In this document: positions 1-64,000 of the stretch, piece after piece
Layout: every line of letters begins with the position of its first letter
How positions within the stretch are numbered: position 1 is the stretch's first letter
Source: Methylobacterium sp. Leaf91
GTDB lineage: Bacteria > Pseudomonadota > Alphaproteobacteria > Rhizobiales > Beijerinckiaceae
DNA: 64,000 nucleotides
NCBI RefSeq assembly: GCF_001422815.1
Contig: NZ_LMMP01000045.1
Span: 64,504-128,503 of the forward strand
Direction: 5' to 3'
Translations under genes and position numbers: made by a program
The notes under the pieces: generated by a model
Told to the model about the DNA's origin: nothing
Seen by the model: only the letters and a program-made list of their open reading frames with translations
Database searches by the model: none

Positions 1-93
1 CCCGACGCCGTAGAGCGTGCCGGTGGTGACCTGTCGCGGGATCTCGGTGACGTCCGCTGGCTCGGCGGGGGGAAGCCGCTCGCTCGAATCCAT
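1..93 (-). CDS. cobI: Precorrin-2 C20-methyltransferase, N-terminal fragment
   Basis: Only the first 31 codons are in the window; the rest lies beyond the left edge. The product should methylate precorrin-2 at C20 using S-adenosylmethionine, giving precorrin-3A, the substrate of CobG encoded just upstream. The identification rests on the N-terminal GTLYGVG motif at residues 25-31, typical of CobI/CbiL, and on its place after cobH. Its ATG overlaps the cobH stop in an ATGA, so translation is probably coupled. The fragment is too short to judge integrity. Confidence 0.8.
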   Translation of the reverse strand, partial: MDSSERLPPAEPADVTEIPRQVTTGTLYGVG

Positions 94-725
94 CACTCGA
101 TCTCGTTGGCGAGGGCGTTGATCGCGGAGGCGGTCATGGCGCTGCCGCCGCGCCTTCCATGAACGACGATGAAGGGCACCCGACCGTCGCGGGCGAGGGC
201 CTCCTTCGATTCGGCGGCACCCACGAAGCCGACGGGGATACCGATGACCGCCGCCGGCGGGGCAACGCCTTCATCGAGCAGTTCGAGCAGCCGGAACAGG
301 GCGGTCGGCGCGTTGCCGACGGCGACGATGCTGCCGGGAAGATGCTCGCGCCAGAGTTCCATGGCGGCGGCCGTGCGGGTCGTGTTCAGCTCGGCGGCGA
401 GGCCGGGCACGCGAGGGTCGGTCAGGGTGCAGATCACCCGGTTGTCGGCGGGAAGGCGCGAGCGGGTGACACCGTCGGCGACCATGCGCACATCGCACAG
501 GATCGGTGCTCCGGCTTTGAGCGCGGCCTCGCCGCTGGCGGCGAAATCCTCGGAGGCTTCCACGTCCTTGGGCAGGTCGGTCATGCCGCAGGCATGGATC
601 ATCCGCACGACGACGCGTTCGGCGGTGCCGGAGAAGCGGGCGAGGTCGGCCTCGGCGCGGATCATGGCGAAGGATCGGGCGTAGATCGCCTGTCCGTCGC
701 GCAGATAGTCGAGGCGCGAACTCAT
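93..725 (-). CDS. cobH: Precorrin-8X methylmutase
   Basis: The 210-aa protein matches CobH/CbiC along its length. The enzyme moves the C11 methyl group of precorrin-8X to C12, giving hydrogenobyrinic acid. The catalytic histidine of the family fits H44 in RMIHACGM, and the C-terminal [16 protein letters not shown] and GRRGGSAMT segments are family hallmarks. Length is normal. The ATG overlaps the cobG stop (ATGA) and the gene's stop overlaps the cobI start, so it is an inner cistron of the riboswitch-controlled cob operon. Confidence 0.95.
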
Positions 726-2050
726 GGGGATGTCCTGAAAGCGTGGGCGAGGGTTTCGGGATAGGCTGGATCGGCCCTCCTTACGCGCTCCAGCGCCGCG
801 TCGAAAGTGAGGAGGGTCGCCGGCAATGCATCGGGCCGGCCGTCGAGGACGATGCCATAGAGGCCATCGCGCCCGACCAGGGTGAGCGAAGCGGCGGCAG
901 GATGGGCACAGCCCTTGGCGCAGCCGGAGACATGGGCCGACAGGCCTCGCGCCGAGAAGGCCTCGAAGGCGTCGGCCAGCCGTGCCGCGTCGATAAGCGT
1001 CGTCGTCGAGCCGGAAGTGCAGGCCGGCGCTCCCGGACAGGCGGCAACCGCCCGTCTCGGATCGTCCGGCTCCGTCAAGAAGCCTGCCGCCGCGAGGATG
1101 GGTCGCACCGCCTCCGCCGCCGCCGCGTTGGGGGCAACGAGCAGAAACCCCCTCGTCGGCGAGAGCCGCAGGGGCTCCATGCCGAGAATTTCGGTCGCAT
1201 CGGCGAGGGAGTCCAGGGCGTCCGCCGTGCAGCGGCCGAAGGGCGCGTCGAGCAGGATGCCGACGGGCGAAGCTTCGCTAGGGCGGGACTCGTGCTGCCC
1301 ACGAGCGTTGGTGAGATGTGAGTTCAGGGCAAGTAGGCCAGGGCGCGGTAGCGATGCGCCAGGAGGAGGCGCTGCGGAGCGCAAGCCTAAGCCGAGCGTC
1401 AGGCCGCTCCTATCTAGGGCGGATATATCTCGCATCCGGCGCTCACCGCTCCCGGCGAGCCGACGCAAGGCGGCGGCGAGGACAGAATGCACGCCGTCTG
1501 CCGGGACATGCCACCAAGCCGCGTCGCCTGCGAGTTGCAACACCAAGCCCTCCGCCGTGGCGACGAGATGGCAATCCGGCTGGGCCCCGCCGAGGCAGGC
1601 GCCGCACTCCGCCGCCTCGACGGCGACCAGCGCCTTGGGCGGCAGGCCCGGGATCGCCAACCCGATGGCCTCGATCGCCCCGGCCAGGGTCGGAATGTCG
1701 ATGGCCGTCGCTTCGAGGCCGGCGAGCGGCGCGGTCAGGGTGAGCCGCTGTGGCCCACCGTCGCTACGTACATCGTCTAGCGCGGCCGCGCCGAGGGCCT
1801 CCGCGAGCCCGCAGCGGGTAGCCTCGGTGACGCCCCGGACCTGCAAATTAGCCCGCGCCGTCACGTCGATATGGCCGTTGCCGAAGCGGCGCGCGCCTTC
1901 CGCCACCGCCCGCGCCTGCGCCGGCGTAAGGATGCCCAGTGGTGGATGCACGCGGGCAAGCAGCCCATCCCCTGTCGGCATCGGCCGGGCGAGGCTCGGG
2001 CACCAGCCCCGGCGTGCAGGCTCCGGGGAGACGCGGCGCGGCGCGCTCAT
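722..2050 (-). CDS. cobG: Precorrin-3B synthase (oxygen-dependent ring contraction)
   Basis: A 442-aa member of the nitrite/sulfite reductase family. CobG uses O2 and an Fe-S cluster to hydroxylate precorrin-3A, which marks the aerobic cobalamin pathway. Two ferredoxin-like half-domains are visible, and the C-terminal half has the cluster cysteines in [10 protein letters not shown] and [10 protein letters not shown]. The ATG at 2050 was chosen because it overlaps the cobN stop in ATGA; the frame stays open further upstream but only as a shadow of cobN. The stretch around residues 240-262, joining the halves, looks inserted and is encoded by two small palindromes (separate entry). Confidence 0.92.
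1267..1305. repeat. Two adjacent palindromes inside cobG
   Basis: A perfect 12-nt palindrome (GCGAAGCTTCGC, 1267-1278) is followed after 10 nt by a 6-bp stem with a 5-nt loop (CTCGTG at 1289-1294, CACGAG at 1300-1305). They encode the linker between the two CobG half-domains. A small in-frame repeat insertion is possible, but no long terminal inverted repeat is seen, so the claim is weaker than for the cobN element. Confidence 0.4.
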
Positions 2051-5000
2051 TCGGCCGCCTCCGACATCAGCTCGTCGGCCGCCATGGCGTTGCGGCGGGT
2101 GGTCCAGAGGCCGCGCCGGCGCGCTTCGTCGAACCGTTCGAGGATGGCGCGGGCGGCATCGGGATTGGCCGCGCGCAGGGCATCGAACGTATCGAGATCG
2201 GCGATCATAGCCCCGTAGAGCCGGTCGAGATCGGCGTCCGAGATGGCGTCCGTGGCGGCGGCGAGGACGAAGACCGCATCGATCCCTTGTGCCAGTTCCT
2301 GGGCACCGCGATAGCCGTGGCGCAGCTGCGCCGCGATCCAGCGCGGGTTCGCGAGTTTGGCACGGATGAGGCGCGCCGCATCCTCGCGGGCGGTGCGTGC
2401 CTTGGGCTTTTCCGGGTCGGCAACGTCGAGGCTGTAGAGTGCCGGAGCGCGCCCGCCGAGCGCGGCGGCGGCGGAGAACCCCCCCATGGCATCGGCCGCG
2501 GCGTCGCCGTCGAGGAGGTCCCGTTCGGCGACATCGAAGGCGTGGACATAGGCGTCGGCCTGCGCGACGCGGGTGGCGAAGCCCGTATCGGCCATGTCCT
2601 CGGTCCCGCCATAGGCGTGCGAGGTGGCGTCGAGATAGGCTTGGCCCAGATCGGCGCGGCTTTGCCAAGCCCCGTCGAGGGCGAGTTCGCCGGCGCCCGC
2701 GCCGTAGCGGCCGGGTGCTGCGCCGTAGACACGGGCGGGAGCCTCGCCCCGGCGGCGCGCGGCGGCAAGGGGGTTCTCGTCGTCCTCCTCGTCGCGCTCG
2801 GCGACGGCAGATGCCGCGCGGGCGAGGAGGGAGAGGGTTTCGGGAAAGGTGTCGCGAAACGCGCCCGAGATACGCAGGGTCACGTCGATGCGCGGCCGGT
2901 CGAGGAGGGCGAGCGGCATCACCTCGAATCCGGTGACGCGGGTCGAGGCATGGTCCCAGGTCGGGCGCACGCCCATGAGCGCGAGAGCATGCGCCACGTC
3001 CTCGCCGCCGGTGCGGAGGGTCGGAGAGGCCCAGAGATCCATGACGATGCGGGCCGGGTAGTCGCCCTCGTCCTGCAGGTAGCGCCGCACCACCGCGTCG
3101 GCGGCTTTCGAGCCGAGCAGCGTGGCGGCCCGCGTCGGCAGGCTGCGCGGATCCAGCGTGGTGAGGTTGCGCCCCGTGGGCATCACGTCGGTCCGCCCGC
3201 GAGAGGGCGAACCGGCGGGGCCTGGGGGAACGAAGCGTCCGTCGAGGGCCGCGAGCAGTCCCTCGCGCTCGGCGGCCGCGCAGGCTCTCACAGGGGCCGG
3301 CGCGTCGTCCGGTGCCGATCCGAACACGTGGAGCCCGTCGCGGGTGGTCACCTCACCGAGATCGCACAGATGCGCGTCGAGGGCGGTGAGCGCGTCGGCC
3401 ATGGAAGTGTCGGCGTCGATCCCGGCGCCCGAGAGAAGGCCGGCATCGGCCGCATCGTCGAGGATCGCGCGGGCGATGATGTCTGCCCGTCGCGGATCGA
3501 GCACGCTGGCCGAGGAATATTCCTCCACGAGTTCACGTAGCCGTGCAGCCTCCGGAGTCAGGCCGGCGCATTCGGTCTGGGGCGTGAGGTGGCCAAGGGC
3601 GATGCCGCCGAGCCGGCGTTTCACGGGGGCCGCCTCGCCGGGATCGTCGACGATGAAGGGGTAGATCACGGGCAGATGCCCGATCGCCCGCGCCGGCCAG
3701 CAGGCCGGCGACAAGGCCACCGCCTTGCCCGGCAGCCATTCGGTGGTGCCGTGGGTGCCGAGATGGATCAGGGCGTCGAACCCTTCCCGCAATCCGAGAT
3801 GGAAGGCGAGATAGGCATGGGTCGGCGGCTCGTCGGGGTCGTGATAGCCCGCCTTGCGATCCGCCGCCCGGCCACGGTCGGGCTGAAGGAAGACGGCGAG
3901 GCGTCCTCTCGTCCAACCAATGACCTCATCCTGAGGTGCCGCATCAGCGGCCTCGAAGGTGGCTTCCAGATCTCTCTGAGGCAGCTGGAAGCCTCCTTCG
4001 AGGCCGGCGCTGCGCTCCGGCACCTCAGGATGAGGTCGTGGGGGGGAAGCAGTAGTGGCCACGACCATCGGGAATCGGAACGCCCCGTCAGTGCAGACCG
4101 GGTCGGCTTCCGGCTCGCCCCACCGTCGATCGAGCGTGCCGCGCTCGTCCGGTGACAGTGTGGTGAGCCAGTCGCGATAGGCCGCGAGCGATACCGCGAA
4201 GGTCGGAGCTTCCTTCGTGAGCGCGTGCATCAGAGCGTCCGGCTCCGGCAGGTGGCCCACCGCATAGCCGGCCTGCCGCAGCGTCTCCGCGATGGTCCCC
4301 GCACTCGCCGGCGTGTCGAGCCCCACGGCGAAGCCGGCCCGGCCGCCTCTGGCAGGGTAGTCGGACAGGACCAGAGCGAGGCGACGCGTTGCGCGCGGTC
4401 GGTGTTTCAGCGCCACCCAGGCGGAGGCGCGGTCGGCCAGGGCCGCGATGCCGGCCGGGAAGGGAACGGCGCGGCGCTCGCTGAACCCGTCGATCTCCGG
4501 CCCGTCCTCCTTGAACGAAATCGGGAAACCGGAGAGCCGTCCGTCGAATTCGGGAAGCGCCACCTGCATGGCGAGGTCGGCGGCGTTCATCCCCCGCGCC
4601 GAGGCCTCCCAGGCCTCCCGTGAGGCCCCGATCGTGTAGGCCTGCAGAATGGGCGCGTCGGCGCCATCGAGGACGAATCCGGCATCCTCCCGCGCGGAGA
4701 AGGCCGTCGCCGCGATGACGATGTCCGGGCTGCGCGCGGCCAGAGCCTCCCGCACGGTATCGAGGGCGAGCGCGTCCTTGAGGCTTGCGACCGCGAGGGT
4801 GGCGGCTCCGATGCCGCGCTCACCGAGGGCCGCGATGAGGTCGGCCACCGGCCGGGTGTCGCCGCCGAGCACGGCCGAGCGATAGACCAGGATCAGGGCG
4901 AGGGGGCGGTTCTGCCCGGCTGCGGCGAGGGCGGTCTCGTGTGCGACCGGTCCGCAACCCGGACACCAGGCGAAGCCGCGCGGCAGGGCGACCGGCGGCA

Positions 5001-5529
5001 GCGCTTCGATCGCATACCCAATCTCGCCGGAGAGACGCCGGATCATTCTACGCAGGTTTTCGGCTCCGCCCGCGCGGCAATAGCCCTCGAGTGTCTCCAC
5101 CAGTTCGGGAGCCACCGTCGAGAAGGCAGTGAGGCGGGGATCGGGCTTGTCGCAGCCCGGAATGACGGCGAGCTTCACGCCGTTCGCGCGAGCCGCGGCG
5201 GCGGCGCGCTCGATGCCGTAGCGCCAGTAATCGAGGCCACCGAGGCAGCGGATGACCACGAATTTCGACCGCGCGATCACGTTGTCCACGTAGAGATCGA
5301 CGGACATCGGATGGCGCAGCCGCGCCAGTTTGGCGAGGCGGAGCGTCGGGACGTCGACTGCCGACGGGTCCCGTGCCGCCGCCTCCCGCTCGGCCGCATG
5401 CGCGCCGGCCATGCCGGAGAGGTCGGAATCGGTGAAGGACAGGAACACGATGTCGCCGGGCGCCTGGCCCAGATCGATGGCGGCTTCGCCCTCGTCGAGG
5501 GAGACCGTGTCGATTCGGATCAGATGCAT
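2047..5529 (-). CDS. cobN: Aerobic cobaltochelatase subunit CobN
   Basis: The 1160-aa protein is the large, porphyrin-binding subunit of the ATP-dependent cobaltochelatase that puts Co2+ into hydrogenobyrinic acid a,c-diamide; it works with CobS and CobT, which are not in this window. CobN/magnesium-chelatase-H motifs include GGLDYWRYG, FAWCPGCG, a LIHLGTHGTTEWLPGK block and a C-terminal HGYRGAQE. Residues about 498-536 are encoded by a 116-bp palindromic repeat that interrupts the conserved segment before the QPDRG strand, yet the frame stays open. The start overlaps nothing; the DUF4349 gene ends 13 bp upstream. Confidence 0.95.
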   Translation of the reverse strand: MHLIRIDTVSLDEGEAAIDLGQAPGDIVFLSFTDSDLSGMAGAHAAEREAAARDPSAVDVPTLRLAKLARLRHPMSVDLYVDNVIARSKFVVIRCLGGLDYWRYGIERAAAAARANGVKLAVIPGCDKPDPRLTAFSTVAPELVETLEGYCRAGGAENLRRMIRRLSGEIGYAIEALPPVALPRGFAWCPGCGPVAHETALAAAGQNRPLALILVYRSAVLGGDTRPVADLIAALGERGIGAATLAVASLKDALALDTVREALAARSPDIVIAATAFSAREDAGFVLDGADAPILQAYTIGASREAWEASARGMNAADLAMQVALPEFDGRLSGFPISFKEDGPEIDGFSERRAVPFPAGIAALADRASAWVALKHRPRATRRLALVLSDYPARGGRAGFAVGLDTPASAGTIAETLRQAGYAVGHLPEPDALMHALTKEAPTFAVSLAAYRDWLTTLSPDERGTLDRRWGEPEADPVCTDGAFRFPMVVATTASPPRPHPEVPERSAGLEGGFQLPQRDLEATFEAADAAPQDEVIGWTRGRLAVFLQPDRGRAADRKAGYHDPDEPPTHAYLAFHLGLREGFDALIHLGTHGTTEWLPGKAVALSPACWPARAIGHLPVIYPFIVDDPGEAAPVKRRLGGIALGHLTPQTECAGLTPEAARLRELVEEYSSASVLDPRRADIIARAILDDAADAGLLSGAGIDADTSMADALTALDAHLCDLGEVTTRDGLHVFGSAPDDAPAPVRACAAAEREGLLAALDGRFVPPGPAGSPSRGRTDVMPTGRNLTTLDPRSLPTRAATLLGSKAADAVVRRYLQDEGDYPARIVMDLWASPTLRTGGEDVAHALALMGVRPTWDHASTRVTGFEVMPLALLDRPRIDVTLRISGAFRDTFPETLSLLARAASAVAERDEEDDENPLAAARRRGEAPARVYGAAPGRYGAGAGELALDGAWQSRADLGQAYLDATSHAYGGTEDMADTGFATRVAQADAYVHAFDVAERDLLDGDAAADAMGGFSAAAALGGRAPALYSLDVADPEKPKARTAREDAARLIRAKLANPRWIAAQLRHGYRGAQELAQGIDAVFVLAAATDAISDADLDRLYGAMIADLDTFDALRAANPDAARAILERFDEARRRGLWTTRRNAMAADELMSEAAE
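3922..4037. repeat. 116-bp palindromic element embedded in cobN
   Basis: The ends are perfect 20-bp inverted repeats (GACCTCATCCTGAGGTGCCG at 3922-3941 and its complement at 4018-4037). The inner arms also pair imperfectly, with CGGCCTCGAAGG and GGCTTCCAG on both sides, so the whole unit can fold into one long hairpin. From memory, similar hairpin sequences are common between genes in Rhizobiales; here the element is translated as part of CobN. No transposase is associated, so it is a non-autonomous or hairpin-type repeat. Confidence 0.88.
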
Positions 5530-5542
5530 GGGCGGCGCGCCG

Positions 5543-6475
5543 TCATGGCTGTGCCCTGGAGGACGTCCGCTCGGTCACGGCGCTTTGGCGGCCGCGCCGG
5601 CGCCACAGCGCGCGAAGGAGAAGCACACCGATCAGCACCAGCGGTAACCATGGCAAGCCGGCGACGACGAAGCGCAAGGCCGATCCAGCGCTCGCGCCGA
5701 AGGTCTGGCCTGCCTGGGCCCAGGCTTCCTCCACGGGGGCGAGAGGCCCGGCCCTCGCCTCGTCGGAGCGCAGGGCGATGGAGACGAGCTCCGTGTCGAC
5801 GCGCTGGTTCAGGCCGCGCTGCTTGGCATCGGCTTCCTCGATCTGCGACTGAACCTGCGCCAATTCCTGCGCGATGCGGATCAGATCCTCCACGCGCGGG
5901 TCGGGCCGTGCAGCGATCGCGTCGAGCCGGGCGCGATAGGCGGTGAGCTGGGCCAAGCGCCGGCCGCCATCCTCGATGGCGTCCGTCAGGTCGTCGGCAC
6001 GCGTCGACTGGCTCCGGAGCACGACGTCACCCGCCGCCTCGCCGGGGAGGGGCGCCGTGACGAAGGCCATGAAGGGCGCGACGGATTCATGCGGCAGTCG
6101 GACCTGAACCTGCGCCTGCGGACGACCCGCAGGCCTGCGGCCATCGTCGATGGACGCAGCGACGAGAACGCATTTCAGAGCCGCCTCGTTCAGGCAGCGG
6201 TCGCGCGCCGCCTCGAAATGCGCGTTCACCCGCTGGGGCGGTAACCCGATGGTCAGGTCGTGGGTATAGGCGAGCTTCGCATCGCTCGTCTGGCCCAGTG
6301 GGCGGGCCACCGGAGCGAGGCGTGCCATCGTCCGGCTGTCCGAAGCCTGAAACTCCGGTTTGGGTGGGCGTGAATCCGAGCAGCCACCGATCGCCGCGAG
6401 AGCCGCCAGGCCGGACGCGGCTACGAGGCCGCGGCACACGAGAGCCAGGATCCGTCGGGCGGTCAACGCGCTCAC
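5543..6475 (-). CDS. DUF4349-type lipoprotein with C-terminal membrane segment
   Basis: 310 aa. The N-terminus is a lipoprotein signal with a lipobox-like IGGC ending near residue 32. A DUF4349-like domain follows, with the typical coiled-coil region (two short helical stretches around RIAQELAQVQSQIEEADAKQ). A C-terminal membrane helix (WLPLVLIGVLLL) and a basic tail end the protein. Function is unknown. The GTG start overlaps the cobW stop (GTGA), so it is an integral cistron between cobW and cobN, not a usual cobalamin gene. A link to cobalt or corrinoid handling at the envelope is inference only. Confidence 0.8.
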   Translation of the reverse strand: MSALTARRILALVCRGLVAASGLAALAAIGGCSDSRPPKPEFQASDSRTMARLAPVARPLGQTSDAKLAYTHDLTIGLPPQRVNAHFEAARDRCLNEAALKCVLVAASIDDGRRPAGRPQAQVQVRLPHESVAPFMAFVTAPLPGEAAGDVVLRSQSTRADDLTDAIEDGGRRLAQLTAYRARLDAIAARPDPRVEDLIRIAQELAQVQSQIEEADAKQRGLNQRVDTELVSIALRSDEARAGPLAPVEEAWAQAGQTFGASAGSALRFVVAGLPWLPLVLIGVLLLRALWRRRGRQSAVTERTSSRAQP

Positions 6476-7506
6476 CCCGCCAGGGCGGCCGCCACCGCCC
6501 CCTGGTCGAAACCCTTCAGCCCGATGACCACGAGCCGGCCGTCGCGGTTCTCGCTCGCCCGCCAGGGGCGGTCGTAATGATGGGCGATACGGGCACCGAC
6601 GCCCTGGACCACGAGGCGCATCGGCTTGCCGGTGACCTCGGCGAAGCCCTTGATCCGCAGGACGCCGCTGGTCTCGGCGGCGCGGGCGACGCGGGAGGCC
6701 AGATCCTCGGCGCTCGCCGTGGCAGGCACGGCAATGGCCACGGAGTCGAAATCGTCGTGATCGTGGTCCTCGCCCTCGCCGTGATGGGAGGGGCGGGCGT
6801 CGAGATCGTCCTCGGCGGCGGCACCGAGACCGAGGATCACGCGCGGATCGAGGTGGCCATGCTCGGCCTCGACCATCTTCACCGCGCGCGGCAGCTGGCG
6901 CTCCACCTCGGCGCGGACCTTGGCCTTTCCGGCCTCGTCGAGGAGGTCGGCCTTGTTCATGACCACAAGATCGGCGCAGAGGAGCTGGTCCTCGAACACC
7001 TCTTCCAGCGGGTTGTCGTGATCGACGCTGGCATCGTCGGCGCGCTGTGCGGCGAGGGCCGCCGGATCGTCGGCGAAGAAGCCGGCCGCCACGGCCGGTC
7101 CGTCGATCACCGCGATGACCCCGTCCACGGTCACCCGCGAGCGGATCGCCGGCCAGTGGAAGGCCTGGACCAGGGGCTTCGGCAGAGCGAGGCCGGACGT
7201 CTCGATGAGGATGTGCTCCGGCGGGTCGGGCCGGTCGAGCAGCTTGTTCAGGGCCGGTACGAAGTCGTCGGCCACGGTGCAGCAGATGCAGCCATTGGCC
7301 AGTTCCACGATGTCCTCGTCCTGGCAGCCCTCGATGCCGCAGGCGGCCAGGAACGATCCGTCGAAGCCGATATCGCCGAACTCGTTGACGATGATGGCGA
7401 GCCGACGACCGCCGGCATTCTCCACGAGGTGACGCACGAGGGTCGTCTTGCCGGCTCCGAGGAAGCCGGTGACGATGGTGCAGGGGATCTTCTCGACGAT
7501 GCTCAT
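6472..7506 (-). CDS. cobW: CobW-family GTP-dependent metal chaperone
   Basis: 344 aa in the G3E GTPase family. Visible features are the Walker A GFLGAGKTT near the N-terminus, the metal-binding CxCC motif (NGCICCTV), the NKAD guanine-specificity motif (VMNKADLLDE) and a histidine-rich linker (HHGEGEDHDHDD) before the C-terminal CobW_C domain. CobW proteins are thought to deliver cobalt to the cobaltochelatase, which fits the position upstream of cobN. The ATG at 7506 starts MSIVEKIPC and overlaps the stop of the DUF1636 gene; a longer frame upstream lies inside that gene. Confidence 0.94.
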   Translation of the reverse strand: MSIVEKIPCTIVTGFLGAGKTTLVRHLVENAGGRRLAIIVNEFGDIGFDGSFLAACGIEGCQDEDIVELANGCICCTVADDFVPALNKLLDRPDPPEHILIETSGLALPKPLVQAFHWPAIRSRVTVDGVIAVIDGPAVAAGFFADDPAALAAQRADDASVDHDNPLEEVFEDQLLCADLVVMNKADLLDEAGKAKVRAEVERQLPRAVKMVEAEHGHLDPRVILGLGAAAEDDLDARPSHHGEGEDHDHDDFDSVAIAVPATASAEDLASRVARAAETSGVLRIKGFAEVTGKPMRLVVQGVGARIAHHYDRPWRASENRDGRLVVIGLKGFDQGAVAAALAG

Positions 7507-7925
7507 TCGGCGGCGTCCGGAATTCTGTCCGCGCGGGGCGGAGGAAACGGGGGAATGCGGGCGACGACGCCTTTGCGGAACGCCTCCGGCCGCGCCTTCC
7601 AGGGCACGATGCCGTCGGGCGTCTCCGCGTACAGGCCGATGCCCGCGAGGATGGTTCTGGCGGATTCGACCGGGTCGAGATCGCCGTAGACGTAGGTCCA
7701 GCGGCCTTCGGAAGCCACGGCGACGGTGCAGGGGCGCTTGCAGACGGAGAGGCACTCCACGCTTTCGACCGCGATGCCCTCGATGGCGGCTTCCGTCACC
7801 GCATCGCGCAGCGCCGAGACGAGGCGGGCCCCGGAGCGGGGCTCGGACGTGTCGCCGGCCGTGCGACAGGTGGCGCAGACATAGAGTACGACCGGGCTGC
7901 CGGCCTGGATGTCCTCGTCAGGCAT
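7503..7925 (-). CDS. DUF1636 small five-cysteine protein
   Basis: 140 aa from the ATG at 7925 (MPDEDIQAG). It has a ferredoxin-like cysteine pattern: C17-x2-C20, then C58-x3-C62-x3-C66 (CLSVCKRPC). DUF1636 proteins often neighbour cobalamin genes and may bind a 2Fe-2S cluster or a metal; the exact role is not known. The start lies 8 nt inside the end of cbtA, and the stop overlaps the cobW start, so it is tightly embedded between cobalt import and cobalt delivery genes. A longer reading from 7979 is possible but lies wholly inside cbtA. Confidence 0.85.
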   Translation of the reverse strand: MPDEDIQAGSPVVLYVCATCRTAGDTSEPRSGARLVSALRDAVTEAAIEGIAVESVECLSVCKRPCTVAVASEGRWTYVYGDLDPVESARTILAGIGLYAETPDGIVPWKARPEAFRKGVVARIPPFPPPRADRIPDAAE

Positions 7926-8712
7926 GGGACGTCGCCGGGCTCTTGCGCCCGACGCTGTTCCAGGCCCAGCCGAAGGCAAGGCCGATCACCGCCCAGAACA
8001 CGAAGGCGATGCCGAGCGACCGAGCGGCGAATTGGGCCGCGTAGCCCGGGGGCAGGGCGGAGGCGGTGTGGCTCGTCTCCGGCGCTCCGGCCAGATGTGG
8101 CGCGACGAGAAGCACGAGCCCTCCAGCGATGGCGATGGAGGAGCGGCGGATCGCGATGAGGTAAAGCCCCATGGCGGTGGCGGCCGCGGTCATGATCCAC
8201 CAGAACTGGCGTTCGGCGAGCGGGGCCGCCTCCATGCCGGGTAGTTCAGGCGGCAGGCCGAGGGCCGGGGCGAGGGCCACGGCGAGGAACCCCGCGATGG
8301 CGAATCGCAGGCCGGTTTCCGGGCTCGGCTCGCGCCCACAGGCAATGAGAGCCGCGCCCAGCAACAGGGCGTAGCCGACGCCGCCGACCAGGGTCGCGAG
8401 GGCGGTGAAGACCATCCGGGGCAGGCCGGGGCCGGGCTGCCAGGCCGGAGCGACCTCGCCGCCTTCGACACCGTCCGTCTTGCCGCCATGGTCCTTGCCA
8501 CCATGGTCGTGGCCCGAATGGACGGGCACGATGAGGGAGGCCGGGGAGGCGCCGCGCGGCATCCATAGCGCGGCCGGCGCCGTGGCTTCGCCGCTCTCGT
8601 AACGCTCGGCCGCGATGATCAGCGGCGAGGTGAGGGCGAGCTGCAAGCCCGTGGCGACGACAGCCGCCAGGAAGCCGGCGACCAGGGCCGCCGACACGAG
8701 TCGGATCATCAT
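7918..8712 (-). CDS. cbtA: Predicted cobalt transporter subunit CbtA
   Basis: 264 aa with several membrane helices starting at LVSAALVAGFLAAVVATG. A histidine-rich extramembrane loop (HSGHDHGGKDHGGK) follows the first helix and probably captures metal. CbtA is a predicted B12-regulated cobalt permease that pairs with the small CbtB, encoded 30 bp upstream. The MM start is at 8712, with a second ATG one codon later. Transport of cobalt is the family assignment; nothing here shows direction or specificity. Confidence 0.9.
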   Translation of the reverse strand: MMIRLVSAALVAGFLAAVVATGLQLALTSPLIIAAERYESGEATAPAALWMPRGASPASLIVPVHSGHDHGGKDHGGKTDGVEGGEVAPAWQPGPGLPRMVFTALATLVGGVGYALLLGAALIACGREPSPETGLRFAIAGFLAVALAPALGLPPELPGMEAAPLAERQFWWIMTAAATAMGLYLIAIRRSSIAIAGGLVLLVAPHLAGAPETSHTASALPPGYAAQFAARSLGIAFVFWAVIGLAFGWAWNSVGRKSPATSHA

Positions 8713-8742
8713 GGAATCAGGTCCTGACTGAGCGCGAGGCGG

Positions 8743-8919
8743 TCAGTGGCAGGGGAAATTCTGGGCGTGCCGGAAATCGTGGGCCGCGTTGTGCAGCGCC
8801 ATCGCCGGGGCGAAGCCGGCCATGAAGACGAGCCCGAGGCCGAGGAAAGCGGCCATGAGCACCGCGCCGAGACGCTCGTTGCTGCGGGTGCCGGTGAGGA
8901 CGAGGGTGTTCGTGGTCAT
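8743..8919 (-). CDS. cbtB: CbtB small cobalt-transporter subunit
   Basis: 58 aa with one membrane helix (LGAVLMAAFLGLGLVFMAGF) and a C-terminal cluster of histidines and a terminal cysteine (HNAAHDFRHAQNFPCH), the CbtB signature. The ATG at 8919 is preceded by GGAGACC at good spacing. It is the first cistron after the B12 riboswitch, whose 3' end lies about 60 bp upstream, so it should be directly repressed by adenosylcobalamin. Confidence 0.9.
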   Translation of the reverse strand: MTTNTLVLTGTRSNERLGAVLMAAFLGLGLVFMAGFAPAMALHNAAHDFRHAQNFPCH

Positions 8920-8979
8920 CGTGTCAGGTCTCCAGCCGCCCCGCCGGCGGCGTTCGAGGATAGAGCGGGAGGACAATGT

Positions 8980-9160
8980 CCCCTTCGGAAGGCAGGTCTC
9001 CTGGCTCGCGGGTCGTCCGGTCCTGCCGCCTTCCCGGATCGCTCCGGTGGCCGATGGCAGACCCGTCTCCGCTCACAGTTGCGGGGGCAGCTGCGGTTTC
9101 AGGCGCGAGCCCTCACCGCATTCCCTTTTCACCCCGTCGCCGGGGCACCGTCCGAACCTC
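8980..9160 (-). promoter_or_regulatory. Cobalamin (B12) riboswitch
   Basis: Read on the minus strand, this stretch has the conserved blocks of the cobalamin aptamer: GGGTGAAAAGGGAA (complement of about 9122-9135), GCAGCTGCCCCCGCAACTGT (about 9073-9092), the CGGGAAGGCGGC internal stem and the B12 box AGCCAGGAGACCTGCC (8991-9006). The closing stem P1 is visible as TTCGGA at 9151-9156 pairing with TCCGAA at 8984-8989. A GC-rich stem next to the cbtB ribosome-binding site could form the expression platform. It should switch off the whole cbt-cob operon when cobalamin is plentiful. Confidence 0.93.
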
Positions 9161-9198
9161 GCTTCTACGCGCTCGCGCGACCGCTGACAACGCGCCGC

Positions 9199-9219
9199 CA
9201 AAGCGTTTTACCGGCTTTG
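9199..9219. promoter_or_regulatory. Inverted repeat between riboswitch and cobU
   Basis: CAAAGC at 9199-9204 and GCTTTG at 9214-9219 form a 6-bp inverted repeat with a 9-nt spacer. It lies in the short divergent region between the riboswitch and cobU. It might be an operator for the divergent promoters; no known regulator consensus was recognised. Confidence 0.25.
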
Positions 9220-9252
9220 ACGGGGCAGGGCGGTTTCGCGCTAAAGGGAGCC

Positions 9253-9786
9253 ATGCGGCAGCCTTCTCCAAGAATGACACTGGTCCTCGGCGGCGCGCGC
9301 TCGGGCAAGAGCCTGCACGCGGAGCGCCTGATCGAAGCTTGCCCCGCGCCGTGGCTCTACCTCGCCACCGCGCAGGTCTGGGACGACGAGATGCGGGAGC
9401 GCGTCGCCCTTCACCGGTCGCGCCGCTCGGCGGATTGGATCACCCGGGACGTGCCGATCGATCTGGCCGAGGCCGTCGCTGCGGCGACAGAGCCGGTGCT
9501 CGTCGATTGCCTGACCCTGTGGCTGACCAACCTGATCCTGTCCGAGGCCGATATCGAGGCGGCGAGCGCTGCCCTGATCGAGGCCTGCGGCCGCGCGCCG
9601 GGGCCGGTGGTGCTCGTCGGCAACGAGGTCGGTCTCGGCATCGTGCCGGACAACGCGCTCGCCCGCCGCTTCCGCGACGCGGCCGGGCGACTGCACCAGC
9701 GCCTCGCCGCGCGGGCCGACCATGTGGTGTTCATGGTGGCGGGACTGCCGATGATCGTGAAACCCCAACCCGGAGCGAGCGCATGA
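9253..9786 (+). CDS. cobU: Adenosylcobinamide kinase / guanylyltransferase
   Basis: 177 aa (CobP in the aerobic nomenclature). The enzyme phosphorylates adenosylcobinamide and adds GMP from GTP during nucleotide-loop assembly. The P-loop GGARSGKS spans residues 13-20, the VDCLTLWLTN block is present, and the GNEVGLGIVPDNALAR motif is diagnostic. The ATG at 9253 follows AAAGGGAGCC; a second in-frame ATG at 9274 would also serve. It is transcribed divergently from the riboswitch operon and overlaps cobO by ATGA. Confidence 0.94.
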   Translation: MRQPSPRMTLVLGGARSGKSLHAERLIEACPAPWLYLATAQVWDDEMRERVALHRSRRSADWITRDVPIDLAEAVAAATEPVLVDCLTLWLTNLILSEADIEAASAALIEACGRAPGPVVLVGNEVGLGIVPDNALARRFRDAAGRLHQRLAARADHVVFMVAGLPMIVKPQPGASA

Positions 9787-10403
9787 ACGATCTGGAGATA
9801 AATGAGGCGGAGGCCGACCGTCACCGCGAGAAGATGGAGAAGCGCAAGGCCGTCCAGGACGCCGAGGTCGCGGCTAAGACGATCGAGAAAGGCCTCCTCA
9901 TCGTCAATACCGGCCCCGGCAAGGGCAAGACCACGGCCGGGCTCGGCCTCGTCCTGCGGGCGCTCGGCCATGGCTGGCGGGTCGGCGTGGTCCAGTTCAT
10001 CAAGGGGGGGTGGGATACGGGCGAGAAGCACGCGCTGAAGGCCTTCGGCGACCGGATCGAGTGGCATACGCTCGGGGAAGGCTTTACCTGGGAGACGCAG
10101 GACAAGGCCCGCGACATCGCGGCGGCCGAGCATGCCTGGGCCAAGGCCGAGGAGCTGATGGCCGACCCGACCATCCGCCTCGTCCTTCTCGACGAACTCA
10201 ACATCGCCCTGCGCTATGATTACCTGCCCATCGATGCCGTGGTGGCGGCTTTCCGGGCGCGACGGCCCGACCTCCACGTCATCGTCACCGGCCGCAACGC
10301 CAAGCCGGCCCTCATCCAGGCCGCCGACCTTGTCACCGAGATGGGCAGCGTGAAGCACCATTTCTCGGCCGGCGTGAAGGCGCAGGAGGGGATCGAGTTC
10401 TGA
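9783..10403 (+). CDS. cobO: Corrinoid adenosyltransferase CobO
   Basis: 206 aa of the CobA/CobO/BtuR family, which transfers the adenosyl group of ATP to Co(I) corrinoids. The P-loop is at residues 44-51 (GPGKGKTT), followed by VVQFIKGGW and VLLDELNIALRYDYLP, and the usual C-terminal EMGSVKHHF block. The ATG overlaps the cobU stop, so the two are co-translated. The next gene lies on the opposite strand. Confidence 0.95.
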   Translation: MNDLEINEAEADRHREKMEKRKAVQDAEVAAKTIEKGLLIVNTGPGKGKTTAGLGLVLRALGHGWRVGVVQFIKGGWDTGEKHALKAFGDRIEWHTLGEGFTWETQDKARDIAAAEHAWAKAEELMADPTIRLVLLDELNIALRYDYLPIDAVVAAFRARRPDLHVIVTGRNAKPALIQAADLVTEMGSVKHHFSAGVKAQEGIEF

Positions 10404-10416
10404 CTGCTGGGCGCGG

Positions 10417-11067
10417 TCAGGCCACGCCGCCGACTGGCTGATTCTCGTGGAGGACGAGCTTCAGCGTAGCGACGAAATCCTCCAGGGCGGCGGGATCAAG
10501 GTCTCGCTGCAGGGCCCCGTGGGCGACGGCGTTGCGCAGGCTCGCCATGGGGCGAAGCCGATCCGCCTCGTCGGGCGTTACGATGCCTTCGCCCGCGAGC
10601 TGTTCGATCAGCTGTGCGGACGATTGAGATTGCGACAGGCGGTCCGGGATCAAGGCCCGCCCGATGGCTTCGAAGGTCGACCAGCCGAGCAGCAGAGCGG
10701 CCTCCATCTGGCCGGCTGCGATGAGAGCCTCGACCTTCGCGATCGTGCGGTCAATGATGTCGGGCGTCACGCCGTCGATGGCGGGTACGCCGCCGCCGGA
10801 GCGAGCGTAGTAGATCCGAAGTTCCCAATCGGCGACACCGAGGAACCGGTCCGCGACTCTTTCCTGGCTTCCCGATCGCGAGCCATCCCGCACGATCTCG
10901 ATCGCGAGATTCTTGGGTTTTCCGAGCGCAATCGCGTCGGGAACGTAGTCGCCCATGAAGGATGGCAGAAGCTGGCGGGAAGGGTGAGTATAAACCTCGT
11001 AGCCGGCATCCATGAGTGTCGGGATGATAAGGTCGAGGACCGGCCGTTCTGGTTCCATGCCGCTCAT
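10417..11067 (-). CDS. PD-(D/E)XK (AHJR-like) nuclease-fold protein fused to a HEPN-like domain
   Basis: 216 aa. Residues about 10-90 resemble the REase_AHJR-like family (archaeal Holliday junction resolvase-like): a predicted helix, then GDYVPDAIA and a NLAIEIVRDG strand in the place of the usual E-x-K, so the catalytic lysine may be altered. Residues about 105-210 are helical and contain SLRNAVAHG, an R-x4-H HEPN signature found in many RNases and toxins. The ATG overlaps the stop of the rusA-like gene upstream (ATGA). The pair interrupts the cob cluster. Function is unknown; a nuclease or toxin/defence role is inference. Confidence 0.6.
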   Translation of the reverse strand: MSGMEPERPVLDLIIPTLMDAGYEVYTHPSRQLLPSFMGDYVPDAIALGKPKNLAIEIVRDGSRSGSQERVADRFLGVADWELRIYYARSGGGVPAIDGVTPDIIDRTIAKVEALIAAGQMEAALLLGWSTFEAIGRALIPDRLSQSQSSAQLIEQLAGEGIVTPDEADRLRPMASLRNAVAHGALQRDLDPAALEDFVATLKLVLHENQPVGGVA

Positions 11068-11477
11068 GCCAGTTCCTCGAATGGATCGTCCGAGAGCCTT
11101 ACGTATAAAATCGGCTTCTGTGCCGACAGTGCCGCCGCCAGGACGGGGCTCGGCTGCGTGAACGAAAACACCCGCTGCGGTTCGAACTTCTGGATGACCA
11201 CCCGTTCGATCTGAGACTCATCCATGTAGATGTGCTGGTTGAGGGCATCGGGAACCAGTTTGACGATATTGTCCACATCGCCCTGCACGGAGCCGACGGG
11301 GAAGTAGAACAGCGTCACGGCGAGTTTACCCTCGCAGGCGAAGTGATTCTCGGGCAAGGAGCCGTCGCTTGCCGCTCGGACCTTCTGCTTCCATTGCGAT
11401 TTGGAACTCGGTCGGGCCGCTTGGAACGAGACCGGTGTGCCGCTGACGAGGAACTCGATGGGAAAGATGAGCTCCAC
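11064..11477 (-). CDS. RusA-family crossover junction endonuclease-like protein
   Basis: 137 aa from a GTG at 11477 (VELIFPIEFL). The RusA core is clear: VSFQAARPSSKSQW, then DVDNIVKLVPDALN and IYMDESQIERV, where the aspartates of D-x-D-N and M-D-E match the metal site of RusA Holliday junction resolvases. The GTG was chosen because it begins the first predicted strand and has AGGCG 7 nt upstream; the frame is open further upstream, but there it faces the opposite-strand gene. RusA genes are often phage-borne, but no other phage genes are near. The base composition looks less GC-rich than the flanking cob genes. Confidence 0.75.
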   Translation of the reverse strand: MELIFPIEFLVSGTPVSFQAARPSSKSQWKQKVRAASDGSLPENHFACEGKLAVTLFYFPVGSVQGDVDNIVKLVPDALNQHIYMDESQIERVVIQKFEPQRVFSFTQPSPVLAAALSAQKPILYVRLSDDPFEELA

Positions 11478-11517
11478 GAGAGATCGCCTAGCGTCGCGGG
11501 CTTCGGTCCCGCAACTT

Positions 11518-12291
11518 ATGCACGGCTTCGTCAACGTGTATAGGGTATCGCGGAATCTCCCTTGGGTTGTGTTCCGTCGCGGCTTCCGACGCTGCCTCGT
11601 TCCGCTCACGCTTCTTCTGTCCGGTGCCGGTGCGGCCTCCGCGGAGTCCATCACATCCTGGCCGGACACCTATCTCGCCCGCGTCGAGGCGCTGGCGGTG
11701 ATGGAGGGGCTCAATGCGCGGCTCCTGGCGAGCCGCAGCGCCACCGCGACCCTCGAAGGCTGGTGCTTCGAGCACGGCATGGCGACGGACCCGCGGCTCA
11801 CGGCGACCCTCCTGCGCGATGTGGACAAGCCCGCCTCGGAAGAGACGCGCCGCCGCCTCGCCGCCGGACCCGAAACCGTCCTGAAATATCGCCGGGTCCG
11901 GCTCGCCTGCGGGAATCACGTTCTGTCGGAGGCCGACAATTGGTACGTGCCGGAGCGACTGAACCCGGAGATGAACCGCCTGCTGGAGACGACCGATACA
12001 CCCTTTGGCAGGGCGGTCCAGGCGCTGGGCACCACCCGCCAGACCATCGGGGCGGACCGTCTCTGGCAGCCTCTGCCGCCCGGTTGGGACCAAGCGGCCC
12101 CGCCCGATCCCGCCTGCGCGCCGCTCGCGATTCCGGACCGGCTGTTCAGCCATCGGGCCGTCCTGTTCACGGCCGAGCGGGTGCCGTTCTCGGAGGTCGT
12201 CGAGACCTACGCCTCCGCCATCCTCGATTTCCGCCGGGCCGCGCGGCCTCTCGATACCGCCTGCGTCGCCGGCCCGCCGTCGCGGCCCTGA
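11518..12291 (+). CDS. Secreted chorismate-lyase-like (UbiC/UTRA fold) protein
   Basis: 257 aa. An N-terminal signal peptide (RRCLVPLTLLLSGAGAASA) is followed by a domain resembling UbiC: an N-terminal helical region, a strand VLKYRRVRLACGNHVLSEA, a TDTPFGRAVQ segment like the TPLGR of chorismate lyase, and a C-terminal HRAVLFTAERVPFSEVVETY. UbiC makes 4-hydroxybenzoate from chorismate in the cytoplasm, so export suggests another ligand or role. The start is uncertain: ATG 11518 or GTG 11569, neither with a clear ribosome-binding site. It diverges from the rusA-like gene. Confidence 0.6.
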   Translation: MHGFVNVYRVSRNLPWVVFRRGFRRCLVPLTLLLSGAGAASAESITSWPDTYLARVEALAVMEGLNARLLASRSATATLEGWCFEHGMATDPRLTATLLRDVDKPASEETRRRLAAGPETVLKYRRVRLACGNHVLSEADNWYVPERLNPEMNRLLETTDTPFGRAVQALGTTRQTIGADRLWQPLPPGWDQAAPPDPACAPLAIPDRLFSHRAVLFTAERVPFSEVVETYASAILDFRRAARPLDTACVAGPPSRP

Positions 12292-12348
12292 CGCGGTCGT
12301 GCTAGGGCTCGCCGACACCCCTCGGCACACCGGACGAGACCCGATCGC

Positions 12349-13809
12349 ATGACCGCCCGCGCCTTCATGATCCAGGGCACCGGCTCGGATGTCGGTAAGT
12401 CGCTGATCGTGGCCGGCCTGTGCCGCGCCTTCACGCGGCGCGGCCTCGCCGTGCGGCCGTTCAAGCCGCAGAACATGTCCAACAACGCGGCCGTTACCGC
12501 CGATGGCGGCGAGATCGGCCGGGCCCAGGCGCTGCAGGCGCGGGCCTGCGGGGTGGCGCCCTCCATCCACATGAACCCGGTCCTGCTGAAGCCCCAGAGC
12601 GAGACCGGCTCGCAGGTGGTGGTGCAGGGCCGGATGGTCGGCACCGCGAAGGCGCGAGATTACCAGGCCTGGAAGCCGCGTCTCCTGGCCTCCGTGCTCG
12701 AAAGTTTTGATCATCTGAAGGGCCAGGCCGACCTCGTCATCGTGGAGGGCGCCGGCTCGGCCTCCGAGGTCAACCTCCGCCGGGGCGACATCGCCAATAT
12801 GGGTTTCGCGCGGGCCACCGACACGCCCGTGATCCTGCTCGGCGACATCGACCGGGGCGGCGTCATCGCCAGCCTCGTCGGAACCAAGGCGGTGATCGCG
12901 CGCGAGGATGCGGCGATGATCGTGGGCTTCCTCGTCAACCGGTTTCGCGGCGACCCGAGCCTGTTCGCCGACGGCATGGAGATCGTTGCCACGGCCACCG
13001 GATGGCCCGCCCTTGGGCTCGTGCCGCATTTCCCCGAGGCCGCGCGCCTGCCCGCCGAGGATGCGCTGGGGCTCGCCGGTTCCGCCTCCTCCGGCCGGAC
13101 GCGCATTCGCGTCGCGGTGCCGGTCCTGCCGCGCATCGCCAATTTCGACGACCTCGATCCGCTACGGGCGGAGCCGGAGGTGGAGGTCGTGCTGGTCCGG
13201 CCCGGCGAGGCGATTCCGGGCGACGTCGCCCTCGTCCTGCTGCCGGGCTCGAAGACCACGATCGACGATCTCGACGCCCTCCGTCGCGAGGGCTGGGACG
13301 TCGACATCCGCGCGCATCTGCGCCGGGGCGGCCACGTGCTCGGCCTCTGCGGCGGCTACCAGATGCTCGGCCGCACCTTGAGCGATCCGCACGGGATCGA
13401 GGGCGAGCCGCGCAGCGTCGCCGGGCTCGGCCTGCTGGAGGTCGATACGGTGATGACCCCGCTGAAGCGCCTCGAGGCGGTGAGCGGGCGGAGCCTCGCC
13501 GACGACCTGCCGTTCAGCGGCTACGAGATGCATGTCGGCGACACGGCCGGTGTGGACACCGTGACGCCGCTTCTGCGCTTCGCCGATGGACGGGTGGACG
13601 GTGCGGTCTCTGGCGACGGGCGGGTCTGCGGCACCTACGTTCACGGCCTCTTCGCCGACGACCGGCAGCGGGCCGCCTGGCTCGCGCGCCTGGGAGCGGC
13701 CTCCGACGGTCATTCCTACGAGGGCGAGGTCGAACGTGTCCTCGATGCCCTCGCGCGCCATGTCGAGGCGCATGTCGATTGCGACCGACTGTTCGCCTTG
13801 GCGCGCTAG
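12349..13809 (+). CDS. cobQ: Cobyric acid synthase
   Basis: 486 aa. The enzyme amidates four side chains of adenosylcobyrinic acid a,c-diamide using glutamine and ATP. The N-terminal dethiobiotin-synthetase-like domain has [10 protein letters not shown] at residues 9-18 and [11 protein letters not shown]. The C-terminal type I glutamine amidotransferase has its nucleophile in [10 protein letters not shown] near residue 334, and the HGLF motif near the end. Length is normal. It is separated from cobU-cobO by the nuclease pair and the UbiC-like gene. Confidence 0.96.
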
Positions 13810-14098
13810 CAGTTCCTCGACATAGGCTCGGGCTCGACCGATCGGGCTCCCGCGCGAGGCACGAACCATGAGGAAGTAGCCCATGACGCCGTTGCCGCCG
13901 GAGGTCGACGCGCATCACTCGTGAGACGGGGCCGAGCTCCTGGCTGCCCACCGTGGTGCTGCCCGGCCCCGCGCTTGAAACTCGCCTGTAGGGCGAGCTT
14001 GATAGTCGTGGTTGTGTCCGCCCTGTGCCGGGATGCCGTCCGCCGCAGCGTCGCCGCGCCGGTCGTCGCCCCACACGCCGCCTGAACGACAAAGGCTG
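13810..14098. other. Intergenic region after cobQ
   Basis: About 290 bp between the cobQ stop and the convergent DUF3616 gene. No convincing ORF, tRNA or strong terminator was seen. Translation in all frames gives only short low-quality peptides. Confidence 0.5.
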
Positions 14099-15166
14099 TC
14101 AGGGAAGTTTGTATTCGAGCGGTCCGCCATCCTTGACGCTGTCGAACATCACCAGGATGCGCTTGTCGCCCAGCACAGCGACGCCCTCCGCCTTGGCTCC
14201 CTTTTCCGCCCCGGTGAGACGGCCGATCGGCTCGAGCTTCGCGTTGGTGGTGGCCCCGGCCGCGAACAGGCTGTAGGGCACGTCGGTCTGTCCCTGAGCC
14301 GGCCCGGTGAGGACGAGGAGCCGCCCGTCGGGCAGGATGGCGAGATCGCGGATCCCGGCCCCACGCCCGACCATGAGGGGGATCACCTGAGGGGCAGCCA
14401 TGAGCGACTCGTGCCCCTGGGCGAACAAAGCCCCGACATCCGCCTCGACGATGAAGGTCTTGCCGTCATGGGACGGTGCGCGCAGCCCGGCGAACAGGCG
14501 CGTTCCATCGACGGCGACGCCCTCGATATTGAGGCCGTTGGGCGTAGCGTCGCCGTCATCGGTCTGGAGATCCTGCGTGTAGTAGGCGCTGACGGTTTCT
14601 GCCAGGCCGAGGGCGTCACCGAGGCGGTAGGTGGTCTCGACTGCACTCGGTCCCACCGGCTCGCCGGCCGCGTCGACCTTGATGCGCGCCAGCACGAAGG
14701 TGGAGAGCTTGAACTTCGCCTTGCCGCGCGAGCAGCCATGCGAACCGACCACGTAGAAATACGGGGCGGCATAGGCGACGCCTTCGCCGTCGAGATCGTC
14801 GAACTTGCCCTCGCCGCCCGAGCATCCGTTCTTCGAGGGCGGGGTTCCCAGCGTGTTCGGGCTCGGTCCGCCGCCGACGAGGTCGATATCGGCACCGGGC
14901 GTGATCGTGTGCCCGTCGATGGTGATGAATTGCGCGCCGGTATTCTCGTCGTTGACCACGAGGCACCGGCGTTTGCCCTCCCGTGGGGGCATGCAGGCGA
15001 TGCCGCTGATGTCCTTGGCGGGCTTGCCGTCCTTGCCTTTCAGGCCGGACGTCATCGTGTAGGGCGGATCGACGGGCACGAGGTCGTGCTGGGCTCCCCC
15101 CGCTGCCAAGGCCGGCGCGGCGGCTCCGTGAAGGAGGAGCATCGCCAGAAGACCAGTCCGTGTCAT
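14099..15166 (-). CDS. Exported DUF3616 protein
   Basis: 355 aa from the ATG at 15166, beginning with a signal peptide (LLAMLLLHGAAAPALA). The mature part matches DUF3616, a predicted beta-propeller domain of unknown function, with DISGIAC, an EGVAYAAPYFYVVGSHGCSRGK block, NGLNIEGVAVDG and IRDLAILPDGRLLVL. It probably acts in the periplasm. It lies between cobQ and cobD but shows no link to cobalamin. It ends facing cobQ. Confidence 0.82.
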   Translation of the reverse strand: MTRTGLLAMLLLHGAAAPALAAGGAQHDLVPVDPPYTMTSGLKGKDGKPAKDISGIACMPPREGKRRCLVVNDENTGAQFITIDGHTITPGADIDLVGGGPSPNTLGTPPSKNGCSGGEGKFDDLDGEGVAYAAPYFYVVGSHGCSRGKAKFKLSTFVLARIKVDAAGEPVGPSAVETTYRLGDALGLAETVSAYYTQDLQTDDGDATPNGLNIEGVAVDGTRLFAGLRAPSHDGKTFIVEADVGALFAQGHESLMAAPQVIPLMVGRGAGIRDLAILPDGRLLVLTGPAQGQTDVPYSLFAAGATTNAKLEPIGRLTGAEKGAKAEGVAVLGDKRILVMFDSVKDGGPLEYKLP

Positions 15167-15200
15167 TGCCGCGTGCCCCTTCGAATGTCGGTGATCGGAA

Positions 15201-16202
15201 TTACGGAAAAATAACTTTGAGTATCGATGCGCCAAGGACGACACATCCGAAAAGCAGCGCGCAGGCGATGCGATACAGGGCCAACGCCCGCTCCACATCA
15301 TGAGGGCCCGCCTTCGCCCGTCCGTCGCCCATCCAGGAATCGTCGACGATCTCGGAGCCGTACATGCGCGGCCCCGCCAGCCTCAGGCCGAGCGCACCCG
15401 CCATTGCGGCCTCGGGCCAGCCGGCATTGGGCGAGCGATGCCGGCCCGCATCGCGCCGGACCGCCCGGTACGCACCCGCCGCGGAGGCGCCGGGATGGAG
15501 GAGGGCGGCCGCCGCGATCAGCCCCGCCGAGAGCCGAGAGGCCGGGAGGTTGACGAGGTCGTCGAGGCGGGCCGAGGCCCAGCCATAGGATTCGTGGCGG
15601 GGCGTGCGATGGCCGATCATGCTGTCGGCAGTGTTGATCGCCTTGTAGAGCGCGCCCCCCGGCAGGCCGCCGATCCCGATCCAGAACGCGGGCGCCACGA
15701 TGCCGTCGGAGAAGTTTTCCGATAGGCTCTCGATGGCGGCGCGGCAGATGCCGGCTTCGTCGAGGCTCTCCGGGTTGCGCCCCACGATCATTGCGACTTC
15801 GCGCCGCCCGCCAGCCAGCCCCTCGGAGCGGAGCGCCGAAGAGACACGGCCGACATGATCGTGGAGGCTGCGCTGCGCCGGCAGGGACGCGCAGACGAGG
15901 CCGAGCAGGATCACGGCAGGCAGGTGACCGGACGCGGCGGCCAGCGTCGTCGCCCCGATCGATACCGCCCCGACGACCGCCAGGAGGGCGAGAAGGCCGA
16001 CGATCCCGGCCGCGCGCCGTCTCGCCTCGCTGCCCGTATTGAGGGACCGGTCGAGCCGGGCGATCACCCAGCCGATCCAGGTGACAGGATGGCCCAGCGC
16101 CCTGTAGAGCCGGTCCGGATAGCCAGCCGCCGCCTCGATGGCGAGGGCGAGGCCCAACACCACGAGCGTATCCGGCGGATGGAAGAGAGCGGTCCAGGTC
16201 AT
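15201..16202 (-). CDS. cobD: Adenosylcobinamide-phosphate synthase (CobD/CbiB)
   Basis: 333 aa, integral membrane protein of the CbiB family, which attaches aminopropanol (or its phosphate) to adenosylcobyric acid. Hallmarks are GYPDRLYRALGHPVTWIG, IVGRNPESLDEAGICRAAIE, SENFSDGIVAPAFW, YKAINTADSMIGHR and FGWA-like YGWASARLDD. The ATG at 16202 (MTWTALFHPP) was chosen because it precedes the first helix and avoids overlap with the divergent cobC; upstream ATGs would overlap cobC. No strong ribosome-binding site is visible for it. Confidence 0.92.
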   Translation of the reverse strand: MTWTALFHPPDTLVVLGLALAIEAAAGYPDRLYRALGHPVTWIGWVIARLDRSLNTGSEARRRAAGIVGLLALLAVVGAVSIGATTLAAASGHLPAVILLGLVCASLPAQRSLHDHVGRVSSALRSEGLAGGRREVAMIVGRNPESLDEAGICRAAIESLSENFSDGIVAPAFWIGIGGLPGGALYKAINTADSMIGHRTPRHESYGWASARLDDLVNLPASRLSAGLIAAAALLHPGASAAGAYRAVRRDAGRHRSPNAGWPEAAMAGALGLRLAGPRMYGSEIVDDSWMGDGRAKAGPHDVERALALYRIACALLFGCVVLGASILKVIFP

Positions 16203-16253
16203 CGGTTCGCGGAGGGTATCCAGGCTGGTGAGCGGGAGCGCGACGGAGGCCCG

Positions 16254-17273
16254 ATGAGCGGAAGCGAGGAGGCGGGCGAGGGGATTCGGCCTATCGTCCA
16301 TGGCGGCGATCTCGACGCCGCCGGGGCGCTGTTCCCGCACGCCGAACGGCCTTGGATCGACCTCTCCACCGGGATCAATCCGGTCCCGTATCCTTGTCCG
16401 CCGTTGGACGCCAGCACGTTCCGGCGGCTTCCCTCACGTGCCGACCTCCACGCTCTGCTCGCCGCCGCCTCCCGCGCCTATGGCGTCGTCGATCCGGACC
16501 ATCTGGTCGCGGCGCCCGGCACGCAGATCCTCATCGAGACGCTGCCTCGCCTGAGGCCCCCTTCGCGCGTGGCCGTCATCGGCCCGACCTATGCCGAGCA
16601 CGAGGCAGCCTGGCTCCGGGGTGGCCACGCGGTGGCGACGGTGACCGATCCGGCGCAGGCCGAGGGGGCGGACGTCGTTGTCGTGGTCAACCCCAACAAT
16701 CCCGATGGCCGGACCTGGGAGGCCTCCACCCTCCTCGATCTCGCGGGACGCCTTGCACGGCGCGGCGGGTGGCTCGTCGTGGACGAGGCCTTCATCGATC
16801 TCGAAAAAGTCGAATCCGTTGCGCCCCGTGTGGGGCCGGGGCTGATCGTGCTGCGCTCCTTCGGCAAGACTTATGGCCTCGCCGGCATCCGTCTCGGCTT
16901 CTCCCTCACCGAACCGGCGCTCGCCCGGCGGATCGCGCAGGCGCTGGGACCCTGGGCGGTGCCGGGGCCGGCGCTCGCCATCGGCCGCGCGGCCTTGGCC
17001 GACACGCCATGGCTGTACGAGGCCGCCCTTGCGCGCCACGCCGATGCATCGCGTCTCGACCGGCTTCTGGCCTGTCGGGGAGGGCGTGTCGTCGGCGGCA
17101 CCTGCCTGTTCCGCACGGCCGCGTTCGACGATGCGCCGGGCCTGTTCCGGCGCCTCGGCGAGGCGGGCATCTATGTCCGCCGGTTCGAGGCCAACCCGCG
17201 ATGGCTACGTTTCGGCCTGCCGGCGGACAAGGACGAATGGTGCCGCCTGTCCCGCGTGCTCAAACCCGCCTGA
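16254..17273 (+). CDS. cobC: Threonine-phosphate decarboxylase CobC
   Basis: 339 aa, a fold-type I PLP enzyme that decarboxylates L-threonine-O-3-phosphate to aminopropanol phosphate, the linker used by CobD. Visible sites are NPNNPDG (146-152), VVDEAF (175-180) and the PLP lysine K205 in SFGKTYGLAG. The N-terminus has HGGDLDAA and the DLSTGINP motif typical of CobC/CobD decarboxylases. The ATG at 16254 follows CGGAGG. It diverges from cobD by 51 bp. Confidence 0.93.
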   Translation: MSGSEEAGEGIRPIVHGGDLDAAGALFPHAERPWIDLSTGINPVPYPCPPLDASTFRRLPSRADLHALLAAASRAYGVVDPDHLVAAPGTQILIETLPRLRPPSRVAVIGPTYAEHEAAWLRGGHAVATVTDPAQAEGADVVVVVNPNNPDGRTWEASTLLDLAGRLARRGGWLVVDEAFIDLEKVESVAPRVGPGLIVLRSFGKTYGLAGIRLGFSLTEPALARRIAQALGPWAVPGPALAIGRAALADTPWLYEAALARHADASRLDRLLACRGGRVVGGTCLFRTAAFDDAPGLFRRLGEAGIYVRRFEANPRWLRFGLPADKDEWCRLSRVLKPA

Positions 17274-18461
17274 TCAGGCGGGCTTCGACCGCGACCGGTC
17301 ATTGATCGACACGAGAAGGCCCGCCCCCGAGAGGAGGGCGCCCACCGCGCAGACGCCGGGCCACCCCGCCATGAGGAAGGCCTGCGAGCCGGCGAAGGCG
17401 CCCAGCGCCCCGAACACGAACATCACCGTGAACAGCACGGTGTTGATCCGGCCCCTGGCGCCGGGGACGAGGGCATAGGCCCGGGTCTGGTTGGCAATGA
17501 GCGCGCCGTTGATGCCGATATCGATGAGGAGCACGCCGATGGCGACTGCTACCAGCGAAACCTCTCCTCCCAGCCACAGAACCAGGAACGACGCGAGGAC
17601 GAGCGCACCACCGGTGACGACCACCGGACGGGCGCCCTTCCGGTCGGTGTAGCGCCCGGAGAGGGGGGCGACGAAGGCGCCGCAGACCCCGATCACCCCG
17701 AACAGGCCGGCGCCGGCAGCGGTGAGATCGAAGGGCGGAGCTTCCACCAGCAGGGCCAGGGTCGCCCAGAACGCGTTGAAACTGGCGAACAACAATCCCT
17801 GCGAGAGGCTCGCATTGCGCAGGATCGGCTGCGTCTTCACCAGATGCAGGATCGACAGCATCAGCGCGCGGTAGCGCAGAGGCTTCGTCTGCTTGACCTT
17901 CGGGAGGGTCGTCGCTGCCACGAACGCGATGGCCAGGGCAACGACAGCGGCGGCGAAGAACACCGCACGCCAGCCGAAATGCGCGCCGACGAAGCCGCTC
18001 ACCGTCCGGGCGAGGAGAATGCCGGTGAGGAGACCCGTCATCACCTGCCCGACCATCCGGCCGCGACTCTCATCCGGGGCGAGTTCGGCGGCGAAAGGCA
18101 CCGCCTGCTGCGCCGCGGAGGAGAGGAATCCGATGAGGAGGCAGGCGACCGTCAGGAAGGCGAGGTTTGTTGCCAGGGCGGCGCCGAGCAGCGCCACGCT
18201 CAGGCCGAGCAACTGCGCCACGATCAGAGTCCGCCTCGGCCAGGCATCGCCCAGCGGGACGAGGCCGAGAATGCCGAGGCCGTAGCCCACGAGGCACGCG
18301 GTGGGAACGAGGAGGGCGGCGCGCTCGCCGAACTCGCTCACCAGAACCGCGAGGAGAGGCTGGTTGTAGTAGATGTTGGCGACGGCGCCCCCGGCGATCA
18401 GGGTCAGGCCGAAGCGCGCCTTGGCGGTGAAGCCGTGGCTGGAAGCGGTCTCGGGTTGCAT
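17274..18461 (-). CDS. MFS transporter, YnfM/arabinose-efflux type
   Basis: 395 aa with about 12 membrane helices. The N-terminal IYYNQPLL motif and the SSAAQQAVPFAAEL and ESRGRMVGQVMTGLLTGILLARTVSGFVG region are characteristic of the YnfM-like MFS subfamily of drug or metabolite exporters. The substrate is not predictable. Its stop codon abuts the cobC stop directly (TGATCA at 17271-17276), leaving no space for a terminator between the convergent genes. Confidence 0.88.
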   Translation of the reverse strand: MQPETASSHGFTAKARFGLTLIAGGAVANIYYNQPLLAVLVSEFGERAALLVPTACLVGYGLGILGLVPLGDAWPRRTLIVAQLLGLSVALLGAALATNLAFLTVACLLIGFLSSAAQQAVPFAAELAPDESRGRMVGQVMTGLLTGILLARTVSGFVGAHFGWRAVFFAAAVVALAIAFVAATTLPKVKQTKPLRYRALMLSILHLVKTQPILRNASLSQGLLFASFNAFWATLALLVEAPPFDLTAAGAGLFGVIGVCGAFVAPLSGRYTDRKGARPVVVTGGALVLASFLVLWLGGEVSLVAVAIGVLLIDIGINGALIANQTRAYALVPGARGRINTVLFTVMFVFGALGAFAGSQAFLMAGWPGVCAVGALLSGAGLLVSINDRSRSKPA

Positions 18462-18835
18462 GGTCAGGCGTGCACCGGAACGGTGCCGCCCGTCGCGCCA
18501 AGTCGATGAAAAAGCGATGGATTGTACGTCATTCGGTGGGCGGGTCCGTTAGCGACGGGAGAGCCGTGCCCTCGGTTAGGGGCGGCGGCGCGCGGGGGCA
18601 ACCCGCGGCCGCGCGAAATGGTCCCAGCCGCGTCGGACGGCCGACGCGGGCCCCGACCTTCCATCGGATGCACCGATCCCCATATACGAATTGTTACCGG
18701 ACAATGACTTGGTGCGTCGTTCCGGTGGAGTCCCACTTGGCAGGAGCCAAGTCGTTCTGCCACAGTCTCGACTGTCGAGACGAGTCGGTCCCAAGTCCCG
18801 GTGACAAGCATCGCGTGTCGACAACGGAGTTTGGA
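18462..18835. other. Hairpin-rich intergenic region
   Basis: 374 bp between divergent genes. Four perfect inverted repeats are present: CGCGGG/CCCGCG (18591-18607), CCGCGTCGG-ACGG-CCGACGCGG (18628-18649), ACTTGGC-AGGA-GCCAAGT (18735-18752) and GTCTCGAC-T-GTCGAGAC (18765-18781). None is followed by a T-run and none follows a gene end, so they are not ordinary terminators. The last two lie 55-100 nt upstream of the 64-aa ORF and would be in its leader. No long ORF was supported. Confidence 0.6.
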
Positions 18836-19030
18836 ATGCCGAATTACCGCGTCAGTTTCGCAAAGCAAATCCTCGGCGTGCCGTTCACCATCGGATCGGT
18901 CGAGATCTCGCGCGCGCGCGATCCGCGTCGTGCTCAGCGTGCGGCGGAACTTCGTTTCGCGCGCCAGCACGGTGTCGAGGATTGGCGCGAGCGGGCGGAT
19001 CGTGTCGCCATCGAGGCCGCACAAGCCTGA
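18836..19030 (+). CDS. Small conserved-looking hypothetical protein
   Basis: 64 aa, starting MPNYRVSFAKQILGVPFTIG. The ATG is preceded by ACGGAGTTTGGA, a good ribosome-binding site. The first half looks like two beta strands and the second half is a charged helix rich in Arg and Ala (RAQRAAELRFARQHGVEDW). No function is recognised. It stands alone, downstream of the hairpin-rich leader region and upstream of the malonate genes on the same strand. Codon use fits the genome, supporting a real gene. Confidence 0.65.
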   Translation: MPNYRVSFAKQILGVPFTIGSVEISRARDPRRAQRAAELRFARQHGVEDWRERADRVAIEAAQA

Positions 19031-19211
19031 CACACGGAATGTCGTCTTGATCCGTCTTTGCATAGTCTCGAGCAGGACGATGCCACAGCCATGGTCTCGA
19101 TCACAGGTCGGCCTGCGGCTGCGGCATGGTCCCGCTTTCAAGACCCTGGTCCTCGGTCGCCCCACATCATAGACTGACGGCCATGCAAGGCTGCGTTCCG
19201 CGGGGCTGGCA

Positions 19212-19228
19212 TCACCCTAGCCGGGTGA
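19212..19228 (+). terminator. Hairpin with T-run upstream of matA
   Basis: TCACCC-TAGCC-GGGTGA forms a 6-bp stem and is followed within 5 nt by TTTTT. It could terminate the 64-aa gene transcript or act as an attenuator, since the decarboxylase starts 27 bp later. Confidence 0.4.
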
Positions 19229-19255
19229 CAGGGTTTTTGGGGCAGGCGGCGAGCC

Positions 19256-20662
19256 ATGGCGGCGATTTCGTTTTTCGGCGACCTGCTTCAGACCATCAGC
19301 GACCGTGGTCGCGATCTCATCGGCATCGGTCGCGGCGACCTCGCGGCAAGGGCCAACGCGCAGGAACTGATCAAGCTCTGTGAAGACCTGATCTCCAGGC
19401 GCGGCGAAGCCTCCGGCGTGGCGCTCGCCCGCCTGATCCTGGAGCGCTATTCGAGCTTGGCAAAGCCCGAGCGTCTCGTCTTCCTCCAGGGTGTCGCCAC
19501 CGTGTTCGGGGCCGACCATGAAGCGGTGGACGATGCCATCGCCGCCTATCGCCGGGACCCGACCCGCGCCGCGCTCGGCGTCCTGCACGTGGCGGCCGAG
19601 CCGCGCAGCCAGGAACTCATCCGCCGCCTCAACCTCGCCCGCAACGGCACCCTCGCTCTGGTGCGGATGCGCGAGGACCTGTTCGCCCTGCGCAAGGAGT
19701 TGCGGGGCAGCGAGGCGGATCACGACCTCATCGACGCCGTCGACAGTCTCGACAGCGATTTCGAGCATCTCTTCGCTTCATGGTTCAACCGGGGCTTCCT
19801 GGTTCTGCGCCATATCGACTGGACCACGCCGGCCCATATCCTGGAGAAGATCATCCGTTACGAGGCCGTGCACGAGATCGCCGGCTGGGACGAACTGCGC
19901 CGGCGGATCGAGCCGTCGGACAGACGCTGTTTCGCTTTCTTTCATCCGGCCCTGCAGGACGAGCCGCTGATCTTCGTCGAAGTGGCACTCACCGGCGGCA
20001 TTGCCCCGGCCATCGCGCCGATCCTGGCGCATGAGCGCGAGCTGCTTCCGACGCGTGCCGCCACCACGGCCATCTTCTACTCGATCTCGAACTGTCAGAA
20101 GGGTTTGGCTGGAATCACCTTCGGCAATTTCCTGATCAAGCAGGTGGTTGAGGATCTCGCCCGCGAAATCCCGAGCCTCAAGACCTTCGTGACCCTGTCG
20201 CCGGTGCCCGGCTTCTCCGCCTGGCTCGACCGCGAGCGCCGCTCGGATTCGCCGCAGGGGCTGACGCGCGACGATATCGAGGCTCTGCGGGCCATCGACG
20301 AGCCGGGCTGGCACGCCGACAAGGCCAGGGCCGATGCGGTGAAGAAGGCCCTGATCCCCGCCGCCGCCGCCTATTTCCTGCGGGCCAAGAACGAGCGCGG
20401 CAAGCCCCTCGACCCGGTGGCGCGCTTCCATCTCGGCAATGGCGCGCGGCTGGAGCGGCTGAACTTCCTCGGCGACGTTTCGCCCAAGGGGCTGAGCCAG
20501 TCGCGCGGGCTGATGGTCAATTACCTCTACGATCTCTCGGCCATCGAGAAGAACCACGAAACCTATGCCAATCTCGGCACGGTGGCGGCATCGAGCACCG
20601 TGAGCCGCGAACTGAGGTCCAACCTACCGCCGATTCGCGCCGTCGCCCTGGCCGAGGCTTGA
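19256..20662 (+). CDS. matA: Malonyl-CoA decarboxylase
   Basis: 468 aa of the MCD family, which converts malonyl-CoA to acetyl-CoA and CO2. The conserved C-terminal catalytic half has FFHPALQDEPLIFVEVAL, a FYSISNCQKGLAGITFGNFLIK block, TLSPVPGF and FHLGNGARLERLNFLGD-like sequence near the end, with VNYLYDL. Acetyltransferase-like catalytic Ser and His fit these blocks. The malonyl-CoA synthetase follows 54 bp downstream, as in rhizobial mat loci. No MatC carrier or MatR regulator is adjacent. Confidence 0.94.
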   Translation: MAAISFFGDLLQTISDRGRDLIGIGRGDLAARANAQELIKLCEDLISRRGEASGVALARLILERYSSLAKPERLVFLQGVATVFGADHEAVDDAIAAYRRDPTRAALGVLHVAAEPRSQELIRRLNLARNGTLALVRMREDLFALRKELRGSEADHDLIDAVDSLDSDFEHLFASWFNRGFLVLRHIDWTTPAHILEKIIRYEAVHEIAGWDELRRRIEPSDRRCFAFFHPALQDEPLIFVEVALTGGIAPAIAPILAHERELLPTRAATTAIFYSISNCQKGLAGITFGNFLIKQVVEDLAREIPSLKTFVTLSPVPGFSAWLDRERRSDSPQGLTRDDIEALRAIDEPGWHADKARADAVKKALIPAAAAYFLRAKNERGKPLDPVARFHLGNGARLERLNFLGDVSPKGLSQSRGLMVNYLYDLSAIEKNHETYANLGTVAASSTVSRELRSNLPPIRAVALAEA

Positions 20663-20716
20663 TTTCGGGGCGTCGTCCGGCCACGGCTGTCGGTTCGATC
20701 ACGGTTGGACGACGTC

Positions 20717-22237
20717 ATGCGTAACCATCTCTTCGACCTCATCCGGGCGAGCCTGCCCGCCGATCCCGCCTCCCGGACCTTCATCGAGACCGGCGACGGC
20801 GCGCGGATCACCTATGCGGACATGCTCGAGCGTTCGGCCGCCTATGCTTCGGCCCTCAAGGCACTCGGGGTGAAGACGGGCGACCGGGTCGCCGTGCAGG
20901 TCGAGAAGAGCGCCGAAGTGGTGTTCCTCTATCTCGGCGCGGTTCGGGCGGGCGCCGTCTTCCTGCCGCTCAACACTGCCTACACGGCCCCCGAGATCGC
21001 GTATTTCCTGTCGGATGCCGAAGCGTCCCTCTTCGTCTGCGATCCCGCCCGGCTCGCTGCCCTGGAACCCGTCGCCGCCGAGGCGAAGGTCTCAGCGCTG
21101 CGTACCCTCGACGGGGCGGGACGCGGCACCATGGCGGAGGCGGCGGACGCGGCCGGCATCGACTTCACGGATGTGGAACGCGGGCCAGACGATCTGGCGG
21201 CGATCCTCTACACCTCGGGCACGACCGGGCGCTCGAAAGGCGCCATGCTCAGCCATGACAACCTCGCCTCCAACGCCGTCACCCTGGTGGAGGCCTGGCG
21301 CTTCACCGCCGACGATGTGCTGATCCACGCCCTGCCGGTGTTCCACACCCACGGCCTGTTCGTGGCCACCAACATCGTTCTGCTGGCCGGGGCCACAGCG
21401 ATCTTCCTGCCGAAATTCGACCCGAAGCAGGTGCTCGCCTTGATGGGCCGGGCGACCTCGATGATGGGCGTGCCGACTTTCTATACGCGCCTCCTCAAGG
21501 AGCCGGGCCTGACCCCCGAGGCGGCGGCGACAATCCGTTTGTTCGTCTCCGGCTCGGCCCCGCTTCTGGCCGAGACGCACCGGGACTGGCAGGCCCGCAC
21601 CGGCCACGCCATCCTCGAACGCTACGGCATGACCGAGACCAACATGAACACCTCGAACCCCTACGAGGGCGAGCGCATCGCCGGCACGGTGGGCCTGCCC
21701 CTGCCGGGCGTCTCGCTCAGGGTGGTCGATCCCGAGACGGGACGGGCCTTGCCCGCCGATACGGTGGGGATGATCGAGGTGAAGGGCCCGAACGTGTTCC
21801 AGGGCTATTGGCGCATGCCCGAGAAGACGGCCTCCGAATTCAAGGCGGACGGGTTCTTCATCACCGGCGATCTCGGCAAGGTCGACGCGCGCGGCTACGT
21901 CCACATCGTCGGGCGCGGCAAGGATCTCATCATCACCGGTGGCTACAACGTCTATCCGAAGGAAGTCGAGAACGAGATCGATGCGCTTCCGGGCGTCGTC
22001 GAATCCGCCGTGATCGGCCTCGCCCATGCGGATTTCGGCGAGGGCGTCACGGCGATCGTGGTCGCCCGCCCGGACGCGCCGGGAGAGCAGGAGATCCTCC
22101 GCATCCTCGAAGGGCGTCTCGCCCGGTTCAAATGCCCCAAGCGTGTGCTCTTCGCCGACGAATTGCCGCGCAATGCCATGGGCAAGGTGCAGAAGAACCT
22201 GCTGCGCGAAGCGCATGCGGAACTCTACCGCCGCTGA
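20717..22237 (+). CDS. matB: Malonyl-CoA synthetase (AMP-forming)
   Basis: 506 aa of the ANL acyl-CoA synthetase family. The adenylation P-loop is ILYTSGTTGRSKGAML; other sites are HTHGLFVATN, ERYGMTETNMN, the GDLGKVDARGYVHIVGR hinge and the C-terminal catalytic lysine in LPRNAMGKVQKN. MatB ligates malonate to CoA, feeding MatA. RYGMTETxMNTSNPYxGER is a malonyl-CoA synthetase feature. The ATG at 20717 was preferred over a TTG 12 nt upstream. Together with matA it lets the cell use malonate via acetyl-CoA. Confidence 0.94.
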   Translation: MRNHLFDLIRASLPADPASRTFIETGDGARITYADMLERSAAYASALKALGVKTGDRVAVQVEKSAEVVFLYLGAVRAGAVFLPLNTAYTAPEIAYFLSDAEASLFVCDPARLAALEPVAAEAKVSALRTLDGAGRGTMAEAADAAGIDFTDVERGPDDLAAILYTSGTTGRSKGAMLSHDNLASNAVTLVEAWRFTADDVLIHALPVFHTHGLFVATNIVLLAGATAIFLPKFDPKQVLALMGRATSMMGVPTFYTRLLKEPGLTPEAAATIRLFVSGSAPLLAETHRDWQARTGHAILERYGMTETNMNTSNPYEGERIAGTVGLPLPGVSLRVVDPETGRALPADTVGMIEVKGPNVFQGYWRMPEKTASEFKADGFFITGDLGKVDARGYVHIVGRGKDLIITGGYNVYPKEVENEIDALPGVVESAVIGLAHADFGEGVTAIVVARPDAPGEQEILRILEGRLARFKCPKRVLFADELPRNAMGKVQKNLLREAHAELYRR

Positions 22238-22324
22238 GGGGCAAGACGGCGGAACGCTTTGGCGGGCCGGCGGTTCTCGTCATCGAACGGCCAAGCTCGC
22301 GCCGTCTCCGTACCGGTTGCCGTC

Positions 22325-23479
22325 ATGTCTTCGTCTCAGCCTCACCGTCCCGAGCCTACGGAGCCGGGCTCCACCCATTCGATGGTCTGGACTCTGGCGA
22401 TGGGGGCGGCGCTCGTCGCCCTGTCGCTGGCACCGCGGTCGCGCGGCGCCAGGCGTGAGGCCGAACCGCCCGAGCCGCGCCGCGAAGAAGGTGCCCGTTC
22501 GCATAGCGGGCGCAGCGCCGAATGGGTGGCGGCGACACAGGTCCATCGCGGTCGTGCCGCAGACAGCCCGACCGAGATCACCCGCGCCGGCTGGAAGGAC
22601 ATCGCCGTCCGCGTCTATCTGGAATTCAACAAGGACCGCGTGCTCGCGGTCGCCGCCGGGGTCACGTTCTTCACCCTGCTGTCGCTGTTCCCGGCCATAG
22701 CCGCCCTGGTCTCCTGCTACGGCCTCGTGGCCGATGTCGGCGCCATCAACGAGCACCTCTCCAGCATGCAGGGCGTGCTGCCCTCCAGCGCCATCGACAT
22801 TATCGGCGAGCAGGTGAAGCGGATCGCCGCCAAGGATAACGGCACGCTGGGACTGACGTTCTTCTCCAGCCTCGTCCTGTCGCTCTGGAGCGCGAACGCC
22901 GCCATGAAGGCGATGTTCGATGCCTTGAACGTGGTCTACGAGGAAGACGAGAAGCGCTCCTTCGTGATGCTGAACCTGCGCTCCCTGACCTTCACCGTCG
23001 GGGCGCTCCTGTTCACCATCCTCGCGCTCACCAGCATCGTCGTGCTCCCGGTGATCTTCAACTTCTTCGGGTTCGGGCAGGGGGCGAGGCTCATCGCCCT
23101 GCTGCGCTGGCCCTTCCTGCTCGTCGTCCTCCTCGGCGGCCTCTCGCTGCTCTATCGCTATGGCCCGAGCCGCGAGCGGCCGCGCTGGCGATGGGTCGGC
23201 ACCGGTGGCGCTGTGGCGGGCATCCTCTGGCTCGCCGCCTCGATCCTGTTCTCGTGGTATGTCGGCAGCTTCGGCAATTACAACGAGACCTACGGTTCGC
23301 TCGGCGCCGCCATCGGCTTCATGACCTGGATCTGGATCTCGACGACGATCGTGCTCCTGGGCGCCGAGATCAATGCCGAAATGGAGCATCAGACCGCTCG
23401 GGACACGACGACGGGCCCGGAAAAGCCCATGGGCGACCGCGAGGCACGGATGGCGGACACGGTCGGCGCGGCTGCGTGA
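22325..23479 (+). CDS. YihY/BrkB-family membrane protein
   Basis: 384 aa. An N-terminal helix and a polar, proline-rich stretch (about residues 35-80) precede the YihY domain with about six membrane helices. Family motifs are VLAVAAGVTFFTLLSLFPA, SLVLSLWSANAAMKAMFDALN, the RPRWRWVGTGGAVAGILW region and NETYGSLGAAIGFMTWIW. The family was once called ribonuclease BN but is now seen as membrane proteins of unclear function. The ATG at 22325 (MSSSQP) begins the coding-like part of the frame. Confidence 0.85.
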   Translation: MSSSQPHRPEPTEPGSTHSMVWTLAMGAALVALSLAPRSRGARREAEPPEPRREEGARSHSGRSAEWVAATQVHRGRAADSPTEITRAGWKDIAVRVYLEFNKDRVLAVAAGVTFFTLLSLFPAIAALVSCYGLVADVGAINEHLSSMQGVLPSSAIDIIGEQVKRIAAKDNGTLGLTFFSSLVLSLWSANAAMKAMFDALNVVYEEDEKRSFVMLNLRSLTFTVGALLFTILALTSIVVLPVIFNFFGFGQGARLIALLRWPFLLVVLLGGLSLLYRYGPSRERPRWRWVGTGGAVAGILWLAASILFSWYVGSFGNYNETYGSLGAAIGFMTWIWISTTIVLLGAEINAEMEHQTARDTTTGPEKPMGDREARMADTVGAAA

Positions 23480-23543
23480 CAGGGTGCGTGACGGCCTTGG
23501 GAGTCCTATTTCTCCAGCCTATCCCGAGGAACCGGAGGCCATC

Positions 23544-23951
23544 ATGAGCGAGACCCAGTCAGGCACCGTCCAGCGCAGCGAGGCCGAGTGGCGCGAGATC
23601 CTGACGCCGGACCAGTACCGTGTCCTGCGCGAGCACGGCACGGAGCGGGCGGGCACGAGCTGCCTCAATGCCGAGAAGCGTCCCGGCACGTTCCACTGCG
23701 CCGGCTGTGATGCCCCGTTATTCGAAAACAGCACGAAATTCGAATCCGGCACCGGTTGGCCGAGCTTCTTCGATCCCATCGACGGCGCGGTGGAGACGAC
23801 GACCGACCGGAGCCACTGGATGGTGAGGACCGAAGTGCACTGCGCCCGCTGCAAAGGTCATCTCGGCCACGTCTTCGATGATGGCCCGGCGCCGACGGGG
23901 CTGCGTTATTGCATGAACGGCATTTCACTGCGTTTCGAGCCGAATGCGTGA
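23544..23951 (+). CDS. msrB: Peptide-methionine (R)-S-oxide reductase
   Basis: 135 aa. MsrB reduces the R form of methionine sulfoxide in proteins. Zinc-binding pairs are C52/C55 and C100/C103; the catalytic cysteine is C123 in RYCMNG. The SGTGWPSFF and GHLGHVFDDGP blocks are complete. C40 could be the resolving cysteine. The ATG follows CCGGAGGCCATC. Length is normal for a cytoplasmic MsrB. Confidence 0.95.
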   Translation: MSETQSGTVQRSEAEWREILTPDQYRVLREHGTERAGTSCLNAEKRPGTFHCAGCDAPLFENSTKFESGTGWPSFFDPIDGAVETTTDRSHWMVRTEVHCARCKGHLGHVFDDGPAPTGLRYCMNGISLRFEPNA

Positions 23952-24030
23952 GCTCATTGGTATAAAAGGATAAAAATCGGGGCCGGGCTTACGAGAGCGG
24001 CCTTGATTTAGTCCCATTTTTTCTTAGTCG

Positions 24031-24052
24031 AAGGGAAGTGGTCTTCCCCTTT
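24031..24052 (+). terminator. Possible msrB terminator
   Basis: AAGGGAAG (24031-24038) pairs with CTTCCCCTT (24043-24051) with one bulged C, about 80 bp after msrB. The following TTTGTGTG is only a weak T-tract. The rest of 23952-24243 shows no gene. Confidence 0.35.
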
Positions 24053-24243
24053 GTGTGCCGTCGGCGGTGCGAGGCGGGAAAACGATCGAATTCGGACGGT
24101 TCGTGCCGGCCGGTTTCCACAGGCCGGGCATTCCGTCGCTGCCGAAACAGGGTATGGCTTCGAACGGCGCTGACGTTGCGCCCATGGCGCGGCGCTCCGG
24201 AGGAGTGCCTGCCATGATGAGCCGATCCGGGGGGAGAGAATAC

Positions 24244-25137
24244 ATGAGTGTCGTTCGTCGGTTTCTGGTCGCACCTTCGCTCGTCCGCCTGATCCGCAAG
24301 GAGCGCGGCGGTTCGAAGATCACCGAGGGCTATTTCGCTCCCCAGGCCGGTCGCACCTCCTATGTCCGCGTCGATGGCCAGAACTGCCATCTCGTCCTCG
24401 TCACCACGGCGCCGGACGGAACGTCGAGCGAGGAGCGGACAGACGTTCCCCGCGCCCACGGCGATGCCCTTCTGGATGTCTGCTCCGGCAAGGCGATCTA
24501 CGACCGCGCTGTGCTCGCGCTCGGCAACGGCCGCGAGGCGCTCGTCGACCGCTACGCGACACCGGGCGCCCTCGACCTGCTCAGCGTCGTGTTCGACGAC
24601 CCCGCCCAGGCCGCCGCTTTCGTGCCCCCGGCCTGGTTCGGCGACGACGTCACCGAGAATTCCGCCTTTGACCGCCATTCCGTGGCGATCCAGGGTGTGC
24701 CGCAAACCGGCGAGGTTCCCCTGAACAACGCCGCCCTCGAAGCGATCCTCGATCTGCTCGAACCGCGCTTCGGCTTCGGCCGCTTCAATGCCCCGCCGCC
24801 GAAGGCCGGTGAGGACGAGGCGACCCTTCGGGCGAACCGCCGCGCTGCCGCCCTGGCTGCCAAGGCGGCCGCTCCTGCGGCCATCCCGGTGGAAGAGCCC
24901 GCACCGCAACCCGTCGTTGAGGAACGGAGCGAGGAGCGTCGGGAAGAGCCCGCGGCGGCGGAGGAGACCGCGACGGACACTCCGATCCGCACCGATGCCC
25001 GCATCGACGACGTCATCGAAAGCCTGTCGCAGGCTCTGGGCGCGTCTCAACCGTCCCGCGCTCCTGCACGCGACGACGATCCGGCCGCCGAATTCGAGCG
25101 CTGGACCGTGCGTCCCCGCCGTACTCCGCAGACCTGA
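24244..25137 (+). CDS. CYTH/triphosphate-tunnel-like protein lacking catalytic residues
   Basis: 297 aa. Residues 1-153 follow the CYTH pattern: RRFLV at 5-9, ITEGYFAP (27-33), LLDVC, YDR, a VDRYATPGALDLLSVVFDD strand pair and FVPPAWFGDDVTENSAFDRHSVA (126-148), a strong match to the end of bacterial CYTH phosphatases. The metal-binding E-x-E-x-K at the N-terminus is replaced by S-V-V-R-R, and the later Glu residues of the tunnel are mostly missing. Residues 185-297 are an acidic, Ala/Pro-rich, probably disordered tail. The ATG follows GGGGAGAGAATAC. It is likely a pseudoenzyme; the partner is unknown. Confidence 0.65.
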   Translation: MSVVRRFLVAPSLVRLIRKERGGSKITEGYFAPQAGRTSYVRVDGQNCHLVLVTTAPDGTSSEERTDVPRAHGDALLDVCSGKAIYDRAVLALGNGREALVDRYATPGALDLLSVVFDDPAQAAAFVPPAWFGDDVTENSAFDRHSVAIQGVPQTGEVPLNNAALEAILDLLEPRFGFGRFNAPPPKAGEDEATLRANRRAAALAAKAAAPAAIPVEEPAPQPVVEERSEERREEPAAAEETATDTPIRTDARIDDVIESLSQALGASQPSRAPARDDDPAAEFERWTVRPRRTPQT

Positions 25138-25146
25138 ACCCTGGGA

Positions 25147-25190
25147 CCGGAGGTGGGTCATGCCCATCTCCGGGCTCCTCGCGAGGAGCC
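25147..25190. terminator. Two adjacent strong hairpins
   Basis: CCGGAGGTGGG-TCATG-CCCATCTCCGG (25147-25173, 11-bp stem with one G-T pair) is followed at once by the perfect 18-nt palindrome GGCTCCTCGCGAGGAGCC (25173-25190). They start 10 bp after the CYTH-like gene and probably end its transcript. No T-tract follows. The remaining 213 bp before dctA show no ORF. Confidence 0.5.
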
Positions 25191-25403
25191 AGCAGCACCG
25201 GGCAGATCCGGCAAGGTGGATGACCAACGATTGTATGCAGTAGCGCGACAGAAGCTCGGCGCGTTACAGAAGCAGCCCATCCTCACGGTTTCGGCGAGAA
25301 ACAAAGATTATCTCTCATAGCCGCGTTGAGGCGAGGGATTAAACTCGCTAGCGTCTCGCCAAGACAGACGAGCGTGCGCCCAACGAGGCGCCTGTGAGGG
25401 AAC

Positions 25404-26795
25404 ATGGTTCAGACCACCGTCCATGCCGGAGGCAGCGCGCCGGCAGCACCGACACCTCACGAACCTTGGTACAAGGTCCTCTACATCCAGGTGCTGATCG
25501 CCATCGCGCTCGGCATCCTGCTCGGATATCTGCACCCCGAATGGGGCAAGTCCGTCAAGTGGTTGGGCGACGCCTTCATCGCCCTGATCAAGATGATGAT
25601 CGCGCCGATCATCTTCTGTACCATCGTCCACGGCATCGCCTCCATCGGCGACCTGAAGAAGGTCGGCCGCGTAGGCTTGAAGGCGCTGGTCTATTTCGAG
25701 GTGGTCTCGACCATTGCGCTCCTCATCGGCGTACTTGTGGGTGAGGTGGTGAAGCCGGGCGCCGGTTTCAATGCCGATGTGAGCAAGCTCGACGGTAAAT
25801 CGGTTGAGAAATACGCCAAGATCGCCGCCGACGATTCCGTCACCGGCCATATCATGGCTCTGATCCCGAAGAGCTTCTTCGACGCTTTCGCCACGGGTGA
25901 CCTGCTCCAGGTTCTTCTCATCTCGATCCTCACCGGCGTCGTGGTGACCGGCATGGGCAAGCGCGGCGAGGCGATCACGCACGCCATCGACACGGCCGGC
26001 CAGATCTTCTTCCGCATCATCGGCCTCGTGGTGAAGCTCGCCCCCATCGGCGCCTTCGGCGCCATGGCCTTCACCATCGGCCAGTACGGCATCGGCAAGG
26101 TGATCGATCTCGCCTGGCTCGTCGGCACCTTCTACGTCACCGCCTTTCTGTTCGTGGTTCTGGTTCTGGGCGGCATCGCCCGGGTGGCCGGCTTCTCGAT
26201 CTTCAAGTTCCTGGCCTACATCAAGGACGAACTCCTCATCGTGCTCGGCACCTCGTCCTCCGAGACGGTGCTGCCGCACATGATGACGAAGATGCGCCGC
26301 CTGGGCGCCTCGGATTCCGTCGTAGGCCTGGTGATCCCCACGGGCTACTCGTTCAACCTCGACGGCACCAACATCTACATGACGCTGGCGTCGCTGTTCC
26401 TGGCTCAGGCCGTGGGTGCGGACCTTTCGTTCGGCCAGTACGCCACCATCATCCTGGTCGCGATGCTGACCTCGAAGGGAGCCTCCGGCGTCACGGGCGC
26501 GGGCTTCATCACTCTTGCGGCCACGCTCAGCGCCATCCCGAACAATCCGGTGCCGGTTGCTGCCATGACCCTGATCCTGGGTGTCGACAAGTTCATGTCG
26601 GAGTGCCGGGCCATCACCAACCTGATCGGCAACGGCGTCGCCACGGTGGTGGTCAGCCGCTGGGAGGGTGAACTCGATCAGGAGAAGCTGAACCAAGTCA
26701 TGGCGCATCCCTTCTCCATCGGCACCGACATTTCCGACCACGCGCCGAACATGGACCAGGAGCCTGCTCCCCGTCCGGCGGTCGCCGCACAATAG
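25404..26795 (+). CDS. dctA: C4-dicarboxylate transporter DctA
   Basis: 463 aa, dicarboxylate/amino acid:cation symporter. Motifs are [16 protein letters not shown], the serine-rich hairpin [27 protein letters not shown] and [12 protein letters not shown], with [17 protein letters not shown] near the end. It imports succinate, malate and fumarate with sodium or protons. The ATG follows GTGAGGGAAC. No dctBD genes are adjacent and no sigma-54 site was recognised in the upstream 200 bp. The ROK kinase begins 9 bp downstream, so they may be co-transcribed. Confidence 0.96.
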
Positions 26796-26804
26796 GGCGA
26801 GGAC

Positions 26805-27725
26805 ATGGACCCGGCGCATCTCCGCATCGGGATCGACCTCGGCGGCACCAAGATCGCCGGCATCGTTCTCGATGCCGGCGGAGCCGTTCGCGCCGATGGC
26901 CGGATCCCGACCCCGAGGGACGATTACGACGCGACCCTCGACGCGATCGTGTCGCTCGTCCTGCGGATGGAGCGCGAGGCAGGCGGCATCGGCAGTGTCG
27001 GCATTGGTATGCCTGGCGCGGTCTCGCCACGCAGCGGCCTCGTGAAGAACGCCAACTCGGTCTGGCTGAACGGCAGGCCCTTCGTCATCGATCTCGAGGC
27101 GCGGCTCGGTCGGCCGGTCCGAGCGGAGAACGATGCCAATTGCCTCGCGGTCTCCGAGGCGGTGGATGGCGCGGGTGCCGGGGCGCGGGTCGTCTGGGCG
27201 ATCATACTAGGGACCGGCGTCGGTTCCGGCATCGCCATCGACGGTGTGGCCCTGTCGGGCGCCAACCGCATCGCGGGCGAATGGGGGCACAATCCACTCC
27301 CCGCGCCTCGCGACGACGAACGGCCCGGTCCCGCCTGCTATTGCGGTCGGAAGGGCTGTATCGAGACGTGGCTCTCCGGGCCGGGGTTCGCCGCCGACCA
27401 TGGCAGGCGCATCGGAGCGGCCGCCCCGACGGGCGAATCCGTCATTGCCGCCGCGCGGGCGGGCGATGCAGCTGCATGCGAAAGTGTCGCTCGCTATCGG
27501 GACAGGCTCGCCCGCGCGATGGCCGGCGTGATTAACGTCCTCGACCCCGATGTGGTGGTTCTCGGTGGTGGGCTGTCGACCGTGCCGGAACTGACCGCCG
27601 ACCTGACCGGACTGATCCATCCGCATGTCTTCTCGGGAGAATGCGAGACGCCGATCCGGGTGAGCCGCCACGGCGACGCTTCCGGCGTGCGGGGTGCAGC
27701 CTGGTTATGGGGCCTCCACGCCTGA
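26805..27725 (+). CDS. ROK-family sugar kinase
   Basis: 306 aa with the usual ROK order: phosphate-1 loop IGIDLGGTKIAG, GIGMPG, catalytic Asp in AENDANCLA, phosphate-2 loop ILGTGVGSGI, the zinc site made of GH in EWGHNPLP and CYCGRKGCIE, and the adenosine loop VVVLGGGLS. It most resembles fructokinase/mannokinase/N-acetylglucosamine kinase (Mak/NagK) types, but the sugar cannot be fixed from sequence alone. It serves as an in-window reference for the permuted ROK-like protein at 54801-55880. Confidence 0.9.
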   Translation: MDPAHLRIGIDLGGTKIAGIVLDAGGAVRADGRIPTPRDDYDATLDAIVSLVLRMEREAGGIGSVGIGMPGAVSPRSGLVKNANSVWLNGRPFVIDLEARLGRPVRAENDANCLAVSEAVDGAGAGARVVWAIILGTGVGSGIAIDGVALSGANRIAGEWGHNPLPAPRDDERPGPACYCGRKGCIETWLSGPGFAADHGRRIGAAAPTGESVIAAARAGDAAACESVARYRDRLARAMAGVINVLDPDVVVLGGGLSTVPELTADLTGLIHPHVFSGECETPIRVSRHGDASGVRGAAWLWGLHA

Positions 27726-27792
27726 ACCTCTCCCCATCGTTCCCCGCAGCCGGTATGGACGGGGCATCGCATAACGACGTGAGCGTATTCCC

Positions 27793-29070
27793 ATGACGAG
27801 TCTGGCTTCCCTCGATCCCGCCGCCCGCGACGCACTTCACGCAGAGGCCCGCGACGCCTACGAGGCCTTCAAGGCCCGTGGCCTGAAGCTCGACATGACC
27901 CGCGGCAAGCCGTCGCCCGAGCAGCTCGACCTGTCCAGCGCGATGATGTCCCTTCCGGGGAACGGCGACCACTTCGCCGAGGCCGGCGACGATGCGCGCA
28001 ATTACGGCGGCCTCCAAGGCCTGCCAGAGGCGCGCGCCCTGTTCGCGCCGATGGTACAGGCGCCGGCCGCCCAGATTGTCATCGGTGACAATTCCAGCCT
28101 CGCGCTCATGCACGATTGCATCGCCTGGGCTCTGCTGAAGGGCGTGCCCGGCTCGGAGAAGCCCTGGTCGAAGGAAGAGGAGCCGGTCTTCCTTTGTCCC
28201 GTCCCGGGCTATGACCGCCACTTCGCCATCTGCGAGGCCCTGGGCATCCGCATGCTGCCCGTCCCCATGACCGGCGAAGGGCCGGATATGGACGTGGTCG
28301 AGAAGCTTGCCGCCGATCCCGCGGTCAAGGGCATGTGGTGCGTGCCGAAATACGCCAATCCGAGCGGCGAGACCTATTCCGACGAAACAGTCCGGCGCCT
28401 CGCTTCCATGAAGACCGGCGCTCCCGACTTCCGCCTTTTCTGGGACAACGCGTACACGGTCCATCACCTCACCGCGACGCGCCACCCCCTCGCCGACATC
28501 CTCACCCTCTGCGAGGAAGCCGGCCATCCCGACCGGCCCTTCATCTTCGCCTCGACCTCCAAGATCACCCTGGCGGGAGCGGGCATCGCCGTGTTCGCCT
28601 CCTCGCCGGAAAACGTGCGCTGGTTCCTCGGCCGCTCGTTCTTCCGCACCATCGGGCCGGACAAGCTCAACCAGCTGCGCCACGTCCGCTTCCTCAAGGA
28701 CATGGCCGGCATCGAGGCGCATATGGAGAAGCAGCGTGCGCTCATCGCGCCGAAGTTTCAGGCCGTTCTCGACGCGCTGGAGTCCCGACTCGGCGGAACC
28801 GGCGCAGCCACCTGGACGAAGCCCGAAGGCGGCTACTTCATCACCGTCGACACGGTGGACGGCGCGGCGCAGCGGACCGTTGCCCTCGCCAAGGAAGCCG
28901 GCATCGCCCTGACGCCCGCCGGTGCGACCTCGCCCTATGGACGCGACCCGCATGACCGCACCCTGCGCCTCGCCCCCACCTTTCCCTCGCTCTCCGACGT
29001 GAAGGCGGCGGCGGAGGGGATCGCGCTCTGCATCCTCCTCGCCGGACTCGAGACACAGCAGGCGGCCTGA
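27793..29070 (+). CDS. Aspartate aminotransferase, type Ic
   Basis: 425 aa, fold-type I PLP enzyme. The N-terminal LDMTRGKPSPEQLDLS motif and NYGGLQGLPEAR mark the Ic (MocR-related, actinobacterial AspT-like) aminotransferases, for which aspartate activity has been shown. PVPGYDRHF, CVPKYANPSGETYS, FWDNAYTVHHL and the PLP lysine in FASTSKITLAGAG are present. It interconverts aspartate and 2-oxoglutarate with oxaloacetate and glutamate. The context (dctA, a kinase) suggests central carbon-nitrogen metabolism. Confidence 0.88.
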   Translation: MTSLASLDPAARDALHAEARDAYEAFKARGLKLDMTRGKPSPEQLDLSSAMMSLPGNGDHFAEAGDDARNYGGLQGLPEARALFAPMVQAPAAQIVIGDNSSLALMHDCIAWALLKGVPGSEKPWSKEEEPVFLCPVPGYDRHFAICEALGIRMLPVPMTGEGPDMDVVEKLAADPAVKGMWCVPKYANPSGETYSDETVRRLASMKTGAPDFRLFWDNAYTVHHLTATRHPLADILTLCEEAGHPDRPFIFASTSKITLAGAGIAVFASSPENVRWFLGRSFFRTIGPDKLNQLRHVRFLKDMAGIEAHMEKQRALIAPKFQAVLDALESRLGGTGAATWTKPEGGYFITVDTVDGAAQRTVALAKEAGIALTPAGATSPYGRDPHDRTLRLAPTFPSLSDVKAAAEGIALCILLAGLETQQAA

Positions 29071-29091
29071 CCAAGCCGGCCGCTATTCGCT

Positions 29092-29108
29092 CCCCTCGGC
29101 GAGAGGGG
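29092..29108. terminator. Hairpin after the aminotransferase
   Basis: CCCCTC-GGCGA-GAGGGG, a 6-bp stem 21 bp after the stop codon. No T-tract. It probably ends the aminotransferase transcript ahead of the convergent gcrA. Confidence 0.4.
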
Positions 29109-29273
29109 GCGATGGCGGCCGACGATGAGGCACAGGATATGGACGGATCCCTACCGCTCTCTTTACCCATGATGGGGACGGAGGGCGGGCCCGGCATCGC
29201 TCGATAAGCGACCGGCGCGTGATCGGCTGGCCGGCATGTGAGCGTGAAGCGCGATAGGCGAGACCAAGTACGG

Positions 29274-29293
29274 CGTCGCCCGCGGGGGCGACG
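29274..29293. terminator. Hairpin after gcrA
   Basis: CGTCGCCC-GCGG-GGGCGACG, an 8-bp perfect stem with a tetraloop, 23 bp beyond the gcrA stop on the minus strand. Likely part of the convergent termination region. Confidence 0.5.
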
Positions 29294-29316
29294 GTGATGC
29301 GGCCGAACCTAGTCGT

Positions 29317-29847
29317 TCAGCGGAATCCGCCGACGCGACGATCCCGCTTACGCTCGGCGGCCGGTTGATACGCGATCTGAGCGTGGTGAGTGCAATAGGG
29401 CAGGCCGGTGATCGAGCGGTCGCCGCAATAGTGGAAATCCGGCGAGGTCGGATCGCCCAGCGGCCAGCGGCACATGGATTCGCGTAGATCCATGATCGTC
29501 ACGCGCTTGGACACGGCCAGCGGCGTAGCCTGAGGCATGACCAAGGCGGTTGTCTCGGGAAATGCCAAGCTCGGCGTGGCGACGGGATCGGCCACGGACG
29601 CGAATTCCACGACCGTGTCGGCCTCGGTCTCGGGTGCCCGTGCCGCGGGCTTCTTCCGGCCATTACCCGGCGAATCCGCTGCCTTCACGCGGCCCGAAAG
29701 GCCGAGCCTGTGGACTTTGCCGATGACCGCATTGCGGGTGACGCCGCCGAGCTGGGCCGCGATCTGGCTCGCGCTCAGGCCCTCGTCCCAGAGACGCCGC
29801 AGTAGCTCGACACGCTCGTCCGTCCAGCCAGCACCGGTATCCGTCAT
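29317..29847 (-). CDS. gcrA: GcrA cell-cycle regulator
   Basis: 176 aa. GcrA binds methylated GANTC promoters with sigma-70 and drives S-phase genes in alphaproteobacteria. The N-terminal DNA-binding domain (WTDERVELLRRLW ... SASQIAAQLGGVTRNAVIGKV) is intact. A variable linker follows, and the C-terminal sigma-interacting region has CRWPLGDP, FHYCG and LPYCTHH. The ATG at 29847 follows GGAGGGGGCG; the frame continues upstream but without a better start. Confidence 0.93.
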   Translation of the reverse strand: MTDTGAGWTDERVELLRRLWDEGLSASQIAAQLGGVTRNAVIGKVHRLGLSGRVKAADSPGNGRKKPAARAPETEADTVVEFASVADPVATPSLAFPETTALVMPQATPLAVSKRVTIMDLRESMCRWPLGDPTSPDFHYCGDRSITGLPYCTHHAQIAYQPAAERKRDRRVGGFR

Positions 29848-30229
29848 CGCCCCCTCCGACATCCGCTCGATTCCCCCGACCGGCACCGAACGAACCCTGC
29901 GAAAACCCGCATGGCCTGTCCGTCCAATACCATACAGATGGTGGTCGCCCAGGGCACCCTTACGACGACGATCGGAACCGTACAGGACGCTTCGATGCCG
30001 ATGCAAGGGCGCCCGAAAGCCGGGACGGACTTTCCACCGGCAAACCGTCGGGGGCGTCTCGGCTGTATTCTGAAGGGGCGGCGGCGATGCGGCTCCACCA
30101 TGAGTGCGACGGCATAATCCTCCTCCGCATCCGACCGCATCGCCCGCCGGCCCAGCTTTCCCTTGACCTGACGCCGGATCGGGCGAGAAGCGCGTGTTTC
30201 ACCACGAGCCGAGAAGTGAAGGACAGGTC
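29848..30229. other. Divergent intergenic region gcrA / iron transporter
   Basis: About 380 bp with no convincing ORF. A TTGACC at 30165-30170 could be a -35 element for the ATP-binding-protein gene, but no clear -10 box was found. No strong hairpin was seen. Confidence 0.4.
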
Positions 30230-31309
30230 ATGGTCGCGCCCGATCCGACCGAGGGACGCCGCTCCGGCGAGGTGCCGCCACGCCTCGAAACACGAGGCCT
30301 GCGTGTCGATTTCGGTCGCAAGCTCGCCCTCGACGACGTCTCCCTCGCCGTTCGCGCGGGCGAGATCATCGCCCTTCTGGGTGATTCCGGCTGCGGCAAG
30401 AGCACCCTGCTACGTGCGGTGGCGGGGCTCGAACAGCCAAGCGGCGGCCTCGTCCTTCTCGATGGGCAGATCATGGGCCCGAGGGTGCCGCCGGAGGAGC
30501 GGGGCGTCGGATTGATGTTCCAGGACTACGCCCTGTTCCCCCACCTCACCGTCATGCAGAACGTTCGCTTCGGCCTTCACCGGCTGCGCGCCGATGAGGC
30601 CGATGCCGTGGCGAGGGCGCGGCTGGAACAGGTCGGCCTCGCCGACCGGGCCGCGAGTTATCCCGGCGACCTGTCCGGCGGCGAGAGCCAGCGCGTGGCG
30701 CTCGCCCGCGCGTTGGCGCCGGGGCCACGCGTGCTGCTCCTCGACGAGCCCTTCTCCAATCTCGACCGGCGTAACCGCGACCGGGTCCGGGCCGACACGA
30801 TCTCGGTCCTGCGCGCCACGGGCGCGACGGCGCTCCTGGTGACTCACGACCCGGAGGAGGCCTTGCTGGTGAGTGACCGTATCGTCCTGATGCGGAGCGG
30901 CCGCATCGTCCAGATCGGCACCGGTGCGGATCTCTACCGGCGTCCCGTCTCGCATTTCGCCGCGAGCTTCTTCGGCGATCTCATCGCTTTCCCCACGCGC
31001 TGCATCGACGGCGCGGCAACGACGCCGCTCGGCAAGTTTCCGGCGCCGGGAATCGCCAGCGGCGCAAGGGTGGCCGCCTGCGTCAGGCCCGAGGCGATTC
31101 TGCTATCCGGCGCGGAAACCGGTCATCCGGCGCGGGTCATCCGCCGGCGCTTCCTCGGACCCGTGGCGGAATTGACCCTGGCGGCGGAGGGGTTCTCCGA
31201 CACGTTCCGCCTCACCGTCGCGGAAGAGACATCGGCGGGGGAGGGCGATTGCGTCGGCCTGAAGCTCGCGAACGGCGCAGGCTTGGTTTTTCCGCTCGAG
31301 ACGGATTAA
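30230..31309 (+). CDS. fbpC: Ferric iron ABC transporter ATP-binding protein
   Basis: 359 aa. Walker A GDSGCGKST at residues 51-59, Q-loop MFQDYALFPHLTV, signature LSGGESQRVALARAL, Walker B RVLLLDEPFSNLD and switch TLLVTHD-like LLVTHDPEEA are complete. The C-terminal extension is a TOBE-type domain as in FbpC. The ATG follows AAGGACAGGTC. The binding protein and permease genes follow on the same strand after 125 bp, an ATPase-first order. Confidence 0.88.
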   Translation: MVAPDPTEGRRSGEVPPRLETRGLRVDFGRKLALDDVSLAVRAGEIIALLGDSGCGKSTLLRAVAGLEQPSGGLVLLDGQIMGPRVPPEERGVGLMFQDYALFPHLTVMQNVRFGLHRLRADEADAVARARLEQVGLADRAASYPGDLSGGESQRVALARALAPGPRVLLLDEPFSNLDRRNRDRVRADTISVLRATGATALLVTHDPEEALLVSDRIVLMRSGRIVQIGTGADLYRRPVSHFAASFFGDLIAFPTRCIDGAATTPLGKFPAPGIASGARVAACVRPEAILLSGAETGHPARVIRRRFLGPVAELTLAAEGFSDTFRLTVAEETSAGEGDCVGLKLANGAGLVFPLETD

Positions 31310-31434
31310 TTCCGCTTGGTTGCTCGTGCTTGGCAATATCCAGAAGTATAGTTTTTAACGATAATAAACTGAAGACATAAGTCTTGCTTTTCTCGTGAAG
31401 ATGCGGCCCAGAACCGTTCGCCACGGGAAGAGGA
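31310..31434 (+). promoter_or_regulatory. AT-rich spacer, likely promoter for the iron-binding protein gene
   Basis: The middle (about 31335-31385) is strikingly AT-rich for this genome. It contains AGTTT (31350-31354) and AAACT (31366-31370) as an inverted repeat around GATAAT. This could hold a promoter and an iron-responsive operator such as Irr or RirA; no exact consensus match was recognised. Confidence 0.4.
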
Positions 31435-32463
31435 ATGGACGTCATGGTCGGTTGGGTCTCGAAATGTCTGGTCGGCGGTGCGACGGCTTTCGCCTGGATC
31501 TCCGGAGCGACGGCCGCCGAGGTCAACATCTACACCACGCGCGAGCCCGGCCTGATCAAGCCCCTGCTCGATGCCTACACGGCCAAGAGCGGCGTCACCG
31601 TCAACACCGTCTTCGTCGAGAAGGGCCTCGCCGAGCGCGTGGCATCCGAGGGCGAGCGGTCTAAGGCAGACGTGCTCATGACCGTCGATATCGGCAATCT
31701 CATCGAACTCGTGGATCGCGGCTTGGCGCAGCCGGTTCGTACGGAGACCCTGGAAGCCGCCGTCCCGGCCCCCCTGCGCGATGCCGGTGGTCTCTGGTAC
31801 GCCCTCTCCATGCGCGCCCGTGTCGCCTATGCCGACAAGGACCTCGCGGAGAAGGCCCTGACCTACGAGGATCTCGCCGACCCGAAATGGAAGGGCAAGC
31901 TCTGCCTGCGCGCGGGCCAGCACCCTTACAACACGGCGCTCATCGCCCATTACATCGTCAAGCACGGGCCGGATAAGGCGAAGGAATGGCTGACCGGCGT
32001 GAAGGCCAATCTCGCGCGCAAGCCGGCCGGTGGCGACCGTGACGTAGCCCGCGATATCCTGGCCGGAACCTGCACCGTCGGTCTCGGCAACTCGTACTAT
32101 TTCGGGCTGATGCGCTCGGGCAAGGGTGGCCCGGATCAGCAGAAATGGGGCGACGGGATCAAGGTCGTGCTGCCGGTCTTTACGAGCGGTGGCACCCATG
32201 TGAACGTCTCCGGCGCCGTCGTCGCGAAAGGCGCGCCGAACCGCGACGAAGCGGTCAAGCTTCTCGAATACCTCGTCTCGGACGAGGGCCAGGGCCTCTA
32301 TGCGAAGGCCAATTTCGAATATCCCGTGAAGGTGGGCGCGCCGATCGACCCCCAGCTCACCGCGCTAGGCCCGCTGACCATCGATACCGTGCCCCTGGCC
32401 GAGATCGCCCGTAACCGGAAGGCCGCGAGCCTGCTGGTGGATACGGTCGGCTTCGACAACTGA
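31435..32463 (+). CDS. fbpA: Ferric iron ABC transporter substrate-binding protein
   Basis: 342 aa, class II periplasmic binding protein of the FbpA/FutA type. A signal peptide ends near SGATAAE, followed by VNIYTTREPGLIKPLLDAY. The tandem tyrosines that bind Fe3+ are in GNSYYFGLM near residue 220, and the C-terminal part has the FEYPVK motif. It binds ferric iron in the periplasm. An ATG at 31444 is an alternative start. Confidence 0.9.
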   Translation: MDVMVGWVSKCLVGGATAFAWISGATAAEVNIYTTREPGLIKPLLDAYTAKSGVTVNTVFVEKGLAERVASEGERSKADVLMTVDIGNLIELVDRGLAQPVRTETLEAAVPAPLRDAGGLWYALSMRARVAYADKDLAEKALTYEDLADPKWKGKLCLRAGQHPYNTALIAHYIVKHGPDKAKEWLTGVKANLARKPAGGDRDVARDILAGTCTVGLGNSYYFGLMRSGKGGPDQQKWGDGIKVVLPVFTSGGTHVNVSGAVVAKGAPNRDEAVKLLEYLVSDEGQGLYAKANFEYPVKVGAPIDPQLTALGPLTIDTVPLAEIARNRKAASLLVDTVGFDN

Positions 32464-32474
32464 AGTCCAGGCCG

Positions 32475-34196
32475 ATGCGGGTGGCTGCCGAACTGGCCGG
32501 ATCGGAGGCCGCGCTCGGCACGGGCGTCGTTCCGCGCCCCGCGTCGCGCCTGCGCGCCGGGCCTCTCGCCTGGGCGGCGGGAGCGCTGGCGCTCGCCGCC
32601 CTGATCCTGAGCCCGGTCGTATCCCTGGCGCTGACGGCGGCGGGGGGATCGAGCGAGGTCTGGCCGCATCTCCTGGCGCATGTCCTGCCGCAGGCGACGC
32701 TCACCACTGCGTTGCTCCTCGGCGGCGTCGGCCTCCTCGTCGTCATGCTCGGGGTCGGCTCCGCCTGGCTTGTCTCAGCCTACGAGTTCCGGGGCCGACG
32801 TCTCCTGGAAATCGGGTTGCTGCTGCCCTTGGCGGTGCCGACCTACATCGTCGCCTTCGCCTATCTCGACCTGCTTCATCCGATAGGCCCGGTCCAGACC
32901 GCGCTACGCGATGCTCTCGGCATCGCGCGGCCGAAGGATCTGCTGCTGCCCGAGATCAGGTCCCTGCCGGGCTGCATCCTGCTTCTCGGCTTCGTGCTCT
33001 ATCCATACGTCTACCTGCCGACGCGGGCGCTGTTCCTGATGCAGGCAGGCACGCTCATCGAGGCGGCGCGCATTCTCGGGCGGTCGCCGATGGCGGTCTT
33101 CTTCCACGTCGCCTTGCCGCTGGCGCGCCCCGCCATCGCCCTCGGCACCAGCCTCGCCCTGATGGAGACACTCAACGATATCGGTGCCGCCGAATTTCTC
33201 GGCGTAAGGACGCTTACGGTTCAGGTCTACGCCACCTGGATCAACCGCTCCGATCTGCCCGGCGCCGCGCAGATCGCGCTGGTCATGCTGGCAATGGTGC
33301 TCCTGCTGCTGGCAGCCGAACGCTGGGGCCGGCGCGGGCGCGGCTATTCCGGCACGGCACAGCGCCAGCGCGGCATGGCCCGCCATCGCCTGTCCGGCGC
33401 GTCGGTCCTGGCCGCCTTGTGTCTCGGCACTCTTCCCATCGCCATCGGTTTCCTGATTCCGGCGGCCTATCTCGTCCATTCCGCCATCGCCCGCGTGACG
33501 CGGCTGGGATTTCCTCGGGGAGTCATCGCAGAGGCGGGAAACACCCTCCTTTATGCCGGCCTCGCCACCCTGCTGGCGGCGATATGCGGCTTCCTCGTCG
33601 CCGCCGGCCCGCGCCTCGTCGCGCGACGTTTCGGGCAGGGGTTGATCCGTATCGCCGCCCTTGGCTACGCGCTCCCCGGCGCGATCCTGGCGATCGGGCT
33701 CCTCGGCCCGCTGGCTCTCGCCGATGCCTCCCTGTCCCGTGTCACGACGGCGCTCTTCGGCGTCGCCCCGGCCATCATCGGGGTCGGCGCGGGTGGTGCC
33801 CTCGTCATCGCCTATCTGGTGCGCTTCCTCGCGGTCGGCGTCGGCGCCTGCGAGGCCGGCCTGTCGAAAGTGCCGGTCTCCCTCGGGGAAGCCGGGCGCA
33901 TGCTCGGCCGGGGGCCCGTCGGCACGCTGATGCGCGTCCACCTGCCGATGACGTGGCCGGCTTTGCTGAGCGGCGCGCTCCTCGTCTTCGTCGACTGCGT
34001 CAAGGAACTGCCCGCGACCCTGCTCCTGCGCCCGCTCAACGTCGAGACCCTCGCGACCCATCTCTACGGGGAGGCGGTGCGCGGCACCTACGAGGACGGT
34101 GCGGTGGCGGCCCTCCTCATCGTCGTCGTCGGCCTGATCCCGGTGGCTTTGCTCCTCCGCTTCGGCTCGCCGGAGCGGGCCCCGAGGGGCGGTTGA
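32475..34196 (+). CDS. fbpB: Ferric iron ABC transporter permease (two fused halves)
   Basis: 573 aa with two BPD_transp_1 modules, as in FbpB/SfuB. The first EAA loop reads EAARILGRSPMAVFFHVALPLARPAI and the second EAGRMLGRGPVGTLMRVHLPMTWPAL (each shown only in part here as loops near residues 195-220 and 465-490). The region between has many helices. It starts 11 bp after fbpA and completes the transporter. Confidence 0.9.
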   Translation: MRVAAELAGSEAALGTGVVPRPASRLRAGPLAWAAGALALAALILSPVVSLALTAAGGSSEVWPHLLAHVLPQATLTTALLLGGVGLLVVMLGVGSAWLVSAYEFRGRRLLEIGLLLPLAVPTYIVAFAYLDLLHPIGPVQTALRDALGIARPKDLLLPEIRSLPGCILLLGFVLYPYVYLPTRALFLMQAGTLIEAARILGRSPMAVFFHVALPLARPAIALGTSLALMETLNDIGAAEFLGVRTLTVQVYATWINRSDLPGAAQIALVMLAMVLLLLAAERWGRRGRGYSGTAQRQRGMARHRLSGASVLAALCLGTLPIAIGFLIPAAYLVHSAIARVTRLGFPRGVIAEAGNTLLYAGLATLLAAICGFLVAAGPRLVARRFGQGLIRIAALGYALPGAILAIGLLGPLALADASLSRVTTALFGVAPAIIGVGAGGALVIAYLVRFLAVGVGACEAGLSKVPVSLGEAGRMLGRGPVGTLMRVHLPMTWPALLSGALLVFVDCVKELPATLLLRPLNVETLATHLYGEAVRGTYEDGAVAALLIVVVGLIPVALLLRFGSPERAPRGG

Positions 34197-34326
34197 GGTT
34201 CAGGATCGAGGCCGTTCGCCGGGCGTCCGAACCTTATCGTATGCCGGCTCGGCATGGTCGCTGCCGCCCAACGCGACAGAGGCCCTTGACGGGCGCGTGG
34301 GCCTCGCCCTAGAAGGCCCTCGGTCC

Positions 34327-34401
34327 GGGTGCGTAGCTCAGCGGGAGAGCATTCGCTTCACACGCGAAGGGTCACAGGTTCGATCCCTGTCGCGCCCACC
34401 A
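34327..34401 (+). tRNA. tRNA-Val (anticodon CAC)
   Basis: The acceptor arms GGGTGCG and CGCGCCC pair over 7 bp (one G-T). D-arm GCTCAGCGGGAGAGC, anticodon stem TTCGC/GCGAA with loop TTCACAC (anticodon CAC), and T-arm ACAGG-TTCGATC-CCTGT are all regular. CCA is encoded. It ends 6 bp before the stop of the convergent phosphatase gene. Confidence 0.95.
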
Positions 34402-34407
34402 TTCCCC

Positions 34408-35097
34408 TCAAGCCGCAGCGATAGCCGGCACGAGGGCCTCGACCGCATCCACCAAGTCATCGAAATGCTGGATCACCCGCGTGGGGCCGAGTTGCTCCAC
34501 CGGCAGGTCGGTATAGCCGAACGGCACTGCGATCACCGGAATGCCGGCAGCCTTCGCGGCATCGATATCGGCGCGGGAATCCCCCACCATCACCGCGCGC
34601 GAGACGTCGCCCTTCGCCTGCTCCACCGTGAGGGTGATATGGGCCGGATTGGGCTTGTAGACCGGGAACGTGTCGCGGCCGCAGATGGCGGCGAAGCGGC
34701 TGGCAATACCGAGCTCCTCAAGCAGTTGCTTGGCATGGGCCTCGACCTTGTTGGTGCAGACCGCCAGCAGGAAGCCGCGGGCGCTCAGCGTATCGAGCGC
34801 CGTCTCGACGCCGGGGAACAGGTAGGAATGCTCGCTGAGATGCCGGCCGTAATGGTCGAGGAAATCGACGAACAGGGTCTGCAGCCTTGTGTCGTCGAGC
34901 GTTTCCCCCGCCGCCTCGAAGCCTCGCTGGATCAGCGCCTTCGCGCCGGCGCCGATCATGTCGCGGGCTTGATCCAGGGGCAGTGTCGGCAGGCCTTCGC
35001 GGGTGAGGATCGCGTTGAGGGTGCCGACGAGGTCGCCCGCGGTCTCGGCAAGGGTTCCGTCGAGGTCGAACACGACGATGGGCGGCAGGCTTGGCAT
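34408..35097 (-). CDS. gph: Phosphoglycolate phosphatase (HAD family)
   Basis: 229 aa. HAD motif I VVFDLDGTLAET, motif II AVCTNK, motif III lysine in PVYKPNPAH and motif IV VMVGDSRADIDAAKAAG are all present, with the C1 helical cap of Gph. It dephosphorylates 2-phosphoglycolate. The ATG at 35097 (MPSLPP) was chosen as it lies just before the first strand. Other small-substrate HAD phosphatases are possible but the cap fits Gph. Confidence 0.88.
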   Translation of the reverse strand: MPSLPPIVVFDLDGTLAETAGDLVGTLNAILTREGLPTLPLDQARDMIGAGAKALIQRGFEAAGETLDDTRLQTLFVDFLDHYGRHLSEHSYLFPGVETALDTLSARGFLLAVCTNKVEAHAKQLLEELGIASRFAAICGRDTFPVYKPNPAHITLTVEQAKGDVSRAVMVGDSRADIDAAKAAGIPVIAVPFGYTDLPVEQLGPTRVIQHFDDLVDAVEALVPAIAAA

Positions 35098-35377
35098 GGT
35101 GGCTCGCTGGGTTCTATGGGTCGGTAAAGGGCGCGATGGTGAAGAACCGGTTTGCGCGGCGGTCCCCGCCCGATAAAGCGGCATGGCCCATTGGGAAAAG
35201 CCGGTTAGGGGACAAGGACTTACGCGATCGACCCGGATCCGGTATCCGATTCCACCCTCTAGAATCGTGACGTGGTGCGATCAAGGCATTCGCGAGCGGG
35301 TCACGGTTGCGCCGCAAGGCCGCTATAGGGGAGCGGCCGTGAGATTCCCTTGTCTTCATCCGGACACGAAGGCGACC

Positions 35378-35932
35378 ATGCGTTCGACCCTGCCGACCGA
35401 TCCCGCGTTCACACTCATGGTTCCGGCCGCTTCCGCCCGTTCGCGGGGGCGGCGCTGGAGCAATTTTGGATGCCGGGTAGCGATCACCCTCAGCGTTCTC
35501 GCCGGCACTGTTGGCGCCGCGTCCGCCGCCTCCTTCGAGTTCGTGCCCGCGCCGCAGATCGACCTCAACAGGGTCTATCGCGTGGACAAGGTCACCGGCG
35601 AGGTCACGTCCTGCCAGTACGGCCTGCGCGAGGGTGCGGTGGGCAGCGTCGGCCTCACCGTGTGCTACGGCTCCGGGGAGGGCGCCAGTGCCCAGGCCCC
35701 GTCCGAATATGGCCTCGTCGCCTCCCGCCACACCCGGGAGGCCGGGGTGTTCCGCGTCAACTACCGCACGGGTGAGATGAGCATCTGCTACGTCCAGCTC
35801 CAGAAGGAAGCGGTGGTGTGCACGGCCCAGGCGAACCCGGCCACCAGCGGTCCCGAAGAGGCCGTGGCCACGGGGCAGGCGCCCGGCCGAGCGGGGCCGA
35901 GTGCCACGCCGCCCCAGAACACCCGGCCCTGA
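35378..35932 (+). CDS. Exported hypothetical protein
   Basis: 184 aa. The N-terminus has a long, Arg-rich stretch before a hydrophobic segment ([19 protein letters not shown]) with a likely signal-peptidase site near residue 48. The mature part has three similar strand pairs: [18 protein letters not shown], ...VTVCYG and [15 protein letters not shown], suggesting a short repeated unit with paired cysteines, and a Pro/Ala-rich tail. No family is recognised. The ATG at 35378 follows AAGGCGACC. Confidence 0.6.
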
Positions 35933-36096
35933 CGACAATCGCTGCGTGTTCTCGGCAAGTGCCGCGTTCGGCAAGTGCTCCGTTGGACGCCGTTGCCAGC
36001 CGTGCTAGGGCCTCGGGACTTTCAGCGGCCCAGCCCGTAGCCCGAGAGCCCATCCATGCATTTGGTCCCCGCCCTCCCGACGAACCGGTCTCCCTC

Positions 36097-36807
36097 GTGA
36101 GCGGACCCGATCTGCGTCGTGCCGCCGCCGCCCGCGCCCTCGACCTCGTCGAGGATGGGATGCGACTCGGCATCGGTACCGGCAGCACCGCCAACGTGTT
36201 CGTGGAGCTTCTCGGCGCCAGGGTGCGCGAGGGACTCAAGGTGACGGGTGTACCGACCTCGGAGGCGACGCGAATCGCCGCCGAGCGCGTCGGCATTCCC
36301 CTGGCCACCCTCGAAGACCTGCCCGAACTCGACCTCACCATCGATGGCGCTGATGAGATCGATGCCGCGATGCGTCTGGTGAAGGGCGGCGGCGGCGCAC
36401 TCCTGCGCGAAAAGATCGTGACTTTCGCGAGCCGCCGTATGGTGGTGATCGCCGACGCGGCGAAATCCGTGACCACCCTCGGCGCGTTTCCGCTGCCGGT
36501 GGAGGTCAATTCGTTCGGCCTCGGCGCTACCCGCATCGCCGTGGGAAAGGCCATCGAGAGTGCTGGCTGCGCGGGCGATCTCGTGCCGCGCTCCGGACCC
36601 GGCGGCTCGCCCTTCGTGACAGATGGCGGCCATCTCATCCTCGATGCCCATCTGAAGGTCATCGCCGATCCCGAACGCCTGTCCGCCGCGCTCTGGGCGG
36701 TGCCCGGCGTGGTCGAGCACGGTCTGTTCATCGGGCTCGCCACGGGCGCAATCCTGGCGGAGGCCCGTGACGGGCAGGCGCATGTCACCTGTCTCGGCGC
36801 GGTCTGA
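36097..36807 (+). CDS. rpiA: Ribose-5-phosphate isomerase A
   Basis: 236 aa from a GTG start at 36097. Motifs of RpiA are complete: [45 protein letters not shown] with the catalytic Asp, and [13 protein letters not shown]. The frame extends upstream but the family begins at DLRRAAA, so the GTG is preferred. It interconverts ribose-5-phosphate and ribulose-5-phosphate. DUF2059 follows 51 bp downstream. Confidence 0.92.
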
Positions 36808-36858
36808 CGCGCTTCCCCATCCGCTTGATTCCTCGACACGTCTTTCCGGAGCGCTCGC

Positions 36859-37452
36859 ATGTCCCGCCGCCCCCTCTTTTTCGTCCTGACCGCCTCGGTC
36901 CTCGCCGGAATCCTCTCCGTCTCGGCTCCGACCGCCGGCCTGGCTCAGGCGCAGAAGCCTGCCGCGCCGGCCAAGCCCGGGGCCAAGCCCGCTGCGCCCG
37001 CGCCTTCGACGCCCGCGGCCCAGCAGCCGACCTACACACCGAACCATCTGGCCCTGGCTCGCGAAGTCACCCTCAGCTCCGGCATCGCCCGGTCGTTCGA
37101 CTCGATTCTTCCGGCCTTTGGCCAGCAGATCAAACAGGCGGCCATCACCCGCCCGGACCTGACGAAGGATCTCGATGAGGTTCTCACCTCCCTGGCGCCC
37201 GAGATGGAACTGCAAAAGCAGATGATGATCGAGACGGCGGCCAAGATCTACGCGAGCCGCCTGTCCGAGGCGGAGCTCACCGAGATCGTCGCCTTCTTCC
37301 ATTCGGCGGCGGGCAAGCGCTACGTCGAGACCCAGCCGCAGGTGCTCGACGAGATCGTCCAGGCCATGCAGAACTGGACCCAGGGTGTGTCCGAATACAT
37401 GATGGTCCGTGTGCGTGCCGAGATGGGCAAGCGCGGCCACGAACTCCAGTAA
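36859..37452 (+). CDS. Exported DUF2059 protein
   Basis: 197 aa. A signal peptide (LFFVLTASVLAGILSVSAPTAGLAQA) is followed by an Ala/Pro/Lys-rich linker (about 31-58) and a helical DUF2059 domain (about 62-190) with the LSEAELTEIVAFFHSAAGKR hallmark. The function of the family is unknown; it is probably periplasmic. The O-antigen-ligase-like gene begins 22 bp downstream. Confidence 0.85.
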   Translation: MSRRPLFFVLTASVLAGILSVSAPTAGLAQAQKPAAPAKPGAKPAAPAPSTPAAQQPTYTPNHLALAREVTLSSGIARSFDSILPAFGQQIKQAAITRPDLTKDLDEVLTSLAPEMELQKQMMIETAAKIYASRLSEAELTEIVAFFHSAAGKRYVETQPQVLDEIVQAMQNWTQGVSEYMMVRVRAEMGKRGHELQ

Positions 37453-37474
37453 CCGTCCGGTCCGCCCGTCTCCA

Positions 37475-38686
37475 ATGATCTCTTTCCCGCCCCGATCGGA
37501 GACGGTCGCACGCCTACGCGCCGCCGGTGCCATCACACTCGCCATCCTTCCGGTGGCCATGGCGCTGGCCAATCGGTCGAGCCCGACCGTCGTCGGCCTC
37601 TCCGCCTCGTTCTTCCTCATCGCCGGGCTGATCGAGGATGCGCGCGGTACGGTGCGGTTCGTGGCGAGGCCGCTCGCCACGCCGATCGGTCTCGCAGTCC
37701 TCGGCTTCGTCGTCTGGTCGCTGGCGAGCATCTCCTGGAGCCCGGTGAAGGATCTGTCCTGGCGCAACATGCAGGAATTCCTGCCGACCGTCGCGGGGGC
37801 CTATCTCCTCGCGCGCCTCGCGCCCGGAAACATGCCGGCCTTCACGCCCCGGCTCGCCGCCTGGTCCATCGCGATCGCCGGCCTCTACATCGTCGTGGCC
37901 CTGGCCAACCACCTTCCCCTCCATCGGGCGATGGGCTCGCGGGTGGCGCTGTTCGTCTTCAATCGCCCAGCCCTGACGATCGCGCCCGTAATGGGGCCCC
38001 TGGCTTATCTTCTCTACCGGCGCGGGCATGGGATCGCGGCGCTTTTGGTGATCGTGATCAGTACCGGGGCCATCCTGCGATCGATCAGCGGCGCCGCCGC
38101 CATGGGTCTCGCAGCCGGTGCCATCACGGCCCTCATCGCCGTCCTGACCCCTCGCCGGGTCGGGCTCGCCATCGTGGGCGCTGCCCTGGCTCTCGCCCTC
38201 GTCCTCTCGCCGATCGAGGGGGATATTCTTCAGAAAGTCATGCCCGATGCCATCCACGAGCGTCTGGTCCAGAGCAGTTCGCGCGCACGGGTCGCCATCG
38301 CTCGCAGCTTCGGCGCGGCCGTAGCCCTCGATCCCTGGCAAGGCGCCGGGTTCGGGACCTCGGCGCGATTCATCGATACGCCCGTTGCCGCACGGATCGA
38401 GCCCGGCCTGCGCCCGATGCTGGCGGTGGGCCACCCGCACAACATCTTCCTGCAGATCTGGGCTGAGCTCGGTATCGTCGGCGCAACCCTGGCCGGGGCG
38501 ATCCTGATGATGATGGTGGCGCTCATCGGACGCCTGCCGCGCGGGGAAAGCGTCATCGCCCTCGGCCTCGTGGGGTCGTGCACGGCCGTCGCCTTCGTGG
38601 AGCACGGGGCCTGGCAGGGCTGGTGGATCGCGGCTGTCGGTGCCGCCGTCGCCTGGACGCGCGAGGCTGGCAAGGAGCCGGCATGA
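37475..38686 (+). CDS. O-antigen-ligase/Wzy-like membrane protein
   Basis: 403 aa with about 10-12 membrane helices. The Wzy_C-type large loop lies around residues 275-320 and has GAGFGTSARF and the conserved HPHNIFLQIWAELGIVG segment that marks WaaL and polymerase-like enzymes. These proteins join or polymerise lipid-linked sugars at the periplasmic face. Which polysaccharide is involved cannot be told; no glycosyltransferases are nearby. A related protein lies at 59828-61102. Confidence 0.82.
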   Translation: MISFPPRSETVARLRAAGAITLAILPVAMALANRSSPTVVGLSASFFLIAGLIEDARGTVRFVARPLATPIGLAVLGFVVWSLASISWSPVKDLSWRNMQEFLPTVAGAYLLARLAPGNMPAFTPRLAAWSIAIAGLYIVVALANHLPLHRAMGSRVALFVFNRPALTIAPVMGPLAYLLYRRGHGIAALLVIVISTGAILRSISGAAAMGLAAGAITALIAVLTPRRVGLAIVGAALALALVLSPIEGDILQKVMPDAIHERLVQSSSRARVAIARSFGAAVALDPWQGAGFGTSARFIDTPVAARIEPGLRPMLAVGHPHNIFLQIWAELGIVGATLAGAILMMMVALIGRLPRGESVIALGLVGSCTAVAFVEHGAWQGWWIAAVGAAVAWTREAGKEPA

Positions 38687-38708
38687 AACCCGGCCCGTCC
38701 TGGCCGCT

Positions 38709-40082
38709 TCAGGCGGCCTCGGCCTCGACGCGGTTACGGCCGGAGGATTTGGCGCGGTAGAGCGCGAGGTCGGCCCGCTTCAGCATATCGGCCGGTCCCG
38801 AATCGTCGGCATGGCGGCACGCTACCCCGATGGAGACGGTGACGTGGATGTCCCGCGTTTCCCGCTGGATCAGGAACGGCACCGCTTCGATGCGTTCGCG
38901 GATGCGCTCGGCGATGTGATGGGCGGCCTCCGGCTCCGCATCGGGCAGAATGATGACCACCTCTTCGCCGCCATAGCGGGCGACGATATCGATCTCGCGG
39001 GTATGCAGGCGGATGCGGTTGGCAAAGGAGCGGAGCACCTCGTCACCGGCATCGTGACCGTAGGTGTCGTTAATCGTTTTGAACCGGTCGATATCGAGCA
39101 TCAGCATCGAGACTGCGCGGTGACGCGGGGCGGCATCGGCGAACAGCACCGCGAGATGGCTGTCGAGGTAGCGCCTGTTGTGCAGCCCGGTGAGGCCATC
39201 CGTGACGGCCATTTCCATGGATGCCTGCACGGCGCCGCGCAGGGTTTCCGAAAAGCGGCTGCGACGCAGCTGGGTGCGTACGCGGGCGACGAGTTCGTTC
39301 CGGTCGACCGGGCGCAGCAGATAATCGTGCACGCCGAATTCGAGGCCGCGGATGACCCGCGCCCTTTCGTTCTCCTCGGCGATCATCATCACCGGCATGT
39401 TGCGGATGCGGTCGAGGGACAGGATCTGGCTGCAGAGGCGCAGGCCGTCGAACCCCTGAAGGTCGAGGCTCACGAGAGCCAGCTCGAAATCGCCTTCGAT
39501 GGCCAGGACCAGGGCGTCGTGCGGATCGGCGACCACGGTGACCCGATGGTGCTGGCTGAGGGCCGCCGATAGCCGCTCGGCCGAGCTCGCCCGATCCTCG
39601 ACCAGCAGGATCGAGGCGTTCTGGCCGTCCTCGGCGGTGGCGAGGGCGAGGGGATCGCCCATGCCGAATTCCCGGGAGGCGAGCGCCCTTTGGCGCAGCT
39701 CGTCGGTGACCGCCTTGAGGCGGACGAGGTTGCGTACCCGCGCGAACAGGGCAGTGTCGTCGATGGGCTTCGTCAGGAAATCGTCGGCCCCCGCATCGAG
39801 GCCGCGCAACCTGTCAGCCGGCTGGTCGAGGGCCGTCACCATCACGACCGGAAGGTGGGCGGTGGTCGGACTGCTCTTGAGGCGGCGGCAGACCTCGAAC
39901 CCGTCCATGCCCGGCATCATCACGTCGAGCAGGACGAGATCGCACAGGCCCTTCTCACAGATCGAGATCGCATCCGGCCCGTTCATGGCCGCCAGAACGT
40001 CGAAATACTCGAGCGACAGCTTGGTCTCGAGCAGCTTCACATTCGGAAAGAGATCATCGACGATCAGGATGCGGGCCGACAT
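38709..40082 (-). CDS. pleD: PleD response regulator, diguanylate cyclase
   Basis: 457 aa with the PleD layout REC-REC-GGDEF. The phospho-acceptor is D53 in VLLDVMMPGMD; the second receiver (about 155-275) is an adaptor. The GGDEF domain has GGEEV near residue 370 as active site and a RxxD inhibitory site (REID) five residues earlier. It makes cyclic di-GMP and controls polar development with DivK. divK lies 56 bp upstream on the same strand, the arrangement known from Caulobacter. Confidence 0.95.
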   Translation of the reverse strand: MSARILIVDDLFPNVKLLETKLSLEYFDVLAAMNGPDAISICEKGLCDLVLLDVMMPGMDGFEVCRRLKSSPTTAHLPVVMVTALDQPADRLRGLDAGADDFLTKPIDDTALFARVRNLVRLKAVTDELRQRALASREFGMGDPLALATAEDGQNASILLVEDRASSAERLSAALSQHHRVTVVADPHDALVLAIEGDFELALVSLDLQGFDGLRLCSQILSLDRIRNMPVMMIAEENERARVIRGLEFGVHDYLLRPVDRNELVARVRTQLRRSRFSETLRGAVQASMEMAVTDGLTGLHNRRYLDSHLAVLFADAAPRHRAVSMLMLDIDRFKTINDTYGHDAGDEVLRSFANRIRLHTREIDIVARYGGEEVVIILPDAEPEAAHHIAERIRERIEAVPFLIQRETRDIHVTVSIGVACRHADDSGPADMLKRADLALYRAKSSGRNRVEAEAA

Positions 40083-40138
40083 CGTTCCTCGCTCAAGTTA
40101 ACGGGCTCGACGGGACGACCCTGTCGACGGTGTGCTCC

Positions 40139-40516
40139 TCAACGGGCTCCGTCGCCGAGGTAGAGGCGGACGGTGGCAAGAAACTTGGCAACCGAGATCG
40201 GCTTCGACAGATAGGCTTCGCAGCCCCCTTCGCGGATGCGCTCCTCATCGCCCTTCATGGCGAAGGCCGTGATGGCGATGACGGGGATATGCTTGAGGTC
40301 GTCGTCTTCCTTCAGCCACTTCGTGACTTCGAGGCCGGAAACCTCGGGAAGCTGGATGTCCATCAGAATCAGGTCGGGACGGTGGGCGCGGGCGAGTTCG
40401 ATGGCCTCGATCCCATTGGCCGTCTTGAGAGTCGCGTAGCCATGCCCTTCCAACAGATCGTTGAAGAGCTTCATGTTCAGCTCGTTGTCCTCGACGATGA
40501 GCACTGTTTTCGGCAT
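40139..40516 (-). CDS. divK: Single-domain response regulator DivK
   Basis: 125 aa, a lone receiver domain. D53 in [19 protein letters not shown] is the phosphorylation site; the [15 protein letters not shown] and YLSKPI segments are as in DivK. It relays polarity and cell-cycle signals from DivJ and PleC and acts through DivL. It precedes pleD in a probable operon. Confidence 0.95.
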
Positions 40517-40592
40517 GGCTCATTGTTCCCGGCAGGCTGGCGGCGCATTTTGGAAGGACCGGCGTCCCGCTCGATGAGAACCTAAGGGATAC

Positions 40593-40898
40593 ATGTTGAC
40601 GAAACGCAAATCCGACCGCCCCGATCAATCCGCGGAGCAGGTCGCCATCTCGGTGCTCGGATGGATCGCGGAGGACGGCGACAGGCTCTTGCCGTTCATG
40701 GCCTCCTCCGGCCTGACACCCGATACGTTGCGGGAGAGTGCTGCCGATCCCGCCTTTCTCTCGGCGGTCCTCGACCATGTCATGGGCGACGAAGCCGTGC
40801 TGATCGCCTGCGCCACGGCACTCGATATGAAACCGGAGCGCATTGCCGACGCGTGGCGCCGTCTCGGCCCCCCCGATCCCGATGCCGATTTCGGCTGA
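40593..40898 (+). CDS. DUF3572 protein
   Basis: 101 aa, all-helical, matching DUF3572: QVAISVLGWIAEDGDRLLPFMASSG and FLSAVLDHVMGDEAVLIACA. The family is confined mostly to alphaproteobacteria and often sits next to divK/pleD; its role is not known. It starts 76 bp from and divergent to divK. Confidence 0.85.
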   Translation: MLTKRKSDRPDQSAEQVAISVLGWIAEDGDRLLPFMASSGLTPDTLRESAADPAFLSAVLDHVMGDEAVLIACATALDMKPERIADAWRRLGPPDPDADFG

Positions 40899-40989
40899 CG
40901 CCCCGGTCCGGCGGCCGGCAACGTAAGGCTGCGCGCCGCTGCTCCCGTATAGGGGCGACACTACGAGAGACGTCTAGAGCCTAGACCCG

Positions 40990-41006
40990 CCCGCCTCGAC
41001 GAGGCG
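40990..41006. terminator. Bidirectional hairpin between convergent genes
   Basis: CCGCCTCG-A-CGAGGCGG is a perfect 8-bp inverted repeat between the stops of the DUF3572 and EipB genes. It could serve both strands. No T-tract. Confidence 0.5.
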
Positions 41007-41021
41007 GCGGGGCGACAGGCG

Positions 41022-41882
41022 TCAGGGCTTGCACTCGGCCTCGGTCTTGGCCTCGGCCTTGTGCAGGTCGAGACGGCTGAGGTCGCCCGCGATGGTGAAA
41101 TCACCGTAGTTGAGGCTGAGTCCGCCGCTCACACCATTCTCGTAGAGGAGAAAGGAGAGGACGTAGACCGGGGTGCGCTCGCCCTGTCCGGCAGTGAAGT
41201 AGCTGAGGGTCACAGGCCAGCGCCGCATCCCCGCCATCTCGCCCTCCCGCAGGGGCTTGTCGCGGTCGGCCGCACCATTCTTCGCGGGCTCGTCCGTGGT
41301 GACCGGCTTGCCGATCACCGCGAGCGTGTCGAAGATCTTGCGCCCGTCGTCCGACCCGTCGAACACCTTGGCCGACATCGTCGTCTCGCCGGCCTGTGCC
41401 GCTTCGATCATGCGGCGCATGTGGAAGGTCGGAAACAATACGGGGCCGGTCTCGGTGTATTGGTCGCGCTTGGGCTCCTTGAGCTTGACCTTCAACGCCT
41501 CGGCGCCGCTCTCTGCTGTCCCATCCACTGCCGTGGATGCGCTGCCGTTGAGCACCGTGTTGGTCTTGAAGCGGAAATGATGGCCGTCGCCGCCCTCGAA
41601 GGTGGTGTTGCGCAGATCAGAAAGACGCTTGCCGGTCTCGCCGCTGTCTAGCTCCGTCACCTGCCGGGTCTGCATCGTGTAGCCCTTGCAGGCATCGCCG
41701 CTGAACTCGAGGACGATGCGACCCCGCGCACTCTCCACCGCCCGCGCGCCCCGGCTCTCGGCCAGCGACAGGTCGTAGACCGCGCGGTGGCCGGCCAGTC
41801 GCATCGGCGCGGCCTCAGCAATGGCCGTGAAGGCGGCGAGTGCGCCGAACGCGATGGCGAGGGTGGAACTTGGCAACCGCAT
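41022..41882 (-). CDS. eipB: EipB/DUF1849 cell-envelope integrity protein
   Basis: 286 aa from the ATG at 41882. A signal peptide (LAIAFGALAAFTAIAEA) precedes the EipB domain, with HRAVYDLSLAESRGARAV, RIVLEFSGDACKGYT, the paired cysteines expected for the disulfide (second one near the C-terminal AECKP), and LLYENGVSGGLSLNYGDFTI. EipB is a periplasmic beta-spiral protein needed for envelope integrity in Brucella. Function is by homology. Confidence 0.85.
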   Translation of the reverse strand: MRLPSSTLAIAFGALAAFTAIAEAAPMRLAGHRAVYDLSLAESRGARAVESARGRIVLEFSGDACKGYTMQTRQVTELDSGETGKRLSDLRNTTFEGGDGHHFRFKTNTVLNGSASTAVDGTAESGAEALKVKLKEPKRDQYTETGPVLFPTFHMRRMIEAAQAGETTMSAKVFDGSDDGRKIFDTLAVIGKPVTTDEPAKNGAADRDKPLREGEMAGMRRWPVTLSYFTAGQGERTPVYVLSFLLYENGVSGGLSLNYGDFTIAGDLSRLDLHKAEAKTEAECKP

Positions 41883-42021
41883 GAGGTCTCCCGATGGACG
41901 CGCCGGTCGAAGGGAACGGCGTGCCGATGCGTCGACACAGATAGGGGGTCGATGCCGGAGCGGCAACGGCGGCGTATTCTCGTGCGGTGGCGCGGCCCTC
42001 GAAGGTGGCCGGGCATCGGCC

Positions 42022-42765
42022 TCACCCGTCGAGAAGTGCCACACGTGATTCCTCGCCGGTTCGGTTCTCGCGGAAGCGTCCTTGCCGGATGAAGCGCAGG
42101 GAGGCCGCGATCGCAGCCCGGTTCAGGATCAGCAGGTCATGGGTGGAATGGATCGTCAGATGGTCGGTCATGCCGGCCACGCGGGTTCGCGCCACGCTGA
42201 CACGGCCGTCATTGGGGCGAGGCAGGATCAGGAAGGATTCGATCAGCCAGATCGAGCGGTCCGCCGCGATGATCCCGAGGGGAAAATCGACCTCGCCGAG
42301 GAGGGCGACGAGATCCCGGTCGCGAAAGGTGGTGAGCTGCACCCCCGCCGGGCCGAAGAACAGGCGGTAGGGCAGCATCCGGTGGAGGAAGTCGGCGACT
42401 TCGCTGCCGCCATTCGGCGTTCCCAGCATCACCACGCGGCCGAGATTGGCCGGGCGATGCCGGTTGATGAGCCCGCGCGCGACGAGGCCGCCCATGGAAT
42501 GGGTGACGAAATGCACCCGCGCGACCCCGGCGGCGAAACCCGCCACCTGTGGCGCCACCTCGGCGACGATGCTGGCGAGGTCTGCCTTCCGCCCCGGATA
42601 ATTCAAGTTGAGGGTGTGGAATCCCTCGGCCTTGAAAGCGCGCTCCATCCGCCCGAGGGAGGCCGAGCGCCGCGCGATGCCGTGAAGCAGCACGACGCCT
42701 TCCCGGGCGCGGGCTTCCCCTGGCCGATCGTCCGGGCCAAGGAAGGTGAGCGGCAAAGCCGTCAT
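42022..42765 (-). CDS. Alpha/beta hydrolase, lipase-like
   Basis: 247 aa. VVLLHGIARRS gives the oxyanion-hole region, and the nucleophile elbow is THSMGG in VHFVTHSMGGLVARG. VVMLGTPNGGSEVADFL is typical of PGAP1-like or triacylglycerol-lipase-like proteins. A histidine in MTDHLTIHSTHDLLI could complete the triad. No signal peptide from this start, so probably cytoplasmic. The ATG at 42765 follows GGGGAGACACCCG. Confidence 0.8.
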   Translation of the reverse strand: MTALPLTFLGPDDRPGEARAREGVVLLHGIARRSASLGRMERAFKAEGFHTLNLNYPGRKADLASIVAEVAPQVAGFAAGVARVHFVTHSMGGLVARGLINRHRPANLGRVVMLGTPNGGSEVADFLHRMLPYRLFFGPAGVQLTTFRDRDLVALLGEVDFPLGIIAADRSIWLIESFLILPRPNDGRVSVARTRVAGMTDHLTIHSTHDLLILNRAAIAASLRFIRQGRFRENRTGEESRVALLDG

Positions 42766-42872
42766 CGGGTGTCTCCCCGCAGCGCATCGCCCGATCATCG
42801 GGCTGCCGAAGGGGTAGAGCCCGCCACGGCCATGACGCAAGCGAGGAAACGTCCGATGCCGGCCACACTCGC

Positions 42873-44063
42873 GTGAGCGCCAGCGCCAAGGATCGCCGAA
42901 GCCTGTTCGGCCATCTCGCGCTGTTCACGGCGCTTTATGGCGGGTACGGCGCGCTGTCGCCGTTCCTGCCGCTGTTCCTCGAACAGCGCGGATTGTCGGC
43001 GCAGAAGATCGCCTGGCTCCTGGCGATGGCGATGCTGGTGCGGATGGCTGCCGGGCCGCTGGCCGGACGGATCGCCGACCGATGGGGGATCGTCGGCCCG
43101 GTCTTCACTCTTGCCGCCGCCCTGACGGGGGTGGCGGCCTCGGCCCATCTGGCGGTTGCTGGTTTCGCCGGTCTCTTCATCGTCGCTCTCGCCTATGCGG
43201 TCTTCACCGCGCCCCTGGCCCCGTTCGCCGATGCCCTCGCCCTCTCGGCTTCGGAAGGTGGGCGACGCTTCGCCTATGGCTGGGTGAGGGGGGCCGGTTC
43301 GGCCGCCTTCATCCTGGCCACCAGCCTCGCCGGCATGGTGGTGCTGAACGTCGGAATCAGAGGCGCGATCCTCCTCGGGGCGGGGCTCTTCATCGCCGCC
43401 GGCTTCGCAGCCTGGACGCTGCCGACCCAGCCGATCGCTGAGCACGCGAGACCGGCCGCAGGGCGAGGCCTGATGATCGTCCTGGCGAACCGGCGGTTCG
43501 GGCTCGTCGTCCTCGCCGCTTCCCTGATCCTCGGCGCCCATGCCTTGCACGACGCTTTCGCGATGATCCTGTGGAGCCGCAATGGCATCACGCCGGATGT
43601 CGCCGGGTTGCTCTGGGCGGAGGCGGTGGCGTCGGAAATCGTGGTCTTCCTCGTCGCCGGCCCATGGATCCTGGCGCGGCTGGATCCGGGTCGGGCGATC
43701 GGGCTCGCCGCCCTCTTCGGGGCGCTGCGATGGGGGATCAGTGCCGAGATTGTGTCGCTGACCGCGCTCATGGCGATCCAGTGCCTGCACGGGCTCACCT
43801 TCGCGCTCCTGCATCTCGCCTGCCTGAAGGAGATCGGTCGCTGCGTGCCGCAGAACCTCACCGCCACGGCCCTGACCCTCTATGGTCCCCTCGGCCTCGG
43901 CCTGTCCTCTGCCTTGTTCACGCTTGCGGCCGGTCCGCTCTTCGCCGCTTACGGGGCGTCGGGGTTCTGGGTCATGAGCGGGGTCAGTCTCGCGGCCCTT
44001 CCGGTGGCAGTCCTTCTGGCGCGCAGCGAGCGGTCGCGATCGGGCGAGAGAGTACATAGATAG
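42873..44063 (+). CDS. MFS transporter, HcaT/LacY-like (MFS_1_like)
   Basis: 396 aa with about 12 membrane helices, beginning at a GTG. ALYGGYGALSPFLPLFLEQRG and AMLVRMAAGPLAGRIADRWG mark the 3-phenylpropionate transporter HcaT-like group. The substrate is unknown. priA starts 26 bp downstream on the same strand. It diverges from the hydrolase gene. Confidence 0.82.
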   Translation: MSASAKDRRSLFGHLALFTALYGGYGALSPFLPLFLEQRGLSAQKIAWLLAMAMLVRMAAGPLAGRIADRWGIVGPVFTLAAALTGVAASAHLAVAGFAGLFIVALAYAVFTAPLAPFADALALSASEGGRRFAYGWVRGAGSAAFILATSLAGMVVLNVGIRGAILLGAGLFIAAGFAAWTLPTQPIAEHARPAAGRGLMIVLANRRFGLVVLAASLILGAHALHDAFAMILWSRNGITPDVAGLLWAEAVASEIVVFLVAGPWILARLDPGRAIGLAALFGALRWGISAEIVSLTALMAIQCLHGLTFALLHLACLKEIGRCVPQNLTATALTLYGPLGLGLSSALFTLAAGPLFAAYGASGFWVMSGVSLAALPVAVLLARSERSRSGERVHR

Positions 44064-44089
44064 AACATGGTTCCCATGCAGAAGAGCCC

Positions 44090-46267
44090 ATGCCCAGCGT
44101 CGCCGATATCCTGATCCCGCTCGCGCTCGACAACGCCTATAGCTACGCCGTACCCGCCGGGCTGGTCCTGTCGCCGGGCGATGTCGTGCAGGTGCCGCTC
44201 GGGCCGCGTGAGACGGTGGGTGTGGTCTGGCAGGTGGCGGAGAGCCCCGGCGGCTCGAACCTGCGGCAGGTGGCGGGGCGAATCGAAGCGCCGCCCCTGT
44301 CCGACCCGTTGCGCGAGCTCGTCGATTGGCTCGCCCGCTACACCCTGGCGCCGAAGGGCTCGGCTCTCGCCATGGCCCTGCGCCTGCCCGACGAGGCGGC
44401 GCGCGGCGAGACCTCGCGGATCGGCGTGCGCGGTTCGGGCAAGCCGCCCGCCCGGCCGACCGCGGCGCGGATGAAGGTGCTGGTAGTCACCGCCGATGGG
44501 GCGATGCGCGGCAAGAGCGCGCTCGCCAAGGAGGCGGGCGTCTCGCTCAGCGTGGTCGACGGCCTCATCGACGATGGCGCCCTCGAAGCCGTGGCTCTGG
44601 CACCGGAGCCGGTGGCGCTCCCGCCCGATCCGGACCACGAGCGCGTCCCCCTGTCGGAGGCGCAAGACCAGGCAGCCCGTGACCTCATCGGCCTGGCCTT
44701 TCCCGCGCCGGAGGATGCGAAAGCGCCGACGATCCTCCTCGAAGGCGTGACCGGCTCGGGCAAGACCGAGGTCTATTTCGAAGCTGTGGCCGAAGCCGTC
44801 CGGCGCGGGCACCAGGCCCTCATCCTGATGCCGGAAATCGCCCTGACGGCGCAGTTCCTCGACCGGTTCGCCGAGCGTTTCGGCGTCCGCCCGGCGACCT
44901 GGCATTCCGGCATCGGCTCGAAGCGCCGCGAGCGCCTGCGCGCCGGCGTGGCGGCGGGCGAGGTCTCGGTGGTGGTCGGTGCGCGCTCCGCCCTGTTCCT
45001 GCCCTTCACCGATCTTGGCCTCGTCGTCGTCGATGAGGAGCACGAGGCGGCCTACAAACAGGAAGACGGGGTGCATTACCATGCCCGTGACATGGCGGTG
45101 GTGCGTGGCCGGCTGGAAAACTGCCCGGTGGTCCTCGCCTCGGCGACGCCCTCCATCGAGACCAAGGTCAATGCCGAGAAAGGGCGCTACGCCCATATCG
45201 TCCTGCCCGAACGCTTCGGCGGGCGGCGGCTGCCGGATATCCACGCCATCGACATGCGCCTGGACAAGCCGGAGAAGGGCCGCTTCATCGCCCCGCCCCT
45301 GGTCAATGCCGTCCGCGCCACGATCGAGGCCGGCGATCAGGCGCTGCTATTCCTCAACCGGCGGGGCTATGCGCCGCTCACCCTGTGCCGTGCCTGCGGC
45401 CACCGCTACCAGTGCCGCAACTGCTCGACCTGGCTGGTGGAGCACCGCTTCCGCAAGGCCCTGGTCTGCCACCAATGCGGCTATGCCGAGCGCCGGCCCG
45501 ATGCCTGCACCGAATGCGGCACGTTCGACAACCTCACCCCCTGCGGGCCGGGGGTCGAACGCATCGCCGAGGAGGTGACGGAGCTGTTCCCGGACAAGCG
45601 CATCATCGTGCTCTCCTCCGACTTTCCCGGCGGCGCCGAGCGCCTGCGCGCCGAGTTGCAGAGCGTGGCGGACGGGGAATGCGACATCGTCATCGGCACG
45701 CAATTGGTCGCCAAGGGCCATAACTTCCCGCACCTGACCCTGGTGGGCGTGCTCGATGCCGATATCGGCCTGACTTCGGGGGATCCGCGCGCGGCGGAGC
45801 GGACCTTCCAGTTGCTGCAGCAGGTGACGGGCCGTGCCGGGCGCGGCGAGAAGCCGGGGCGTGCCCTGGTCCAGACCTACCAGCCGGACCATCCGGTGAT
45901 CGCGGCCCTGCTTTCCGGCGACGCGACGCGGTTCTACGAGGAGGAAATCGCCGCTCGGGAAGCGGCGGGACTGCCGCCCTTCGGGCGTCTCGCCGCCCTC
46001 ATCGTCTCGGCCAATGAGCGCGAGACCGCCGAGGCGCATGGGCAGGCCCTGGCCCGCGCCGCCGATCCGCCCGATGGTGTGATGGTGTTGGGGCCGGCGG
46101 AAGCGCCGCTCGCGCTGATCCGGGGGCGCTACCGGTTTCGCCTGCTGGTCAAGACCGAGCGGGCGGTCGATCTCCAATCGTATCTTCGCGATTGGCTGAA
46201 GCGGGGACCGAAGGTTCGCGGCAACGTGAAGGTCGCCATCGACGTAGACCCTCAGAGTTTCCTATAA
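44090..46267 (+). CDS. priA: Primosomal protein N' (replication restart helicase)
   Basis: 725 aa. The N-terminal 3'-DNA-binding domain begins ADILIPLALDNAYSYAVP. The helicase core has GVTGSGKTEVYFEA near residue 222, VVDEEHEAAYKQ, and motifs GTQLVAKGHNFPHLTLVGVLDAD and LLQQVTGRAGRG. The zinc-binding insert has eight cysteines (CRACGHRYQCRNC, CHQCG, CTECG). It restarts stalled replication forks. Length is normal. Confidence 0.97.
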   Translation: MPSVADILIPLALDNAYSYAVPAGLVLSPGDVVQVPLGPRETVGVVWQVAESPGGSNLRQVAGRIEAPPLSDPLRELVDWLARYTLAPKGSALAMALRLPDEAARGETSRIGVRGSGKPPARPTAARMKVLVVTADGAMRGKSALAKEAGVSLSVVDGLIDDGALEAVALAPEPVALPPDPDHERVPLSEAQDQAARDLIGLAFPAPEDAKAPTILLEGVTGSGKTEVYFEAVAEAVRRGHQALILMPEIALTAQFLDRFAERFGVRPATWHSGIGSKRRERLRAGVAAGEVSVVVGARSALFLPFTDLGLVVVDEEHEAAYKQEDGVHYHARDMAVVRGRLENCPVVLASATPSIETKVNAEKGRYAHIVLPERFGGRRLPDIHAIDMRLDKPEKGRFIAPPLVNAVRATIEAGDQALLFLNRRGYAPLTLCRACGHRYQCRNCSTWLVEHRFRKALVCHQCGYAERRPDACTECGTFDNLTPCGPGVERIAEEVTELFPDKRIIVLSSDFPGGAERLRAELQSVADGECDIVIGTQLVAKGHNFPHLTLVGVLDADIGLTSGDPRAAERTFQLLQQVTGRAGRGEKPGRALVQTYQPDHPVIAALLSGDATRFYEEEIAAREAAGLPPFGRLAALIVSANERETAEAHGQALARAADPPDGVMVLGPAEAPLALIRGRYRFRLLVKTERAVDLQSYLRDWLKRGPKVRGNVKVAIDVDPQSFL

Positions 46268-46351
46268 CCCTGGCCTGACGTTCGCTTGGGTAGCGTTCGA
46301 CCTGAAGACCTAACGCCCTGAAGATCTTCGACCCCACGAGGAGTGCTGCAC

Positions 46352-46711
46352 GTGCTGACCTACACCAAGAACCCGGATTCGACCGTCGCGGAAATCGTCG
46401 TGGATGGGCAGATCACCGACCAGGACATGAACACCGTGATCGCCGCCATGCAGGCCGACCTCGACAAGGGCGGCAAGCTCAAGCTTCTGGAGGACGTGCG
46501 CGAGTTCAAGGGCATGGAGCCCGCGGCCTTCTTCAAGGACGTCCGCTTCGGTCTCGCCATGATGAAGGGCGTCAGCCACGTCGCGCTCGTCACCGACGCA
46601 TCCTGGCTGCGGATGATCGCCGATACGTTCGGCAAGGTGTCCCCGGCACAGATCAAGACCTTCGACCGCGCCCATATCGATGAGGCACGGAGCTGGCTCG
46701 CCGCCGCTTAA
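46352..46711 (+). CDS. SpoIIAA-like (STAS fold) protein
   Basis: 119 aa. A single SpoIIAA-like/STAS-type domain (GGKLKLLEDVREFKGMEPAAF, VALVTDASWLRMIADTF), close to lipid-binding or anti-sigma-antagonist folds; no phosphorylatable serine motif is evident. The GTG at 46352 is preferred because CGAGGAG lies 8 nt upstream; an earlier GTG at 46343 falls inside that ribosome-binding site. It stands alone after priA. Confidence 0.8.
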   Translation: MLTYTKNPDSTVAEIVVDGQITDQDMNTVIAAMQADLDKGGKLKLLEDVREFKGMEPAAFFKDVRFGLAMMKGVSHVALVTDASWLRMIADTFGKVSPAQIKTFDRAHIDEARSWLAAA

Positions 46712-46717
46712 CGCACC

Positions 46718-47110
46718 CTACTCGGCCTGGGCGGTGCGCGTGGTCTGACGCCGCGCCGTCCAGCGCCCCGAGCAGAGCGGGGAAACCTTCCAGGTGCCGC
46801 TGCCCGAACGGGCGTCGAGCCGGCCGGAAGCTGCACCGCTCGCGCCGCCATTCGAGACATTGAGCCCCACCGTTCCGTCGGTGCCGACGCGGCCGGTCAT
46901 CGTCGCGCGGTCGGCCGACGAGATGAGCCGAACCTGACCGTCCTGCACCGAGACCGAATAGCTGTAGCGGCTGTCGCAGATGCCGCTCTCGGTCACGAGC
47001 TCGACGGACCACGCGCCATTGAAATTGCCGCCCTCGCGGCTGACGGCCGGTTGAAGATGAGCGGATGAGAGTCCGGCTCCGAGCGCCAGCACAGCCACGA
47101 GTTTCGACAT
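46718..47110 (-). CDS. Small exported hypothetical protein
   Basis: 130 aa from the ATG at 47110, preceded by GGGGGAA. A signal peptide (KLVAVLALGAGLSSAHL) is followed by a compact domain with FNGAWSVELVTESGICDSRYSYSVSVQDG and a Gly/Ser-rich core ending CSGRWTARRQ. Two cysteines could form a disulfide. The fold resembles short lipocalin-like or calycin barrels, but this is a guess. It converges with the STAS-fold gene. Confidence 0.65.
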   Translation of the reverse strand: MSKLVAVLALGAGLSSAHLQPAVSREGGNFNGAWSVELVTESGICDSRYSYSVSVQDGQVRLISSADRATMTGRVGTDGTVGLNVSNGGASGAASGRLDARSGSGTWKVSPLCSGRWTARRQTTRTAQAE

Positions 47111-47423
47111 GTTTCCCCCTGAGTTGAGATAGTTCACAGATTCCCACGGGCAGCCGTTCGGCGCTCTTGAGAGGAATCCTGCGTTCTGTGAGTTGTTGGA
47201 TTGTATAGATCTAGGATGCTCAGGGCAAATTTATGGCATCGGCCAAGGTAAGCTTCGCCGTTCTCGTATGCAGATGGTGTCGAATGCTGAGGCGAAATGT
47301 CGATCGGGAGCGGACAAAACAGGCGCGGCGTGACATGGCGCGCAAACTATAGCCAAGCCGGGATCGCTTCGATGTTGGCAATGCTTCGGTGCCGGGCGAT
47401 GGCACCTCAGATGAACGCTCGTT
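47111..47423. other. Intergenic region without recognised gene
   Basis: 313 bp, clearly less GC-rich than the neighbourhood, especially around 47150-47270. No ORF with coding character, no tRNA and no strong hairpin were seen. It should hold the promoter of the small exported protein. Confidence 0.4.
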
Positions 47424-48413
47424 TCAACGATCGAAATAGGCCTGCAACGCGTCGCGGTCCCGAGTGATCGGGAGCGCGAGGAGGGCGAGCACACGGGCCT
47501 TGTCTGGCGACAAGTTGTCGGCGAAGACGGCGCCCTCCGCCTTCAGGGTGCTTCCGCCGCCGGGGAAGCCGTAGACCGGCAGGGCGCGGCCGTTTTCCAG
47601 CTTGGTGGCGATGACGATGCCGACACCCTGGGCGATGGCGCTCCTGATCGCATCGAGGAGCGCGGCATTGACGTTGCCCATGCCGAGGGCGGCCACCACG
47701 ATCCCTTCCGCGCCGCTCTCCACGGCATGGCGGATCTGGCTGCCATCGGCACCGGCATACATCGCCACGATGGCGATTCTGGCGAGCCGTTCGGGCAGCG
47801 GCAGGGTCTGCCGTCGCGTGGGCGTCCGGCGGATCACCACGCGATCCTCGTCGATGGTGCCGAGATAGCCGGTCTCGCCCGAATGGAAGGTCTCCACATT
47901 GTGGGTGTGGGTCTTCCTCACCTCACGCGCGGCGTTGATCGCGTGGTTGAGCGTCACCGTCACGCCAAGGGATGCGGCGGCGGGCGTGAGGATCTGGCGA
48001 ACTGCATTGAGGAGGTTGCGGGCCCCGTCACTGTCGGGGTCGGAGGCGTTGCGCTGCGCGCCGATGACGACGACCGGCTTGTCGCTGCGCAGCGTCAGAT
48101 CGAGGAAATAGGCTGTGGTGTCGAGGGTGTCGGTCCCGTGCAGGACCACAACTCCGGCGATCTCGGTATCGGCGAGCAATGCCTCGACGGTCTGTGTCAG
48201 CGAGGGCCACAGGTCCGGGCCCATCTCCGCGCTCGGGATGTTGGAGAACTCCGTCACGGTGATCCGCGCGAGCTTCTCCAGGCCCGGCGCGGCGGCGACG
48301 AGGTCGGCTCCGGACAAAGCCGGCACCGGTGCATGGGTCACCGGGTCGGTTTTCATCGCGATGGTGCCGCCTGTGGCGACGATGGCGACGGTGGGGAGAA
48401 TGACGTCCGTCAC
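47424..48413 (-). CDS. L-asparaginase (type II-like family)
   Basis: 329 aa from a GTG at 48413 with GAGG 6 nt upstream; a TTG 12 nt earlier is also open. Catalytic threonines lie in IVATGGTIAM (T17) and VVLHGTDTLDTTAYFL. GAQRNASDPDSDGARNL fits the family lysine/aspartate site position. No signal peptide, so cytoplasmic. It would hydrolyse asparagine to aspartate and ammonia. It follows the Trm112 gene closely and may be the last cistron of that operon. Confidence 0.88.
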   Translation of the reverse strand: MTDVILPTVAIVATGGTIAMKTDPVTHAPVPALSGADLVAAAPGLEKLARITVTEFSNIPSAEMGPDLWPSLTQTVEALLADTEIAGVVVLHGTDTLDTTAYFLDLTLRSDKPVVVIGAQRNASDPDSDGARNLLNAVRQILTPAAASLGVTVTLNHAINAAREVRKTHTHNVETFHSGETGYLGTIDEDRVVIRRTPTRRQTLPLPERLARIAIVAMYAGADGSQIRHAVESGAEGIVVAALGMGNVNAALLDAIRSAIAQGVGIVIATKLENGRALPVYGFPGGGSTLKAEGAVFADNLSPDKARVLALLALPITRDRDALQAYFDR

Positions 48414-48421
48414 CTTTCGCC

Positions 48422-48628
48422 TCAATCGTTCAGGGGCCGCGCTTCCTCGGGCAGCATGATCGGGATGCCGTCCCGGATCGGGTAGGCGAGCTTGGCCGAA
48501 CGGCTGATCAGCTCCTGGCGCGCGGAATCGTATTCCAGCGACTGCTTTGTCAGGGGGCAGACCAGGAGTTCGAGGAGCTTGGGGTCGACGCGCGTGGCTT
48601 CCACGGCGTTGGGGATCTCGTCTGCCAT
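48422..48628 (-). CDS. Trm112 family protein
   Basis: 68 aa. [20 protein letters not shown] and [20 protein letters not shown] are the Trm112 (YcaR-like) hallmarks. Only one of the zinc cysteines is kept (C24), as in many proteobacterial members. Trm112 proteins stabilise methyltransferases acting on translation factors, tRNA or rRNA; the partner is unknown here. It lies 26 bp after the LON-domain gene. Confidence 0.9.
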
Positions 48629-48654
48629 CGTGTCCTATCCTCGGGTCAACGGAG

Positions 48655-49323
48655 TCACTGCAGGGTCGGTTCGGACCCCGATCCGCGCACCAACTCCATC
48701 TCGGTCACCGCAATCAAGACCTCGGCGCGGGTCTTGAGGTCGGCCGCCTCCAGCATCGCCTGTTTTTCTCGCGAGCCGAACGGGCTCATCATGCAGAGGG
48801 CGTTGACGAGGGCTTCGTTCGGCGCCTCGTCGATTCCGGCCCAATCGACCTTGAGGTCGTTGACCTCGACGAAGTCCCGAAGCGCCTTCAGCACGCCCTC
48901 GCGGTCCACCGCCTCTTCGCCGGCCCTCGGTTCGAAATCGCTGAGGAAATCGTCGTAGGAGACCTGGCAGCGGCGGTAGCGGGTGGTGGTGGCGAGCTCG
49001 CTCTCCACACGAAACCGGCTGATCCCGGTGAGCGAGATCAGGTAGCGCCCATCGCCGGTCTCGGCGAACTGGGTGATCCGGCCGAGGCAGCCGACGCGAA
49101 ACAGCTTCGGCGTCATCGGCGACGATCCGCTCTCAACGTCGGGCTGGATCATGCCGATGACCCGGTCCGTCCTCAGCGCGTCGTCCACCATGGCGAGGTA
49201 GCGCGGTTCGAAGATGTTCAACGGCATCTGTCCGCGAGGCAGCAGCAAAGCGCCGGGCAGAGGAAAGACAGGGATGACGCCGGGGCAATCGCCCGGTCCT
49301 TTATAGCCCGAATGGGTGCTCAT
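48655..49323 (-). CDS. LON substrate-binding domain protein
   Basis: 222 aa made up only of the N-terminal domain of Lon protease: IPVFPLPGALLLPRGQMPLNIFEPRYLAMVDDAL, then GCLGRI and YLISLTGISRFRV strands and a C-terminal helical part. No ATPase or protease domain, as expected for this stand-alone family. Role unknown. Its place between cnoX and trm112 is common in alphaproteobacteria. Confidence 0.9.
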   Translation of the reverse strand: MSTHSGYKGPGDCPGVIPVFPLPGALLLPRGQMPLNIFEPRYLAMVDDALRTDRVIGMIQPDVESGSSPMTPKLFRVGCLGRITQFAETGDGRYLISLTGISRFRVESELATTTRYRRCQVSYDDFLSDFEPRAGEEAVDREGVLKALRDFVEVNDLKVDWAGIDEAPNEALVNALCMMSPFGSREKQAMLEAADLKTRAEVLIAVTEMELVRGSGSEPTLQ

Positions 49324-49351
49324 CGCCTGTCTCCGCCCTGGCGTTTCTGCG

Positions 49352-50281
49352 TCACGCGAAGACCAGCGTCGAAAGTCGTCGCCGGCCGCGGATCGAGGCC
49401 TTGTCCATCAAGCCCCAGGCCTCGAAGAAGGTCAGCAGCTGCTTGCGCGCCGCGCCGTCGTTCCAGGTCTTGTCGCGGCGCTCGATCTCGATCAGTTCGT
49501 CCACCGCCTCGTCCCGCTTGCCGAGCCCGTTGAGTCCGAGCGCGAAGTCGAACCGGGCCTGGAAATCGGCCGGGTCGGCGGCGATGCGCTTCTGGAAGAC
49601 ACCGAGATCGCCGAGGGACGCCGCCTGTTCGGCGAGCTCCACCGCCGCGCGGATGCCGGCGAGGGCCGGGTCACCGGTTTTCTCCGGCGGCGCCATGTCG
49701 AGGATCTGGCGGGCGTTGGCGATCTCGCCGGCATCGAGCTGGATCTTCGCGAGCGCCGCGAGGGCCACCAGATTTCCCGGCTCCTCACCCAAAACTGCGG
49801 CATAGAGCTCGGACGCACCGGCGAAATCGCCTTCGCCGAGCGCGACCTCCGCCTCGGCCATCATCGCCTCCACCGGCGTCGGGCCAGCGGGACCGGCGAG
49901 GCGGCCGATGAATTCCTTGATCTCGCTCTCCGGCAGCGCGCCGACGAAACCGTCGACGGGACGCCCCTTGTCGATGGCGATGACGGCGGGGATCGATTGC
50001 AGCCCGAGCTGCTGGCTGATCTGGCTCCAGATCGCCGGATTCTCATCGATGTTCACCTTGGCGAGAATGACCCCGCCCTTGGCGGCGGTCACCGCCTTCT
50101 CGAGCAGTGGCGTCAGCTGCTTGCACGGGCCGCACCACGTGGCCCAGAAATCCACCAGCACCGGCTGCGTCATCGATGCGGTGATCACCTCTTCGCGGAA
50201 GGTCGCGGAGGTAACGTCCTTGATGAGGTTCTGGGGGCCGCCGGCGGGGGTCGCCCCGGCGGTGGAAACGTCGTTCAGCAT
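49352..50281 (-). CDS. cnoX: Thioredoxin-TPR chaperone CnoX (YbbN-like)
   Basis: 309 aa. A thioredoxin domain (about 20-130) with WCGPC at 49-53 is followed by TPR-like helices (about 140-305) including GEGDFAGASELYAAVLGEEP. CnoX/YbbN protects proteins during oxidative stress and hands them to GroEL; a full CxxC here may keep redox activity. The ATG at 50281 was chosen since it gives the typical N-terminal length. Confidence 0.9.
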   Translation of the reverse strand: MLNDVSTAGATPAGGPQNLIKDVTSATFREEVITASMTQPVLVDFWATWCGPCKQLTPLLEKAVTAAKGGVILAKVNIDENPAIWSQISQQLGLQSIPAVIAIDKGRPVDGFVGALPESEIKEFIGRLAGPAGPTPVEAMMAEAEVALGEGDFAGASELYAAVLGEEPGNLVALAALAKIQLDAGEIANARQILDMAPPEKTGDPALAGIRAAVELAEQAASLGDLGVFQKRIAADPADFQARFDFALGLNGLGKRDEAVDELIEIERRDKTWNDGAARKQLLTFFEAWGLMDKASIRGRRRLSTLVFA

Positions 50282-50436
50282 GCCATCCTCAACTCTAGCG
50301 GCCCGATCGTCGGCACGAGGCCGGTCTCGCCGATCACATATCACCGAGCCCTAGATGGGCGCGATGTCGCAGCGAGACCAGAGCGCCTTCGCGTCTATCC
50401 CGCTTCTCCATGCAAGACCCGGACGGCTCGTCCGCC

Positions 50437-50934
50437 TCAGGGCTTGGGTGCGGTCGGCGGGGCCTTCGCATCGGTGACGAACCGCGCCTCGTACCGACCC
50501 TTGGCGGCATTCGCCTCGCAGGTGATCGCGGTCTTTCCCTCGGATGGCGTGCTGAAGCTGCAGGAGCCGACGGCGACGAGCGGCCCACGGACCACCCCTT
50601 CGCTGGTCGTCTCGCTCGGCACGACGAGGTTGATCGGCTGAAGCGCGTCGGTCTCCTCGGTGCGCTCCTGCTGTGCGCCGCTGCCGCTGAAGCTCAGGCC
50701 GCGCCCATCCCATGCCGAGAAATCGAAGCTCGCCCGGTTGCGGGACACGGTGTTCATCATCGTGTCCTTGCAGTTCTGGGTGATGTCCAACCCGGCGATG
50801 ATCAACTTTTCGCAAGAGCCTTCGAGCTTGATCGCCGTCTGGGCCGATGCAGGAACCGCCATCGCAAGCGCCAGACAGAGGCCGGGCAGGCTCGAGCGGG
50901 TCGCGGGCCGAAGAAAGGAGGATCGTGTCGTCAT
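50437..50934 (-). CDS. Exported hypothetical protein
   Basis: 165 aa from the ATG at 50934 with AAAGGAGG upstream. A signal peptide (LPGLCLALAMAVPASAQ) precedes a beta-rich domain with four cysteines (SCEKLI, NCKDTMMN, GSCSFSTP, ITCEAN). No family is recognised. It lies between cnoX and the hydroquinone reductase on the same strand, but with its own ribosome-binding site and spacing. Confidence 0.65.
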   Translation of the reverse strand: MTTRSSFLRPATRSSLPGLCLALAMAVPASAQTAIKLEGSCEKLIIAGLDITQNCKDTMMNTVSRNRASFDFSAWDGRGLSFSGSGAQQERTEETDALQPINLVVPSETTSEGVVRGPLVAVGSCSFSTPSEGKTAITCEANAAKGRYEARFVTDAKAPPTAPKP

Positions 50935-50995
50935 CACGCAGATGTATGTCCCCCATTCGATCTGTCGAGGGCCGATCGCGTCGAACCGCGTCATC

Positions 50996-51973
50996 TCAGG
51001 CTCCGAAACGCGAGGCGCGATCATTGGGCGCGTCGAGATCGAGTTCGGGGCCTTTTGGCACGATGCCGGTCGGGTTGATGGTCGGATGGCTCTCGTAATA
51101 GTGGCGCTTGATATGGGTGAGATCGACGGTCCCGGCGACGCCCGGCAGGGCGTAGAGGTCGCGCAGGTAGTGCGAAAGGTTCGGGTAGTCGGCGATCCGG
51201 CGCAGGTTGCACTTGAAGTGGCCGAGATAGACCGGGTCGAACCGCACCAGGGTCGTGAACAGGCGGATATCGGCCTCGGTGAGCGCCGAGCCGCACAGGT
51301 AGCGCGTCCGGCCCAGGCGCTCGTCGAGGGAATCGAGTTCCGCGAACAGGGCGTCGAAGGCTTCCTCGTAGGCCTCCTGCTTCGTCGCGAAGCCGGCCTT
51401 GTACACGCCGTTATTCACCGCGTCGTAGACCCGTGCGTTGATCGTATCGATCTCGCCGCGCAGCGCCTCCGGATAGAGATCGGGTCCAGTCCCGCCGAAG
51501 GCGTCGTTCAGCATCCGGATGATTTCGGAGGATTCGTTGGACACGATGGTGCGGCGCTGCTTGTCCCATAGGATCGGCACCGTGACCCTGCCGGTGAAGT
51601 CGGGCACGGCCGCGAGGTAGACCTCATAGAGGCGGCTCGCGCCGTTCACCGTATCGGGGGTCGCCCCCGGCGTGTCTCCGAAGACCCAGCCGTCCGGCCC
51701 CATCAGCGGATCGACCACCGAAACGGAGATGGCGTCCTCGAGACCTTTCAGTGCGCGGACGATCAGCGTGCGATGGGCCCAAGGGCAGGCGAGCGAGACG
51801 TAGAGGTGATAGCGCCCGGCCTCACCCGGAAAGCCGCCTTCGCCGGAAGGGCCCGGCTTGCCGTCGGCTGTGACCCAGTTGCGGAACTTCGCGTCGGTTC
51901 GCTTGAAGCGCCCGCCGGTCTCCTTGGTGTCGTACCACTTGTCCTGCCAGACGCCGTCGACCAGAAGTCCCAT
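50996..51973 (-). CDS. yqjG: Glutathionyl-hydroquinone reductase (YqjG/ECM4 type)
   Basis: 325 aa of the GST-Xi class. The catalytic cysteine is C63 in LACPWAHRTL; VPILWDKQRRTIVSNESSEIIRML is the thioredoxin-like core and GSALTEADIRLFTTLVRFDPVYLGHFKCN the helical domain signature. It reduces glutathionyl-hydroquinones. The last residues before the stop (HYYESHPTINPTGIVPKGP) are conserved in the class. It diverges from the 2H phosphoesterase gene. Confidence 0.93.
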   Translation of the reverse strand: MGLLVDGVWQDKWYDTKETGGRFKRTDAKFRNWVTADGKPGPSGEGGFPGEAGRYHLYVSLACPWAHRTLIVRALKGLEDAISVSVVDPLMGPDGWVFGDTPGATPDTVNGASRLYEVYLAAVPDFTGRVTVPILWDKQRRTIVSNESSEIIRMLNDAFGGTGPDLYPEALRGEIDTINARVYDAVNNGVYKAGFATKQEAYEEAFDALFAELDSLDERLGRTRYLCGSALTEADIRLFTTLVRFDPVYLGHFKCNLRRIADYPNLSHYLRDLYALPGVAGTVDLTHIKRHYYESHPTINPTGIVPKGPELDLDAPNDRASRFGA

Positions 51974-52078
51974 GCCCGATCCCTCTCCCGTGCTTGGCTC
52001 GATTCAGATGGGCCACGCATCTTCGCCGAGTAGGGCCGGACGACTGGATTGCGCGTCGTCCCGCTCCATCTGGCGGGA

Positions 52079-52654
52079 ATGAGCGAATCCCCCAGCGGCC
52101 CTACATCCGATCCCCTTATCCTCACGCTGGAGATGGACAAGGCGGCCTTCGCGCATTTCGACGGGTTAAGGCGGCGGCATTTCCCGGAAAAGCTCAACCA
52201 TATCCCGGCCCATGCCACCCTGTTCCATCATCTGCCGGGCCCCGAGGAGGAGGGCATCTCGAGGACGCTCGCCGAACTGACTGCCGCCGCGCCGCCGGTC
52301 GTCGTCGAGGTGACCGGTCTGCGCTTCCTCGGGCGCGGCGTCGCCTTCACGCTTGCCTCCGACGTCCTCGCATCGGTCAGGGACGGCATCGCCCGGCGCT
52401 ACGGCGATGCATTGACCGCGCAGGATCGACAGGGCTGGAGGCCCCACGTCACCATCCAGAACAAGGTTTCGCCGGAGGCCGCGCGTGCCCTGCATCGGTC
52501 GCTGGAACGGGATTTCGAGCCGTTCCGTTTCACCGCGACGGGGCTTCTGCTCTGGCGTTACCTTGGCGGACCATGGCAACAGCAGGGACGCTTCGCCTTC
52601 GGGCGGGCAAGTTCGCCTTCGGGCGTGGAAATCGATCGAAGGACGAACGGATGA
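52079..52654 (+). CDS. 2'-5' RNA ligase/2H phosphoesterase family protein
   Basis: 191 aa. The two HxT motifs of the 2H family are HATLFHHL (HAT) and HVTIQN (HVT). Such enzymes act on 2',3'-cyclic phosphates or join RNA ends; the substrate here is unknown. The ATG at 52079 gives MSESPSG, close behind GGCGGGA. The last about 20 residues are affected by a 20-bp tandem duplication (separate entry). Confidence 0.82.
   Translation: MSESPSGPTSDPLILTLEMDKAAFAHFDGLRRRHFPEKLNHIPAHATLFHHLPGPEEEGISRTLAELTAAAPPVVVEVTGLRFLGRGVAFTLASDVLASVRDGIARRYGDALTAQDRQGWRPHVTIQNKVSPEAARALHRSLERDFEPFRFTATGLLLWRYLGGPWQQQGRFAFGRASSPSGVEIDRRTNG
52592..52631. repeat. 20-bp tandem duplication at a gene end
   Basis: TTCGCCTTCGGGCGGGCAAG (52592-52611) is followed directly by TTCGCCTTCGGGCGTGGAAA (52612-52631). 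The unit is not a multiple of three, so the second copy is read in another frame and changes the C-terminal tail of the 2H protein. Confidence 0.8.
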
Positions 52655-52667
52655 TGAAGACCGCACC

Positions 52668-53426
52668 ATGAAGGCTCCGCTTCCGACCTATCTCAACCAT
52701 CCGCTCTTCGACCGGGCCACCGCCCTCTGGCTGCGTCTTCGCCTCAACGAGGTCGGCCCCCTGGTGGCCCTGCTCGGCGTGAGCTGTCTCGGCTACGGCT
52801 TCTTCTATCTCGCCGACGAGGTGGGGGAGGGATCCACGGCCGCCCTCGACCGTAAGATCCTCCTGGCCCTGCGCAACCCGGCCGACCTGTCCGACCCGAT
52901 CGGACCGCGATGGCTGGAGGAGACCATGCGCGACATCACTGGCCTGGGGAGCGTCTTCACCATCACCTTCGTCACGCTGAGCGCGGTGGCCTATCTCGCC
53001 ACCACCCGCCGGCACCGCATCGCCGTCTTCGTTCTGGGCGCCATCGGCGGGGGGCTCCTCGTCTCCACCGTGCTCAAGATGTTCTACCACCGGCCCCGGC
53101 CGGATCTCGTCCCCCACGGCATGGACGTGTTCACCGCGAGCTTCCCCAGCGGCCACGCGATGATGTCGGCGATCGCCTACCTCACCCTGGCGTCGCTTCT
53201 CGCCCGCGTCGATCCGAACCGGTCCGTGAAGGTGCTGGTCCTCATCGTCGGCGTCGGGATGACGCTCCTGGTCGGCGCCAGCCGGATCTATCTCGGCGTT
53301 CACTGGCCGAGCGACGTGCTCGCCGGCTGGTGCATCGGCGCGGCATGGGCCTCGCTCTGCTGGTTCGTCGCGCTCATTCTCCAGCGCAAGGGAGAGGTCG
53401 AGGCCCCCGATCCGCCTCCGGGATGA
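52668..53426 (+). CDS. PAP2-family membrane phosphatase
   Basis: 252 aa with about six membrane helices. The three phosphatase motifs are KMFYHRPRP, FPSGHAMMSA and SRIYLGVHWPSDVLAGW. It probably dephosphorylates undecaprenyl diphosphate, phosphatidic acid or a related lipid at the membrane. It starts 13 bp after the 2H gene. Confidence 0.9.
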   Translation: MKAPLPTYLNHPLFDRATALWLRLRLNEVGPLVALLGVSCLGYGFFYLADEVGEGSTAALDRKILLALRNPADLSDPIGPRWLEETMRDITGLGSVFTITFVTLSAVAYLATTRRHRIAVFVLGAIGGGLLVSTVLKMFYHRPRPDLVPHGMDVFTASFPSGHAMMSAIAYLTLASLLARVDPNRSVKVLVLIVGVGMTLLVGASRIYLGVHWPSDVLAGWCIGAAWASLCWFVALILQRKGEVEAPDPPPG

Positions 53427-53505
53427 CAGCATTCCGCGCTTTGGCGCGTCGAACGACGGCGTGGCGCATTGCGGCCCATCGATCCCCTGACCTATGGTCC
53501 CGCGC

Positions 53506-54072
53506 ATGAACCTTCCAGCCCCCGACCTCGCGCTCGACCTGCCGTACCGGCCCTGCGTCGGGATCATGCTGATCGCCCCGAAAGGCAGCGTCTTCGTCGG
53601 CCGTCGTCGCAAGGAGGCGGGGCCGGAACATGTCGACGGCGACCTCGCCTGGCAGATGCCGCAGGGAGGGATCGACGAAGGGGAGGCCCCACTGGCGGCT
53701 GCGCTGCGTGAGCTTCACGAGGAGACCAACGTCTCGCCCGGTTCCGTCACGCTTCTGGGAGAATCGTCCGGCTGGCTCGCCTACGACCTGCCGCCGGCCG
53801 TGCTGAAACAGGCCTGGAAGGGCCGTTATCGCGGACAGACGCAGAAGTGGTTCGCCTTCGGTCTCGTCGGGCCGGAGACCGAGATCGACGTGATTTCACC
53901 TGGCGGCGGCCTCCACAAATCGGAATTCGATGCCTGGCGCTGGGAGCCCATGGCCGGACTGCCCGATCTCATCGTGCCGTTCAAACGCCCGGTCTACGAG
54001 GCCGTGATCGCGGAATTCGCGGGCCACGCCGGTTGGAGCGAACAGGCACAGAGGGCCGCTCCGTCGCAATGA
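53506..54072 (+). CDS. rppH: RNA pyrophosphohydrolase
   Basis: 188 aa Nudix hydrolase. [21 protein letters not shown] opens the domain, the Nudix box is at residues 54-76 (GGIDEGE ... RELHEET), and [20 protein letters not shown] and FDAWRW complete the RppH/NudH pattern. It removes pyrophosphate from 5'-triphosphate RNA and starts mRNA decay. Its stop overlaps the DUF2939 start. Confidence 0.93.
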
Positions 54073-54737
54073 CGCGATTGTGGTGGATCCCGGTTTCCCT
54101 GGTTCTGGCGTGGTTCGTCTATACGCTGACGCCGTTCTGGATGCTCTACGACCTTGCCCGGGCCGTGCAGGCGCGGGACGTCGGCTATGTCGAGCGGCAC
54201 GTCAATTTCCGCACCCTGCGCCAATCCATGATCCGGCAGGTTTCGGCAGCGGCCGCTCAGCCGCGCGGCGAGGCCGGTGCCGAGGTCCCACTCTCCCCGG
54301 ACAAGCAGAGACTGATCGAGGCCGCTGCGGCCCTCGCCGAACCCTTGACCGAATCCCTGGTCACGGCACAGTCGGTCATCGACCTTCTCGATGACGGCAT
54401 TCCTCAATCCCTCGATCTCGGCCCCCTCGGTGGGGATGGGGCGTGGTTGAAGGCCGAGCACGCAAGCAGCGCCGCCGGGTTGAAGATCGAGACGATCTTC
54501 CGGCTGGTCCCGTACTACTTCGCCTCCGACATGCGGGGGTTTCGTGCCCTCGTCATCGCCGTACCCCCCGAAGCGCCACGGGCGCAGCGATTCCGCCTGC
54601 GCCTTCGCCTGCGTGGATGGTCGTGGCGGCTGGTCGAGATCGAACTACCGAGCGAACTGCGGAACCGCATCGCCAGCAAGGTCGCCCGTGCCCGGAACCG
54701 GCCCGACCAGGATGCCGCGCCAGCTTCTTCTCCCTAG
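54069..54737 (+). CDS. DUF2939 protein
   Basis: 222 aa. A single N-terminal membrane anchor ([19 protein letters not shown]) precedes the DUF2939 hallmark [25 protein letters not shown], in which each protein shows a short helical domain, then a beta-rich half. Function is unknown. The ATG overlaps the rppH stop by ATGA, so it is translationally coupled to rppH. Confidence 0.85.
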
Positions 54738-54800
54738 GGCATCGCTTTCTCCCTGGGGCATCCTTCGATCTTTGATCGGGGCCGGACGGTCCGTCTCTTC

Positions 54801-55880
54801 TCAATGCACCGTGTCGGGAAGCCGGCGGTTGGTGAAGCGGGCATTGCCGAGGCCGGTGCCGATGGTGAGGACGCCCCACCGTGCGACGTCGGTCATGTCC
54901 GACATGGCCGACAGGCCCTGCACCACGGCGTCGTTATGCATGAGCACCATGGTGTCATGATCGCCGATGGTGGGGATCGCCTCGACGAGCCGCTCGGTAA
55001 GGTTGAAGCGGCTGCTCTCCCAATTTCCGGGAAGGTTCTGACCGCCGCGTTCGATGGTCCCGTCGGCGGCGATGACGCCGGGGCACCCTACGCCGATGAA
55101 CGGCGCGAGCTTCAGGCGCGATCGCTCCGCCCGCGAGATCAGGTCGTTCAGCATCGCGATCAGCCGGTCCACCGCCTCGTCACGGCTTGGAGCCGGATCC
55201 TCGTCGCGGTGACGCCAGAGTTCCGAGCGCCAGATTTCCGCGCGTGACAGGTCGGAGGCCTTCTTCAGGTTCGTGGAGACGACTCCGGCCCTGATGTTGC
55301 TCCCGCCGATATCGACGGCCAGGAGGCTGTCGTAGCCCGAAAAGATCCAGGATGGCGCGAGGTGCACGGCTCCGATCAGCCCCGCCTCGTCGGGATGATG
55401 GCGGATCGGTTCGAGCTTCAGGTTGAGGCCGCCGGCCCGGAGGATCACGCTGGCTCGGTCGATGGCCAGACGTCCCGCGAGACTGTCGCTGAAACCTCCG
55501 CCCACGACGATGCTCTGCGTATCGCGCCACCCCTTCTGGCGGAGAAAGCGCCGCACCACGGTGGCGAGCTCCTGCGCGAATTCCTCGACCGCGCCGAAGA
55601 CTACACCGGCGGCGAGCGGAGGGCCGTCGATCAGCAGATCGTCGAGACGCCGCTTGCTGAAATCGCGGCTCGCTTTCGCCCCCAGCGGATCGGGGCCGAG
55701 CTTGCGCAGCTTTTCCCGCCAATCCTCGATGAGATCCCGGAACGCCGCCTTCGACACGCGATCGCCGACGAAACCCTCTCCGTTCTTCAGTTCGATATTG
55801 TAATCGTCGAGGACGACCGAGGGCAGATCGTTCGACGCGTGAGAGATGCTCGATCCGCGCGTTGCCGTATCGGTGCCCAT
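54801..55880 (-). CDS. ROK-like protein with apparently circularly permuted lobes
   Basis: 359 aa. The usual ROK order is turned round: the C-lobe comes first, with SIVVGGGF (123-130) and DEAGLIGAVHLAP (164-176), and the N-lobe follows, with the phosphate-1 loop LAVDIGGSNIRAGVV (187-201), GVGCPGVI (263-270), HNDAVVQG with the candidate catalytic Asp (315-322) and the phosphate-2 loop LTIGTGLGNA (338-347). The protein ends 12 residues later. The GH...CxCGxxGC zinc site is absent. Close homologues seem to occur in Rhizobiales. Whether it is a kinase or a regulator is unknown. The ATG at 55880 has AAGGAT upstream. Confidence 0.75.
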   Translation of the reverse strand: MGTDTATRGSSISHASNDLPSVVLDDYNIELKNGEGFVGDRVSKAAFRDLIEDWREKLRKLGPDPLGAKASRDFSKRRLDDLLIDGPPLAAGVVFGAVEEFAQELATVVRRFLRQKGWRDTQSIVVGGGFSDSLAGRLAIDRASVILRAGGLNLKLEPIRHHPDEAGLIGAVHLAPSWIFSGYDSLLAVDIGGSNIRAGVVSTNLKKASDLSRAEIWRSELWRHRDEDPAPSRDEAVDRLIAMLNDLISRAERSRLKLAPFIGVGCPGVIAADGTIERGGQNLPGNWESSRFNLTERLVEAIPTIGDHDTMVLMHNDAVVQGLSAMSDMTDVARWGVLTIGTGLGNARFTNRRLPDTVH

Positions 55881-56080
55881 GCTCGATCGATCCTTTTCAC
55901 CAAAGACGAAGGAAACGTGCGGGGGCTCGAGATCGCCCTCGTGGAGACCCGGCCACCGCTGGTCCGCCGCATCGAAGCGGAATGACCAGCGATGCAAGCA
56001 TTCTTGTCGCAGGTCCGTTCCCTCGGGGGCCCTGTCACAGAGGTTCTACCTGCGGGAACGGCCCTTACGAGGGAAGGCGG

Positions 56081-56464
56081 TCATTTGGGCTTGGCGGGCG
56101 CGGCCTCACCGGTCGGCGCCTTCGGCTGGCGGGCCTCCATCAGGTCCTCCGCCTTCTCCTCGTCCGTATCGCCGCTCTGCTCGATCGCCTTCTCGGGATT
56201 GGCGGCCAGCGCCTTGATGATCGTGACGAGACGATCGCATTCGCTCTCATACTTGTACGTTTCCAGGATGATCGCGGCGTCGCGCAGGGTGCGCAAGTCG
56301 CGCACGGCCTGTTTGTTGGCCGTCTCGCGGAGCTCGGTCTTGCCCGCGATGGCCTCTTCCAGCTTCGCTCCCTTCACGTCGCACGCGGCCTTCGCGTTCC
56401 CCGTCGTGTAGGCGCTGAGCGTCGTGCCGAAGAGGACGAGGGCGGTGGCGAGAAGGGTGCGCAT
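56081..56464 (-). CDS. Small exported helical protein
   Basis: 127 aa. A signal peptide (LLATALVLFGTTLSAYTTGNAKA) is followed by a helical region with two cysteines (AACDVKG, SECDRLV) and a Lys/Pro/Ala-rich tail ending PAKPK. It is probably periplasmic. No family is recognised. It stands 38 bp after the response regulator gene on the same strand. Confidence 0.65.
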   Translation of the reverse strand: MRTLLATALVLFGTTLSAYTTGNAKAACDVKGAKLEEAIAGKTELRETANKQAVRDLRTLRDAAIILETYKYESECDRLVTIIKALAANPEKAIEQSGDTDEEKAEDLMEARQPKAPTGEAAPAKPK

Positions 56465-56502
56465 GGGGAATGGGGCTCCAAGTAGGCGGGCGCGGAAGGC
56501 GC

Positions 56503-56931
56503 TCAGGCGTAATGGGGGAAACGGCGCAGCAGGCCGTTGGCGAGGGCAATGAGTTGGCTCGGCCGATAGGGTTTCGGCACGAAGATTGATTCCGCTACCG
56601 CATCCGCCTGCGACAGGCTTCCGCGACCACCCGAGGTGTAGATGACCGGAAGGTTCGGGCGCAGGCGCCGCGCATGACGGGCCAGGGTGAGGCCGTTGGT
56701 GTTGCGGGCCAAATCGATATCGGTGAAGAGCAGGTCGATGCGTTCACGCGCCAGGATGTCCTCGGCCTCTTCGGCATCGGCGGCACTCAGAACGCGATAG
56801 CCTTCGTCGATAAGGGCCTCGACGGCCAGCTCGCACACCATGGCTTCATCCTCCACCACGAGGACGGTTTCGGCTCCGCGCACGGAGGCGAAGTTCGGCA
56901 CCGCAAAGGCAGCGTAAGCGACAGGGATCAT
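56503..56931 (-). CDS. Single-domain response regulator
   Basis: 142 aa, a receiver domain like the CheY-type regulators linked to HWE kinases. VLVVEDEAMVCELAVEALIDEGY holds the acidic pair; the phospho-acceptor is in LLFTDIDLARNTNGLTLA; VIYTSG and VPKPYRPSQL supply the conserved Thr/Ser and Lys. No output domain. The start at 56931 is uncertain. No partner kinase is adjacent. Confidence 0.85.
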   Translation of the reverse strand: MIPVAYAAFAVPNFASVRGAETVLVVEDEAMVCELAVEALIDEGYRVLSAADAEEAEDILARERIDLLFTDIDLARNTNGLTLARHARRLRPNLPVIYTSGGRGSLSQADAVAESIFVPKPYRPSQLIALANGLLRRFPHYA

Positions 56932-57123
56932 GACGCAACTCCAACTCACCCGGCTTGGAATGACCATTCCGACGCCGGATCGTCACACCAACGGGGCTCA
57001 CGGCTTCGATGTTCGATCCCGTTCATTCGAATTGCGCGGACTTGGTAAGCAATGCCTTAACCCTACCGGACCGGTACCGGTCGTCCCGGGACGGAACGGG
57101 GCACCGGGCAGGCGCGCGCTGCC

Positions 57124-57174
57124 ATGAGCCGGTCTCGGAAATGAGCCGGTCCCTGTCATGAGCCGTTCCTGGCA
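57124..57174 (+). repeat. Three 17-nt repeats forming ATGA-linked mini-ORFs
   Basis: Three copies of a 17-nt unit start with ATGAGCCG at 57124, 57141 and 57158. The first two read as mini-ORFs, MSRSRK-stop and MSRSLS-stop; each TGA overlaps the next ATG (ATGA at 57141 and 57158). The third ATG starts the YoaK-family protein (MSRSW). This could give translational coupling through two 6-codon leaders, or be a plain local duplication. Confidence 0.8.
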
Positions 57175-57829
57175 TCTGGGCTTCGGCCTCATCCTCACGG
57201 CCCTGGCCGGCTACGTGGACGCGCTCGGGTTCATCCGGCTCGGCGGCTTCTACACGTCGTTCATGAGCGGCAACACGACCCAGTTCGCTGTGGCGCTGGG
57301 GCGCGACACGCCGTTTCTGGCGATCCTGCCGGGTCTCCTGATCGCCGCCTTCGTCCTCGGCGCCCTGTGCGGCGGCGGTCTCTCGGCGTTGACCCCGGCG
57401 CGGTGGAGCACGCCGGTCCTCCTCGGCTTCGAGACCGTCCTCGTGTCCGGCGCCTATCTGACGGCGGTGGAGGATCCCGGTCCCGGCCACGCCTCGCTGC
57501 TTCTCGCCCTCGCCATGGGCGCGCAGAATGCGGTCCTCGCCCATGTCCAGGGGTTCCGGGCCGGCACCACCTTCGTCACCGGGGCGCTGTTCAGCACCGG
57601 GCAGAAACTCGCCACCGCCCTGGCGGGGCGCGGCCCGCGCTTCGGCTGGGTCGGTGACGGGCTCGTCTGGCTCTCGCTGCTCTGCGGTTCGCTGGCCGGA
57701 ACGGTCGCCTATGGCCGCTTCGCGTTGTATGCCCTCGCCATTCCCGCCGGTATCGCCGGTTGTCTCGCCCTGGTCGCGACGGTCATGACCGTCGTGAGAT
57801 CGGCGCCGGACGCCGCATCCGCGACCTGA
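57158..57829 (+). CDS. YoaK/DUF1275 membrane protein
   Basis: 223 aa with about six membrane helices. GYVDALGFIRLGGFYTSFMSGNTTQ and AMGAQNAVLAHVQGFRAGTTFVTGALFSTGQKLA (in part) are the DUF1275 hallmarks. The family is of unknown transport function. Its start is the third of three repeated ATGAGCCG units. Confidence 0.88.
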   Translation: MSRSWHLGFGLILTALAGYVDALGFIRLGGFYTSFMSGNTTQFAVALGRDTPFLAILPGLLIAAFVLGALCGGGLSALTPARWSTPVLLGFETVLVSGAYLTAVEDPGPGHASLLLALAMGAQNAVLAHVQGFRAGTTFVTGALFSTGQKLATALAGRGPRFGWVGDGLVWLSLLCGSLAGTVAYGRFALYALAIPAGIAGCLALVATVMTVVRSAPDAASAT

Positions 57830-57842
57830 GAGGTTTTCACCG

Positions 57843-58850
57843 ATGAGCGTGAGCGCTCCGACACTCTTCGATCATGTCGTCCCGCTGGAGGCCGGCGCCC
57901 ATGTCACGGGAGCGGTCTGGCTGAAGGATGTGCTGGCGCTGGCGCTGGGTGACGGGGCCGTGCTGCTGGTCGGCCCAGAGACGACCCGGCGCGTCGAGGC
58001 CCATCCCGAGGCCGGCATCCTCGTGGCGTCCGGCGATGGCCGCCGGATCGTGACGGGTGGTGACGATGGCCGCATCGTGGCTACGGCGGCGGACGGTGAC
58101 ATGACGCAAGTCGCCGTCGCCAAGGGCGGCGCCTGGATCGACGCCCTGGCGCTTCATCCCGACGGGGCGATCGCCTACGCGGCCGGTCGCAACGTCGTCG
58201 CCCGCGATGCCAAGGGCCGCGAAAAGATCTTCGCGGCGCCGTCCACCGCACGCGGCCTCGCCTTCGCGCCCAAGGGCTACCGCCTCGCCGTGGCGCATTA
58301 CAACGGCGCGACGCTCTGGTACCCGAACCTCGAAACCACGCCCGATTTCGTGGAATGGAAGGGTTCCCATATCGACGTCACCTGGTCGCCCGACGGCCGC
58401 TTCGTCGTGACCACGATGCAGGAGAATTCGCTCCACGGCTGGCGTCTCCAGCCCGATCGCGGCCACATGCGGATGTCGGGTTATCCCGGCAAGGTCCGCT
58501 CGGTGAGCTGGTCCGGGGACGGCAACTGGCTCGCCACCAGCGGAGCGGAGGCGGCCATCATCTGGCCGTTCGACTCGAAGGAGGGCCCCACCGGCAAGGC
58601 GCCGCGCGAATGCGGGATCCGCCCGGCCCGGGTGACGCGGGTCGCGTTCCACCCCAAGGCCCTCGTCCTGGCCATCGGCTACGAGGATGGCTGCGTCATG
58701 CTCGTGCGCTTCGCCGATGCCTCCGAACTCCTGGTCCGGCCCGCCACCAAGGGCGGGGCGATCTCGGCTTTAATCTGGGACGGGCGCGGCGGCCGGCTCG
58801 CTTTCGGCTGCGCGGACGGCATGGCCGGCATCCTGACGCTGCCGGGTTGA
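57843..58850 (+). CDS. WD40-repeat beta-propeller protein
   Basis: 335 aa made of about six or seven WD40-like blades, such as GAVWLKDVLALALGDGAVLLV, VTGGDDGRIVATAADG, WSPDGRFVVTTMQENSLHGW, WSGDGNWLATSGAEAAIIWPF and AIGYEDGCVMLVRF. No signal peptide, so cytoplasmic. It is a scaffold with unknown partners. The 88-aa gene follows 4 bp downstream, and the two look co-translated. Confidence 0.88.
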   Translation: MSVSAPTLFDHVVPLEAGAHVTGAVWLKDVLALALGDGAVLLVGPETTRRVEAHPEAGILVASGDGRRIVTGGDDGRIVATAADGDMTQVAVAKGGAWIDALALHPDGAIAYAAGRNVVARDAKGREKIFAAPSTARGLAFAPKGYRLAVAHYNGATLWYPNLETTPDFVEWKGSHIDVTWSPDGRFVVTTMQENSLHGWRLQPDRGHMRMSGYPGKVRSVSWSGDGNWLATSGAEAAIIWPFDSKEGPTGKAPRECGIRPARVTRVAFHPKALVLAIGYEDGCVMLVRFADASELLVRPATKGGAISALIWDGRGGRLAFGCADGMAGILTLPG

Positions 58851-58854
58851 GGCG

Positions 58855-59121
58855 ATGGCACTTCTCGGCTTCGGCCGTCGGCGTGACCCGCCCGACGATA
58901 CCGCCCGGCGCAACGTCGAATCGTGGGTCCGCGCCCTCGTCGAGCCGGAGAGCGTGGTGAAGGTGAACGAGATCCTCTGCCCGGACCCCTCCTGTCCCGG
59001 CCTGGAGACGATCATCCTCGTCATGCGGCCGGGGCGGAAGACCCAGGCCGCGAAGGTCGAGAAGCCCCTGGCCGAGGTGACGCGCGCCGAGGTCGAGACC
59101 GCCCTGGCGGGTGTGCTCTGA
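58855..59121 (+). CDS. Small hypothetical protein paired with the WD40 gene
   Basis: 88 aa. It starts ALLGFGRRRDPPDDTAR and has ESVVKVNEILCPDPSCPGLETIILVM, with a CPDPSCPG two-cysteine motif that could bind metal, then a helical end. The same motif occurs in small proteins of nitrogen- and phosphate-related families, but no function can be assigned. Its tight link to the WD40 gene suggests a joint role. Confidence 0.75.
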   Translation: MALLGFGRRRDPPDDTARRNVESWVRALVEPESVVKVNEILCPDPSCPGLETIILVMRPGRKTQAAKVEKPLAEVTRAEVETALAGVL

Positions 59122-59182
59122 TCGTCCGGGAACCGCCGCGCGGCTCGGCCTTTTGTCTGAACGACGTCATGAGGGATGAATC

Positions 59183-59701
59183 GTGCTTCGTGTGATCCGG
59201 ACCCTCGGCCTCGCCCTCGGCCTCCTCGGCGGCATCGTCGCCGCGCAGGGGCCGGAATTCGCCCAGCAATACGCGCAGCGGCTCGGTGGTACCCTCGACG
59301 AGTTACGGCGCTCCCTCGCCGCGCTCGACGCCGACGCGGCGGCGAGCGGGACCGACCGGCAGGGCGCCGTCGACCGCCTGCGCGGCAACGGCGACACCCT
59401 GGTGGCCCGCCGCGGCGAAGCCGCCCGCGCGGATATCGAGCGCCTCGCGCATCTCGATGCGCAGAAGCGGGCCCTGACGGAGGCAAGCGGGCCCCTGGGA
59501 CGCTTCGCGGCGCTGCTGCGCGACCCGGACATGTCCCTGGCCCGCGCCACCTACCAGGATTACGTGCCGGCCGTTCCGGCGAGCGCCGACGGGATCATCG
59601 CCGGCCTCCTCGGATTCCTGGCGACCTGGGCGGGCTGGCGCGTGCTCACTGATGTCGGACGGCGGCTCAGTCCGGCGCGGCGACAACCCAGGACCGCCTG
59701 A
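59183..59701 (+). CDS. DUF2937 membrane protein
   Basis: 172 aa from a GTG. An N-terminal helix (IRTLGLALGLLGGIVAAQGPEFAQQYAQRLGGTLDEL in part) with the GPEFxQQYxQRLGG hallmark of DUF2937, a helical central domain, and a second membrane helix near the end (GLLGFLATWAGWRVLTDVG). Function is unknown. It follows the WD40 pair by 61 bp. Confidence 0.82.
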   Translation: MLRVIRTLGLALGLLGGIVAAQGPEFAQQYAQRLGGTLDELRRSLAALDADAAASGTDRQGAVDRLRGNGDTLVARRGEAARADIERLAHLDAQKRALTEASGPLGRFAALLRDPDMSLARATYQDYVPAVPASADGIIAGLLGFLATWAGWRVLTDVGRRLSPARRQPRTA

Positions 59702-59827
59702 ATACACGCGGCGGAGGATGCGCGTGTGTTGCATGGCATCTACAGCGAATGTCCGCGCCGTGGACTACGACTCGACCGGTAGCGCACGGATGGACTCGTG
59801 GCGCCGTTGAACGGCTGCAATCGCACC

Positions 59828-61102
59828 ATGCCTCCCCGCGCGACCACGTCACGACCCCCCATCGACCCGGCCCTCGACGCCGCGGCCCTGCTGCGGCGGG
59901 TCGGCTTCTTCGGCCTGTTCGTGCTGCTTCCCGTGGCCGCGCAGGTGGCCCGCCGCGCCACCGTGATCCTGGCGCCCATCGCCATCGCACTCATCGTCAT
60001 CGCCAGCGCCATCGACGGGAAACAGCGGCCGCTCCGGCTGACGGCGACGCGGATGCTGACATCCCCGACGTTCCTCGCCGGTGGGCTGGTCATCCTGTGG
60101 TCGGCCCTGTCCCTCGTCTGGACGCCGTTCCTCGGCCCGGCGACGGAGCGCCTGCTCAATGTCATCGCCACCATCCTGATGACTCTGGCCGCCTATCTCG
60201 CGCTGCCGGACCGGATGCGCTCGGCCAATCTCTATCTGCTGCCCCTGGGCGTCATCGCCGCATCCATCGTCTCCATCCTGTTCGGCCTGTTCGGGGATAC
60301 GCTCCTGCGCAACATGCCCGAAGATCAGAGCTCGGTGGATCGCGGCCTCACGCTCCTCGCTCTGCTGGTCTGGCCCTCCGTGGCATGGTTGCGCTCGCGT
60401 GGGCGTGACCTCGAAGCCCTCGGCACGGCCATCCTCGTGGCGGTCGCCCTCTCGTTCTCCTCCAACGTCACGCAGATCCTGGCCCTCGCCGTCGGCGCGG
60501 TGGCGTTTCTGCTCACCACCTACCGTCCGCTCGTCGGCGTGCGGGCCGTGGCCCTGATCTGCGGTGGCCTGCTGGTGAGCGCGCCTTTCCTGCCGTTCAT
60601 CGCCCGGCCCATCGGGATCGTTGCCTTCGGTCCGACGGCCCCCGGCGTTCTGACCATTAAGGCGTGGCAGAAGGTCGTGACCACCGAGCCGGTCCGCCTC
60701 GTGACCGGGCACGGGTTCGAGACCGCCTCGCGCGGCCGGTTCGTGAACCTGCTTCCGAGCAATGCCCCGACGACGATGCTGTTCGAACTCTGGTACGAAC
60801 TCGGGATCGTGGGCGCCTTCGCCGCCGCCTTCGCCCTCCACGCGGCGATCCGGCATAGCGGGCGCTCGGCCACCGCCGCCGCGCCCGGCGCCATCGCACC
60901 GGGTGCGATGGCCATCTTCGCAAGCGCCTTCACCATCGCCTGTATCGGCGTCGGCCTGACGGCGATCTGGTGGATCACGACGCTGACGATCACGGTGCTG
61001 GTCTTCATCGCCGTGGAGCGCGGGCAGTTCCGCACGCGTCGTCCCAAGGCCAGCCTGCTCAGGCCGCGCGCCGCGAGCCCGCGCCCCGCCAACGACGATT
61101 GA
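59828..61102 (+). CDS. O-antigen-ligase/Wzy-like membrane protein (second copy)
   Basis: 424 aa with about 10-12 membrane helices. The loop GHGFETASRGRFVNLLPSNAPTTMLFELWYELGIVGAF matches the Wzy_C pattern, with N-A-P-T replacing H-P-H-N of the protein at 37475-38686. It may join or polymerise surface glycans. The ATG at 59828 was chosen; a GTG 30 nt upstream is open. No sugar-transfer genes are adjacent. Confidence 0.78.
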   Translation: MPPRATTSRPPIDPALDAAALLRRVGFFGLFVLLPVAAQVARRATVILAPIAIALIVIASAIDGKQRPLRLTATRMLTSPTFLAGGLVILWSALSLVWTPFLGPATERLLNVIATILMTLAAYLALPDRMRSANLYLLPLGVIAASIVSILFGLFGDTLLRNMPEDQSSVDRGLTLLALLVWPSVAWLRSRGRDLEALGTAILVAVALSFSSNVTQILALAVGAVAFLLTTYRPLVGVRAVALICGGLLVSAPFLPFIARPIGIVAFGPTAPGVLTIKAWQKVVTTEPVRLVTGHGFETASRGRFVNLLPSNAPTTMLFELWYELGIVGAFAAAFALHAAIRHSGRSATAAAPGAIAPGAMAIFASAFTIACIGVGLTAIWWITTLTITVLVFIAVERGQFRTRRPKASLLRPRAASPRPANDD

Positions 61103-61131
61103 CCGGAGCGGGCGGCCGCAGCATTCGAGCC

Positions 61132-61551
61132 TCAGCCTTCCGCCGCCGCCTCGATGGCGGCCATGTCGTCGTCGGACAGGCCCATATGGTGCCCAATCTC
61201 ATGGACGAGGACATGGGTGACGAGGTGACCGAGGGTCTCCTCGTGCTCGGCCCAGTAATCGAGCAGCGGCCTGCGGTAGAGCCAGACCCGGTTGTGCATC
61301 TGCCCGGTCACCGTCTCGCCGCTCTGGGCTAGGCCGATTCCCCGGAACAGGCCGAGCAGGTCGAATTCGCTCTCGCACTGCATCTCGCTCAGGGTCTCGT
61401 CGTCGGGGAAATCCTCGACATGGACCGTCACGCCCTCGCAAAGGGCGAGGAACGTCGCGGGCAGGCGGGCGAGGGCGTCCCGCGCCAGGATCTCCACATC
61501 GTCGAGGGAGGGCGATCTGACCTCTGACCAGTCCTGACCGGCTTCGCTCAT
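61132..61551 (-). CDS. Zincin-like metallopeptidase family protein
   Basis: 139 aa. HEIGHHMGLSD (117-127) is a HExxHxxGxxD minimal zinc-protease site, and NRVWLYRRPLLDYW is typical of this short family (DUF1025/zincin_1). Substrate unknown; cytoplasmic. Its start overlaps the stop of the nucleotidase gene (ATGA at 61548-61551), so the two are coupled. Confidence 0.88.
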   Translation of the reverse strand: MSEAGQDWSEVRSPSLDDVEILARDALARLPATFLALCEGVTVHVEDFPDDETLSEMQCESEFDLLGLFRGIGLAQSGETVTGQMHNRVWLYRRPLLDYWAEHEETLGHLVTHVLVHEIGHHMGLSDDDMAAIEAAAEG

Positions 61552-62276
61552 CGGATCGCCGGGAGGATCCGCTCGTTCAGGAAGGCGGCGAGATCGTTGG
61601 TGATGTGGTCGATATGCGGCTCCTTCACCGCCTCCTGCTCGAACGCCTCGCGGAACGGATCGATGGTGCGGGGAACGACGAGGACCGTCGCCATCCCGAG
61701 ATCGTGCGGCACGACGAGGTTGCGGGCGATGTCCTCGAACAAAGCCGACCGATGCGGATCGACCCCGTGTCGGTCGAGGAACCGCTCATAGGTGGAGCGC
61801 TCGGGCTTCGGGATGAAATCGGCTGCGGCGATGTCGAACACGTCCTCGAAATGGTCGAGGATGCCGAGCTTCGCCGCCACGTTCTCGGCATGGCGCCGGG
61901 AGCCGTTGGTGAGGATCAGCTTGCGACCCGGCAATTGCTCGATGGCGTCGCCCAAGGCCGCGTCGAGGCGGATCGTCGAATGGTCGATGTCGTGGGCGAA
62001 ATCGAGGAAATGGTAGGGGTCGACCTTCTCCTCCACCATCAGGGCTTTCAGCGTGGTGCCGTAGCGATGGTAGAAATGCTTCTGCAGCGCCCGCGCCGAG
62101 ATCCCGTCGAGGCCGTAGAGCTGCATGACGTAGAGCGTGATCCGCTCGTCGACCTGCGGCCAGACCCGCGCGTCGCTCGGATAGAGCGTGTTGTCGAGAT
62201 CGAACACCCAGGTGTCGATGGTCGAGAAGCCGCGGGAGCCCGCGCTGGAGAGATGGCTTTCACCGGGAAGGAACAA
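61548..62276 (-). CDS. Pyrimidine 5'-nucleotidase (HAD family)
   Basis: 242 aa. HAD motif I is WVFDLDNTLYPSDARVW; motif II LILTNGSRRHAENVAAKLG, motif III lysine in FIPKPERSTYERF and motif IV FEDIARNLVVPHDLGM follow. FDLDNTLYP and the small helical cap match the pyrimidine 5'-nucleotidase (SDT1-like) group. The start is uncertain: only a TTG at 62276 is open near the expected place. Confidence 0.85.
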   Translation of the reverse strand: MFLPGESHLSSAGSRGFSTIDTWVFDLDNTLYPSDARVWPQVDERITLYVMQLYGLDGISARALQKHFYHRYGTTLKALMVEEKVDPYHFLDFAHDIDHSTIRLDAALGDAIEQLPGRKLILTNGSRRHAENVAAKLGILDHFEDVFDIAAADFIPKPERSTYERFLDRHGVDPHRSALFEDIARNLVVPHDLGMATVLVVPRTIDPFREAFEQEAVKEPHIDHITNDLAAFLNERILPAIR

Positions 62277-62574
62277 GGGGGCTGAACGGGGTTCGAGACG
62301 GGGGACGGTGGTGACCGACGACGATCGTCCCTGGTTACGATGAAATTGTGCCTTGCGAAAGGAAGCGCTGCCATTCGGCCACGTGCGGCAGCGGGATGGC
62401 CGAGTTGCATGTCACGCCTGAACTGGCTGAATAACGAATGCGGAGCGAAGGAAACGGTAGGAATGTTGCAACGTTGATTTGCGTAACATGCCTCTGAAAG
62501 CCTCCGTCATGCATGGTCGATCACGGTCACGGGCAGGATGGGTAGCTTCGGATTGCTTCCCGGGATGGCGCGAC
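62277..62574. other. Divergent intergenic region
   Basis: About 300 bp between the nucleotidase and the GAF/PAS sensor gene. Around 62420-62510 it is less GC-rich than average and probably holds promoters for both directions. No ORF, tRNA or long hairpin was seen. Confidence 0.4.
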
Positions 62575-64000
62575 GTGCAAGATCAGGCACAGGACCGAGG
62601 CGATGAAGAAGGCGTTGACGCTGTCGGACCGGATTCCACATCATGGATCGACCGTGACCCCGAGTTTCATCTCGACGCCGTGTGCCGTATTGCGGCCGCT
62701 CTATTTCGTGTTCCGATCGTCCTCGTTCCCCTCGCCGATACCGACTTTCTCCCCCTGAAGGCCGGACCGGGGACCGGGGAGGCCGAGCAGGATCGAGACG
62801 ATGCGGTGTCTTCACACCACATCGCCGGCGAGACCGACAGACCGGTCGTGATCCGCGATCTCCTCGCCGATCCTCGTTTTGCCGATCATCCCCTGGCGAA
62901 GGGGGAGTTCCAGGCCCGATTCTATGCCGGCATGCCTCTGGCGCATCGTCCCGGTCACCGGGCCGGTACGCTCTGCCTGATCGATACCGTGCCGCGTCCG
63001 GATTTCACCGAGGAGCAACTGCTCCAGTTGCGGGACCTCGCTCTCATCGTCACCGGGCATCTGCGTCTTCATGATGCCAATGTGGAGCGCGAGGCCGAGC
63101 TGTGCGAGCGCCAGCGCGTGACGTCCATCCTCACGCGCCGTGAAGCGCTTCTCCGGGCCGCCTTGGACTCCCAGCGCATGGCCGAGGAGATCGCAGGGTT
63201 CGGACATTGGCGTATCCACATCCCCGAAGGCCGGGTCGAATGGTCCGAGGGAATGGCGCGGATCCACGGTCGCGCGCCCGTCGACCCTGCCCGGATTCCC
63301 CTCGACGAGCATCTGGCCTTCTACCATCCGGAGGACAGGGAGCGTGTGCGCTGGCATCTCGACGAAGCCGTGGCGGGGGTGGGCGCCTTCGCGCGCGACG
63401 ATTACGAGCACCGGTCGCGCATCATCCGCCCGGGCGGGGAATGCAGGGTCGTCACCGAACGGGGAATCGTCGAGCGCGACCCGACCGGAGCCATCCGTGC
63501 CATTTCCGGAATCTGCCTCGACGTCACCGAACTGGCCCGATCCGACCAGCATTTGCGCGAAACGACGAACCTTCTGCGCATCACCCTGGAAAGCATCGAC
63601 GAGGGCCTCGTCATGGTCGACATGGATGACCGGGTCCGGGTTCATAACGAGCGGCTGAACCTGCTGCTCGACCTGCCGCCGGGAATGCTCCACGACGGCG
63701 CGCCGTTCGACGATGTCCGCCACTTCATCGCCGAGCGGGACGGGACGCTTCCCGCAGTTCTGGACAGGGGCGTCCGCGACGCGAGACGCGAACGCGGCGA
63801 AGCGGGCGCCACCGGCGAGCACCAGCAGCGCGACGAGACCCTCCTCGAACTCTGCGGTGTGCCGCTGGCCGACGGCAGCACCGTCTACACCTTCGCCGAC
63901 GTCACCGCCCGCCAGATGGCCGAACGCTCATTGCGCGAGAGCGAGGCGTCCTACCGCCTGCTCGCCGATTTCCTGCCTCAGATGGTCTGGATCACGAACG
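62575..64000 (+). CDS. GAF-PAS-PAS sensor protein, N-terminal part
   Basis: Open to the right edge with no stop. From about 62647 a GAF domain begins (WIDRDPEFHLDAVCRIAAALF, with FYAGMPLAHRPGHRAGTLCLID), then a PAS domain (GHWRIHIPEGRVEWSEGMARIHG ... FYHPEDRERVRWHLDEA, PAC-like end DVTELARSDQHL), a second PAS (RITLESIDEGLVMVD) and a third starting SYRLLADFLPQMVWITN. Such order is typical of hybrid histidine kinases; no kinase domain is reached. The start is unclear: GTG 62575, or ATG 62509 or 62488; the codons before 62640 look non-coding. Confidence 0.75.
   Translation, partial: MQDQAQDRGDEEGVDAVGPDSTSWIDRDPEFHLDAVCRIAAALFRVPIVLVPLADTDFLPLKAGPGTGEAEQDRDDAVSSHHIAGETDRPVVIRDLLADPRFADHPLAKGEFQARFYAGMPLAHRPGHRAGTLCLIDTVPRPDFTEEQLLQLRDLALIVTGHLRLHDANVEREAELCERQRVTSILTRREALLRAALDSQRMAEEIAGFGHWRIHIPEGRVEWSEGMARIHGRAPVDPARIPLDEHLAFYHPEDRERVRWHLDEAVAGVGAFARDDYEHRSRIIRPGGECRVVTERGIVERDPTGAIRAISGICLDVTELARSDQHLRETTNLLRITLESIDEGLVMVDMDDRVRVHNERLNLLLDLPPGMLHDGAPFDDVRHFIAERDGTLPAVLDRGVRDARRERGEAGATGEHQQRDETLLELCGVPLADGSTVYTFADVTARQMAERSLRESEASYRLLADFLPQMVWITN

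Follow-up and report, generated by a model that had tools for sequence, protein, structure and literature searches.

ROK proteins, together with the actin, Hsp70 and hexokinase folds, are classic two-lobed machines in which the order of the chain is usually taken as fixed. In ROK and hexokinase enzymes, short motifs of the DxGG, GxPG, ND, GTGxG and GGG kind hold ATP-Mg and supply the catalytic base, and some ROK proteins are repressors. Ordinary ROKs also carry two signatures in the second lobe, AGExGH and the zinc motif CxCGxxGCxE.

The window analysed here, a stretch of 64,000 nucleotides from Methylobacterium sp. Leaf91, encodes an ordinary ROK and a ROK-like protein with another motif order. 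The ROK at 26805–27725, in which both signatures are visible, has the usual order and the zinc motif CYCGRKGCIE, as a first-pass annotation had described, and matches Pfam ROK at 263 bits over residues 2–291 of 294. For the 359-aa protein encoded at 54801–55880, that annotation had read the GGG loop and a DEAGLIGA end first and the series DIGG, GCPG, HNDA and GTGLG second, and had proposed a circular permutation with swapped lobes. The motif order is as it had been read, and the features are located as follows.

54801–55880, minus strand: whole gene of the protein, interpreted as a circularly permuted ROK fold, 359 aa (open reading frame; start backed by an upstream stop in the relative L003)
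55359–55880, minus strand: residues 1–174, matching the C-terminal part of ordinary ROKs, that is, the rest of the second lobe (hhalign of the N-terminal half to ROK 206–304 and 217–317; the model of residues 12–182 matches ROKs first)
55494–55502, minus strand: GGG, residues 127–129, the adenosine-side glycine loop of ROKs (48 of 48 non-redundant members)
55371–55394, minus strand: PDEAGLIG, residues 163–170, the extreme C-terminal end of ordinary ROKs (profile alignments)
55329–55358, minus strand: residues 175–184, the new join of old C-terminus to old N-terminus (rotation scan, full alignment for starts 178–186)
54804–55328, minus strand: residues 185–359, matching the N-terminal part of ordinary ROKs plus the first hairpin of the second lobe (Pfam ROK 2–143; hhalign to ROK 8–141; VIA to 2yhw)
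55290–55313, minus strand: DIGGSNIR, residues 190–197, phosphate-1 loop (D[IV]GG in 48 of 48)
55077–55085, minus strand: CPG, residues 266–268, the ROK GxPG (48 of 48)
54930–54938, minus strand: HND, residues 315–317, with the presumed catalytic Asp317 (48 of 48)
54840–54860, minus strand: GTGLGNA, residues 341–347, phosphate-2 hairpin (48 of 48)

On the minus strand, the reading frame opens with an ATG at 55880 and closes with a stop codon at 54803–54801. This ATG is supported as the start because L003, which is 95% identical, has an in-frame stop about five codons 5′ of the equivalent ATG. Twelve residues lie between GTGLGNA and the C-terminus. PDEAGLIG is identical in 24 of the 48 members and differs at one position in 18 others.

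Chain order in profiles and models

Profile–profile alignment in native and rotated order, together with structure models of the full chain and of residues 12–182 alone, supports the proposed permutation, and we are highly confident that the 359-aa protein is a natural circular permutant of the ROK fold. Pfam ROK matches it at residues 187–353 only, over profile positions 2–143 of 294 (25.3 bits against a cut-off of 22.9). When a profile of 30 family members (A1) was aligned by hhalign to 31 ordinary ROKs (30 proteobacterial sequences and the window's own), the native order placed the C-terminal half on ROK 8–141 (score 51.5) and the N-terminal half on ROK 206–304, approximately (score 44.8), and the rotated order gave a single alignment of 274 columns spanning ROK 8–304 (score 72.0). 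A larger comparison, of 48 family members less than 80% identical with 57 ROKs, likewise yielded two alignments in reversed order for the native chain, scoring 103.5 (ROK 10–163) and 52.3 (ROK 217–317), versus one alignment of 292 columns for the rotated chain (score 138.8, probability 99.2). With both the 31- and the 57-ROK profiles, the rotated score exceeds that of either piece but is less than their sum.

Scanning the point of rotation gave a flat score of 72.0 for starts at residues 146–181, a peak of 73.1 at 186 and a drop to 57.6 at 194, beyond the DIGG strand. All 274 columns were aligned only for starts at residues 178–186, which agrees with a join previously placed near residue 180. 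Matched separately, the N- and C-terminal halves score 44.8 and 51.8 against the ROK profile, versus maxima of 25.1 and 28.9 in column shuffles (200 each; 29.8 for the whole protein), and reversed halves score 13.8 and 16.1. Because the rotated motif order is identical across the 30 aligned family members and both halves lie far above their shuffles, we do not regard this order as a product of chance.

Several other comparisons were insensitive to rotation. Small ROK profiles of 11 and 5 sequences showed no gain (104.4 versus 104.9 and 107.9 versus 108.1), the Pfam ROK score was nearly unchanged (25.0 versus 25.3 for the 359-aa protein, 44.8 versus 44.1 for the consensus), and in HMMER comparisons with 57 single ROKs the best domain of the rotated chain was better in 16 cases, equal in 26 and worse in 15. 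The single-sequence tests with Pfam and HMMER are thus neutral to slightly negative, with no consistent gain. Searches of the PDB reached the DxGG region only, both with the protein itself (phmmer, marginal at E 0.072) and with the family profile (best E 0.0018), and residues 12–71 align only loosely to the ROK zinc region. In the phylum sampled, neither an unpermuted near relative nor a duplicated intermediate was seen, only weak part-matches to ordinary ROKs.

AlphaFold2, run on profile A1, modelled the whole chain with a mean pLDDT of 90.1 and a pTM of 0.87, and therefore places the two halves as one body; residues 1–9 have a pLDDT below 50. VIA-align superposes residues 182–352 on the N-terminal parts of ROKs (best 2yhw, Z 12.7, rmsd 2.1 Å over 147 residues), and the top 19 rows for the full model, all aligned on this part, are what we take to be ROK-type chains. 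Modelled alone, residues 12–182 reach a pLDDT of 81.0 and match 3r8e best (Z 9.0, 141 residues), with 2gup aligned at 134–268 and 3vov at 143–294; the ten best rows are presumably all ROK-type. Foldseek returns ROKs as the top four matches of this construct, none at E ≤ 0.001 (best 4.2e-3). Several VIA rows align its first strand with about ROK residue 100, before GTGxG, a placement that may reflect the hairpin absent from the construct. The predicted secondary structure has a strand at 22–27 followed by helices, a strand at 123–127 before GGG, the first lobe from residue 185, and strands at 334–339 and 346–351 last. In these models, the ROK tertiary fold of both lobes appears in permuted order. 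Two outcomes that speak against a permutation, residues 1–180 failing to form the ROK C-lobe and two independent proteins being fused, were looked for and not found.

The swapped lobes originally described hold as a rotated order but not as a clean exchange of lobes, since the chain is cut beyond the GTGLGNA hairpin, within the second lobe. The whole first lobe and the GTGLGNA hairpin, which is the first of the second lobe, make up the C-terminal half, and what remains of the second lobe makes up the N-terminal half. This division puts both termini within the second lobe, close to the ordinary sugar/zinc loop, and in the model the cut falls between what we take as its second and third strands. 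In ordinary ROKs, this is the position of AGExGH and CxCGxxGCxE. The zinc site is missing, as had been noted for the window protein, with CxC in none of the 48 non-redundant members, and the stretch aligned to the ROK zinc motif reads GFxGDRxS in most of them. H14, present in 47 of 48, falls near the GH of ROKs in the 31-ROK alignment but not in the 57-ROK alignment; the residues AGE preceding GH map to the gap that separates the new termini, and the AGE of AGExGH was not found. Most simply, an ancestral ROK gene would have been rearranged by tandem duplication, after which the outer ends were lost. In this way the former C-terminal helix would have come to run through a short linker (about residues 175–184) into the old N-terminal DxGG strand, with new termini opened within the second lobe past the GTGLGNA hairpin and the zinc loop CxCGxxGCxE lost.

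Distribution and conservation of the family

A family in Rhizobiales had been suspected, and a full-length gene is present in 38 of 297 genomes of the order, the own genome counted; 41 of the 297 match at E ≤ 0.001. Non-intact matches in the order are decayed pieces (G230, G227) and a chance match to an apparent sigma-54-type regulator (G266). Of 398 in the phylum sample, 46 match, 22 of them strongly over nearly the whole profile, including five outside the class. The other 24 matches are weak and cover one part only, and the eight of these that were fetched are ordinary ROKs by profile. Stops flagged in three of the five outside-class matches are the genes' own ends, the frames being 352–364 aa long and ending just past GTGLGNA; in a quick tree rooted at the midpoint, the outside-class members form one group. 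Among the 385 of the class sample, 16 have a match at E ≤ 1e-40, and 13 of these come from outside the order.

Relatives are encoded in at least 565 of 593 candidate stretches of genome contigs, the best 80 of these at least 565 being mostly from Bradyrhizobium and also from Methylobacterium, Afipia, Rhodopseudomonas, Roseomonas and Stella. Plasmid records contribute 206 matches, mostly from Rhizobium and Sinorhizobium (204 of them covering 80% or more of the length), and phage records gave no match to the family. The suggestion that members carry a plain ROK label is borne out on plasmids, where 31 of 40 plasmid rows among the matches listed read 'ROK family protein' and the other 9 are unannotated there.

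Some copies depart from the full-length form. The own genome has a truncated second copy on contig C12 (L002, 1483–1887), about the C-terminal third and ending GTGLGNARF, which looks like a decaying paralogue. A large internal deletion in L042 (2879–3217) joins the N-terminal start to GTGLGNA, and one genome contains two decayed, truncated pieces of the family gene (L040, L041). A lysine/aspartate-rich low-complexity C-terminal tail extends beyond the conserved fold end in L007, L009, L011 and L015.

Against L003, dN/dS is 0.048 overall, 0.063 in the N-terminal half and 0.033 in the C-terminal half; the family gene is thus under purifying selection, in each of its halves. The motifs GGG, D[IV]GG, CPG, W287, HND and GTGLGNA are present in all 48 non-redundant members, the window protein included.

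Promoter motif and gene neighbourhood

The motif GGAAC-N16/17-CGTT lies upstream of 12 of the 48 non-redundant members, its strict form being absent in 36. These members, and so also the 12 carriers, are less than 80% identical in protein, and 500 mononucleotide shuffles, which ignore relatedness, gave a mean of 0.07 and a maximum of 2 versus the 12 observed. When spacings of 5–30 were scanned, the upstream motif occurred eight times with a spacing of 16, four times with 17 and once with 19. Equally long downstream stretches hold one motif at spacing 16 and one at 5; on the opposite strand there are four with spacing 16 and two with 17, which may belong to divergent neighbours. With GAAAC also permitted, the motif is found in 14 of 48 members. 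An earlier, looser count (spacing 15–19, 132 distinct proteins) had given 19 upstream, 4 of 131 downstream and 11 on the opposite strand, with a shuffle mean of 0.9; it used the whole 400 bases, so that some of the 19 are distant from the start, and the count over the 48 non-redundant members is preferred.

The Rhizobium etli EcfG1 consensus, as it stands in the available text of PMC3892343, is GGAAC-N16-CGTT, the same as the family motif; the EcfG/RpoE2 promoter motif is covered in the accessible portions of PMC3892343, PMC4167512 and PMC6180224. An EcfG-type motif is present upstream in Sinorhizobium meliloti 1021 and Rhizobium members, and the window gene has none in the 250 bases before residue 20, the GAAAC variant included. 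In many relatives, transcription would probably be driven by EcfG, the general-stress sigma factor of Alphaproteobacteria; on the strength of the motif we consider stress regulation likely for many relatives, the window gene being without it. Bradyrhizobium-type loci (L058, L065, L070, L079) have a conserved upstream block, AAACCAANGG(G)TTCC followed by CGTT or ATT, which in some contains a GAAAC-N16-CGTT variant of the EcfG motif and part of which resembles an imperfect palindrome.

Neighbourhoods were compared at 16 of the 80 named loci. The gene for trehalose-phosphatase, otsB, is divergent from the family gene in two Rhizobium plasmids, and in S. meliloti the family gene is divergent from the peptidase of an NAGGN osmoprotectant system. 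These two unrelated genes with osmoprotection functions lie at:

L156, 7058–9047: otsB and the divergent family gene, Rhizobium
L193, 6672–9074: NAGGN peptidase and the divergent family gene, S. meliloti

Elsewhere the neighbours vary. What we take by eye to be an rplU/rpmA/obg/proB block lies within 10 kb in 7 of the 16 loci, from Bradyrhizobium-type genomes and one Hyphomicrobiales MAG, and one Methylobacterium locus has part of it; no operon partner common to all was seen among the 16 loci compared. Taken together, the promoter motif and the osmoprotection neighbours point to a possible role in the general stress or osmotic response of many relatives.

Predicted function, alternatives and known systems

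The two halves would fold into one two-lobed ATPase domain, with ATP and Mg seated between DxGG, GTGLGNA and GGG, and Asp317 would serve as the base acting on a small-molecule acceptor, probably as in a kinase. An active phosphotransferase seems likeliest because the conserved motifs are ones known to bind ATP-Mg and supply the base, and we lean, with modest confidence, towards the 359-aa protein being an active small-molecule kinase. With the zinc loop lost and both termini near the acceptor side, its substrate should differ from those of ordinary ROKs. The likeliest function is that of a predicted ATP-dependent small-molecule kinase, stress-induced in many relatives.

Without any permutation, the protein could be an actin-like ATPase in native order, with residues 1–180 as a degenerate first lobe and residues 181–359 as the second, given the pseudo-symmetry of the actin fold. 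VIA does align residues ~20–333 in native order to actin, Hsp70 and crenactin chains (Z about 9, 205–237 residues), but at an rmsd of about 5 Å versus 2.1 Å for the permuted match to 2yhw. The first-lobe motifs DxGG, CPG and ND, moreover, sit in the second half of the protein, and sequence profiles match its two halves to opposite ROK ends; we read the native-order matches as internal pseudo-symmetry of the fold and judge this account very improbable. A fusion of two independent half proteins, or an assembly or frame artefact, could draw on the partial matches in a few genomes (L002, L040–L042). These copies look decayed, however, with L002, L040 and L041 truncated and L042 internally deleted. 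The recurrence of the full-length arrangement across the order, the single frame in which both halves are under purifying selection, the confident joint model, and the fact that no intact stand-alone half was seen in the order, phylum or class samples make either origin extremely improbable.

The permuted protein might instead have stopped phosphorylating and serve as a nucleotide- or ligand-binding regulator or sensor. The loss of the zinc motif, the position of AGE in the gap left between the new ends of the chain, the stress-type promoter of many members and the lack of a conserved operon partner all fit such a role. Against it, HND and the nucleotide motifs show no variation across the 48 members, a constancy for which a pure scaffold would have no need, and Pfam gives no family in residues 1–180 at E ≤ 10, hence no recognised DNA-binding domain such as the N-terminal winged helix of the Mlc/NagC type. 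We consider a regulator or sensor a real but lesser prospect.

A search of open-access published articles found neither a permuted ROK nor a tie between EcfG and the family gene. In the parts consulted, PMC1079889, PMC1976428, PMC3327638, PMC7824862, PMC10326533, PMC6200981 and PMC11387232 have subjects other than a permuted ROK, and the S. meliloti ROK genes in the available text of PMC6200981 and PMC11387232 are placed on pSymA, the family gene being on pSymB. A gene listed in PMC5118466 was considered as the family gene and set aside, since it has paralogues and the portion of that article at hand does not support the identity.

Tentatively, this may be the first actin-fold (ASKHA) kinase to be recognised as a natural circular permutant: an active, zinc-free enzyme whose new termini replace the sugar/zinc loop by the acceptor site and so admit a new substrate, with a general-stress or osmotic role in many Alphaproteobacteria, concealed by its plain ROK label in hundreds of genomes. 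A widespread permutant that retains the nucleotide motifs shows that chain order in such folds can change, here inside the second lobe at the substrate loop, and it offers a natural protein in which what the zinc loop and the inter-lobe connections do can be tested. Annotation pipelines give the family the name of an ordinary ROK; in rhizobia and related bacteria it is a good candidate for a stress-response enzyme not yet characterised.

Among known systems, the ROK repressors of the Mlc/NagC type (1z05, 3bp8, 5f7p) share the fold by structure match, but differ from the 359-aa protein, in which the nucleotide motifs are fully conserved. The polyphosphate/ATP glucokinases (NCBIfam NF045942; 1woq) are likewise not known to carry the ROK zinc motif and provide the best NCBIfam match, 22.8 bits over residues 187–354 against a cut-off of 250. 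Unlike the 359-aa protein they are not permuted, the five-sequence profile of nearest ROKs shows no gain on rotation, and an origin of the family from them is unsupported by the score. The ROK kinases (PF00480; 2yhw, the ManNAc kinase domain of GNE, and the glucokinases 2qm1 and 3vgk) are homologous to both halves and share DxGG, GxPG, ND, GTGxG, GGG and the Gly-rich C-terminal motif. The 359-aa protein differs from them in its rotated order, in the absence of CxCGxxGCxE and of a recognisable AGE, and in its new linker and termini. Because it departs from them in chain order and zinc motif, we class it as a circularly permuted ROK derivative rather than a standard member of the family.
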